From: Candidatus Aenigmatarchaeota archaeon
GTDB taxonomy: Archaea; EX4484-52
Direction: 5' to 3'
Assembly: GCA_023137195.1 (NCBI GenBank)
Contig: JAGLPV010000001.1
Location: 1-42,241, forward strand
Length of the DNA: 42,241 bases
The position numbers and the translations under genes are program-made. This document shows, in pieces, positions 1-42,241 of this stretch. A model generated the notes under the pieces. That model was not told where the DNA came from. It was given only the letters and a program-made list of their open reading frames with translations, and did not search any database. Numbering within the stretch: the stretch's first letter is position 1; the number at the start of each line of letters is the position of its first letter.

Positions 1-437
1 TCACTAATTGCCTTTGTCTGTGATGCGGCATTTTCCCCCAGTTTACTCAATCCAGTCTGTAGCGTGTCAAAAACACCGTCAAATAATTTTTTGTGTGCAG
101 GGCTAATCAAACGATTAAAAGCAGACAATGCATCTCTGACATTAGACACATCAAAATCTTTACCCATTTTAATCCAAGTGGAAAATAAATCTTTATAAGC
201 TATAAAATAGCCAACATTACTTTTGATATGTTCCATCGTTTCAGTATCTTCTTCCGAAAGTGCTTTTATATCTTCATCAGAAAAATCTTCTTTTTTTGCA
301 AACTGTAATTCTTTATCAGATAGGTATTTATAAAAAATAAAGCCCAGAATATAATCCTTGTATTCATTCGCTTCAATTTTTGAACGCATTTGGTTAGCAG
401 ATTCCCATATTTTAGCTGCTAATTGTTGTTTATTCAT
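1..437 (-). CDS. hsdM: Type I restriction-modification methyltransferase subunit HsdM, N-terminal part (cut by window edge)
   Basis: The visible protein begins MNKQQLAAKIWESANQMR and continues through a helical region with YKDYILGFIFYKYLSDKE and, further on, NRLISPAHKKLFDGVFDTL. This is the HsdM N-terminal helical domain that precedes the SAM-dependent N6-adenine methyltransferase domain. HsdM methylates adenine in the recognition site and forms the modification core with HsdS; the catalytic NPPF-type motif lies beyond the left edge. Two in-frame ATGs exist at 446 and 437. An AAAGGA element sits nine bases before the ATG at 437, so I prefer 437. A TATA-like element lies upstream on the same strand. 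The hsdS and hsdR genes would be expected to the left. The family call is fairly safe; intactness cannot be judged. Confidence 0.85.
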   Translation of the reverse strand, partial: MNKQQLAAKIWESANQMRSKIEANEYKDYILGFIFYKYLSDKELQFAKKEDFSDEDIKALSEEDTETMEHIKSNVGYFIAYKDLFSTWIKMGKDFDVSNVRDALSAFNRLISPAHKKLFDGVFDTLQTGLSKLGENAASQTKAIS

Positions 438-494
438 ATTATTCATTCCTTTATCTGCTTTTCATTTTGTTCATAAAATAGATAAGAATTACGT

Positions 495-507
495 CTTTAT
501 ATATTTT
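495..507 (-). promoter_or_regulatory. TATA box of hsdM
   Basis: Read on the minus strand this is AAAATATATAAAG. It lies about 60 bases upstream of the chosen hsdM ATG, which fits an archaeal promoter giving a short leader that contains the AAAGGA ribosome-binding site. Inferred from sequence only. Confidence 0.45.
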
Positions 508-667
508 CCCCAATAGCTATAGTTATATGTTACTTAACTTTGGCGTTAAGATAAGTTTTGTGAGAGTTAGGGTGAAGCAAACTGTAAGTTTACGTAACCG
601 TTAAATTTTTTGTTATATTCCTCAGAGGGTTGATTTTTAGTGTAATGATGTTTGTCCTCTATCGTTT

Positions 668-830
668 TTTAGGAACTCCCTCTATAAATTAGAAAAATTT
701 GGGAGAGCGAAGCGAACCTCTTAACCTTTGTTAGACGAAATTTTAATTTCGTTGTGGTTTCCGTTGGTCGGTTAAGAGAAGTTTTTCTTTCGAGCGTAGC
801 GAGACTTTATGTCCGTAGGACGGGGGGCTT
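668..830. repeat. Hairpin-module repeat, left copy
   Basis: The first 59 bases (668-726) match 6321-6379 at 56 of 59 positions, and 761-788 matches 6416-6443 at 28 of 28. Between and after these blocks the sequences differ but keep a hairpin in each slot. Elements seen: CTCCC (676-680) with GGGAG (701-705); GCGAAGC (707-713); CTCTTAACC (718-726) with GGTTAAGAG (770-778); ACGAAATT (735-742) with AATTTCGT (745-752); GCGTAGC (794-800); GTCC-GTA-GGAC (811-821). The three-base GNA loops closed by C-G pairs are of the kind known to form exceptionally stable DNA mini-hairpins. Confidence 0.85.
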
Positions 831-864
831 CCGTTTTTTATAAATTAGCGAGGGACAAATTGAA

Positions 865-957
865 TATAACATCAGGGATAAGAGAAGTTTTTGGCGTAGC
901 CAAAAATTTGGATGGAGAAACCTGCAAGGTTTCGGAATCTCTTATCCTCTTGTTATA
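865..957. repeat. Composite palindrome with two GNA-loop hairpins inside
   Basis: Nested arms: TATAACA (865-871) with TGTTATA (951-957), then GGATAAGAG (876-884) with CTCTTATCC (939-947). Inside are two perfect hairpins: TTTTTGGC-GTA-GCCAAAAA (888-906) and GAAACCT-GCA-AGGTTTC (917-933). The same outer arms recur at 6523-6582 upstream of xerA around a different interior. Confidence 0.85.
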
Positions 958-993
958 CGATTTTTCATAGAAAAACGAGCCAAAGTGCAACGG

Positions 994-1076
994 TTTTTGC
1001 GTAGCAAAAATTGGCGAAGAGTAAAATTTCCATTTCCTGATATATTCTGCGAAGCAGACAATATGTCCGTAGGACA
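994..1076. repeat. Cluster of three GNA-loop mini-hairpins
   Basis: Perfect hairpins are TTTTTGC-GTA-GCAAAAA (994-1010), TCTGC-GAA-GCAGA (1046-1058) and TGTCC-GTA-GGACA (1064-1076). The last is followed by a G-run and TTCCGT, as is the GTCC-GTA-GGAC hairpin at 811-821, so that submodule is itself repeated. The 16 bases at 1022-1037 recur inverted at 6503-6518. Confidence 0.8.
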
Positions 1077-1228
1077 GGGGGGAGTTCCGTTTGTTTTTGT
1101 TTCTGAAAAAGAAGATGGAGGGGGCTTTTATTTTGGTTCTTTTTCTAAAAGAACATTTATGATTGAGAAAATAAGTTATAGATACATTTATAAATATTTG
1201 AGTATATTTGTGGTTATGAGGGGTTAAT

Positions 1229-1375
1229 ATGGAATCAAAAAACATCACATTAAGAGTAAATTCTGAATTATATAATAAATATAGACAATTATGCAAGAAG
1301 AAGGGTTTATTAGTTTCACGACAAGTAGAGATAATGATGGAAGAACAATTAAAGAAAGAGGAAGATCAGGTTTAG
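1229..1375 (+). CDS. Small ribbon-helix-helix (CopG/Arc-like) DNA-binding protein
   Basis: A 48-residue protein beginning MESKNITLRVNSELYNKYRQ. The short N-terminal strand with alternating residues (NITLRV) followed by two helices, the second around residues 27-42, is the pattern of a ribbon-helix-helix repressor. Such proteins dimerise and place the N-terminal beta ribbon in the DNA major groove. A GAGGGG ribosome-binding site (1218-1223) lies five bases before the ATG. The stop codon is three bases upstream of the start of the large helicase gene, so the two are almost certainly cotranscribed. By analogy with other small regulators heading defence operons it probably autoregulates the pair, and the palindromes just upstream are possible operators; that is inference. 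The fold call rests on a short sequence. Confidence 0.7.
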   Translation: MESKNITLRVNSELYNKYRQLCKKKGLLVSRQVEIMMEEQLKKEEDQV

Positions 1376-1378
1376 AAT

Positions 1379-4300
1379 ATGGATACTAAACAGACATTGA
1401 ATAAAAAAATAGAATATTGGAAGAAGAAATTAATAGATTTATCCAAAAGAAATAATCTTGTAAATTATCGTTTTACAAAGTCTAAATCCTTAAAAATTAT
1501 TTATCCTAATTTTAAGCAAATCATAGAAGATTTGAATAATGAAAACTCTATACTTTTTTTAAAAAATGAAAGCAAAGAAGCAAAAGAAAGATTATGGTTG
1601 TCTTCTGAAAAAGATTCTGAAGAGAAGAAGAAAGAAGTAGAAGAGGACAGGAAACTAACGACTCTTTATCGTAAAACAAATGAAAATTTTAAAGAATTAG
1701 GAATAAGTACTTGTTTTGTAAGTTTGGGAATCTTGAAATATAAGGAATCTCCCATTTCAGAAATTTATTCGCAAGCTCCTATCTTTCTCTATCCTGTAAC
1801 CTTGAACAGACTTTCCTCTACATCTAAAGATAAACATCGTTTTGAAATTGTTTCAGGTTCAGAAGATATTCAAGTTAATCCTGCATTGGTAGAAAAATTA
1901 TCTCATGATTTTGATATTCATTTACCCGACTTTGAAGAGCAACCGATTGAAGAATATTTAGATTCGATAAAAAAAATAATATCGGGAATGAAAGATTGGA
2001 AAGTTACAGAAGATATTTATATAGATATATTCTCATATCAAAAATATATTATGTTTAAGGATTTAAGTGAACATGATAAACTCTTACATGAAAGTGATTT
2101 AGTCAAAGCATTTATTGGTGATAAAAATGCACTACAAGATGAAATCTCTGAATCTCAAAGAGATGAGTTTGAAGAAGATGCTAATGATGTAGATGTTTTA
2201 CCTGCTGATTCAACTCAAAAAAAGGCGATAGAATTAGCAAAAGCAGGAGTTACCTTTGTTTTACAAGGTCCCCCTGGAACTGGGAAGAGCCAAACAATCT
2301 CAAATATAATTGCTACACTTTTGGAAAAGAAAAAGAAAGTTCTTTTCGTGAGTCAAAAGATGGCTGCTCTTAATGTTGTTCATAAAAGATTAGAAGAGGT
2401 TGGTTTGGGAAGATATTGTTTAAATTTACATAATTACAGAGGAAATAAAAAAGAAATTATTAGACAATTAAATACTGAATTAGAAACTTCTCCAAGAATA
2501 AAAGAAAGTGTTAAAAGATATTCTTTTGCTGACTATATTAATACTCAAAAAGACTTAAATCATTTTTATGACTTTCTATGTAAAAAACATAAGCCTAGAA
2601 CATTATCTATTTATGATATTAGGGGAGAATTAGCAAAACTTCATTCTATCGAAATTCTTGACAAAAATCTTAATGATTTAATTTCTTCTAATGAAGAAAA
2701 GTTTACAATATTATTATCAAAAATTCAAGATTTAGACTTCGTTATTGAAAAAATACCTAGACCAATGGAGAGTATTTATTTTAATTTTAAAACTTCAAAG
2801 AATACAATATTATCAAGAAATAAATTTAAGACATTGGTAGATAGTGCACATCAAATATCAAAAGAGATTTTGGAATTTATCAAAGAAATTAAAAATGAAG
2901 CAAATCTAAACATTCAAACATTAAAACAATTAGAACTATTTTGTGAATTTCATAAAACAGCCAATAAATTAAAAGAGATACCGGAATTTTTTATTTCTGA
3001 AAACTTTGAAGATTATAAAAAGATAATTTCAGATTTAAGTAAAAATATCTTAAAAATTAACGAACTTAAAGAATCTATTGAAGAAATTAAAAAAGGATTC
3101 CCTGAATTTTTCATGTCTGATGATTTCAATGATTATAAAAAAATAATTATCGATTTGAATAAAAATTTAGTGGAGATTAACAACGCTAAACTTAATCTTA
3201 CTCAAAAAGTAATAGAAATGTTTATTGATGAAAATACTGATAATTACGAAAAAACCTTTAAGGAAACTTCATTTTTATCGCGAGTTTTTAATAAAGAATA
3301 CAAAACCGCTAAAAAAGAATTAGAAAGGTTTTCTAAAGAAAAAATAAATCATAATGGTTGGATAAAATTATTTGAGTTAAAGAAGGATTATAAAAAATAC
3401 TTAGATAAGCATTTAAATATAGAAACTCAAAATAAAAACTGTATTAAAAATTTGGGAGATATTTATTCTGAGAATAATTTAAACAATCTCAATAAAAATG
3501 CAGAAGAATTTCAATTTGAAAAATGGTCTGAATTTAAAAAAGAGTTAGCTGAAAAATTAAAAATACACTCCGAGATAGAAACTCAAAATAAAAACGATAT
3601 TAAAAATTTGGGAGATATTTATTCTGAGAATAATTTAAACAATCTCAATAAAAAAGCAGAAGAATTTTCAGAGACATTTAAGAATTCTAAAAATTTATCT
3701 GAGAAATCAGTTAAACTAATTAATTTTTGGTTATCAGAAAAAGAGCGAGAAAATTCATTAAATGAATTAAAAGACAAGATTAAAAATATTGATGATTATT
3801 TATTTAAATCAATATTAAGTGATACTGAAAATCTAGCAGAGATAGAAGACAAAATCCATGAATTTATTGAAAATATAAAATGTTTGGATGATGTTTTAAT
3901 ATTCAAAGAACAATATTCTTCTCTAAACGAAGAGATAAAAGAATTTGTGAAAGAATATTTTAAGGAAAATATAATATCCAAATTAAGTTCTGTATTTTTA
4001 AAAGCATATTATTTGCAATTACTTGAAGAAATTTTAAAACAAAATAACCTGCCCTCCCCCAAAAATAAGGTGGAAATGTTTAGAGAAAAAGATTTTGAAG
4101 TTAGAGATATTAAACGATATAAAATTATGGATTCTATTGAACAAGGTCAGCCCTCTGTAAATTATCATAGTTATGGTGTGAATGATGTTTCTATTTTAAA
4201 AAGAGAAAATGAAAAGAAAAGAAGATTAAAACCAATAAGAGATTTACTTGAAGAGATTCCAGATTTAATATTTTCTTTAAAACCTTGTTTCATGATGAGT

Positions 4301-6187
4301 CCTCTTTCAGTTAGTCAATATATAAATCCCAATAAGATAAAGTTTGATGTAGTTATCTTTGATGAAGCATCACAAATTATGCCCGAAGATGCTGTTTCTT
4401 GTTTGATGAGGTCAAAACAAGCTATTGTTGTGGGAGATACACAACAATTACCACCAACTAACTTTTTTATGAGCCGTCAGGATGATGAAATTGTTGAAGA
4501 AGAAATTGAAGATTTAGAGAGTTTTCTAAGTGAATGTAGTACTAAATTTAGAAGTAAACCTCTTCTTTGGCATTATCGAAGCAAAAATGAACATTTAATT
4601 GCATTTTCAAATAGATTTTTTTATGAACATAGATTGATAACATTTCCTAATGCAAAAATAAAAGATGATTCCGGATTGGACTTTGTTCATGTGAAAACAG
4701 GAGTATATGACCGGGGTAAATCTAGGAAGAATAGAGTTGAAGCAAGAGAAACAGTAAAGAAATACAAAGAATTAAGGGAAAAATTCCCTAAAAAATCAAT
4801 AGGAATTATTGCATTTAGTATCGCACAAGAAAATGCAATTAGAGAAGAATTTAGAGTTGTAGGAATAAATATAGAAGAATCGTTAGATTCTTATCATGAA
4901 GCTTTATTTGTTAAAAATCTTGAAACCGTTCAGGGTGATGAGAGAGATATAATTTTAATAAGTATTGGTTATGGTAAAGATTCTTTTGGAAAATTAAGTT
5001 ATCATTTTGGACCTCTCAATAGAGAAGGGGGTTATAAGAGATTAAATGTTGCTATAACTAGATCAAGATTTAAAACAGTAGTAATATCTTCTATTTCTCC
5101 AGAAGAGTTAGATGAGGATAAAATAAATGTTGATGGAGTTCGTTATTTGAAATATTATCTTGATTATGCAAAAAACAAAGATTTTAATAAATTTTTACAG
5201 ACAACAGAAGGATTAGACTTTGATTCAAGTTTTGAAGAATCTGTTTATGAAGTATTAACAAATGAAGGATTTTCTGTTAGCACCCAAGTTGGCTGTTCGG
5301 GTTATAGAGTAGATTTAGCAATAAAACATCCTAAAAAACCAGGAGTCTATATCTTAGGGATTGAATGTGATGGGGCACAATATCACTCTTCAAGATTTGC
5401 AAGAGATAGAGATAAAATCAGGCAAGGAATTTTAGAAAGTCTTGGTTGGAATATTCATAGAATTTGGTCTGATGATTGGTTGAATAACCGAGAATATGAA
5501 ATAAAAAAGATAAAAGAAAAAGTTGATGCTTTATTAAGGTCAAAGAAAGAAAATTCACAAGATGAATTAAAATTTGAAAAAGTTGAGGATGTAGAAGATT
5601 TTAAAGAAGTTTCTTTAAAGGATAAATATGGTCAATATGAACTTGCTGAATTGCCAAAGTCCGGAACAAAAATAGAATTTGATGGTTATGGTGATATGGT
5701 TTGGGGTGGCAGCAAAGCAAAAGAATTAATGCTGTCTGTTCTGGAAATTGAATCGCCTATTGAAAAAGAATTATTGTATAAAAGAGTTCTTAGTTCATTT
5801 GGAATAAATAAACTCGGTGCGAGGCTAAGGAGAAATTTTGATGATTTGATTAATCAAATGAAAAGAGAATATCCTAATATTTATGTTTCAGGAGAAACGG
5901 TTTCTATAGACCAAATTGAAGGAATTTGTTCTATAAGAATTTCAAAAGAATTTCAAAGACCATTTATTTTAATTCCTAAAGAAGAAATTGGTGGAGCTAT
6001 TGCCGATATTTTAAAAAATACTTTTGGAGCAACAAAAGAAACATTAGTTGCAGATATTGCAAAAGGTATTTTCCATAACAATAGAACTGGTGGGAAAATT
6101 AAAGCGAAGATTGAAGAAGCAATAAAATATTTAGAAAAAGAAAAAATTGTCGATGTTAATGGTGGGAAAATATTTTTGATGAAATAG
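1379..6187 (+). CDS. Hhe-type antiviral protein: DUF4011, SF1 helicase, Vsr/MTES_1575-like nuclease, DUF3320
   Basis: A 1602-residue multidomain protein. The N-terminus has WKKKLIDLSKRNNLVNYR, the DUF4011 signature. A split superfamily 1 helicase follows: Walker A GPPGTGKS near residue 297, Walker B FDEAS near 995, VVGDTQQLPPT near 1018 and a late motif LNVAITRSR near 1225. Between the helicase halves lies a long coiled coil (about 430-920) that contains a recent internal duplication. Residues about 1285-1370 form a restriction-endonuclease-like fold with YRVDLAI, then GIECDG and DRDKIRQGILESLGW, resembling Vsr/MTES_1575 nucleases. The C-terminal 160 residues match DUF3320. This order is what I recall for the single-gene Hhe phage-defence system, so a DNA-translocating nuclease against invading DNA is likely. 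All helicase and nuclease motifs look intact. Confidence 0.85.
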   Translation: MDTKQTLNKKIEYWKKKLIDLSKRNNLVNYRFTKSKSLKIIYPNFKQIIEDLNNENSILFLKNESKEAKERLWLSSEKDSEEKKKEVEEDRKLTTLYRKTNENFKELGISTCFVSLGILKYKESPISEIYSQAPIFLYPVTLNRLSSTSKDKHRFEIVSGSEDIQVNPALVEKLSHDFDIHLPDFEEQPIEEYLDSIKKIISGMKDWKVTEDIYIDIFSYQKYIMFKDLSEHDKLLHESDLVKAFIGDKNALQDEISESQRDEFEEDANDVDVLPADSTQKKAIELAKAGVTFVLQGPPGTGKSQTISNIIATLLEKKKKVLFVSQKMAALNVVHKRLEEVGLGRYCLNLHNYRGNKKEIIRQLNTELETSPRIKESVKRYSFADYINTQKDLNHFYDFLCKKHKPRTLSIYDIRGELAKLHSIEILDKNLNDLISSNEEKFTILLSKIQDLDFVIEKIPRPMESIYFNFKTSKNTILSRNKFKTLVDSAHQISKEILEFIKEIKNEANLNIQTLKQLELFCEFHKTANKLKEIPEFFISENFEDYKKIISDLSKNILKINELKESIEEIKKGFPEFFMSDDFNDYKKIIIDLNKNLVEINNAKLNLTQKVIEMFIDENTDNYEKTFKETSFLSRVFNKEYKTAKKELERFSKEKINHNGWIKLFELKKDYKKYLDKHLNIETQNKNCIKNLGDIYSENNLNNLNKNAEEFQFEKWSEFKKELAEKLKIHSEIETQNKNDIKNLGDIYSENNLNNLNKKAEEFSETFKNSKNLSEKSVKLINFWLSEKERENSLNELKDKIKNIDDYLFKSILSDTENLAEIEDKIHEFIENIKCLDDVLIFKEQYSSLNEEIKEFVKEYFKENIISKLSSVFLKAYYLQLLEEILKQNNLPSPKNKVEMFREKDFEVRDIKRYKIMDSIEQGQPSVNYHSYGVNDVSILKRENEKKRRLKPIRDLLEEIPDLIFSLKPCFMMSPLSVSQYINPNKIKFDVVIFDEASQIMPEDAVSCLMRSKQAIVVGDTQQLPPTNFFMSRQDDEIVEEEIEDLESFLSECSTKFRSKPLLWHYRSKNEHLIAFSNRFFYEHRLITFPNAKIKDDSGLDFVHVKTGVYDRGKSRKNRVEARETVKKYKELREKFPKKSIGIIAFSIAQENAIREEFRVVGINIEESLDSYHEALFVKNLETVQGDERDIILISIGYGKDSFGKLSYHFGPLNREGGYKRLNVAITRSRFKTVVISSISPEELDEDKINVDGVRYLKYYLDYAKNKDFNKFLQTTEGLDFDSSFEESVYEVLTNEGFSVSTQVGCSGYRVDLAIKHPKKPGVYILGIECDGAQYHSSRFARDRDKIRQGILESLGWNIHRIWSDDWLNNREYEIKKIKEKVDALLRSKKENSQDELKFEKVEDVEDFKEVSLKDKYGQYELAELPKSGTKIEFDGYGDMVWGGSKAKELMLSVLEIESPIEKELLYKRVLSSFGINKLGARLRRNFDDLINQMKREYPNIYVSGETVSIDQIEGICSIRISKEFQRPFILIPKEEIGGAIADILKNTFGATKETLVADIAKGIFHNNRTGGKIKAKIEEAIKYLEKEKIVDVNGGKIFLMK
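3419..3667 (+). repeat. In-frame 156-bp-period duplication inside the Hhe coiled coil
   Basis: Bases 3419-3511 and 3575-3667 agree at 90 of 93 positions, offset by 156 bases (52 codons). The encoded segment contains KNLGDIYSENNLNNLN in both copies. Such near-identity at DNA level marks a recent tandem duplication. An older, diverged protein repeat lies upstream: IPEFFISENFEDYKKII and FPEFFMSDDFNDYKKII. Confidence 0.9.
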
Positions 6188-6205
6188 AGACGCTTCAAAT
6201 AAATT

Positions 6206-6302
6206 TCTTTTTCGCAGAAAAAGACTATCTGTCCGAAGGACTAAAAGCCCCCTCTTAATAAATTTCGAGCAACGAAGTTGTGAGTCAATATGTGCGTGGC
6301 AC
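6206..6302. repeat. Cluster of four three-base-loop mini-hairpins after the Hhe gene
   Basis: Perfect hairpins are TCTTTTTC-GCA-GAAAAAGA (6206-6224), GTCC-GAA-GGAC (6231-6241), CAAC-GAA-GTTG (6270-6280) and GTGC-GTG-GCAC (6292-6302). Stem sequences differ completely; loop size stays three and three of four loops are GNA. Confidence 0.8.
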
Positions 6303-6320
6303 TGCATTATATTTTTTTCG

Positions 6321-6480
6321 TTTAGGAACTCCCCATATAAATTAGAAAAATTTGGGAGAGCGAAGCGAATCTCTTAACCATAGTTATAGAAAGTGCGAAG
6401 CATTTTCCTGTCGTCCCGTTGGTCGGTTAAGAGAAGTTTTTCTACGAGGCGAAGCCGAGACAATCTGTCCCGAAGGGACG
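6321..6480. repeat. Hairpin-module repeat, right copy
   Basis: The partner of 668-830 in the same orientation. Conserved frame: CTCCC (6329-6333) with GGGAG (6354-6358), GCGAAGC (6360-6366), CTCTTAACC (6371-6379) with GGTTAAGAG (6425-6433). Variable slots are filled by TGC-GAA-GCA (6394-6402), GGC-GAA-GCC (6448-6456) and GTCCC-GAA-GGGAC (6467-6479). Stems changed on both arms relative to the left copy while pairing was kept. Confidence 0.85.
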
Positions 6481-6522
6481 AACTCCCCCCTTTTTTATTT
6501 AAGGAAATGGAAATTTTATTGC

Positions 6523-6582
6523 GTATAACAAGAGATTAAACGGAATAAATTACGTTTAATCTACCGATATAGGATGTTATAC
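6523..6582. repeat. Palindrome upstream of xerA
   Basis: Outer arms GTATAACA (6523-6530) and TGTTATAC (6575-6582) enclose a perfect 10-bp inverted repeat, AGATTAAACG (6533-6542) and CGTTTAATCT (6553-6562), with a 10-base spacer. The outer arms match those of the palindrome at 865-957. Closeness to a tyrosine recombinase gene makes a recombinase-binding or att/dif-like site possible, but this is unproven. Confidence 0.7.
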
Positions 6583-6586
6583 TTAC

Positions 6587-6600
6587 TTTTATATATTTAT
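6587..6600 (+). promoter_or_regulatory. TATA box of xerA
   Basis: TTTTATATATTTAT is centred about 23 bases upstream of the ATG at 6616, the spacing of a leaderless archaeal transcript. It supports 6616 over the in-frame ATG at 6574, which would lie upstream of this box and inside the palindrome. Confidence 0.6.
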
Positions 6601-6615
6601 TTGCAAATAAAAATA

Positions 6616-7434
6616 ATGGATTTGACTGAAAGTGAAATTTTTTTATTAAAATTAAGAAGAGAGATGGAAATAAGAAATTTTTCTTCAAAAACAGTCAAAA
6701 CATATCTTTATTTCGTGGAAAAGTTTCTCGAATATTTGGGGGATTCGGAACTTTGTGAAGAGACAGTTAAAAATTATATGCAAGAACAAATAATGAAAAA
6801 AGAGCCATCTACGGTTTCCTTAAATCTTAGTGCTATAAAATTCTTTTTTAATAAAGTGTTGTATAAAAATATAGACGTTCCTAATCCAAGGAAAAATAAG
6901 AAAATTCCTGAAGTTTTGACTGTTGGGGAAGTCGGAAGATTGATAGGCGCTATAGATAACATCAAGCACAGGTTGATGATAAAAATGCTTTATGGCTGTG
7001 GGTTAAGAGTGAGCGAACTTGTAAATCTGAAAAAATCGGATTTGAATTTTGAGGAAAATCTTATTCATATACGGCTTGCAAAAGGGAGAAAGGACAGGTT
7101 TGTCAAGATTCCTGAGTCCGTCAAAGAACAACTGGAAAGCTATTGTAAACTTGAGGAAAAGGACACATTATTTTTATCGCAAAGAGGAGGGAAATTATCA
7201 ACCGCAACAATACAAAAAATAATCAAAAATTTTTCAAAAAAGGCAGGAATAAAAAAGAATATTTCTCCTCACACATTAAGGCACAGCTTTGCTACACATC
7301 TGCTTGAAGCAGGAATAGATTTGAAGATTATACAAAAATTGCTTGGTCATTCAGACATCAAGACTACGCAGATATATCTGCATGTTTCCAATCAATTGAT
7401 AAGGAATGTGAAAAGTCCGCTTGATTATTTGTAA
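6616..7434 (+). CDS. xerA: Tyrosine recombinase XerA
   Basis: A 272-residue integrase of normal archaeal Xer length. It has an N-terminal SAM-like core-binding domain (residues about 5-85) and a catalytic domain with all expected residues: R131 in CGLRVSEL, K156 in LAKGRKDR, H219 and R222 in SPHTLRHSFATHLL, H245 in LLGHSDIKT and nucleophile Y254 in TTQIYLHVS. In archaea the single Xer protein resolves chromosome dimers at a dif site. The C-terminal tail ending in SPLDYL suits the chromosomal Xer group rather than a phage integrase. A TATA box fits leaderless expression from 6616. The palindrome upstream and the hairpin repeats flanking the neighbouring defence genes raise the question of a recombination role in the island. 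The gene stands alone, ahead of the hydrogenase genes. Confidence 0.85.
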   Translation: MDLTESEIFLLKLRREMEIRNFSSKTVKTYLYFVEKFLEYLGDSELCEETVKNYMQEQIMKKEPSTVSLNLSAIKFFFNKVLYKNIDVPNPRKNKKIPEVLTVGEVGRLIGAIDNIKHRLMIKMLYGCGLRVSELVNLKKSDLNFEENLIHIRLAKGRKDRFVKIPESVKEQLESYCKLEEKDTLFLSQRGGKLSTATIQKIIKNFSKKAGIKKNISPHTLRHSFATHLLEAGIDLKIIQKLLGHSDIKTTQIYLHVSNQLIRNVKSPLDYL

Positions 7435-7474
7435 ACAATGTGCAGATAGTATAGAAAACTATTTTAAGATAAAC

Positions 7475-7486
7475 ATATATTATATC
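7475..7486 (+). promoter_or_regulatory. TATA box of the hydrogenase operon
   Basis: ATATATTATATC is centred 25 bases upstream of the ATG at 7505, consistent with a leaderless transcript covering both hydrogenase genes. Confidence 0.5.
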
Positions 7487-7504
7487 TAATATATAAAAAA
7501 GAAA

Positions 7505-9109
7505 ATGGTAATTTCAAAAGACATAATCAAACTCGTCAAAACATATAATAAAGCTAATCTCATAAACATATTGAACCATATACAGCAAAAAGAAGGTTTT
7601 TTATCTGAAAAGAATATTGAGTATATTTCCAAAGAACTATCCATGCCAATGGCTAGAATTTATGAAATGGCAAGTTTCTATTCTTTTTTCTCCTTTGAAA
7701 AAAAAGGAAAACATACAATCCGAATTTGCAACAGCCCTTCCTGCTACATGAACAATTCTGCCAATATATTAAAGGCAATAGAAAAGACAATAGGGCTAAA
7801 ATCAGGAGAGTATAATAACATATTTGATTTTGAAATTGCACAGTGCATTGGTTGCTGTGACGAATCACCCGCTATGCTTGTAGATGGTATCTCATACACA
7901 AAACTAACCAATGCAAAAGTCATAGAAATACTAAACAACATAAAATCAGGAAAAAAAACAAAGAGCATTAATTATACAGGAAAACCACCAGGAGAACACG
8001 CAATGAATATACTCCATAAAACAAACTTCATGTCATTGAAAAAAGCAAAATCAATGAGTCCTGAGAATATAATAAAAAAAGTAAAAAAGTCAGGGCTTAC
8101 AGGCAGGGGAGGGGCTGGTTTTTCTACTGGTCTGAAATGGGAATTTGTGAATAAGACAGGAAAAGAAGGCACATTAATATGCAATTTTGATGAAGGAGAA
8201 CCGGGAACATTCAAAGATAAATTTATTGTAATCAATAACACAGAAACATTAATAGAAGGAATTGCCATTGCTTCTTATGCATTGAAATGCAGGCATGCTT
8301 ATATTTATATGAGAGGAGAGTATGATTATCTCAAAGGCAAACTACAGGAGACAATAAACTCTTCAAAAAAAAATCTGGATGGTTTGGAGATAGAAATAAT
8401 CGAGGGAGCTGGTGCTTACATCTGCGGCGATGAGACAAGCATAATGAATTCTATTGAAGGCAAGGCAGGACACCCGAGACACAAGCCGCCATATCCTGCC
8501 CAGAGTGGATTATGGCAGACACCGACTGCAATAAACAATGTCGAAACACTAATCAACACAGCTCTTTTATTTTGTGAAGGATGGAACAATGATTCAAGAT
8601 TATTTTGCGTTTCAGGGGACGTTGAAGAGGGAGGAGTATTTGAAGAAAAGACAGGACTCTCATTTAAGGAACTTATTGGCAAGGCAAAGCCTAAGGAAAA
8701 AGTAAAAGCACTTTTCCTTGGGGCATCAGGTGGATGCATTCCATACGATGCAAATTCCTGTTTTGATTACGATAAAATAAAGCAAAAAGGAGCATCTCTT
8801 GGCTCGTGTACAATAATTGTTGTGGATAAGAATACAGGCATTGTAGAGTTATGCAAAAATATAACGGCTTTTTTTGTCCATGAAAGTTGTGGAAAATGTA
8901 CTCCATGTAGGGAAGGAAATTATCGGATACTGGAGTTGCTTGAAAAGATTACATCCGGCGAGGGAACAAAACAGGACTTGCTGTTGATTGAGGAATTGTG
9001 CGATTTTATTAAGACAACTTCTTTTTGTCCTTTGGGTCAGTCTTCATGTAATAACCTATCAGGGGCATTAAAATATTTTAGGAGAGAATTTGAGAGATTA
9101 TGCAAATAA
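7505..9109 (+). CDS. NADH-dehydrogenase-like subunit of [FeFe]-hydrogenase, NuoE-NuoF (HydC-HydB) fusion
   Basis: A 534-residue fusion. Residues 1-145 form a NuoE/HydC-type thioredoxin-like domain with four candidate [2Fe-2S] ligands (C75, C80, C114, C118). Residues about 165-534 are NuoF/HydB-like: FMN site GRGGAGF (200-206), NAD(H) site GAGAYICGDETS (301-312) and [4Fe-4S] ligands C462, C465, C468 and C508. The N-terminal thioredoxin-like and C-terminal ferredoxin extensions often found on bacterial HydB are absent. It should pass electrons between NAD(H) and the hydrogenase subunit in the cytoplasm; related multisubunit enzymes bifurcate electrons between NADH and ferredoxin, but that cannot be claimed here. 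It overlaps the next gene by ten bases, so coupled translation of a tight complex is likely. Confidence 0.88.
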   Translation: MVISKDIIKLVKTYNKANLINILNHIQQKEGFLSEKNIEYISKELSMPMARIYEMASFYSFFSFEKKGKHTIRICNSPSCYMNNSANILKAIEKTIGLKSGEYNNIFDFEIAQCIGCCDESPAMLVDGISYTKLTNAKVIEILNNIKSGKKTKSINYTGKPPGEHAMNILHKTNFMSLKKAKSMSPENIIKKVKKSGLTGRGGAGFSTGLKWEFVNKTGKEGTLICNFDEGEPGTFKDKFIVINNTETLIEGIAIASYALKCRHAYIYMRGEYDYLKGKLQETINSSKKNLDGLEIEIIEGAGAYICGDETSIMNSIEGKAGHPRHKPPYPAQSGLWQTPTAINNVETLINTALLFCEGWNNDSRLFCVSGDVEEGGVFEEKTGLSFKELIGKAKPKEKVKALFLGASGGCIPYDANSCFDYDKIKQKGASLGSCTIIVVDKNTGIVELCKNITAFFVHESCGKCTPCREGNYRILELLEKITSGEGTKQDLLLIEELCDFIKTTSFCPLGQSSCNNLSGALKYFRREFERLCK

Positions 9110-10788
9110 TAATTGATGGAAGGGAACTTAGGGCAAAGTTGGGAGAGACTATATTGGAAGTAGCCTTAAAGAATGGAATCAATATCCCTCATCTTTGTTA
9201 TGATCCTGACCTGCCGCCGGAGGGAAATTGTAGGATGTGCATCTGTGAAGTTAATGGTAATGTAATGACGACATGCAATACTGTAGTTGAGAACAACATG
9301 ATTGTCGAGACAGAGACAAAGAGGATTAACGAATTAAGGAAAATAAATATCGAGCTTCTTTTGTCTAAGCACAAGGCAGAAGAATCTTCTCATCCCAATC
9401 AATTACTGGATTTGAAAAAAAAACACAGGATTGAAAACAATGGTCGGTTTGAAAAAAAACACAAAAACAAAAAAGATAAATCCTCTTATTCTATAGTTCG
9501 GGATGATTCCAAGTGTATATTATGTGGGAGATGCATAAATAAATGCAGTCAAACACAGGCAGTCAATGCAATTTGTTTTGTAGGTAGGGGAAAAGATATA
9601 AAAGTAGGTACAGCATTTGAACATGCTCTGTCCGAGACAGCATGTGTCGATTGTGGACAATGTGTAATGACTTGTCCTTCAGGAGCGCTCAGGGAAGTGG
9701 ACGATATCGCAGGGGTTAAAGAAGCAATTGACAACAAGTCAAAATACGTTGTTGTGCAAACTGCGCCAGCCATAAGGGTCTCTATTGGAGAGGAGTTTGG
9801 TCTGCCGGTAGGGACAATTGTTACAAAAAAACTGGTTTCTGCTTTGAGAAAGACAGGTTTTGACAAGGTTTTTGATACAGATTTTGGAGCGGATTTGACT
9901 ATTGTTGAAGAGGCATCTGAGTTTATTGCGAGGGCAACAAGTGGCGGCGTTCTGCCCATGTTTACATCCTGCTGTCCTGCATGGGTCAAATATGTAGAGC
10001 ATTTTTATCCGGAGTTTATACCTAATCTTTCCTCGTGCAAATCTCCTCACCAGATGGTTGGGGCCGTAACAAAAACATATTATGCAAAAAAGCTAAAATT
10101 AAACCCAAAAGATATTGTAGTAGTAAGCATTATGCCATGCACTGCAAAGAAATTTGAATGCAAAAGACCGGAGATGAAATCAGATGGCTTTGTAGATGTT
10201 GATTTTGTATTAACTACAAGAGAAGCTGCGCGATTCATAAAACAAGAAGGCGTTGATTTAATCGGGGCGAATGAGGAAGAATACGACAATCCTTTAGGGG
10301 AATCCACTGGTGCCGGTGTTATTTTTGGTGCGACAGGAGGAGTGATGGAGGCAGCATTGAGGACAGCTTATGAATACGTCACAGGAAAAGGAGTGACTGA
10401 TCTTGAATTCAACCAGATAAGAGGTTTGCCGGGCATTAAAGAAGGTAGCATTACAATGAAGGGTACTGAGTATAATTTTGCTGTGGTGCACGGTCTTGCA
10501 AATGCAAAAGTGTTGATGGAAGAGATAAAGGCAGGAAAAAGCAAATATCATTTTATTGAAGTTATGGCATGTCCGGGGGGGTGTATTGGTGGTGGTGGTC
10601 AGCCCATTCCGACAAACGATCAGATAAGGAAGAAAAGGATAGAAGCACTGTATCGTGAAGACAGGAACCTGCCATTTAGAAAGTCACATGAGAATCCATC
10701 AATAAAGAAATTGTATGATGAATTTTTGAAAAAACCATTGGGGAAAAAATCCCACCAGTTATTGCATACAAAATATACCAAAAGATAA
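9100..10788 (+). CDS. hydA: [FeFe]-hydrogenase catalytic subunit (group A-like HydA)
   Basis: A 562-residue protein that makes or oxidises H2 at an H-cluster. All three signatures are present: TSCCPAW (289-295), MPCTAKKFE (346-353 area) and MACPGGCIGGGGQP (489-502). C292, C347, C491 and C495 are the expected cluster ligands and C291 the proton-relay cysteine. Upstream are a [2Fe-2S] domain (C33, C44, C47, C59) and two [4Fe-4S] motifs (C139/C142/C145/C149 and C182/C185/C188/C192). The NuoG-like region that normally binds a His-Cys3 [4Fe-4S] cluster keeps SSHPNQLLDL around H98 but has no cysteine, followed by a lysine-rich linker to about 128. It is the partner of the preceding NuoE-NuoF fusion. 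No HydE, HydF or HydG maturase gene is in the window. Confidence 0.93.
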   Translation: MQIIIDGRELRAKLGETILEVALKNGINIPHLCYDPDLPPEGNCRMCICEVNGNVMTTCNTVVENNMIVETETKRINELRKINIELLLSKHKAEESSHPNQLLDLKKKHRIENNGRFEKKHKNKKDKSSYSIVRDDSKCILCGRCINKCSQTQAVNAICFVGRGKDIKVGTAFEHALSETACVDCGQCVMTCPSGALREVDDIAGVKEAIDNKSKYVVVQTAPAIRVSIGEEFGLPVGTIVTKKLVSALRKTGFDKVFDTDFGADLTIVEEASEFIARATSGGVLPMFTSCCPAWVKYVEHFYPEFIPNLSSCKSPHQMVGAVTKTYYAKKLKLNPKDIVVVSIMPCTAKKFECKRPEMKSDGFVDVDFVLTTREAARFIKQEGVDLIGANEEEYDNPLGESTGAGVIFGATGGVMEAALRTAYEYVTGKGVTDLEFNQIRGLPGIKEGSITMKGTEYNFAVVHGLANAKVLMEEIKAGKSKYHFIEVMACPGGCIGGGGQPIPTNDQIRKKRIEALYREDRNLPFRKSHENPSIKKLYDEFLKKPLGKKSHQLLHTKYTKR

Positions 10789-10791
10789 TTT

Positions 10792-12354
10792 TTACAATAG
10801 AGTAAAAAACAACAAGCAGAGCATCATAAAAATAACAGAAAATAAAAGCACTTCTCCAAACAAGCCGATTTTTATTGTATCTAATTTATCCGGAGCAAGC
10901 TCTTTGAGCAGTTTTGTAGCGGTTGTATGAGTTTTCCATGTAGAATATAGGATTGAGAGGGGAATTATATAGAGTGAGATAAAGAATAAGAATGCAATTG
11001 GATCATAAAATGGAGGAGCTCCTGCGCTTATTGTGAGAGAGAAAACAAAAAGCAAAAATGCCAACACTATGGCGCAAACAATGCAATTAGCAAAAAATAC
11101 ACTCTTGCTGAGTACTTTTATTTCTTTAGTGTCCTTATCATCTTTGCTGAATTTATTCAAAGCTACAAAATATCCTATTATGCTAAATACATTGAATAAT
11201 CCGGTTTTTAAGTATGTTTTCTTGTCTTTTTTAAATATAAGTGCAACCGCCAACGAGGAAATGCATGAAATCAGGAGGAATAGGATTATGCATGATAAAA
11301 AGAGGTGTTCATAGACAAAATTATAGCCTGTGATCGATAGGGGCGGAACTTTGCTTATGATTAAATCTTTCTGGAGGTATTTTGAAGGAGGATTCATTGT
11401 AATCAAAGTGTATTTTTCAAAAGAGGCACCTCTAAATAGATCATCTTCATCGCTTGTTATTGTTGGCTTTACTTTGCCGTCAACATAATAATTGACCTCT
11501 GTGTATTGCTTTATTTTTGAGTATATTTTTGGATTTACATATCCGTCAACATAAATTTTTGTCGGGATGCGGTGGCTTTCATAGACACTTGTCAGGACAA
11601 GAGGGTAGTAAAGAGCTTTGGAAGGGAAAGTAGTATATACTGCAGCAGAGCCGCTGAACTGCTTTTTGTCTGTAATTTCAGTTATTACGAAAGAAAAGTC
11701 GCCCCCTACATAGTAGTTTAGTATTTTTCTTGATGTGACAGGCATATCCAGTCCTTTTGAATCCAGAAAATTATAAAGAGAAGTGCCGTCTTCTGCGGTT
11801 ATCAACTGGCTTGTCAGCCCGTATTTTTCATGGGTTTCATGTATTGTGATTCCTTGTGGAGCATATCTTTCATTTGAAGAGCCCAGGCTATCCATCATAT
11901 GCGCTGATTTGACCATGCCTGTTGACATATATCCGCCTCCGGATAAAAAATAAAATGGAGCGGGCCATATCTGTGAATTGTAAAACCACCATCTCTTTTC
12001 TTTTAGATTATCCTTTGCCTTGTCAGATAGTTTTGTTCCTGTATTATATCTGTCTTTTAATTTTATCGACTCAATATGCCCGATTACAACATCTTCGGGC
12101 AGGGCAGGAACAGGCAAAATCCAGATAAGGTTTGTCAATTCTCCGATTTTTTCATCTGTTGCAACTCTTACAAGCAGGTTTTCATAATTATTTTCATGGG
12201 ATATAAATGCAAGTTGTTCTGTTTCTTTTGCAAGAGACGTGTATTGGGGCTGATGTGGTTGGTAATGCCACATCCCTCCGTCGCAAAAAACAACAGAGGA
12301 CAGCAGAGCTAAGAAAAATAAGAATATTATTGTAGTGTATGTTTTATTAAACAT
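10792..12354 (-). CDS. DUF2330-like surface protein with five C-terminal membrane helices
   Basis: About 520 residues from the ATG at 12354. An N-terminal signal peptide is followed by CDGGMWHYQ and a domain with NLIWILPVPALPEDV, which resembles the DUF2330 pattern of an extracellular domain beginning with a cysteine and containing a 'WVVPVP'-like strand. The C-terminal 190 residues contain about five hydrophobic segments. The extracellular domain presumably faces outward with the helices anchoring it. Function is not known. The ATG lies about 25 bases from a TATA-like element shared with the divergent pilin-like gene. An earlier in-frame start at 12438 is rejected because it would run through that promoter. 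The gene is convergent with the hydrogenase operon with only three bases between stops. Confidence 0.5.
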   Translation of the reverse strand: MFNKTYTTIIFLFFLALLSSVVFCDGGMWHYQPHQPQYTSLAKETEQLAFISHENNYENLLVRVATDEKIGELTNLIWILPVPALPEDVVIGHIESIKLKDRYNTGTKLSDKAKDNLKEKRWWFYNSQIWPAPFYFLSGGGYMSTGMVKSAHMMDSLGSSNERYAPQGITIHETHEKYGLTSQLITAEDGTSLYNFLDSKGLDMPVTSRKILNYYVGGDFSFVITEITDKKQFSGSAAVYTTFPSKALYYPLVLTSVYESHRIPTKIYVDGYVNPKIYSKIKQYTEVNYYVDGKVKPTITSDEDDLFRGASFEKYTLITMNPPSKYLQKDLIISKVPPLSITGYNFVYEHLFLSCIILFLLISCISSLAVALIFKKDKKTYLKTGLFNVFSIIGYFVALNKFSKDDKDTKEIKVLSKSVFFANCIVCAIVLAFLLFVFSLTISAGAPPFYDPIAFLFFISLYIIPLSILYSTWKTHTTATKLLKELAPDKLDTIKIGLFGEVLLFSVIFMMLCLLFFTLL

Positions 12355-12375
12355 ATAATATAATAGAAAGAAAGA

Positions 12376-12383
12376 ATTAAATA
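12376..12383. promoter_or_regulatory. Shared bidirectional TATA element
   Basis: ATTAAATA (TATTTAAT on the other strand) is centred at about 12379.5, 25 bases from each of the divergent start codons at 12354 (minus) and 12404 (plus). Both genes could be read as leaderless transcripts from one box. Confidence 0.5.
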
Positions 12384-12403
12384 CTTTGTGGAGTATTACG
12401 GAT

Positions 12404-12859
12404 ATGAGAGAGAATAGAAAAGGAGCGGTTGCCATCATAGAGCTTATGATAATATTTGCAATAGGTATCGTTTTATTGACTTCAATGACTTTTTCTTACA
12501 GGCAGATGTCAAACAACATCTGGGAAGATGCAAAGGACAGGCAATTTGAGGTAGTTGCAAATTATATAGATTCGTGTTTTTCTATCCTAACAGAACAGAA
12601 CAAGAATATGAATTATGCGCCGACTGTTCAAAAGATAGAACTTATGATGATTGATGTGCCGGAAACTTATTATTCTATTCGGGGAAGGGGAAACAACAAT
12701 GTTACTATAACAAACAAAGAAGGAGAGATAAAAATATTAGAATACCCTTCAAATAACAAGATAAGTGGTTTTGCGACCAGTCACAACAAGAATATAATAC
12801 TTACTGCATACACTAATGATACAAAATACAATATTGTTGAAATAAGAGGCAGGGACTAA
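12404..12859 (+). CDS. Type IV pilin-like protein
   Basis: A 151-residue protein starting MRENRKGAVAIIELMIIFAI. A short basic leader, a KGA site, a glutamate a few residues into the hydrophobic stretch and one N-terminal membrane helix match archaeal class III (prepilin) signal peptides processed by an EppA/PibD-like peptidase. The rest is a small extracytoplasmic domain without a recognised signature. It would be a minor pilin or pseudopilin of a surface filament; no secretion ATPase (PilB-like) or TadC-like gene is in the window. The ATG at 12404 fits the shared TATA element; an in-frame TTG at 12386 is unlikely. Its stop codon overlaps the stop of the convergent gene. Confidence 0.6.
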   Translation: MRENRKGAVAIIELMIIFAIGIVLLTSMTFSYRQMSNNIWEDAKDRQFEVVANYIDSCFSILTEQNKNMNYAPTVQKIELMMIDVPETYYSIRGRGNNNVTITNKEGEIKILEYPSNNKISGFATSHNKNIILTAYTNDTKYNIVEIRGRD

Positions 12860-14445
12860 TTTTTTTGTTTTTTTTCATTGAATATTTCTTTTGCAATTTT
12901 CATAGAGTCATTGAATTCAGAGGATATAATTTTGTGCTTTGCAAAAAGAGCCATGTCGATAGTTTCAAGGCATTTTTTCGTTTTTGTTTTGAGTTTTTTG
13001 TCTTTTATCGTTTTTAGTATATCTGTGGTTGTCATTTTTTTTAGTTCATCCAAACTGCCCGAATCTGTTTTGTGTTTAAACATAAGTTTTACTCCAAAAG
13101 AAAGTTCCTGGCATGCGCCTTTTTTCTTTTCTTCTTCAAATAGGGCCTGTGCATTAGCAAAATGTTTTTTGACATTTTTTTTCCAGTTGTATTTTATTTC
13201 TCCTCTTTTTCCCACAACAACAGGTATTGTTTTGTTCATTGTTTTTTTCCTGTAGTATAAATAAGATAAGGATGCAGCCAATAATAGTATTAATAACCAG
13301 AGTGTGTTTCGATTGCGTTTTTCTTCTATTTCTTCCTCTAAGTTTATGGAGGTGATATTTCCCTCTAAATCTGCATTTCCAATAATGCTTTTGGTCTGGT
13401 TCATTTGGTTGGTATAAGTGTAATTGAAATCCAGGTTTTTGCCGGCAAAGTCAGGAGAGAATTCTTTTTTTTGCATTTGGAAACCCTCTTTTTCCAGCTG
13501 GTTTTCCATGTTCCGGAATTTTTTGTTTTGCTCGATATTTTGCATTGCATTGTTCATTTCTTCTTTCCCGAATTTATTTGTCGAGACAGAGTTGTTTTTT
13601 ACATCACCATAAAGATGTTCGCTGTTGTTGTCTTTATCCTTGAATTCATAACTGAAATTGCCATTATTCTCGTCATTGGGCATAATATTTTCCTGTGTTT
13701 TTTCAAATCCTTTTTCCTTCATCTCTTCTGCCTGTTGTTTGAAGGAGTCGCTTTCTTCAATTTTTTTCTCTAATTCCTGTTTTTGTTTTTGGAGTTTTTC
13801 TGCCTGTTCCTGCATTTCTTTTTTCATTGAGTCGAGTGTCTGGGCGTTGTTTTGATTCATCTGGTTCATCTTCTCATTCTGCTTGTTTTTTTCTTCTTCG
13901 GTCTGCTGTTGGGGTTGTTGGTTCTGCTGGCTTTGTTGACTGGAGGATGAAGAGGAAAAAGAAGTGCTTTCTCTGGACGTTCCATTGCATTTATATATTT
14001 TTTTTAATTGATTTGGATTTCCTGCTACTTTTTCTCCATTGACGGAGAGTTCAACAATATTGGAGAAGACTTCATCTTCTTTTTTAGTTTCCGGGTTGGT
14101 GTAGGTTATTTTTGCTTTGTCAAGTTTATATTTTCCCGGTTCATAGAGGTCGAGGGGAGAATAGACGACATTTATCTTTGTTTTTTTCGGGATGGTGTAT
14201 TCTGCGCATTCGATGTGTATTCCATTGTCGGACAGGATGTTTTTGTCTTCCAGCTGGATTTTTACATCCTCATCAAATACATTGTCGATTTCTATAGTAA
14301 GATATATCTTTTGGTCTGTGCTGAATGTAGTCTGGTTTGTTTTTTTCTCAATGTTCATTTGCATGGCAAAGCAGGGCAGTGTGATGAATGAAGTGAAAAG
14401 ACAAAAGACAACAATAAACCAGCAAATGCGTGCGCTTTGTTTCAT
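12856..14445 (-). CDS. BatD-like membrane protein with Gln-rich coiled-coil linker
   Basis: A 529-residue protein. It has a signal peptide (residues 1-27), a beta-rich extracellular domain (about 30-150) in the style of BatD/oxygen-tolerance proteins, a Ser/Gln-rich linker (about 160-190), a charged coiled-coil region (about 190-350), one membrane helix (LWLLILLLAASLSYLYY, about 385-401) and a cytoplasmic helical domain ending in lysine-rich sequence. BatD-type proteins usually accompany MoxR ATPases and von Willebrand factor A proteins, none of which is in the window, so the likeness is architectural. A TTTAAATTTT element centred 25 bases before the ATG suggests leaderless expression. The function is unknown; a scaffold spanning the membrane is plausible. 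Confidence 0.4.
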   Translation of the reverse strand: MKQSARICWFIVVFCLFTSFITLPCFAMQMNIEKKTNQTTFSTDQKIYLTIEIDNVFDEDVKIQLEDKNILSDNGIHIECAEYTIPKKTKINVVYSPLDLYEPGKYKLDKAKITYTNPETKKEDEVFSNIVELSVNGEKVAGNPNQLKKIYKCNGTSRESTSFSSSSSSQQSQQNQQPQQQTEEEKNKQNEKMNQMNQNNAQTLDSMKKEMQEQAEKLQKQKQELEKKIEESDSFKQQAEEMKEKGFEKTQENIMPNDENNGNFSYEFKDKDNNSEHLYGDVKNNSVSTNKFGKEEMNNAMQNIEQNKKFRNMENQLEKEGFQMQKKEFSPDFAGKNLDFNYTYTNQMNQTKSIIGNADLEGNITSINLEEEIEEKRNRNTLWLLILLLAASLSYLYYRKKTMNKTIPVVVGKRGEIKYNWKKNVKKHFANAQALFEEEKKKGACQELSFGVKLMFKHKTDSGSLDELKKMTTTDILKTIKDKKLKTKTKKCLETIDMALFAKHKIISSEFNDSMKIAKEIFNEKKQKN

Positions 14446-14491
14446 AAAGAAAATAAGTAAAAAAGTTTAAATTTTAATCTTTTATTTCCTC

Positions 14492-15652
14492 TTATTTCAA
14501 AAAATCATTGATTTTTCCCAATGTTTTCTGGATTTGTCCTTTTGCATAAGGAGATTTGCTTTCACCTAAGGATTTTGATAGTTCTAAATCTTTTGTAATG
14601 CTCACAATCTTACTTTTTGATTCGTCGTTTAGTACACCCATTTCTTTTAATTCAGATACCCTGTTTATTAATTTTTTCATTGCATTGTTTAATTCTGTGG
14701 TTTGTATGTTATAAATTGTTTTTTTATTTTCTTGCGGTTCAATTTCTTCTTTTTGAGAATATTCCGGTTCGATGTTTTTTTCTTCGTCGAAATCTTCCGG
14801 TGCATCTTCAAACATATTTTTTGGTGGATTTTCGGCTGGTTCATAGGAGTTGGATTTATCCGGATATTCTTTTTCAGACGGAGGTTCTGGTTCAACAATG
14901 TCTTCTTTATCGAACTGTTCTTCCGGTACTATCTGGTTATTTTCTTCAATATCTTCGGCAGGTTCATATAAGTCTTCTTCTTTTTTGTCGGCGTTAATTT
15001 CTTCAGTCATGTCATCGTTGTATGGGGGGTTGGTTGGTTCTATATTTTCCTGTTCATCATCAATGTTTTCTGTGGGTTCTTTAGGTATTGTTTCCTCTTT
15101 GTCTTCAATAGGTTTCTTTCTTTCTGTTTCTTTTACAATATTATCAGAAAGACCAGAGACAGAGGGACTAAAATCGTCGTTGTTTAGGTTTTCTGCTTTA
15201 TTCAATAATGCATCAAGTTCTTTTGTTTCATGATGTTTGTTTGTTTTTTTATTTTTATACAAGAACAATCCTGCGGCACCACCAATAGTGGCGGTGACAA
15301 GAATAAGAACAACATAAAGTAGGAGGTTACTTTTTCCTTTTTCCTCATCATTGTCTTCTTCTGCATAGATATTATATGAATCAAGCAACACATTCTGTTG
15401 TATAGTCAATGGTTTTTTTTGTTCGGTGTGTTTTATTTGAGGCAATACATCATTTGGGCGGTCGGGATATTGCTGAACTTCCGTTCCAGTATTGTTTAGA
15501 TAGGATGGCGTTATTGTTGCAGGGCAATCGGTCGTTGATGCAAAAGAAAGCAAGCACAGGATAAATGTCATGGACAGGAACGCTGACAATAAAAATGCAT
15601 TTTTATGCACAGATATTGATTTCATTCTTCTTAAATATGTTTTTACATTCAT
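14492..15652 (-). CDS. Acidic two-helix membrane protein of unknown function
   Basis: I do not recognise this 386-residue protein. It has a basic N-terminus, a hydrophobic signal or anchor helix (about residues 19-40) and a short extracytoplasmic segment. A second membrane helix (LLLYVVLILVTATIGGAAG, about 104-122) follows, then a long cytoplasmic region very rich in Glu, Asp, Pro and Asn. The C-terminal 70 residues look like an ordered helical domain (ELNNAMKKLINRVSELKEMG onward). The low-complexity acidic spacer suggests a tether. It lies in the same direction as its BatD-like and SpoIIM-like neighbours. The start could also be the internal ATG at 15625, as no clear TATA box decides between them. 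Confidence 0.55.
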   Translation of the reverse strand: MNVKTYLRRMKSISVHKNAFLLSAFLSMTFILCLLSFASTTDCPATITPSYLNNTGTEVQQYPDRPNDVLPQIKHTEQKKPLTIQQNVLLDSYNIYAEEDNDEEKGKSNLLLYVVLILVTATIGGAAGLFLYKNKKTNKHHETKELDALLNKAENLNNDDFSPSVSGLSDNIVKETERKKPIEDKEETIPKEPTENIDDEQENIEPTNPPYNDDMTEEINADKKEEDLYEPAEDIEENNQIVPEEQFDKEDIVEPEPPSEKEYPDKSNSYEPAENPPKNMFEDAPEDFDEEKNIEPEYSQKEEIEPQENKKTIYNIQTTELNNAMKKLINRVSELKEMGVLNDESKSKIVSITKDLELSKSLGESKSPYAKGQIQKTLGKINDFLK

Positions 15653-15817
15653 AATACATTAAATTGTATTTGTTGTTGGTGTGCCGGGGAGGCAATCGCA
15701 TGGATTTTTATGAGATAGTAAGGATGTATATTTACTAACAGGATTTTTTATTATATATTATGTTTACTATTTAAAATCTTTTATAGTTTGGTAAATAATA
15801 CATATTCTCCTTAATTT

Positions 15818-16642
15818 TTATAATATTGGCGTAATCCATACTTCGATAAATCCAGATATGAATACGAGAAGAAGAGATGCGCAAAATAGCACAAAAGCGT
15901 CTTTCATTATGATTTTGTCATGTTTTCCTTTTATTATCCCGATGGACAATATTCCTCCTGCTATTCCTGCAACAAAATATGCCAATGCTTCAGGTACTCC
16001 GTGGAAACATATGGAGGTCAGTGCAAGAGTATGAGCCATTCCGGGGATTCCAAGGTGACCTATTTCGACAGCCATCTGGCTTACGAAGACGCCAATGACC
16101 GAGGCATTCCAGAATATTATGAAGAGTGCTCCTGACCCGAAAACAAAAGAGAAGATAAAGGCAATTGTCATGACCTTGAAATTGTTTTTTGTAATTAGAG
16201 TAAATGAATTGAATTGACCTGCTATGGCATTGCCCGTAGCTGATCCGGGACCATCTGATCGGATGAAGTCTATTGTTTCAATCTGGCGGGTAAACAGGAC
16301 AGATGTCTTGTCGGAGGGAAGCACACTATGCCAGAAAGAAACCGCCACAAGACAACCAAGGAATAGAAAAAAATATACTTTTATTACTCTTTCATTTCTT
16401 TTCATGAAACTCATATCAATATCCGGGTGTTTTTCGTCTTCTTCTTCGTCTTCTTTCAATTCATTATAGACCATCTGGGCTGAAGAAAGGGTAATCAAAA
16501 ACAAGAATATAACAGATGCGCTTTGAGGGAATATGAAATAAGCGACAAATAAAGAGACGCTCGAGAGAATAAGAGAATAGATGAAAACAAGAGTGGCTTT
16601 TTTTTCTGCGACCTTGTAATTAAGAATATTCTCGAATACCAT
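15818..16642 (-). CDS. SpoIIM/DUF95-family integral membrane protein
   Basis: A 274-residue protein with about six hydrophobic segments. The segment FGSGALFIIFWNASVIGVF, followed by HGVPEALAYFVAGIAGG, is the conserved core of the SpoIIM/DUF95 family found widely in archaea. In sporulating bacteria SpoIIM supports peptidoglycan remodelling; in archaea the role is unknown, although the family is thought to act at the membrane. A charged acidic loop (about residues 62-75) separates the first two helices from the rest. The start at 16642 is supported by a TTAAATATTT element centred about 28 bases upstream, facing away from the divergent helicase gene. Confidence 0.75.
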   Translation of the reverse strand: MVFENILNYKVAEKKATLVFIYSLILSSVSLFVAYFIFPQSASVIFLFLITLSSAQMVYNELKEDEEEDEKHPDIDMSFMKRNERVIKVYFFLFLGCLVAVSFWHSVLPSDKTSVLFTRQIETIDFIRSDGPGSATGNAIAGQFNSFTLITKNNFKVMTIAFIFSFVFGSGALFIIFWNASVIGVFVSQMAVEIGHLGIPGMAHTLALTSICFHGVPEALAYFVAGIAGGILSIGIIKGKHDKIIMKDAFVLFCASLLLVFISGFIEVWITPIL

Positions 16643-16709
16643 ATAATATTATGATAGATAACAGCTTAAATATTTATATGTTCTTAAATTTATTTAATTT
16701 ATTATTTTG

Positions 16710-18611
16710 ATGGAGAACAGCTTTTTCCCTTTTGAAGAAATAAGGAAGGGGCAGGAAAAATTTATTTTTGCGGTTGAGGAGGCGATAAAGGACAATAATA
16801 ATATCCTTGTTCATGCGCCGACAGGAATCGGGAAGACGGCGGCGTCAATTGCTCCTGCTCTCGAATATGCTCTTAGAAACAAAAAGAAATTGTTTTTTTT
16901 GACTACAAGAAATACGCATCATAAGATTGCTTTGGACACATTGAAAAAAATCAGGAAGAAAAACAATCTCGACAAGCTTATTGTTGTTGATCTGGTCGGA
17001 AAGAAACACATGTGTAAGTTAGATTCTATTGCCTTGTTTGGCGGAGACTTTGGGACATACTGTACTTTGATGAAAAAGGCAGGTCGGTGCGGATTCTTCA
17101 AGAGGACATACACGCATTTTCATACATTGACTGAGGAGGCAGAGAGAATAAAAGGAAAAGTTTGCGGTAATATTTATTCTTCGGAAGAGGTAAAAGACCT
17201 GAGTGAGATGGTTTGTCCTTATGAAATACAGACAAATACAGCAAGGGGTGCGGATGTAATTATAGGGGATTATTTTCATTTATTTAACAAGAGAATATTT
17301 GATGCTGTATTTTCCAAGTCAGAGCTAGAGTTGAAGGATATTATTTTGATAGCAGATGAAGCGCATAATCTTGCTAACAGAGTAAAGTCCATATACTCGA
17401 CAACAGTTTCTGCGAAAAAGATAAAAAAAACAGCAGAGATATGCGCAAGCCTTAAAGACAATTACCTGGCAAATGCATTCAACCAGATGCATTCAATGAT
17501 TCTGCTTGAGACAGAGCGCATTGCAAGGCAAAGGCAAAAATCAGACGAGTTTCCGGTTGATATTGACTTTTTGCTTCAGATTATTGAAGATTGCATAGAT
17601 TGTCCTATTGAAGATTTCCTTGTTCTGGTTGAAAAACTCGGCGATGTGGAAGTCCAGGAGGATGAGAATTCCCAGTATCTGTTTAATTTTGCGGAAAACA
17701 TCAGGAAGTGGCAAATCAGAGCAGAGGGGTTTTTGCATTACTGTGTTTTGGAAAGAGGCGGTGGCGGGCAGTTTAATGCAAAATGCAAAAAAGAATGCCT
17801 TGACCCGGGGATTTTGACGCGCGATATTTTTTCAAGACTTCACAGCTCGGTCCTGATGTCTGCGACACTGGCACCATTTGATATGCAGATTTCAATTCTT
17901 GGCTTGGACCGGCAAAAGACAGCATGTCTTGAATTGCCGTCTCCTTTCCCTAAAGAGAACAGGAAAATAATAATTGCAGATAAGGTAAGTTCAAAGTATG
18001 ACAAGAGAAGTGCTGATATGTATAGATCAACAGCAGAGTATATTTTGGGTGCGGTAAAAGCGACGAACGGGAATATTGCTGTATTTTTCCCCAGCTATGA
18101 ATTCATGAGTAATGTGCTGTTTTATGTTGAGGAAGATGGTTTTTGCCTGCTTGTTGAGCAGAGGAATATGACAAAAAAGCAAAAGGAAAATCTGTACAAC
18201 CAGTTTAAAAAATGCAGTTACATCCCTCCTTTTGGCTTGCTTGCAGGAGTCATTGGGGCAAGTTTCAGTGAAGGAGTGGATTTTCCGGGAAAAATCGTCA
18301 AGACTGTGTGCATTGTAGGTATACCGTTTGAAAGAACAAATATAAACACTACTGCGACAATTGATTATTATGATAAGAGATTCAGTAAAGGATGGGATTT
18401 TGGCTATATTTATCCTGCAATAAACAAGACAATCCAGGCGGCGGGCAGATGTATAAGGAGTGAAAAGGATATCGGCGCTATTATATTGCTTGATGAGCGT
18501 TATTTGATGAGCAAGTACAGAAATCTTCTTCCGTCGCAATGGAGCGATGCAGTAACCGTATCTTCAAGAAAAGAGATGGAAAAGGAATTGGATGGTTTTT
18601 TTGATAAATAA
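16710..18611 (+). CDS. XPD/Rad3-family iron-sulfur DNA helicase
   Basis: A 633-residue superfamily 2 helicase, a typical length for archaeal XPD. Visible motifs are Walker A HAPTGIGKTA (residues 35-44), DEAH in IADEAHN (216-219), SATLAPF and motif VI in QAAGRCIRS near the C-terminus. C102, C118, C127 and C169 lie between helicase motifs Ia and II, where XPD proteins bind a [4Fe-4S] cluster needed for 5'-3' unwinding. It probably works in DNA repair. The spacing of the cysteines is longer than in Sulfolobus XPD, so a DinG-like subgroup is possible. The ATG at 16710 is preferred to a TTG three bases earlier. An AT-rich TATA-like element lies about 23 bases upstream. Confidence 0.85.
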   Translation: MENSFFPFEEIRKGQEKFIFAVEEAIKDNNNILVHAPTGIGKTAASIAPALEYALRNKKKLFFLTTRNTHHKIALDTLKKIRKKNNLDKLIVVDLVGKKHMCKLDSIALFGGDFGTYCTLMKKAGRCGFFKRTYTHFHTLTEEAERIKGKVCGNIYSSEEVKDLSEMVCPYEIQTNTARGADVIIGDYFHLFNKRIFDAVFSKSELELKDIILIADEAHNLANRVKSIYSTTVSAKKIKKTAEICASLKDNYLANAFNQMHSMILLETERIARQRQKSDEFPVDIDFLLQIIEDCIDCPIEDFLVLVEKLGDVEVQEDENSQYLFNFAENIRKWQIRAEGFLHYCVLERGGGGQFNAKCKKECLDPGILTRDIFSRLHSSVLMSATLAPFDMQISILGLDRQKTACLELPSPFPKENRKIIIADKVSSKYDKRSADMYRSTAEYILGAVKATNGNIAVFFPSYEFMSNVLFYVEEDGFCLLVEQRNMTKKQKENLYNQFKKCSYIPPFGLLAGVIGASFSEGVDFPGKIVKTVCIVGIPFERTNINTTATIDYYDKRFSKGWDFGYIYPAINKTIQAAGRCIRSEKDIGAIILLDERYLMSKYRNLLPSQWSDAVTVSSRKEMEKELDGFFDK

Positions 18612-18710
18612 CTCTCCTCGAATTTTAAGTACAGGAGTAAATAATATCACCCACACAAATTATTGACATAAATACAAAGATTTAAATCAGTAATATTTCA
18701 AAAACAAAAT

Positions 18711-19121
18711 ATGTCATTCATAATAGAATCAAAATATATAGATGCCCCATTCAAGGTTTCAACCTGCATAATAGTAGTTTATATAATATTAAAAATCCCA
18801 ATGAGATTTTTCAAAAATAATCTTACCTACGAAAATCAATATATTTTCCAAATAGCCTTCACACTTATTTTTTTAGTCAGTATAATCATTACAGGCTATC
18901 TCCACATGCAATCAATAAAAAAAGCATTAAGCAAGAAACAAAGACAACATATAGGCATCTATGTATCAATCTATACTCTGCTTATGGGAGCAGTAGTGGT
19001 AATCGCCTCACGAGGACATATAATAATATTAGACGTCCTTATAACAGCTGTTATCAATTTCTTTGTAGTTTATTTCCTGATAAATATCGGATGTAAACTA
19101 GGAACAAAAAAAGATAAATAA
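18711..19121 (+). CDS. Small membrane protein, unknown function
   Basis: Not recognised. It has 136 residues with about four hydrophobic segments: ISTCIIVVYIILKI-like near residue 18, FQIAFTLIFLVSIIITGYL near 47, VSIYTLLMGAVVVIAS near 84 and LDVLITAVINFFVVYFL near 107. The loops are basic, including KKALSKKQRQH at about 69-79. A TTTAAATC element centred 26 bases before the ATG supports the start and a leaderless transcript. It is convergent with the next minus-strand gene. Confidence 0.6.
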   Translation: MSFIIESKYIDAPFKVSTCIIVVYIILKIPMRFFKNNLTYENQYIFQIAFTLIFLVSIIITGYLHMQSIKKALSKKQRQHIGIYVSIYTLLMGAVVVIASRGHIIILDVLITAVINFFVVYFLINIGCKLGTKKDK

Positions 19122-19173
19122 ATTGTTCTTATATTGCCAGCACCCACGCACAGAGTATTATGGTGCAGGATGA

Positions 19174-19195
19174 AACAGATATAATTTCATCTGTT
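19174..19195. terminator. Possible terminator hairpin between convergent genes
   Basis: AACAGAT (19174-19180) and ATCTGTT (19189-19195) form a 7-bp stem with an 8-base loop. It lies between the convergent stops at 19121 and 19209. There is no long T-run after it, so a termination role is only suggested by position. Confidence 0.3.
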
Positions 19196-19208
19196 CTTGC
19201 TATTACTA

Positions 19209-19721
19209 TCAGTATATCCAAAGCAAAGCAGGATATTTTGGGATTATCATTTTAACAAGAACAGTTCCAGATAGGTTTAGACCATCAGGACAGCCGGTGA
19301 AATTAAGTATTTTTTCTTCTTTTGTCCCGGGTTCCATTACAAATTTTGGCGTTTTTATAGATATATATTCGCTTATGTTTCCACTTGTTGTCATTATGAC
19401 CTTTACAGGGACATTCTGGTCGTTTGAAAAGTCAAGTTTTTTTCTTACCGGGGTTCTTACATTTACAATCCCAAAATTTAGTTTTTCTATTCCTGTGTCT
19501 ATTCCCAGGGAGATATTTCCGTCTCGTGGAACTGTTTGCACCATCATGGGGATGTTAGATACGTAAATATCTGCATATTTTTTTTCAAAATAATCTTCCT
19601 GCGTCGTATTTTTATTTTCAAAAGTTAATTTGACATTTGCATCGTTTTTTACAACAAAAATGGCGGCGATTGTTATTAATGCTAATAACAGGAAAGCAAC
19701 AAGAATCTTTTTTTGGCTCAT
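19209..19721 (-). CDS. Secreted or membrane-anchored beta-domain protein, unknown function
   Basis: About 170 residues from the ATG at 19721 (MSQKKILVAFLLLALITIAA). One N-terminal hydrophobic helix is followed by an extracytoplasmic domain rich in beta strands (SLGIDTGIEKLNFGIVNV, KVIMTTSGNISEYI) with asparagine-linked glycosylation-like NXS/T sites. The domain resembles the immunoglobulin-like folds of archaeal surface proteins, but I cannot name a family. The start at 19721 is chosen because TATAATATT is centred 25 bases upstream; starts at 19727 and 19775 are in frame, and the latter would overlap the subtilase-like gene upstream. Confidence 0.55.
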   Translation of the reverse strand: MSQKKILVAFLLLALITIAAIFVVKNDANVKLTFENKNTTQEDYFEKKYADIYVSNIPMMVQTVPRDGNISLGIDTGIEKLNFGIVNVRTPVRKKLDFSNDQNVPVKVIMTTSGNISEYISIKTPKFVMEPGTKEEKILNFTGCPDGLNLSGTVLVKMIIPKYPALLWIY

Positions 19722-19758
19722 AAACATGTATATTAAAAGAAATATTATAACTTTATTC

Positions 19759-22700
19759 TTATTTTTCTTCAACAATGTCGTGATGTTCTCTCAAATGTTT
19801 TTTGTGCAGTTGATTCCATTCGGTAGAGTCTTTATGGTTCTCTTCATTTTCTTCCCGCAGGTTTAGTTCTCCGGGTTTATTTAATTCATGCATGATTCTT
19901 TTGTTGGTTGATGCAGACAAGTTCGAGGAGGTGTCGTCCAGTACCGAATCTAGTTTTTCAAAGAAAGATTTATTTTCGTCCTCTTTTTTTACTTCTTCTT
20001 TCTCATTTTCTTTTCCATTTAAGATGAAATAAAATCCTCCTGCAGATAAAATAAGTACGACAAAAAGAATTGGTATTAAGAATAGCAGGAAGTTTTTTTG
20101 GTCTTTTTCTTCATCAATATCTCCCGGGAATATTTCATCCTCGTCTGTAGTTTCTTCTTCTTTTTTGTCTGCATTATCTACAACAGGAGACACATCGGTT
20201 GTTTTTACTTCTTCTTCGGGCTTTTCATCTTCTTCGGGGACAACAACCGTTGATTTGTCTTCTTCAACAATTGCAAAATAACTGAATCGTGTTATTTTCG
20301 CATGAAAGATGTAGTAAGAGCCTTCTGTATCTATTTTATAGGGTACTACTTTCATCCAGTAAGGATTCATATAATGCAGGAGATATATTTTGGTCTTGTC
20401 AGGAATCTCGGATTTTGCCAGTTTGATTTCTAATGTGATGTTGTTTATATCTGTGTTTTCAAAGTTGGTTTTGTCTATTTCCACATAGCTTTTCACTTTG
20501 TATTTTTTATTTATGGCAGAAGTGTTTGTAGGATTTTTTATGGTTTTTACAGTTATTTTTACATTGCTCTTTGCGTTTTTCAGGTAAAAAGTAATTTTCC
20601 GGATTGGGATTTTTGTGCTCGAGACAGAAAATACATTTTGTTTGTTGACTTCTATTTTATCCCAAAAGTGTGTTACACCGGCTAAGTCATTTGTTGCATT
20701 TACTGATGAGGGTGTTATTGGTGTAGTGTCTCCTGTATCATCATCGTCACCACCTGAACTGGCGGCATTTGTTGTTATGAAGCTGTCGATGTCATAGGCA
20801 ATGTTGTTGTTGATGTCAATGCAAGAAAGGTTGTAGTCGTATTCTAAAGAAGAAGAGAGTCCTCCGACTTCAAATGTCTGGGTTTTTGAGAACAATGCAG
20901 CGGAATAGATATTGTTGTTTAGTCTTAGGGTGCAGTTTACTTTTTCATTGGCAGTTATATCCAAATCAACGCCTGTTGTGGATGGGGTTGCGCCCACAGC
21001 CAAAATAGGGATTATTGTGTCGTTTATTGTAAAATTTTTGTGAGTGTTGTTTGAATTGCCAAGCGTATCATAGCATGTTGCATTTAGGGTGTAATTTCCA
21101 TTGGAAAAATTTTCGTATTTTTTGTTTAGTAGTGTGTATGCGTAATTGTCTGTTGTTGAAAAATCCGTTAGCATTAATGTGTCTGTCTGTTCTGTAGTGC
21201 CATTATTTGTTATATTGATTGTGCAGAAAGTGGCATTCGCCCATGTTTCATTTACGTAATAATTGAAATAGATGAAACTGTTGTTTGGGTTATTATAGGA
21301 GAGTGCTATTTTTGGGATTGAATTCAGTGTTAGATAGACTATTGTGTTTTGTGTTAGACTTGTCTGTCTTGTAATATTTTTGGCGTTTGATTTTGTTGCG
21401 TTAAGTACGTATGGCGTAGAGTAAGTTGTGCTGTCTTTTGTCTGGATGTATTCTAATAAAGTGTGTTGTGGGATAGTCCCGTTTGAGTTGGTGAGATTGC
21501 TGAACATAAAATTATTGTTCTTGTCATAGCAGCTTACATTAGAATGGTTTGCCGGCGTTCCGTTCGGGTAATTTACGAAAACATCCAAGTACCATTTAAC
21601 ATTAATCTGGCAAATGTCACCGCCATCATCACAGTTTTGGAAAGTTACATTATCCTTTCTAAATGTTGTGTTAATGAAAGTGTTGTTTATCGTACGATTT
21701 GAACCGCTGTATGCATTAATAAGAATATCTGCTATAGTGGATTGATTTAGTATTGAGTCAATAAACATGTTGTTGTATGAATCATAACTTAGAAGAACAG
21801 AACAATTGTTGGCAATACTTTTTGCATTTTGTATTGTATTATTGCTTGATAATAATAGGAAACCACACGAATTGTTATTTGAGGTAATGTTAGAAATATT
21901 GTTGGCAGAACCTAATTCAATGAAGATTCCACGATTATTATTGTAATTTGCTGTTATTCCCTCTAAAATATTGTTTGAACTTGAACCAAGATAAATTCCA
22001 TCCTGACAATTATAATTTGCTGTTATGTTGTGAAGACTATTATTATCTCCAGAGGTTATAGAAATTCCATAATAATTGTAGCTTGAATTTACCCATGAAA
22101 GATTTGCGTTTCCTGTTTTTTGGATTAGTATCCCGTTATTTTTCTTTGTTCTGGAGCCGATTATTGTTATGTTTGTGATATTGGAATTGTTTGCATTACA
22201 TAAGATGAGTTCAGAGAGAATTTTATTCTGGACGTTTGCTGAGTAATTGTAATATTCTATTGGTCTCCCGCCAGATCCTGTTATATTTTCAAGGATGTTG
22301 TTACAGTGGGTTTCTTGAGTAGTAGATATGTAGAAATCATAATAGTTGTTTTCGTATAGTGTTGCATTCTGAAAACTATTATAATAAGATTGATAGAGAT
22401 ATATTCCATAACTGTTGTTATTGGCGGTTGTATTTTCAAATGTGTTATGAGAACCCGAGTACATGCGTATTCCATAAGTGTTGTTGTTCGCTGTTATATT
22501 TCCAATATTGTTGTGAGAACTAGAATGGATATATATTCCATACTCGTTGTTATTGGAGGTTGTATTCCCAAGAGTTGTTTGATTACTGCCTGAATAAATA
22601 TGGATTCCGTAATCATTATCGTTCGTTGTTATTCTGTTTAATGTATTGTTCAAAGAGAACCCAAAATCCATTCCACAATCGTCGTTATAATTTGCTGTTA

Positions 22701-25700
22701 TATTTTCAAAATTAGTATTGTTGCTTAATACTATCAAGAATCCATCATAATGATTATAATTTGCTGTTATGTTCTGGAGAGAATTATAAGAAGAATTATA
22801 AGAATATATTCCATAGTAATTATAATTAACCAGCATATTTTGGAAAGTATTATTTCTACTACCCATACCAAAAGATATTCCATCATCACCATTTCTGTTT
22901 GCTGTTATATTTTGAATTGTATTGTAAGAACTCATCTGGAGAAGAATACCATCCCACCAATAATTGTCATTTACAGTAGTGTTGGAGATAGTATTGTTAT
23001 TGCCATATGATAGGAATAGTCCATATTCTTTGTTATAAGAAGAATTTACATGAATTATAGAAGAATTTTCTGTTTTGTTCACAGAAGAACCGTAAAAGTA
23101 AATTCCATACCCAAATTCCTTAATATGGCAGTGTTGGATGGTTATGTTTGTTATAGTTCCATAATTTGCGGAATTTACATATATTCCATATCCATAGTAA
23201 TCATTATCTCCATCTATAAAGTGGTTCTGGCAGTCAAATGTTATGGAACTTTTATTTATTAAGATACAGTTTTCATCCTGGTTTGAGATAGATTCATTGA
23301 GGAATATTGTTGTTCCTGTTTGAGCAGACTGTATTTTCGAGTTGCAGTCCGAGCAATTAATACAGTATAATGTTTTGCATTTATCGGATAAAGGCAGATA
23401 ATCAATATTGCTTGTGTTCAAAGAATAAGTTGAGTCGCAGAACCCGTCCTCGTCTGCATCTGTACAGGTATCTGAATAACCATTGGAAGTTGAATTTGTA
23501 TAATAGTTTCCTCCGATATTGTTTCCGGTGCTGTAAATTCTGTTTCCGGAAGCACTTGTTGTATTCCAGTTGTTTGAATAAGAACTTCCTCCAAAGCCTG
23601 TGTTGTTGGTATTGTTGAATAAATTATTGTAAATGTCATTTGCGCCGTTGATTCCTCCATTCGATAAGTAAATACCATAAGAAGAAGAATTCTTTATTTC
23701 ATTGTAAACTAGTCTGTTGCCGGAAGAAGAAGTAAGATAAATACCATAATTGTTGGAGTCTGCGAGGGAAGTTTGTATAGTGGAATTATTAGAATTATCT
23801 GAGTAAATGCCATAGTTCCAGTTGGTTGTATGACAATTGGCAAGGGATGTATTGAACTGGTCTGTATAAATTCCAGAACTGCCGGCAGTGTTGATTCCGT
23901 TAATTAAATGATTCTGGCAGTTTAGAGTAATATTTTGTGCAGTAATGTTGATACAGGTGTTATCGGAAGAGTTTGTTATGTCTGATACAAGATAATATGT
24001 TGAATTAGGTGTATTCAACACAGAACAGTTTGAAACAGTTTTTGCAGATACACTAAACCACCGGGCTGAAGTTGAATTCATATTGCCGTAACTGTCGTTG
24101 CAGTGAAACGTAACATTGTGCTGACCATTGCTTATGTCGGTATTTGAATGACTCCAGTATGATGAAGAGTAGGTCATGCTTGTGTTGGGTTCTCCGTCAA
24201 CAGAATATCCGCACCACGAACCGGTAACATCCAGACTAACTTTGAATAGTACTGTTGGCGTAGGATATGTTTGATTTAGAGGAGAAGATATGGTAATCTG
24301 GGGAGGAATATTGTCAAGAGAGACAATCGCATAATCAATGAATGTGGCATCGTGAATATCATTTACTTCTAATATTATCGTGTAAATGCCGTTAGACAAG
24401 CCATTCGTATTCCATATAGTTAAATTTGAGTTAGATACTGCTGTTGCATAAGTTGAAATTATGGTCCAGTTTTCCGGGTAAATTCCAGAGCCATAAAGAA
24501 TAGTATAATTTGCAAAAGATGTCCCGTTTGCGGTTCCGTTTATTGTTATATCTCCTCCGAAAGTCTGACCTTTGAGAGAATCATTTAGTTTTGCAATGGT
24601 TGTGCTGTCTGCTTTTAACAAGGCATTGTATGCGTTGATTCTTCCAATGCCAATATAGTTGCCGGAACTGACATTGTCTGATGTTGATTTTATTATTGTC
24701 TCAAGCATATCCGGGTTCAGTGAATTGTTCTTTGATAAAAGCAGTCCTGCAAGTCCTGCAACAAAGGGGGTTGCCATTGAAGTTCCATCCCATGATGCGT
24801 ACTGGTTGTTTGGCAAAGTGCTGTATATGTCTGAGCCCGGGGCGGCGATGTCTGTCCAATATCCGTAGGTCGAAAAAGAAGATTTTGAATCGCTGGTTGT
24901 TGTTGCAGTAACTGCAATTGCGTTATCATAGGCAGCAGGATAATGTAGAGTATCGTCATAATTATTTCCTGCTGCTGCAATAACAACAATACCTTGGCTG
25001 TAAGCATAGTTTACCGCATCTTTTACCAGATTTGAATCAGATGAGCTTCCCAAACTCATACTAATAATATGAGCGCTGTTGTTTGCTGCGTATTCTATTG
25101 CAAGAGCAACATCACTGTAACTTCCGCCCCCACCTGCATCTAAACATTTGACAGGCATAATTGTGCAGTTCCAGCATACTCCTGAGATACCCACCGAATT
25201 ATTTGTATCTGCTGCAGCAATGCCACTACAGTGCGTTCCATGACCATGATCATCTGTTGGATTGTTGTCATTGTTGACGTAATCCCATCCACGCATGTCA
25301 TCAATATATCCGTTTCCGTCTGTATCGTTCCCGTCTTCTGTCTCGTCGCCATTGTCCCATATTCTTGAAGACAATTCTGTGTGGTTCCAGTCAACACCGG
25401 TGTCGAGAATTGCAATAATTATGTTGGAATCGCCTTTTTCTATATCGTAAGCTTCACTGATATTTATTTTCTCTAGACCCCACTGGGCAGTATAGTTTGG
25501 ATCATTTGGCGTTTCAAGGGCATAAACCAGATAATTTGGCTCTGCGTATTCTACCAAGGGATTTTCACCATATTGTTTTGCAAGTTCGTATATATCTGCA
25601 TTTTGGTCTGTTTGAAGGATATGGATATTTGATAGTGGATTGTTTTGTTCTTCTTTTTGTTTTTTAAATAATATTTTCATTGATTTTACGTTCTTATTGA

Positions 25701-26037
25701 CCGTATTTAAGGAATTAAGATTGTTTTGTGTAGATATTGAAAGAGAAGAAAAAGAGAGGGATGAAATATGCGCTGTTTTCGTAAGAGGGTTTATTTCAAC
25801 TTCTTTTTTGAATTTTACAATCAATTCGCCTTTTTTATATTTTTGTTCTTTTGGTGTAGAGAGTAAAAAGAGATTGTCCTTTAAGTTTGTTAAGTTGTTG
25901 TTTGTTGTATGATCATGCGATTTTAACTGATTAAAATAGAACTTTTCCGAGGTTATGTGGCTTTCAGCAGTGTTTGCAAATAAGAAGGAAAATATCACTA
26001 TGGGCAGTAAAAACAGCAGCAATTTATTAAAAGTCAT
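19759..26037 (-). CDS. Giant cell-surface subtilase with beta-helix repeats, PGF-pre-PGF domain and C-terminal anchor
   Basis: A 2092-residue surface protein. A signal peptide (1-25) and a prodomain-like region (about 65-170) precede an S8 serine protease with D212 (AILDTGVDWNH), H266 (DDHGHGTHCSG), oxyanion N358 and nucleophile S420 (DGTSMATPFVAG). An Ig-like region follows at about 490-640. Then come long stretches of right-handed parallel beta-helix (NosD/CASH-like) made of repeats such as NITANYNxxGI (about 700-860 and 960-1480). A PGF-pre-PGF domain (about 1770-1930), an acidic spacer, one membrane helix (FLLFLIPILFVVLILSAGGF) and a charged cytoplasmic tail end it. It should be tethered outside the cell, perhaps binding or cutting surface polymers. 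A TTTAAATATT box 23 bases before the ATG supports the start. Confidence 0.88.
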   Translation of the reverse strand: MTFNKLLLFLLPIVIFSFLFANTAESHITSEKFYFNQLKSHDHTTNNNLTNLKDNLFLLSTPKEQKYKKGELIVKFKKEVEINPLTKTAHISSLSFSSLSISTQNNLNSLNTVNKNVKSMKILFKKQKEEQNNPLSNIHILQTDQNADIYELAKQYGENPLVEYAEPNYLVYALETPNDPNYTAQWGLEKINISEAYDIEKGDSNIIIAILDTGVDWNHTELSSRIWDNGDETEDGNDTDGNGYIDDMRGWDYVNNDNNPTDDHGHGTHCSGIAAADTNNSVGISGVCWNCTIMPVKCLDAGGGGSYSDVALAIEYAANNSAHIISMSLGSSSDSNLVKDAVNYAYSQGIVVIAAAGNNYDDTLHYPAAYDNAIAVTATTTSDSKSSFSTYGYWTDIAAPGSDIYSTLPNNQYASWDGTSMATPFVAGLAGLLLSKNNSLNPDMLETIIKSTSDNVSSGNYIGIGRINAYNALLKADSTTIAKLNDSLKGQTFGGDITINGTANGTSFANYTILYGSGIYPENWTIISTYATAVSNSNLTIWNTNGLSNGIYTIILEVNDIHDATFIDYAIVSLDNIPPQITISSPLNQTYPTPTVLFKVSLDVTGSWCGYSVDGEPNTSMTYSSSYWSHSNTDISNGQHNVTFHCNDSYGNMNSTSARWFSVSAKTVSNCSVLNTPNSTYYLVSDITNSSDNTCINITAQNITLNCQNHLINGINTAGSSGIYTDQFNTSLANCHTTNWNYGIYSDNSNNSTIQTSLADSNNYGIYLTSSSGNRLVYNEIKNSSSYGIYLSNGGINGANDIYNNLFNNTNNTGFGGSSYSNNWNTTSASGNRIYSTGNNIGGNYYTNSTSNGYSDTCTDADEDGFCDSTYSLNTSNIDYLPLSDKCKTLYCINCSDCNSKIQSAQTGTTIFLNESISNQDENCILINKSSITFDCQNHFIDGDNDYYGYGIYVNSANYGTITNITIQHCHIKEFGYGIYFYGSSVNKTENSSIIHVNSSYNKEYGLFLSYGNNNTISNTTVNDNYWWDGILLQMSSYNTIQNITANRNGDDGISFGMGSRNNTFQNMLVNYNYYGIYSYNSSYNSLQNITANYNHYDGFLIVLSNNTNFENITANYNDDCGMDFGFSLNNTLNRITTNDNDYGIHIYSGSNQTTLGNTTSNNNEYGIYIHSSSHNNIGNITANNNTYGIRMYSGSHNTFENTTANNNSYGIYLYQSYYNSFQNATLYENNYYDFYISTTQETHCNNILENITGSGGRPIEYYNYSANVQNKILSELILCNANNSNITNITIIGSRTKKNNGILIQKTGNANLSWVNSSYNYYGISITSGDNNSLHNITANYNCQDGIYLGSSSNNILEGITANYNNNRGIFIELGSANNISNITSNNNSCGFLLLSSNNTIQNAKSIANNCSVLLSYDSYNNMFIDSILNQSTIADILINAYSGSNRTINNTFINTTFRKDNVTFQNCDDGGDICQINVKWYLDVFVNYPNGTPANHSNVSCYDKNNNFMFSNLTNSNGTIPQHTLLEYIQTKDSTTYSTPYVLNATKSNAKNITRQTSLTQNTIVYLTLNSIPKIALSYNNPNNSFIYFNYYVNETWANATFCTINITNNGTTEQTDTLMLTDFSTTDNYAYTLLNKKYENFSNGNYTLNATCYDTLGNSNNTHKNFTINDTIIPILAVGATPSTTGVDLDITANEKVNCTLRLNNNIYSAALFSKTQTFEVGGLSSSLEYDYNLSCIDINNNIAYDIDSFITTNAASSGGDDDDTGDTTPITPSSVNATNDLAGVTHFWDKIEVNKQNVFSVSSTKIPIRKITFYLKNAKSNVKITVKTIKNPTNTSAINKKYKVKSYVEIDKTNFENTDINNITLEIKLAKSEIPDKTKIYLLHYMNPYWMKVVPYKIDTEGSYYIFHAKITRFSYFAIVEEDKSTVVVPEEDEKPEEEVKTTDVSPVVDNADKKEEETTDEDEIFPGDIDEEKDQKNFLLFLIPILFVVLILSAGGFYFILNGKENEKEEVKKEDENKSFFEKLDSVLDDTSSNLSASTNKRIMHELNKPGELNLREENEENHKDSTEWNQLHKKHLREHHDIVEEK

Positions 26038-26154
26038 ATATATTATAGGATATAATATTTAAAAAATTAATGCAATATTCGCTTTTATGGGTGTTTTTGC
26101 CAATAAGGAATAATAACCTTGATTTTTTGCATAATAGATATATGAAATTAGATA

Positions 26155-26227
26155 CGAGACTGAGGGGATTTGAACCCCCGACCCCCAGGTTAGAAGCCTG
26201 GTGCTCTATCCACTGAGCTACAGACCC
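26155..26227 (-). tRNA. tRNA-Arg (anticodon TCT)
   Basis: On the minus strand the cloverleaf reads GGGTCTG acceptor, GCTC D stem, CCAGG-CTTCTAA-CCTGG anticodon arm (anticodon TCT), GGGGG-TTCAAAT-CCCCT T arm and discriminator G. No CCA is encoded. The acceptor pairs except for a T-T apposition at positions 4 and 69 and a G-T wobble at 2 and 71. It reads AGA codons, which are common in AT-rich genomes. Confidence 0.92.
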
Positions 26228-26351
26228 ATTGTAATATATAATGATTCTACTGTGTGTTAAACCAGCGATTCATCGTGTGTATTAAACAGTAAAATACAAA
26301 AAGGTTTAAATAATATTGTTTGTAATAGTATTATACGATTTAATTGGTGAA

Positions 26352-26684
26352 ATGAATATGGCTGACGAAGAAAATCAAGCAGAGAACCCTCCAGGACAGG
26401 GAGATGTTGAAATAACGACGGTTTTTTCTAATTTAGATAAAGAAATAAAGGCGCTCGGGGAAAGGAAGAAAGAGACTGAAGATAAAATACAGGGAGTGAA
26501 GGATCATTTAAATGATATCCGGAACAAGGAAATTGAATTAAGAGACAAGATTAGTGCGCTTGCAAAACAAGAACCCAAGATAAATACAGAAAGAATAGAG
26601 TTAGAAAAAAAATTGAATCTGGTTACAGAAAAACTGGAAAAGACAAAAAAAATATTCGGCGATTTATCTTCTGTGTGGAAATAA
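26352..26684 (+). CDS. Small coiled-coil protein, prefoldin-like in shape
   Basis: About 110 residues from the ATG at 26352 (MNMADEENQAENPPGQGD). After a flexible acidic N-terminus, residues about 30-105 form a long charged heptad helix with a likely turn near KQEPKINTE. This recalls prefoldin-like or SMC-like hairpins, but no family signature is visible. GGTGA just upstream of the ATG could serve as ribosome-binding site for 26352 or 26358, and TTTAAATAAT at about 26302 could be the promoter. It is the gene before the release factor and in the same direction, with about 60 bases between them. Function unknown. Confidence 0.55.
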   Translation: MNMADEENQAENPPGQGDVEITTVFSNLDKEIKALGERKKETEDKIQGVKDHLNDIRNKEIELRDKISALAKQEPKINTERIELEKKLNLVTEKLEKTKKIFGDLSSVWK

Positions 26685-26745
26685 ACTTTTTTTGAGTTTC
26701 GCACAGTACTTCTTTCTTTTTTAAATATTGGTTTATAATTTTTAT

Positions 26746-27855
26746 ATGGATGACAAAGAACTGGTTGAGAAAAAGCAAAAACAGCTTAAGAAATTGCTGA
26801 GAGAATTATCCGGGAAGAGAGGCAGGCATACAGAACTGGTGAGTCTTTATGTTCCGGCAGGATATAATTTAAATGAAGCCAAAAACCAGATATCCCAGGA
26901 AGCAGGAACTGCGGTAAATATCAAATCAAAGGCAACAAGAAAAAATGTGATGGATGCGCTTGAAAAGGTCAACCAGAGATTGAAATTATACAACCATACC
27001 CCCGAGAAGGGACTGATTATTTTATGCGGAAACACATCCGAGCGCGAAGGTATGCAGAAAGTAGAGTTATGGGATATTGATTTGATAAGTCCTATCAAGA
27101 CAAGAATTTATCGCTGCGACCAGAGGTTTGTTCTGGAGCCACTTCAGGATCAGATCAAGGAGAGAGAAGTTTATGGTCTTGTTTCAATAGATACAAGTGA
27201 GGCGGCAATTGGATTTTTGAGGGGGAAGACAACAGAAGTTGTTTTGAAACTTAAGTCTTTTGTCCCGGGAAAGGAAATAAAAGGGGGTCAATCAGCCCAG
27301 AGATTTAGTAGGGTGAGGGATGGTCTTATTTTAAACTTCAAGAAAGAGATAGGCGAACACATAGCCAATCTTTTTGGTCCTGAAGAAAAAAATTTAAACG
27401 GGATTTTGATTGGAGGTCCGGGGGGGATTAAGGATGACCTTGCAGCAGGACCATACATCCCACAGCATTTGAAAAAGTTGATTATTTCTATAAAAGATAC
27501 AGGGTATGCCGGACCGGAAGGATTAAAAGAATTGATTGAACGCTCTGAACAGGAACTACAGGATACTGCTGTTGTGAAGGAGAAGGCAATAATAAATAGG
27601 TTTATGGTGTTGTTGAAAAAGAATCCTTCTCTTTGTTCTTATGGGAAAGGCGCAGTTAATAACTCTCTGGCTATAGGAGCAGTTGAGGCATTGATAATAT
27701 CTGATAGTTTTAGTGACGATGAGCAGGATGAGTATGAGAAAAAAGCAGAGGATATAAGCGCGGAATTTTATGTTGTTTCGACCCAGACACAGGAAGGGAT
27801 ACAGTTTTACAATCTCGGGGGAGTTGGGGCGATTTTGAGGTATGAGATTTATTAG
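26746..27855 (+). CDS. prf1: Peptide chain release factor aRF1
   Basis: A 369-residue protein, shorter than the roughly 400-415 residues usual for aRF1 but with all key motifs. NIKS (58-61) and YRCDQRF (122-128, the YxCxxxF motif) read stop codons in domain 1. KGGQSAQRFSR (GGQ at 180-182) triggers peptidyl-tRNA hydrolysis in domain 2. The C-terminal domain, which contacts aEF1A and ABCE1, runs from about 270 to 369. The protein ends translation at all three stop codons on the ribosome. The ATG at 26746 has TTAAATATT centred about 21 bases upstream, and an in-frame non-ATG start at 26728 is not preferred. It is a clear archaeal marker for the window. Confidence 0.96.
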   Translation: MDDKELVEKKQKQLKKLLRELSGKRGRHTELVSLYVPAGYNLNEAKNQISQEAGTAVNIKSKATRKNVMDALEKVNQRLKLYNHTPEKGLIILCGNTSEREGMQKVELWDIDLISPIKTRIYRCDQRFVLEPLQDQIKEREVYGLVSIDTSEAAIGFLRGKTTEVVLKLKSFVPGKEIKGGQSAQRFSRVRDGLILNFKKEIGEHIANLFGPEEKNLNGILIGGPGGIKDDLAAGPYIPQHLKKLIISIKDTGYAGPEGLKELIERSEQELQDTAVVKEKAIINRFMVLLKKNPSLCSYGKGAVNNSLAIGAVEALIISDSFSDDEQDEYEKKAEDISAEFYVVSTQTQEGIQFYNLGGVGAILRYEIY

Positions 27856-28331
27856 GCGTATGTTTTGATTTGTTGTATATCCTAGCTTTAGACAAATTCA
27901 TTCTGTAATGAATTGCAAAATACAGAATATTTATACTTTGACAATTAATTTCAAAAATCATCAAGGGATGGTCTTAAGAGTGTATAAGTTGTGTAATTTG
28001 TAGATGTGTGTGCAGATGTAGAAGAACCAAGTTTATTTTTAAAAATAGACATTTAAAGTACAAAAGAGTTGCAAATACCCAAAAAGATAATTCCGGAAGT
28101 GTTGAACAGGAGTAATCTTGAGATAACAGAGGGGATAAATAAGTATAGTTACAATCAAATAGACATGAATTAAACAATTAAATAAAGAATAAAGTTCAAA
28201 TTAAGCTTGTTTTAAAATGAGCGTTGAATTGTCAACCAAAACCTTTATATAATAGTTCAGGGAATAGAATATAAGACATAACGAAACAAATAAATGGTTA
28301 TGTTTAGAAAAAAAATAAAAAGTGATAAAAT
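27856..28331. other. Long intergenic region upstream of the S-layer gene
   Basis: The first 380 bases hold no complete gene. A short plus-strand frame at 28057-28173 encodes QIPKKIIPEVLNRSNLEI and ends in a stop; it has protein-like composition but no start and may be a gene remnant. The last 90 bases carry the S-layer promoter and leader. Confidence 0.5.
28243..28254 (+). promoter_or_regulatory. Strong TATA box of the S-layer gene
   Basis: CTTTATATAATA preceded by CCAAAAC (BRE-like purine-rich element) fits the archaeal consensus well. A start about 25 bases downstream would leave a leader of about 60 bases, unlike the leaderless neighbours. AGTGAT at 28321-28326 just upstream of the ATG may be the ribosome-binding site. 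Confidence 0.65.
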
Positions 28332-31079
28332 ATGCAAGAAAAATTTAAGAAAGCAGCAGCCGGAGCAGTAGGATTACTGACCGCAGGAGCAACTTTAGCA
28401 GCAGGATTTGCTGGAGTAGCTTTTGGGACAGACTTATCTGACTTCGCAGCAGGAAATGTCTTCACTACAGAAAATACAATAGTAGTAGTAGGACCAAACG
28501 CAGCAATGGCCGATAATGTAGGGGCTATAAATATAGGAGCAAAACTAGCACAAGCTGGAGCAACATACACAGGAACAAGTGCAGTAACAACTGCAGCGGG
28601 AGTAGTATCATTGAATACAGCTAACACAAAAATATATGCTGGAGATGCATTGAACAAGGCAAAATCATTTATCTCTAAAGCAGAATTGCCAGTATTACTT
28701 GCAGATGGCACAGTAGATGTAGACGGATCTGATAAAAAAATAACAAACCAGAGAATAACTCTTACAGCAAATGCAAAAGTAATATTGGGAAAAGATGATG
28801 ATAGTGTAGATCCGGATTTATACGTTACAGGAACCACAGCTTCATCTGGTTTTGGAACAAGTGCATCTTCACCATTATATAATATATCTGCTTCATTTGA
28901 AACAGCAAACCTTACAAACGCAATAGGGAAAAAAATGACATTGTTCGGCAAAGAATTTACAATTGCTCCAACAACCACGACAACAAGTTTAGTATTGTAC
29001 AGTAGTGCAACAGAAGTTTCTTTGAATAGAGGAGAAACAGTAACTGTAACTATTGGAGGAACAGAACACACAATAAAACTTGTTGCAGTAAATACTAATG
29101 GAGATAAAGCAACAGTAGAAGTTGATGGGAAAACAGATGATGTAGATGAAGGCGCAAGCAAAAAGGTAAATAGCGTGAATATATATATTGACAGGGCAAG
29201 CGCATACCAGGAAGTGGTAGATGGTGTAGCTCTTAATTCAGGAAGTGCAACTTTGCTTGTTGGTTCAGAAAAAGTAACAATCCCATCCTCGGGAACAATT
29301 ACAACAGGAGATGATGCAGACGACATATCTGGAACACGTGCTACGGCAACAGGAGGTTATGGAGCATTGACTTCATTAACAATAAGTGTTGCAGGAGAGA
29401 GCAGCAGCACGGATTACATCAAAAACGGAGGCAGTTTGACAGACAGAGTATTTGGAACATTCAAAATAAATTTTGAGGGAACAACTCCGGCATCTGATGA
29501 TACAAATACAGACAGCATCTTAATTGCTTCTTCAGGAAATAAAGCAATGCAGGTAACTTTAATAGATTTGAGTGGAACATCAGCAAGCGTGCCATTTGCA
29601 TACAGTGCAACTCCGGAAACCGCAGGAACAGCAACTCTAAACTATGATTCTAATAGTGCTATAGCTACTGCAGAAGGACAAATATTGCGTGCAGCTAACG
29701 GAGGAGACTACTTTGTGGCTTATGGAGATGATGTCGGAAAATTATTGCATGTTGATAAAGTAGATACAGACGGAAGTTCAAATGACAAAGTAATAATAAA
29801 AGATGTGTTTAGCGGTGAAACAGTTTATGAGAACAATCCAAACACAGCTTCTGCAGATACATTTATTGTAGGGAACAGAGTATATACTATTGCAAACACA
29901 ACAGCAACAGATGAAGGCAATATAACCGTAACAGCTTCTGGAACAACGGGAGGTGCTACAATAACAGGTTCAAATGTTGGTGTATTTAATCCAATAACTG
30001 GTAAAAACGGAGAATATGTATATATGTATTACCCAATAACAAGTGGATTAAATGCGACAAGTATAGTACTTCCTGACGGAACAAAAAGCAGAACTACACT
30101 TCTTGCATCAAGCGTAACCGGATCACCAGCAAATGTTACAGTAGGTCCTTTAGCTTATACAATTGGAGGAGTAAACTCTACTGGTGGTACTGTAGGGGCA
30201 CTAAGTCACATACAATCAGTTCAACTAAGACCAACAGGAACAGCAGTTTTATCAAAAGCAGCTGTAGTTGTACTTGAAAACAACAACGATGTTGACTCAA
30301 CAAGCACTCTTTCAGCACATGTTATTTCAGTAGACGGAGCAATAGACACAAACAAGATGGGAATAAGTACACAATACTCCTCAGCAGCGGGCGTTTCATC
30401 TTCATACAGCACACAGGCTTATGAATCTGACTCAGATGTATCAGTTGCAGGAACTGTATACGGAACAATGGTAGTATATGACTCTTCGAGTCAGGGAAAA
30501 GTAACATTAACATACCCGGACACACAAACATACGCAAATCTATACTTGTCAGAAGTAGCTGTAGAAACACCATCGGCTTCAAGTACTGATGCTATTGCAC
30601 ACCTTTCATTAACAGCAGATGGTGTTGCAAGATTAGCAAGTGATGCAAGCGTTGCAGCAGACAAACTTGAAAAGAATGTAGTTCTTGTAGGCGGACCGGC
30701 AATTAACTCTCTTGTGGAAGAACTTGCAACAGCAGAAAAAACACCTGATGTAACATACTACAGAGATGAAACAAAAGAAGGTTCCCTGAAAGGAAAAGCA
30801 TTAATTCAGGTAATAGACAATGCATTTGCAGATGGAATGGCAGCAATTGTTGTATCCGGATACGAAGCAGACCAGACAAGAGCAGCATCCCTAAAACTTG
30901 CAACTGAAGAGATGAGTGGAACAGCAGTTGAACTTGAAGGAAGTGAAGTAGTGGCATACGACTTTGAAGCATACAAATTAGCAAACGCAGCAGCAGCTGA
31001 AGCAGTAGACGACACAACAGAAGAAGATGCAACTGGTGACGAAACTACTGGAGACGAAGGAAACCAAACACAAGAATAA
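28332..31079 (+). CDS. S-layer protein (MJ-type family)
   Basis: A 915-residue surface lattice protein. After a signal-peptide-like start (KAAAGAVGLLTAGATLAAG, residues 6-24) comes NTIVVVGPNAAMADNVGAIN, the S_layer_N signature. Near the C-terminus KNVVLVGGPAINSLVEELA and AIVVSGYEADQTRAA match the paired C-terminal S-layer domain. The middle is beta-rich, with abundant Thr, Ser, Ala, Gly and almost no Cys, as in S-layer proteins. The end is an acidic Thr/Glu/Asp tail without a membrane helix or PGF-CTERM motif, so anchoring may depend on another protein. A strong promoter, a leader and a terminator suggest high expression. Codons are enriched for GCA, ACA and GGA compared with neighbours. It is the likely main envelope component. 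Confidence 0.92.
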   Translation: MQEKFKKAAAGAVGLLTAGATLAAGFAGVAFGTDLSDFAAGNVFTTENTIVVVGPNAAMADNVGAINIGAKLAQAGATYTGTSAVTTAAGVVSLNTANTKIYAGDALNKAKSFISKAELPVLLADGTVDVDGSDKKITNQRITLTANAKVILGKDDDSVDPDLYVTGTTASSGFGTSASSPLYNISASFETANLTNAIGKKMTLFGKEFTIAPTTTTTSLVLYSSATEVSLNRGETVTVTIGGTEHTIKLVAVNTNGDKATVEVDGKTDDVDEGASKKVNSVNIYIDRASAYQEVVDGVALNSGSATLLVGSEKVTIPSSGTITTGDDADDISGTRATATGGYGALTSLTISVAGESSSTDYIKNGGSLTDRVFGTFKINFEGTTPASDDTNTDSILIASSGNKAMQVTLIDLSGTSASVPFAYSATPETAGTATLNYDSNSAIATAEGQILRAANGGDYFVAYGDDVGKLLHVDKVDTDGSSNDKVIIKDVFSGETVYENNPNTASADTFIVGNRVYTIANTTATDEGNITVTASGTTGGATITGSNVGVFNPITGKNGEYVYMYYPITSGLNATSIVLPDGTKSRTTLLASSVTGSPANVTVGPLAYTIGGVNSTGGTVGALSHIQSVQLRPTGTAVLSKAAVVVLENNNDVDSTSTLSAHVISVDGAIDTNKMGISTQYSSAAGVSSSYSTQAYESDSDVSVAGTVYGTMVVYDSSSQGKVTLTYPDTQTYANLYLSEVAVETPSASSTDAIAHLSLTADGVARLASDASVAADKLEKNVVLVGGPAINSLVEELATAEKTPDVTYYRDETKEGSLKGKALIQVIDNAFADGMAAIVVSGYEADQTRAASLKLATEEMSGTAVELEGSEVVAYDFEAYKLANAAAAEAVDDTTEEDATGDETTGDEGNQTQE

Positions 31080-31087
31080 TCCAATAC

Positions 31088-31120
31088 GCCCTAATATAGA
31101 GGGCATCTTTTTTTCTTTTT
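31088..31120 (+). terminator. Terminator of the S-layer gene
   Basis: GCCCT (31088-31092) and AGGGC (31100-31104) form a stem with a 7-base loop, followed by a run of T with one C. It sits eight bases after the stop codon, between convergent genes. The T-run itself matches the T-rich termination signals of archaeal RNA polymerase. Confidence 0.65.
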
Positions 31121-31134
31121 TTTATTACTTTGTT

Positions 31135-33618
31135 TTAAACAACAAAAGACCGATTGTCTGTTTTTTTTAGGTAAATGATATTGTCTGCAAAACCCCTCAT
31201 TTTTTGCTCGTGAGATACTATAATTATCTGCGATAATTTCAGATTGCCTATAACAACACCTAATTGTTCGAGTTGTTCTTCTGAAAAGCCGTCTGTCGGC
31301 TCGTCGAGAATAAGGAGATCCCTTGTCTTTATATCTCCGGTCAGGTTGTTGATTACCTGATTCAGCGCAAGACGATAGCATAATGCGACAGCGGTCTGTT
31401 CTCCGCCAGAGAGGTTGTCAAAATCTATGTCAAATCCGCTTTGCTCTATTACCGGGGTGAACTCCTCGTCGATATATGTACTGAAAAAATCACTGTTGAT
31501 AAGCAGAGAAAACCATTTGGAAAACCGTTCTTCAAATTCAGAATGTATTCTTGCAAGTACGTTTGTTTCTATGTTTTTTATTAGAGGAATAAACAGGTTG
31601 TCTGTCCAGTTGACAATCTGGTTTATTTTTCCATGTTTTTTTTTGGTTTCATTCATTTTTGTTATGGCTTCCGAAAGTTCTTTTTCCTGTTCCTGTAGAG
31701 TATTCATGCGTGTCGTGTCCCGGGCAAATTCAATTTTTTGATTTTCCAACAGCACATTGATTTCATCTTTGTTTTGTTTTGTTTTTTTTATTTTCACTTC
31801 AAGGTCGGCGTATTCGTAGATTTGCTTTTTCTCCAGTTCAATGGATTTTGTCAATTCAGTTATTGATTTTGCTGTTCTTATTTTCAATTCCTTTAAGTTA
31901 TCTATTGTTTGTTTTTTTTCTTTCTCGTATTGGAGAAGATCATTGCGTCTTTGGAAGTCTTTTTTGTATTTTTCAAGTTCAATGGTTTTTTGGTCAATAT
32001 CTTTTATTTGATTTTTTGTCTGCTGCTCATCAAATTTGTTTATTTTCTCCAGTTCAAGAATTATTTTTTGTTCTTCAAGTCTTAAAAGGGCAAGTTGTTT
32101 TTGTTCTTCGGTTATCTGTTCTTCCTGGATTTTTAATTCAACAAATGATTTTTCCAGGTATTTCAATTCTTCTTTTTTGTTTGTCATTTCATTCAGTTTG
32201 TTTTTTAAAAAAACAATTTTTTCTTCAATGCTTTTTATGCTTGTGTTTATGTCATTTAATTCATTTGAGAGTTTGTCTATCTCTTTTTGATTTTTGTCTA
32301 ATATACTTGATTTATGGGTGTGGCTGACATTTTGTTTGCATAAAGGGCACATAGAAAGAGAGGTTATTTCGTTGATTTCTTTTTCCATTATGCTGATTCT
32401 GGTGTTTTTGGAGGAAGACAAAGCCCTGTCTTTTTGCAGGTTGGTTTCCATTTCAGTCATTTGTTTTTGAAAGGAAGATTCTTCTTTCGGGCATTGTTTT
32501 AATTCTTCAATTTTTTTTTGAATATGATTTTCTCTCTCATTTATTTCATTTTTTTTTGTAATGATTTTTTCCTTGTTTTGTGCGTTTTGCTGGATTTGGG
32601 CTAGTTTAATCTGTAATTTTTTTTTTATTTCATAATGCTCTTCTATTTTGTTTTGCAGGTTTTCTTTTCTTATTTTTAATTCATCAATTTCTTTTTTGTC
32701 AAATTCTTTATTAAAGAGGGCGTTGAATGATTTCAGTTGAATCTGTATTTTTTCAATAGATAATTTTTCATCTTCTTCTCTTTTTTTTAATTCAGTTAGA
32801 TAGTTTGTTTTTTCGTTATGCAGGCTGGTCTGGATTTCGAATTTTTTTTTAATTTTCTCAAGTTTTTCTTCTTCCTTGTTCAGGTGTTCGTAATTTTTGT
32901 TTATCTCATTTGCTTCTTTTGTCAATTCGTTCATCTTTTTTTCAGTTGCGTTTTTTTTGTTTTTTAGTTCAGAGAGTTCATGCTTTTGTTTTTCGTGATG
33001 TTTTTGATTATCTTCCAGGTTGTTAAAAATCCCTCTTAGGTATTCTCCTTCTTCGCGCATGTTTTTTTTGAATACAGATGCGTTTTCCCGGATTTGTTTG
33101 TATTGCTCTGTTGAAAATATTTTGCCGAAAAGTTCGCTCCTGTCTTCTTTTTTCATTCTTAAAATCTGTTTTGTTTCTTCCTGTGGATTATAGACTGTGT
33201 ATCGAAAGAGTAAAGACGGGTTTTTTGTGACCATGTCGGAAGGGTAATTTAGTAGGTTTATTATTTTAGAGCGGATTTCTTTTGGGCTGCAGAGGTAAGA
33301 GAGGTCGTCTATGATAAGTTCGCTTTTTGTCTGCGTGATTTCGCCAGTGTTGGTTTTTTTTAGACCTCTTTTTATTGAGATATTTTTCCCTTCAATTTCG
33401 AGTTTAAGGTTGACGCATGCGCTTGTTTTTCCTTTTCTTAAGAGAGAGCCGGCGCGTATGTGAGAGCCCGCCCCGAAAAGAGCAAATTCAATGGATTTTA
33501 GTATTGTTGTTTTCCCGCTTCCAATATCTCCTTCAAGTAGGACAACGCCTTTTGGGAAGAGAATTGTTTCTTCTTCGAAAGTCCTTATGTTTTTTAGGAA
33601 CAATTTCTTTAGGAGCAT
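31135..33618 (-). CDS. rad50: DNA double-strand break repair ATPase Rad50
   Basis: An 827-residue SMC-like ATPase. Walker A GDIGSGKT (30-37) lies in an N-terminal half-ATPase beginning with LKNIRTFEEETILFP. Two long coiled coils (about 170-420 and 440-680) flank a zinc hook with CPLCKQNV near residue 425. The C-terminal half carries the signature LSGGEQTAVALCYRLAL and Walker B LLILDEPTDGF. Rad50 with Mre11 tethers and processes DNA ends; mre11 is not in the window. The protein is a little shorter than most archaeal Rad50 (about 880 residues) because of shorter coils. The ATG at 33618 (MLLKKLFL) is preferred to the in-frame codon at 33627. The gene is convergent with the S-layer gene. Confidence 0.92.
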   Translation of the reverse strand: MLLKKLFLKNIRTFEEETILFPKGVVLLEGDIGSGKTTILKSIEFALFGAGSHIRAGSLLRKGKTSACVNLKLEIEGKNISIKRGLKKTNTGEITQTKSELIIDDLSYLCSPKEIRSKIINLLNYPSDMVTKNPSLLFRYTVYNPQEETKQILRMKKEDRSELFGKIFSTEQYKQIRENASVFKKNMREEGEYLRGIFNNLEDNQKHHEKQKHELSELKNKKNATEKKMNELTKEANEINKNYEHLNKEEEKLEKIKKKFEIQTSLHNEKTNYLTELKKREEDEKLSIEKIQIQLKSFNALFNKEFDKKEIDELKIRKENLQNKIEEHYEIKKKLQIKLAQIQQNAQNKEKIITKKNEINERENHIQKKIEELKQCPKEESSFQKQMTEMETNLQKDRALSSSKNTRISIMEKEINEITSLSMCPLCKQNVSHTHKSSILDKNQKEIDKLSNELNDINTSIKSIEEKIVFLKNKLNEMTNKKEELKYLEKSFVELKIQEEQITEEQKQLALLRLEEQKIILELEKINKFDEQQTKNQIKDIDQKTIELEKYKKDFQRRNDLLQYEKEKKQTIDNLKELKIRTAKSITELTKSIELEKKQIYEYADLEVKIKKTKQNKDEINVLLENQKIEFARDTTRMNTLQEQEKELSEAITKMNETKKKHGKINQIVNWTDNLFIPLIKNIETNVLARIHSEFEERFSKWFSLLINSDFFSTYIDEEFTPVIEQSGFDIDFDNLSGGEQTAVALCYRLALNQVINNLTGDIKTRDLLILDEPTDGFSEEQLEQLGVVIGNLKLSQIIIVSHEQKMRGFADNIIYLKKTDNRSFVV

Positions 33619-33780
33619 AAAGAACAAGTAAAAAAGAATATTTTAAGTTTATATCTGTGATTTTTAGGATTATTATGTTTGATATCCTGTGGCTTGCGGC
33701 GTAATGAGAGTTTTTGTTTGAATAGATACTACGAAGTTCTGCTCTGGCGGGAGGTTCGTTTATCTTTAAAAAAAGTAAAA

Positions 33781-33788
33781 TTTATATA
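33781..33788 (+). promoter_or_regulatory. TATA box of the HTH-ACT gene
   Basis: TTTATATA is centred about 25 bases before the ATG at 33810, consistent with a leaderless transcript. Confidence 0.5.
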
Positions 33789-33809
33789 GCTGGTTTTCTT
33801 TAGAATTGT

Positions 33810-34448
33810 ATGAAAAAGACAACAGCAGAACTGACAGAAGAGTATATTGGAAAACATCCATATATTAAAAACTGCCTTAAGAAAGGTTTGATTAATTATT
33901 CTTCTTTAGCGCGGCTTATTGCTAAAGAATTAAATATAGAGAAGAAGACATCAAAAGAGGCGATTCTTGTGGCGGCAAGAAGGATGCAGAAAAAACTTTG
34001 CGAGAAAGTAGTTTATGAAAAGAAAATCATTGATTTGCTGGCAAAGTCAGAGATGGATATAAAAAACAAGATTAATGTATTTATTCTTTCAAAAGACATA
34101 AATCTGGATTATGTGGATGAAATTCAAAAAGATATCCGGAACTCTGTCGGGACATTCTACTGTCTAGAGGGGTCTGATAATTATACCATTATAACCCAGG
34201 AGAAACATTCCTGTTTGATAAAAGACAAGTTTGAATCAAATATAATTGTGCATAATAAAGACATGGTGCTGATTAATATAAAATCTCCAAAAGAGATTGA
34301 AGAAACAACCGGTGTTGTTTCGTACCTGACTAATTTGTTTGCGGAAAATGGGGTCAATATTGTGGAATTTTTTTCATGCTGGACAGATACATTGTTTGTA
34401 ATATCATCTCGTGATTTAGGCAGGACTATTGATTTTTTAAAAGTCTGA
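33810..34448 (+). CDS. Helix-turn-helix protein with C-terminal ACT-like domains
   Basis: A 212-residue protein. The first 75 residues are helical and resemble a winged or simple HTH (YSSLARLIAKELNIEKKTSKEA). Residues about 85-140 and 145-212 read as two ACT-like beta-alpha-beta units. The second includes GVVSYLTNLFAENGVNIVEFFSCW, the part of the fold that often binds an amino acid. Architectures like this occur in archaeal proteins of unknown specificity, possibly amino-acid-responsive regulators. Nothing in the neighbourhood identifies the ligand. The start is supported by a TATA box 25 bases upstream. Confidence 0.6.
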   Translation: MKKTTAELTEEYIGKHPYIKNCLKKGLINYSSLARLIAKELNIEKKTSKEAILVAARRMQKKLCEKVVYEKKIIDLLAKSEMDIKNKINVFILSKDINLDYVDEIQKDIRNSVGTFYCLEGSDNYTIITQEKHSCLIKDKFESNIIVHNKDMVLINIKSPKEIEETTGVVSYLTNLFAENGVNIVEFFSCWTDTLFVISSRDLGRTIDFLKV

Positions 34449-34548
34449 TATTTTTGTTGTAGATTAAGAGATGAAAAGAAAATAATAATTTAATTACTGT
34501 GATGATAAAAAAACGGGTTTTTGTTCGTATTGTGCAAGAGGATGCCGT

Positions 34549-34692
34549 TTATTTTGTTTCCTTGAAAACGACTCTTTGGCTGAATTCTTCCTGTTTTCCA
34601 AGGTTCCAGTTTTGTACAGGGCGATAATACCCGACAATACGACTGTATACTTCGCAAGGCATTCCGCAAACATTTTCTTTATTTTGATCCAT
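34549..34692 (-). CDS. Stand-alone NrdD C-terminal stub (anaerobic ribonucleotide reductase fragment)
   Basis: A 47-residue protein beginning MDQNKENVCGMPCEVYSR and containing IVGYYRPVQNWNLGKQEEF. This is the highly conserved C-terminal tail of anaerobic ribonucleoside-triphosphate reductase NrdD, which holds the glycyl-radical region and a zinc site. The glycyl radical motif (RVxGY-like) would correspond to SRIVGYY here. Only two cysteines (C9, C13) are present instead of the usual four of the zinc ribbon. Small proteins of this type are annotated separately in some archaea and might replace damaged radical tails, as YfiD does for pyruvate formate-lyase; that role is inference. It has its own ATG and half of a shared promoter, so it does not look like a simple pseudogene. 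No full nrdD is in the window. Confidence 0.75.
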   Translation of the reverse strand: MDQNKENVCGMPCEVYSRIVGYYRPVQNWNLGKQEEFSQRVVFKETK

Positions 34693-34712
34693 GAATATAT
34701 GAGTAAGTTAAG

Positions 34713-34721
34713 AATATATAT
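34713..34721. promoter_or_regulatory. Shared bidirectional TATA element
   Basis: AATATATAT is centred at 34717, 25 bases from the minus-strand ATG at 34692 and 24 from the plus-strand ATG at 34741. The geometry is the same as at 12376-12383: one symmetric box and two leaderless genes. Confidence 0.5.
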
Positions 34722-34740
34722 GTTTCGGTTTCATTAGATA

Positions 34741-35793
34741 ATGTCATTTGTGATTGAAAAAAGATTAGGAAAAATAAAGCAAGTTTTGTCAAAGAAAAAG
34801 ATAGATGCACTACTTTTTTATTATGATGGAGAGAGCAGGAATATAACACAGGCAAACCTGTTCTATTTTACAGGCATTTGGTTTTTAGAACCGGCGATAT
34901 TGATTATTTCAGGAAATAATTCTGAAAAAAATATAGATGATGTTTTATATACTTCGTATCCAATTGAGTCAGAAGTTCCATACAATGTAAAGAGAATAAC
35001 AAAGGCAGAAAAACTCTTTGCTAAAGACAAAGAGATACTGCTTGGGATAGACCAGGGATTTGGTTATTCATCTTATAAAAAATTAACAAAAAAATACAAA
35101 TTGTCCGGGTTTGTTGATATAACAAAAGACATTCTCAAGATGAGGAGTATAAAATCAAAAGAGGAGATAGCCAATATTAAGACTGCATGTAAACTCCAGA
35201 GGGAAATTTTAAGCGATATTGAAAACAAAAATCTGTTCGGCAGAAGCGAGAAACAATTGCAAAGCAAAATCGATATTGCAATACTGGAGCAGGGATGCAC
35301 AAATGCGTTTGAGACTTTAGCAGCAGTAGATAAGAATACGAGCTATATTCATCATCTTCCGACAAACAGTATTGCGAAAAAAAGTATTCTGCTTGATTTT
35401 GGCTTAAATTACAATCATTACAATTCAGATATGACGAGGATGTTTTTTAGTTCTGGTGTGGACGGGGTTGCAAAAGAAGCATATTCTGCTTTAGAGGAAT
35501 TGCAAAGCCAGATGGATGATTTCATAAAGCCGGGAATTTCTTTTGGGAAGATAACAGATTTTGCAAAATCCTTTTTGGAAGAGGACTACAAGGATTCCAA
35601 TTTCTCTAATTTTCATTTGCTTGGGCATGGAATCGGACTACATGTGCATGAAGCACCAGGATATAAAAAAGAGGAAAGAGTAGAAGAGAACATGGTTTTC
35701 ACAATAGAGCCGGGAATTTATGTGGAAGGTAAATATGGCGTAAGGTTGGAAGATACGGTTGTGATGAGAAAAAACAGGATTGAGCGATTGTAA
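34741..35793 (+). CDS. M24-family metallopeptidase (Xaa-Pro aminopeptidase-like)
   Basis: A 350-residue protein with a creatinase/prolidase N-terminal domain (about 1-135) and a pita-bread catalytic domain. The five metal ligands are visible: D219 (LLDFG), D230 (NSDMTR), H296 (LLGHGIGLHVHE), E323 (TIEPGIYV) and E337 (VRLEDTVV). Such enzymes remove N-terminal residues before proline, or split X-Pro dipeptides, with two divalent metals in the cytoplasm. The length and domain order match archaeal Xaa-Pro peptidases; substrate preference cannot be told from sequence. The start fits the shared TATA element. It is convergent with the NAD operon, with two bases between stops. Confidence 0.9.
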   Translation: MSFVIEKRLGKIKQVLSKKKIDALLFYYDGESRNITQANLFYFTGIWFLEPAILIISGNNSEKNIDDVLYTSYPIESEVPYNVKRITKAEKLFAKDKEILLGIDQGFGYSSYKKLTKKYKLSGFVDITKDILKMRSIKSKEEIANIKTACKLQREILSDIENKNLFGRSEKQLQSKIDIAILEQGCTNAFETLAAVDKNTSYIHHLPTNSIAKKSILLDFGLNYNHYNSDMTRMFFSSGVDGVAKEAYSALEELQSQMDDFIKPGISFGKITDFAKSFLEEDYKDSNFSNFHLLGHGIGLHVHEAPGYKKEERVEENMVFTIEPGIYVEGKYGVRLEDTVVMRKNRIERL

Positions 35794-35795
35794 AG

Positions 35796-36296
35796 TCAGA
35801 TAATATTTTTGATAATATCTTCTCCGTCAATATCCTCTAGATATTTAGAAACGGTGTTTGGGACAAGATTTTTCCATTCTTTTTCATCTAATATTTTCTC
35901 TCTTATTTTTGTTGAGTTAATATTTTGAAATAGTTCTATATCTACAACTTTGTATTTTTTTAGAAGAAAAAGTTTTTTTACAAGGGCGTTTCCTGTGTAG
36001 ATTACATCAAATTTCGGGCATAAGGACTCTACGTGCCTCACCCATAAGTCATTGTTATTTATGTCCGGGATGGCGATGATTTCATACTTGTTTTTTTCTA
36101 TATGTTCATCTCCAAGAGTGAGTTGAATCATCTTTTTTCTTTGCTTGTATGAGAAAGGGTTGTTTATTGTTCCCTGCTCCTGGCTGCTGCCGATTGCAAT
36201 AATGACTTTTTCACATTCATCCAATGCTCTTTGGATATCTTTTAAATGCCCCTTGTGAAATGGCTGGAACCTTCCGATAAAAAATGCAACAGCCAT
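35796..36296 (-). CDS. nadM: Archaeal-type nicotinamide-nucleotide adenylyltransferase
   Basis: A 166-residue nucleotidyltransferase. GRFQPFHKGH (8-17) is the HxGH signature in the archaeal form, and NSTKIRE near residue 127 is the ISTSK-like motif; both bind ATP. The enzyme adenylates NMN (or nicotinate mononucleotide) to NAD (or its deamido form), a step shared by de novo and salvage routes. Length equals that of Methanocaldococcus NadM. Its ATG lies one base after the nadE stop, so it is the last gene of the nadX-nadE-nadM operon. Confidence 0.95.
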   Translation of the reverse strand: MAVAFFIGRFQPFHKGHLKDIQRALDECEKVIIAIGSSQEQGTINNPFSYKQRKKMIQLTLGDEHIEKNKYEIIAIPDINNNDLWVRHVESLCPKFDVIYTGNALVKKLFLLKKYKVVDIELFQNINSTKIREKILDEKEWKNLVPNTVSKYLEDIDGEDIIKNII

Positions 36297-36297
36297 A

Positions 36298-37092
36298 TTA
36301 TATTTTTAAAACAGGAATTGGATTGATTTTATGGGCGTTTTTCTTCATTTTATCTTCTATATTTTCAATTGTTTTTTGCTCGATGCATAAATTTTCAGAT
36401 ATTTCTTTTTTGCTCATTTTATTTTCCATGCAATAAAGGATTTTGTCCAGTAGCTCGTAAGTGATTCCCATCTCCTCCTCGTCGGTTTGTTTTTCCCATA
36501 AATTTGCGCTTGGCGGCTTTTCAATTATCCTGTCGATTACGCCGAGGTGCTTTGCCAATGTCCGAACCTGTGTTTTGTAAAGGTCTCCTATGGGGAGGAT
36601 GTCGACGCCGCCATCCCCGTTTTTTGTAAAATAACCTATGTCGAGTTCAGATTTGTTTCCTGTCCCGCAGACGATTAGATTGTTTTTGTGCGCAAAATCG
36701 CGTAGCAATATCATTCTTATTCTGGCGGAAATATTTCCCATGCCGACTTTATCGTCTGAAAAACCTTTTTTCTTTATTTCTCTGGAAATGTCGTCGATTT
36801 CAACAATAGAATATTTGATGTCCAGAGCATCTGCGGTTTTAATAGCATCATCAATGTCTTCTGCTTGGGTTGTAGCAGAGGGTAAGATTAATCCAAATGT
36901 TTTTTTGTTTCCTAATGCTTTTGTGCAAAGGTGAGCGCATACAGCGGAGTCAATACCTCCTGAGAGTCCGACAACAGCACCAGAAACATTTTTGGTCTGT
37001 TCCTGTATAAATTTGATTATCTTTTTTTCAATCAAGTCTGGTTGTATTTCAAGATTTAGATTAATATTTTTGTCTGCCATAGAAAATATCAT
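36298..37092 (-). CDS. nadE: Ammonia-dependent NAD synthetase
   Basis: A 264-residue ATP-pyrophosphatase that amidates deamido-NAD to NAD with ammonia. SGGIDSA (44-50) is the PP-loop, GTGNKSELDIGYFTKNGDGG the conserved substrate-binding stretch and KPPSANLW a late conserved loop. No glutaminase domain is present, as in the short ammonia-dependent form. The ATG at 37092 overlaps the nadX stop as ATGA, which favours translational coupling and this start over the internal ATG at 37080. It joins nadX upstream and nadM downstream. Confidence 0.95.
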   Translation of the reverse strand: MIFSMADKNINLNLEIQPDLIEKKIIKFIQEQTKNVSGAVVGLSGGIDSAVCAHLCTKALGNKKTFGLILPSATTQAEDIDDAIKTADALDIKYSIVEIDDISREIKKKGFSDDKVGMGNISARIRMILLRDFAHKNNLIVCGTGNKSELDIGYFTKNGDGGVDILPIGDLYKTQVRTLAKHLGVIDRIIEKPPSANLWEKQTDEEEMGITYELLDKILYCMENKMSKKEISENLCIEQKTIENIEDKMKKNAHKINPIPVLKI

Positions 37093-37892
37093 GTCCCTAT
37101 TTTTATATTTTTAATTATTTCTTTTATTTTTGCTATTCCTGATAGCGCCGCAAGATAGCTTGTTTTTGGATTGTCAGGGCAGGGGATGTTCTTTGTAATT
37201 GTTGTAATCTCCCCGAAATCGCCGGTTATTTTTAGTTCGTGGCAATTGACTTTTGAGTTTGGGTCTGCTATGATTTTTACTTTTGTTTTGGAAGGACCGA
37301 TTCCTGCCAGGCAAATGGTTGCAGATACATTTATGTTCTTTGGAAAAGCAGAGACGGCATCAAATACATTGCCCTCGAAAACCACGGTCTTTTCGCTGAT
37401 TTTATTCAAGTCAATGTTATTTTCGACAATGTATGGTGCGTCTTTAAGACCGCCGACAGGTTTTGTTGTTGTAAGGGTAACTGAGTCAATGTTGCAATTA
37501 TTTGCGGCTTTTAGCGCGTCAATTCCTGCAACAGCGCCGGATGGAATGTGGACGTTTACTTTTTCTTTTTTTGCTAATTCCAGCAAGTCCATGTTGTCTA
37601 TGAGTCCACCGACACTCATTATGAGAATGTCTGTGTGTTTTTTTATGCATGAATCCAGTATTTGCCGGACTGCATTTTTAGAGGATGTCTCAATTACGAG
37701 GTCTGAGGAGGTTATTAATTCTTCTAAGGGTGTGATTTTAGGGGTGTGCGTTAGTGAAGAGCATAATTCCTGTGCTTTTTGTTCTTCGACGTCATTTAGA
37801 GCAATTACGTTTATGTCTTCGTCTTTGTCAAAGGAGTTTGCAAGAATCGTGCCGATTGCACCGCATCCGATGATGCCTATTTTTAATTGCAT
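37089..37892 (-). CDS. nadX: L-aspartate dehydrogenase
   Basis: A 267-residue NAD(P)-dependent enzyme that turns aspartate into iminoaspartate, the first step of quinolinate synthesis, in place of the oxidase NadB. GCGAIG (9-14) is the Rossmann dinucleotide motif. HIPSGAVAGIDALKAA and NINVSATICLAGIG, followed by IADPNS, are typical of the family. Using a dehydrogenase rather than an oxygen-dependent oxidase suits an anaerobe. It heads the operon with nadE and nadM; nadA (quinolinate synthase) is not in the window, and nadC lies near the right edge in the same direction. Confidence 0.94.
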   Translation of the reverse strand: MQLKIGIIGCGAIGTILANSFDKDEDINVIALNDVEEQKAQELCSSLTHTPKITPLEELITSSDLVIETSSKNAVRQILDSCIKKHTDILIMSVGGLIDNMDLLELAKKEKVNVHIPSGAVAGIDALKAANNCNIDSVTLTTTKPVGGLKDAPYIVENNIDLNKISEKTVVFEGNVFDAVSAFPKNINVSATICLAGIGPSKTKVKIIADPNSKVNCHELKITGDFGEITTITKNIPCPDNPKTSYLAALSGIAKIKEIIKNIKIGT

Positions 37893-37980
37893 GTTATTTT
37901 GCAGTTCTAAAGCTTAAAAATATGTTGCATTTTGTGGAGTTGTGTAAAAACGTATATGTTTGTATAATGTAAAAATGTTG

Positions 37981-38020
37981 GCGTTCTATCCTATAAGCGA
38001 AGCAACAAAGAACTACCTGG
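37981..38020. repeat. Isolated GCGAAGC mini-hairpin near the second defence locus
   Basis: GCGAAGC (37997-38003) lies inside a weak outer stem of GTTCT (37983-37987) and AGAAC (38009-38013), in the 203-base gap between nadX and the AbiL-like pair. It resembles the hairpin units around the Hhe gene, but a single seven-base match is weak evidence. Confidence 0.3.
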
Positions 38021-38095
38021 GTTTCTCCCAATTGAAGAGAGACTAACATAAGGGCATTTTTGTTTTTGAACTTTTTCTTCTTATTTTAAAATTAA

Positions 38096-38578
38096 TTATA
38101 ATTTTTCTTCAAACAATTCTAATAATAAATCATAAATGGATTTAAAATCTTTAAACTGATTTGGTTTTTTTAAATGTTTAACATAATCATAATCAAGGTT
38201 TCTTAGCTCCTCAACCAAATATCTACTTAACTTTGGTTTCTTGTCACGATAAGAAGGATTTGTTTTATGACATCTTAAAAAATCTTCAAAATCTTCTTCA
38301 CTAAAATATATTTGTTCTTTATACTTTTCTATTTTTTCAGTTATCTTTTTTTGACCTAGTTCAAAAGTATCGGAATCGTAAACATATATGGTCATAGAAT
38401 CAATTCCTAATCTTTCAAATTTTGTAATTGCATTGTTTAAATCATTCTCATTAGAATTAGGTTTTAATACATAATTTTCAGATATATGTTTGTTACCTTT
38501 TAATGCTTCAAAATAATTTTTTTCAGAATCTCCCTCACAATATATGAAGATTGCCTTTTTAATCTTCTTTGTATACAC
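38096..38578 (-). CDS. RloB/AbiLii-like TOPRIM-type protein
   Basis: A 160-residue protein with FIYCEGDSEKNYFEAL (11-26) and, after a helix-rich segment, TIYVYDSDTFELGQ (63-76). The conserved E15 and D68/D70 resemble the acidic residues of TOPRIM-like nuclease folds in the RloB family. RloB partners with an AAA ATPase in two-gene defence loci (AbiL-like; distantly reminiscent of OLD and PARIS systems), where the TOPRIM protein is the presumed effector. Translation starts at a GTG: AGGAGGAG (38585-38592 on the minus strand) lies six bases upstream, inside the end of the ATPase gene, which it overlaps by 20 bases. This is the strongest ribosome-binding site seen in the window. Confidence 0.75.
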   Translation of the reverse strand: MYTKKIKKAIFIYCEGDSEKNYFEALKGNKHISENYVLKPNSNENDLNNAITKFERLGIDSMTIYVYDSDTFELGQKKITEKIEKYKEQIYFSEEDFEDFLRCHKTNPSYRDKKPKLSRYLVEELRNLDYDYVKHLKKPNQFKDFKSIYDLLLELFEEKL

Positions 38579-39752
38579 TTGGAACTCCTCCTAAAACGCC
38601 TTCTTTATAATAATCGCCATAATTTTTATTGATTTTTGTATTATCTCTGACAATACTATGAAGAATTACAATTTCACTTGTTGAATCTTTTTTATCAATA
38701 ATATTTATCTGGTCACTTCTTAAATAATTTAAAATCTCAGGTTGATGAGTTGTAAATATTAATTGTGAGTTAGTTTTATTATTTGCAAAGTAATTTATGA
38801 TAAATTCTACGATTTCAATATTGAATGAATTTTCAATTTCATCATACAATATTATTGAATCTTTTGATAGCTTTAGTAAATTATAAAAGATTAAAATGAA
38901 TTTTTGAGTTCCACTTGACTCTGCAATGAAATTTATTTTCAAATCTTTATTCTTATGTTTATGTATTAATAATAAATTCATAACATCTTCTTCTTCAATA
39001 TTTTCTCTTGTAATTGAATCCTCTTTTATAGTGATTGAAGTAATATTCTTCATTTTTCCTTTTACTAATTCTAAATCATGTATTGAAAAATCTGCAAAAG
39101 ATAATTTATCTAATAAATTTTCTTTTAATTTATTATCATTTAATAGAGAAAAGTCAATCGGATTTCTAAATAAATTATTGATAGTAAATATTTTAGTAAA
39201 AAAATCAAATACTGGTTTTAATGCCTTTGAATTCATTTGAACTGCTCTTGATAACATTAAAGTTTGAGGAATTACACTTGTTGATATTAATTTTAATTCT
39301 TTTTCATACTTTTCATTAAATTTAAATTCTTGTTTTTCCCTTGCAAATACTTCTGTTGGTTTTTGTGTATCGTATGCCTTAAGATATTCCTTAATTATTT
39401 TTTCATTAGTGTATGAAAAACCATAAATATATTTTTTATTCTCTGATATGAAAGTTATCTCAAATTCAGTAGGTTTACCAATTTCAGTTAAAAAAGGATT
39501 ATGTCTAATAGTAGTATTCACATTATGATTTTGAGAATTTAAAACCATCTTTTTCATAAAATCTAAACTCTCAATTAATGAAGTTTTACCAGAACCATTT
39601 ACTCCAACTAATCCTGTTACATTTAAAATATCAAGATTATTGATCGTGTTAATGAACTTATTTCCACTTTTTTCTTTTGATTTTTTAGTGAAATCAAGAG
39701 TTTGCTCATTTTTATATGAATTATAGTTTTTTAGTTTGAAATTAATTATCAT
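38559..39752 (-). CDS. AAA ATPase of an AbiL-like (RloA/AbiLi) defence pair
   Basis: A 397-residue ABC-type ATPase of the AAA_15/AAA_21 group. It starts with INFKLKNYNSYKNEQTLDF, typical of OLD-like ATPases. Walker A is GVNGSGKT (50-57); a signature-like ESSGTQKF is followed by Walker B IILYDEIENS; LIFTTHQPEIL supplies the switch region. A helical insertion of about 150 residues sits between the two halves. With the downstream RloB-like gene it forms an abortive-infection-like module: the ATPase would sense phage and license the TOPRIM protein. A TATA-like CTTATAAAT 25 bases before the ATG fits leaderless expression. Its AT content is higher than that of the neighbouring NAD genes, in line with acquisition. 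Confidence 0.82.
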   Translation of the reverse strand: MIINFKLKNYNSYKNEQTLDFTKKSKEKSGNKFINTINNLDILNVTGLVGVNGSGKTSLIESLDFMKKMVLNSQNHNVNTTIRHNPFLTEIGKPTEFEITFISENKKYIYGFSYTNEKIIKEYLKAYDTQKPTEVFAREKQEFKFNEKYEKELKLISTSVIPQTLMLSRAVQMNSKALKPVFDFFTKIFTINNLFRNPIDFSLLNDNKLKENLLDKLSFADFSIHDLELVKGKMKNITSITIKEDSITRENIEEEDVMNLLLIHKHKNKDLKINFIAESSGTQKFILIFYNLLKLSKDSIILYDEIENSFNIEIVEFIINYFANNKTNSQLIFTTHQPEILNYLRSDQINIIDKKDSTSEIVILHSIVRDNTKINKNYGDYYKEGVLGGVPSVYKED

Positions 39753-40008
39753 AAGCCCATAAAGAATTAAATACTTATAAATCTATCGTCTATTTCTACA
39801 TTTTCTATTAATTTTTTAAAGAAAACAAGAAATTAACCTTTCTTAAATAAAGATTTATTTAAACCTTTTCATTAAAAATCGAAAAAATTTGATTTGGCGT
39901 AAGTTTAGGAACCCATATAATATCAACACAAATGTAATTAGTAATACTTTCTATAAAAACATCAACCCTGTGTTATCCCGATTTAATTTCCCCCCTCAAA
40001 TCGAATAC

Positions 40009-40160
40009 ATGTGGAAATTAAATCAAAAGAAAATCAAGTGGATAATAAGACCAAAAATAAACGGCATGAAAAACGTAAATATAGCACAAAGCCAAAATAT
40101 CAGCACCGGAAGAGTAAAACAATTATACTTAGAATACAAAAAAAACAGGCATCATACTAG
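40009..40160 (+). pseudogene. Transposase/integrase remnant (HTH domain only)
   Basis: The frame MWKLNQKKIKWIIRPKING continues with NVNIAQSQNISTGRVKQLYL, an HTH of the sort that starts archaeal transposases carrying an rve integrase domain (IS481-like). After about 50 residues the sequence loses any likeness and runs into the end of the DUF4236 gene; no DDE domain remains. It is probably debris of an insertion element and marks this stretch as a site of past insertion. Bases 39753-40008 before it hold no gene beyond the promoter of the ATPase. Confidence 0.5.
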
Positions 40161-40208
40161 TATTAAATGGGCGAATGTCTGTAGTCCAAAACACATTATT
40201 TATGCGTG

Positions 40209-41336
40209 TTATTTTATAATTTTTCCTGCTTTTTTTATTATATCTTTATAAATCGAAAACTCATCAGAAAATTGCTCAGATGCTTCGTAATTACTAAATT
40301 GATATTCTTCATTTACACCAGTACTTGTACTTATAGTTATTGTTCCATATCTCACAATTGGAATTTCATGGTTACCTTTAAACCTTTTGTCAGGAGTTCC
40401 ATTTTTATTAACTTTTAACCATGTTTTATCTATGATTTTGGTATCATCAGGTACTTTATCTTGTTCCACAAAGTTTGTTTCGCTGAAATTAAATTCCAAT
40501 TCATTTAAACCGATAACACCAAAATCATTCTTGCCTTGCATAACTATAAAATTGGGATAAAAATATAGATCAGCACCATTTGCATTTTTTAAATACAAAG
40601 CTTTATTTTGATACTTAATATCATCTAAATCTTTAAAATCAAATTGTATCTCTGTTCTTAGAATGGCAGTCGAAGCAGCTGAGCGGGTAGCTATTCTGTC
40701 TTGCTCTTCTGCTCTCGTAATATCCCAAATTTTTTGAGAAGTTGTTAGTTTTTTAAAAGCTTCATATGCCGCTTCATATTTAGTCCTAAATTCCTTGTCA
40801 AATTCAACATCAAGTTTTACATAAGAATTATTTTTTTGTTCTTCCAACTCAATTATTGCATTCTTTTGTTTTTGTATGTTGCTCTTAAATTCATTTGTTA
40901 AATTTTTAGCTATAAAACCAAATATTAAGCCATAAATTACGAATAATTTAATTTTAGAAAAAAATAAATTTTTTTTAATTTTCTTAATATCTTTTTCAAG
41001 TTGTTTCCTTTGGTTATGAGCTTCAATTATAGATTTCTTGATGCCTTCCATGTCTTGGCTGGTAATTTTTTCAGGCTCAACACTAAAAATATTATCCTGT
41101 TTTTTAGGTATACTTTTTATTAGTGGCACTTCATTATATTGTTTTGTATCGGATGATATTTTTTGCCTTTTATGAATACCCGTCCCCAAAATCCTCGTAT
41201 TTAAGTAAGTGCCTTTTTTACCAAATGTTAAATTTACGCCTCTAATTCCTATCGAAGTGCTAATACCACTTTTACTTAAATTTAAACGTACGCCAGGAAT
41301 AATTTTAATTCTTCTTCTAAAGCTCCATAAAGACAT
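40209..41336 (-). CDS. DUF4236 protein with one membrane helix
   Basis: A 375-residue protein. Residues 1-56 are DUF4236: FRRRIKIIPGVRLNLSKSGI, then GVNLTFGKKGTYLNTRILGTG. This small beta domain is common in bacteria and mobile regions and its function is unknown. A coiled segment, a hydrophobic stretch (FVIYGLIFGFIAKNLT, about 131-146) and a second coil follow. The C-terminal half (about 200-375) resembles a ligand- or lipid-binding beta domain, with YPNFIVMQGKNDFGVIGLNE. A TTTAAAAG element about 22 bases upstream supports the start. It lies in the accessory stretch between the AbiL-like pair and nadC, so it may have arrived with them. Confidence 0.75.
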   Translation of the reverse strand: MSLWSFRRRIKIIPGVRLNLSKSGISTSIGIRGVNLTFGKKGTYLNTRILGTGIHKRQKISSDTKQYNEVPLIKSIPKKQDNIFSVEPEKITSQDMEGIKKSIIEAHNQRKQLEKDIKKIKKNLFFSKIKLFVIYGLIFGFIAKNLTNEFKSNIQKQKNAIIELEEQKNNSYVKLDVEFDKEFRTKYEAAYEAFKKLTTSQKIWDITRAEEQDRIATRSAASTAILRTEIQFDFKDLDDIKYQNKALYLKNANGADLYFYPNFIVMQGKNDFGVIGLNELEFNFSETNFVEQDKVPDDTKIIDKTWLKVNKNGTPDKRFKGNHEIPIVRYGTITISTSTGVNEEYQFSNYEASEQFSDEFSIYKDIIKKAGKIIK

Positions 41337-41469
41337 ATTAGTGTTTTTAAGTGTTTAAAAGTTTAATAAGTATGCTTAATTTACTACATTCTTACTGTTT
41401 TTAAAATCGTTTTCGGATTCGTCAGTTGGTGGAAGAGAAAACACATTATTTTCACCTCCAATCACTTGC

Positions 41470-42241
41470 TTACCTAAATTCCAACGAAAAATCAAACGCC
41501 TTTGCAGAATGAGTAATCGCCCCCACGGAAATAAAATCCACACCAGTCTCAGCCAGTTTACTAATATTTTCCAGCGTAACCCCCCCCGACACCTCAGTTT
41601 TTATTTTCCTATCAATCAACTTCACTGCCTTTTTTATTTTATCCAAACTCATGTTATCAAGCATAATAATATCGCACCCAACTTCAAGCACTTCTTTTAC
41701 CTCTTCAAGAGTTTCCACTTCAATCTCTATTTTCTTCTTACCTTCATGTTTTTTAGCAAGCATCAACGCATTTGTCACACTCCCTGCAATATTGATGTGA
41801 TTATCCTTTATCAAAATCATATCATAAAGCCCCATCCTATGGTTCTGCCCGCCGCCGCATTTGACCGCATATTTGTCTAGCTCTCTCATACAGGGAAGCG
41901 TCTTTCTCGTATCGAGGAGTATGGCTTTATCACCACATTTTTTTACAAATTCAGCAGTATATGTAGCAACACCGCTTGTTCTTTGCAGAAAATTCAATGC
42001 AACCCTCTCTGCCGCCAGTATCGCTTTTGCGCTCCCGTGGATTTTTGCTATTTTTTGGTCTTTCACTACTACATCGCCTTCTTTAACTAATTCTTTAAAA
42101 TCAATATTTGAATCAAGTTTGTGGAATGTTTTTTTTGCAATGTCCAGACCACAGACAACCCCTTTTTGGCGGGAAACAATGACAGCTTCGGTAATCTCAT
42201 CATTCTTGTTTAATATTGCCTCTGTGGTAATGTCACCACTC
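41470..42241 (-). CDS. nadC: Nicotinate-nucleotide pyrophosphorylase (quinolinate phosphoribosyltransferase), cut by window edge
   Basis: The frame is open to the right edge, with the initial 10-20 residues missing. Visible sequence starts SGDITTEAIL, the conserved N-terminal part, followed by RQKGVVCGL. The barrel contains LDTRKTLPCMRELDKYAVKCGGG (in part), HRMGLYDMILIKDNH, IEVETLEEV and IIMLDNMS, which bind quinolinate and PRPP. The enzyme makes nicotinate mononucleotide, linking aspartate-derived quinolinate to NadM and NadE. It ends at VGAITHSAKAFDFSLEF. It is in the same direction as the nadX operon but separated from it by accessory genes. Confidence 0.95.
   Translation of the reverse strand, partial: SGDITTEAILNKNDEITEAVIVSRQKGVVCGLDIAKKTFHKLDSNIDFKELVKEGDVVVKDQKIAKIHGSAKAILAAERVALNFLQRTSGVATYTAEFVKKCGDKAILLDTRKTLPCMRELDKYAVKCGGGQNHRMGLYDMILIKDNHINIAGSVTNALMLAKKHEGKKKIEIEVETLEEVKEVLEVGCDIIMLDNMSLDKIKKAVKLIDRKIKTEVSGGVTLENISKLAETGVDFISVGAITHSAKAFDFSLEFR

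Follow-up and report, generated by a model that had tools for sequence, protein, structure and literature searches.

The short GNA-loop hairpins that lie on both sides of an Hhe-like helicase-nuclease gene in the genome of a Candidatus Aenigmatarchaeota archaeon most probably mark an integron-like cassette array, in which a XerA-family tyrosine recombinase devoid of the I2 helix would be the likely integrase; we assign this reading a probability of roughly 78%. Bacterial integrons spread resistance genes as cassettes. A 2022 study had already reported archaeal integrons and, among them, attC sites of Aenigmatarchaeota (Ghaly et al., PMC9668308), and the attC sites described here are of this known kind. 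The DNA analysed, called the window in the following, comprises 42,241 nucleotides of contig JAGLPV010000001.1. The covarying structure of the sites, the order of the array, the position of the crossover, a pairing specific for cassette circles and the missing IntI-specific region all point to this reading at the level of sequence.

The hairpin set beside the Hhe gene is strand-polar, an observation absent from the initial annotation. Scanning positions 668-1100 and 6188-6574 for C(GNA)G triloop hairpins revealed 14, 11, 9 and 6 on the plus strand for stems of at least 2, 3, 4 and 5 bp, compared to 0.93, 0.27, 0.08 and 0.016 expected from dinucleotide shuffles and to 2, 1, 0 and 0 on the minus strand. 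The initial annotation had reported at least 13 hairpins and quoted three of them (811-821, 1046-1058 and 6467-6479), all of which are present; the equal density in shuffled DNA, which it had named as counter-evidence, was not seen, as the 9 hairpins observed against 0.08 expected at stems of at least 4 bp show. Its remark on stable single-stranded DNA hairpins is consistent with the GNA triloop. In approximately 1.25 Mb of genome, hairpins with CGAAG loops are enriched over shuffled intergenic DNA 12.6-fold (stem of at least 4 bp) and 23-fold (at least 5 bp), while in coding DNA the enrichment is just approximately 1.5-2-fold. At distances of up to 400 bp from an attC-like site, their density is approximately tenfold higher, and all 14 CGAAG hairpins found there lie on the folding strand of that site. 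Several GNA hairpins are arms of attC-type cassette sites or adjoin them, several others lie outside the modelled sites. They form no free-standing repeat family; some are sub-structures of longer elements with covarying pairing. The hairpin repeat family proposed initially, by analogy to mitochondrial double-hairpin elements, gives way to a core element of known kind, the attC-type site; from the list of options offered with it the recombination substrate is retained and the selfish element is dropped.

Other intergenic GNA hairpins turned out to be embedded in one recurring framework, GAG-AAG-(hairpin)-TTTGG-RNGGA-(hairpin)-GAAY-CTC, which is enclosed by a variable stem and then by TATAACA...TGTTATA. 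As a loose descriptor search for the junction returned thousands of chance matches, covariance models were used instead. The first, built on ten copies, recovered 34 clear ones from the initial genomes, and the second (E up to 1e-4) found matches in 25 of 34 genomes of the phylum, covering 10 of 12 genera, and none in seven other genomes. Among named organisms, 'Candidatus Aenigmatarchaeota archaeon AUK108' is the nearest relative. Altogether, about 100 covarying copies exist in genomes of the Aenigmatarchaeota group, the site at 864-960 being one of them. For 59 copies, mostly from genera outside the training set, the covariation score was 0.495 compared to 0.166 for shuffled and at most 0.125 for slid alignments, and 88.9% of cells pair, figures which lean towards structure since the model itself guided the alignment. 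When five copies were folded as single-stranded DNA, they yielded z-scores of -3.4 to -7.0 over both strands, and in each of the five pairs the bottom strand is energetically more stable. The tip of the P2 arm was scored as a C(GNA)G triloop in 39 of 99 copies. Read on the opposite strand, the copies show the order R''-L''...L'-R', in which R'' ends with AAC and R' begins with GTT, and the R and L boxes fold as single strands under the covariance model built in this analysis. The L helix mostly lacks bulges and no extrahelical base was seen there, while a bulge of 2-3 nt occurs mainly on the R'-L' arm; the site junction could stand in for extrahelical bases on the R''-L'' arm. The copies are attC-type sites and, judged from their sequence, may be active. 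As in bacterial attC sites (VCR, attC-aadA1/7), we find the R''-L''-L'-R' layout, AAC/GTT cores, an unpaired spacer and a variable tip, and the GNA loops of the window match the 5'-GAA triplet described for the bottom-strand tip of attC-aadA1 (PMC2727003). Unlike bacterial attC sites, those described here have a conserved AAG, TTTGG, GAAY junction and carry the bulge mainly on the R'-L' arm.

In the window, RHH-Hhe is the first cassette beside the recombinase, in classical integron geometry (Table 1). Reading leftward from the recombinase, the sequence suggests a candidate attI, an RHH-Hhe cassette of approximately 5.7 kb bounded by X/X' and ending with the site at 864-960, then a putative 0.33 kb cassette without a gene ending at 532-620, and finally a probable cassette with the HsdM gene. 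The Hhe gene is read against the direction of the array. The plus strand of the site at 864-960 is the folding, i.e., bottom, strand, and the order from R'' to R' reads on the minus strand. Beside it, the accessory module at 961-1021 is predicted to fold independently of attC in the joined circle, and similar modules were seen by eye next to other copies. The hairpin module TGTCCGNAGGACA, the hairpins at 6206-6280 and the reversed-order elements stand outside the attC model. A reading of the reversed-order elements as a circularly permuted functional structure was rejected: the stem is broken in the copy of genome G003, and of the two window copies one has a z-score of -0.9, no better than shuffles, and the other a moderate -2.9, the expected stem being absent.

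Table 1. Features of the array region of the window, ordered by position.
Feature	Positions	Strand	Basis and remarks
HsdM N-terminal gene, cargo of further cassette	3-446	-	PF12161, E 3e-17; cut by window edge
Weaker attC-type site of next cassette	532-620	+	Second covariance model (R2), E 9e-5
Second reversed-order element	683-815	+	BLAST, 80% over 137 bp; hairpin 811-821 at its edge
attC-type site of RHH-Hhe cassette	864-960	+	Covariance model, E 1e-17; ssDNA fold z = -7.0; family covariation; P2 hairpin 888-906 (GTA loop), P3 hairpin 917-933 (GCA loop)
Accessory module between R'' and X', hairpin 994-1010	961-1021	+	Predicted fold of joined circle
X'	1022-1038	+	17 nt, exact reverse complement of X; cassette-end test
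Two GNA hairpins, 1046-1058 and 1064-1076	1046-1076	+	Sequence and hairpin scan; module recurs by other cassettes
Small gene, 48 aa	1229-1375	+	Weak ribbon-helix-helix-type similarity; NCBIfam below cut-off, RelB/DinJ E 0.008
Hhe/ProA-like helicase-nuclease, 1602 aa	1379-6187	+	Pfam DUF4011, AAA_11/12, MTES_1575; NCBIfam ProA and Hhe below cut-off; PADLOC PDC-S37
Three GNA hairpins, 6206-6224, 6231-6241 and 6270-6280	6206-6280	+	Hairpin scan; inside Hhe cassette
Reversed-order element, two attC-like halves	6331-6480	+	BLAST copies, 92% identical in another family; holds GNA hairpins 6394-6402, 6448-6456 and 6467-6479
X, start of Hhe cassette	6502-6518	+	Pairs with X' 1022-1038
Candidate attI: recombinase-proximal R box 6521-6530 and simple hairpin	6521-6590	+	Window and G003 agree to 6530, then diverge
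XerA-family tyrosine recombinase	6616-7434	+	NF040815 257.7 bits (cut-off 220); TIGR02249 215.9 (cut-off 265)

The sites form arrays of one orientation: neighbouring sites less than 4 kb apart lie on the same strand in 50 pairs and on different strands in 2 (52 pairs in total), and their median spacing of 760 bp is gene-like. Loci L119 and L186 show textbook gene-attC series, and the array genes are oriented in the canonical direction in 57 cases compared to 32 in the other, a mild bias. The cargo between the sites is mixed, including phosphomannomutase, amidohydrolase, PLP enzyme, peptidase and GNAT acetyltransferase genes. A link with defence genes as such was rejected on account of this mixed cargo, and the idea that the hairpins bracket a defence gene is replaced by the finding that such sites also lie between many unrelated genes carried on cassettes. 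A scan for viral contigs returned a single contig. Many arrays lie on contigs without any recombinase. By current definitions the arrays are CALINs, clusters of attC sites devoid of an integrase: no IntI is present, and two or more attC sites, as called with the model built here, follow each other at under 4 kb. They resemble in this respect the archaeal integrons and CALINs of Ghaly et al., i.e., attC arrays in archaea including Aenigmatarchaeota (PMC9668308); the integrases of that study were selected for the IntI-specific domain, which the array-adjacent recombinases described here lack (PMC9668308).

The recombinase of the window retains the catalytic residues and reaches the XerA equivalog score, but has 17 residues where IntI4 has 61 and is devoid of the IntI-specific region, in which the I2 helix lies. 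The same gap exists in the well-covered recombinases of 34 genomes. The missing region and the score (215.9 compared to 265) rule the window enzyme out as an IntI, and no recombinase exceeded the TIGR02249 cut-off in any of the 34 genomes; an IntI could have escaped detection because these genomes are incomplete MAGs. Recombinases within 5 kb of a site number 7 of 36 compared to 1.15 expected (P = 9e-5); one of the seven is a vertical-looking C45 copy, and the window enzyme falls outside them because its distance to the site at 864 is 5.7 kb. In the recombinase tree, seven array-labelled enzymes could be placed, and all of them lie in one half without forming a single clade (split support 80/88, which is modest). 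The second copy of genome G000, C45, groups with the vertical-looking enzymes, and the window enzyme stands on the opposite side of the tree from it (support 80/88). A recombinase of the array-containing half was found in 11 of the 25 genomes with sites and in none of the 9 without (P = 0.016), and three archaeal genomes found through their recombinase all contain sites, while seven others contain none. In the window, G003, G007 and L119, the recombinase gene has its 5' end towards the array; a different arrangement is present in G007 C65 and G029 C43. Taken at the level of genes and their neighbourhood, the XerA-family enzyme of the window is likely the integrase of the array.

These data also bear on the possibility that the arrays are CALINs moved in trans by the ordinary IntI of other organisms and that the neighbouring Xer-like enzyme has another task, for example dimer resolution or plasmid functions. 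The CALIN status of the arrays, the missing I2 of the neighbouring recombinase and the ability of bacterial IntI1 to recombine archaeal attC sites (PMC9668308) are in its favour. However, array-adjacent recombinases are commoner than expected by chance and lie across the tree from vertical-looking XerA copies, the classical geometry recurs in several genomes, and IntI was found in 0 of 34 genomes, so that we regard movement in trans as unlikely. Against the main reading, an integron-like array with the XerA-family enzyme as integrase, we count the reported necessity of I2 for IntI1, the array contigs free of recombinases, the mild bias of gene orientation, the incompleteness of the genomes and the GNA hairpins outside the modelled sites. 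I2 is reported to be required by IntI1 for capturing cassettes and is described as the novelty through which an integron integrase arose from a Xer-like enzyme (PMC7790495); because of this reported requirement, we infer the role of the neighbouring enzyme rather than assert it.

Footprints of recombination are found at the sites themselves. Among 389 BLAST matches covering a site in both partners, both directions counted, homology extends by more than 30 bp beyond the R'' side 146 times and beyond the R' side twice, which fits cassettes bearing attC at one end. At the recombinase-proximal R box, near-identity between the window and G003 extends to GCGTATAACA, past which the two are unrelated, and G003 resembles G002 solely on the other side of that R box, forming a chimeric junction; this places a probable crossover at 6528/6529. 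One cassette of 0.5 kb is 88% identical between G000 and G003. Moreover, R'' pairs better with the distant 5' end of its own cassette than with the adjacent R' (55 cassettes, P = 5e-6), and this match stops sharply after 8 nt (58 cassettes), the pattern that circularisation of cassettes at G^TT would produce. These sequence footprints suggest a crossover at G^TT of R' via circular cassettes. They can hardly be reconciled with dispersed MITE- or REP-like palindromes, or with dif/pdif-like double-stranded modules targeted by Xer enzymes, with the hairpins as terminators or by-products: the copies are dispersed, and a dif-like palindrome lying upstream of the C45 XerA (TTGCGTATAATATACATTATACGCAA in L010) has arms similar to the R boxes, but the copies are gene-spaced on the same strand, the break in homology falls on one side of a site and not at both element ends, and the stem sequence varies while the structure is kept. 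We judge this very improbable. A structured RNA repeated between genes (riboswitch, terminator or ribozyme family) would suit the strong covariation as well as single-stranded DNA does, but is close to negligible, as Rfam yielded nothing relevant (window at gathering score, neighbouring loci at E up to 5) and it accounts neither for the one-sided homology nor for the pairing of R'' with the distant cassette 5' end.

A second pairing is largely private to individual cassettes. X, a stretch of 12-19 nt near the cassette 5' end, is exactly complementary to X', a stretch upstream of the cassette's own attC, and mostly starts 4 nt past the end of the R' match. Pairs of at least 12 nt occur in 57% of 54 cassettes compared to 1% of mismatched ends. 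As X/X' was first noticed in these data, a second test with a narrowed, fixed search region was performed on 14 cassettes from other loci, mostly of G035, and gave 7 of 14 compared to 0 of 182 mismatched (P = 1e-4); P values for X/X' are indicative since the mismatched pairs are mutually non-independent. The sequence of X/X' differs between most cassettes, and a few share it. The ends of seven cassettes, which were chosen and not sampled, were joined in silico; in their predicted single-stranded folds, a large cruciform closed by X/X' encloses the R stem, the accessory hairpins and attC. X/X' would thereby extend attC, in about half of all cassettes, into a cruciform of approximately 200 nt in the circle, and it may stabilise the folded circle or bring both cassette ends together in the array. 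The X/X' stem and the accessory hairpins are unlike bacterial attC as described, the comparison of X/X' covering this group only.

The proposed mechanism for an integron-like array served by an I2-less XerA-family enzyme is as follows. One strand of each attC-type site would fold, forming separate stems of the R and L boxes and a three-way junction from which two arms project, of which P2 often ends in a GNA triloop; single-stranded DNA would be the substrate. The XerA-family recombinase beside the array, presumed to be the enzyme, would make its cut within the R' box, at G^TT, and genes would be excised or inserted as circles. There R'' would meet its own R', and the largely private X/X' present in about half of all cassettes would lengthen the stem into the cruciform of approximately 200 nt. 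With archaeal XerA/dif, the system shares the recombinase family, and Pyrococcus XerA binds stem-loop att sites too, at lower affinity (PMC8371274). Unlike XerA/dif, it has many folded sites and gene cassettes instead of one dif, and an enzyme set apart from vertical-looking copies. It departs from known integrons in two ways, namely recombinases without the IntI-specific region and X/X' in about half of the cassettes; a partial literature search yielded no account of such arrays accompanied by I2-less integrases, nor of cassette-private X/X'.

A more far-reaching proposal, for and against which we see even odds, is a separate DPANN integron lineage with an I2-less Xer-type integrase and folded single-stranded sites, in which large circle-specific cruciforms compensate. 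The cruciforms would be composed of attC, accessory hairpins and the cassette-private X/X' stem, and the lineage would stand for a different solution from the bacterial one of I2 and extrahelical bases, or for its precursor. The view that I2 is necessary (PMC7790495) becomes testable through arrays that show clear cassette footprints and lie next to I2-less enzymes, and surveys that demand the IntI-specific domain would leave these recombinases uncounted. The X/X' repeats look like traces that circular cassette intermediates have left in the genome, and they could aid in delimiting archaeal cassettes, including those that carry defence genes.

The cargo of one cassette is flanked by inverted G/C-tract motifs (GGGGGGAGTTCC / GGAACTCCCC), and when this cassette is compared between the window's own genome (G000) and another genome (G003), both ends are similar and the intervening genes are different. 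Both halves of an attC-like site are present in reversed order in another element, from which the R' box, an outer box of these sites, is usually about 50 nt away and which shows 92% identity between genomes belonging to different families. A palindrome (TTGCGTATAATATACATTATACGCAA) is a candidate dif site, and its arms are similar to the R box of the cassettes. Another hairpin family, with AAA/TTT loops (CATTCAACAAAGTTGAATG-TGCAGAAAATC...), is dispersed in G000, where CAAAG triloops with a stem of at least 5 were observed 23 times compared with 1.4 expected.

Positions of the elements (L-numbers denote loci)
Feature	Position	Remark
Inverted G/C-tract motifs	window 1078-1090 + 6326-6336; L077 near 885 + 4980	
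Reversed-order attC-like element	window 683-815; window 6331-6480; L077:4976-5142; L010:13810-13949; L188:3901-4037	
attC-like site, single	L205:12954-13041	contig IMGVR_UViG_3300025669_000074, classed as viral
Candidate dif palindrome	L010:11060-11090	upstream of vertical-looking XerA copy
AAA/TTT-loop hairpins (examples)	L066:9404-9458; L042:2494-2549; L051:18311-18351	G000
Array-adjacent recombinases	L110:12413-13234; L185:12775-13596	genomes from different families

The array-adjacent recombinases of L110 and L185 are very close, being joined by short branches in the tree and sharing 78% DNA identity across 870 bp, and this closeness suggests horizontal transfer of the platform.
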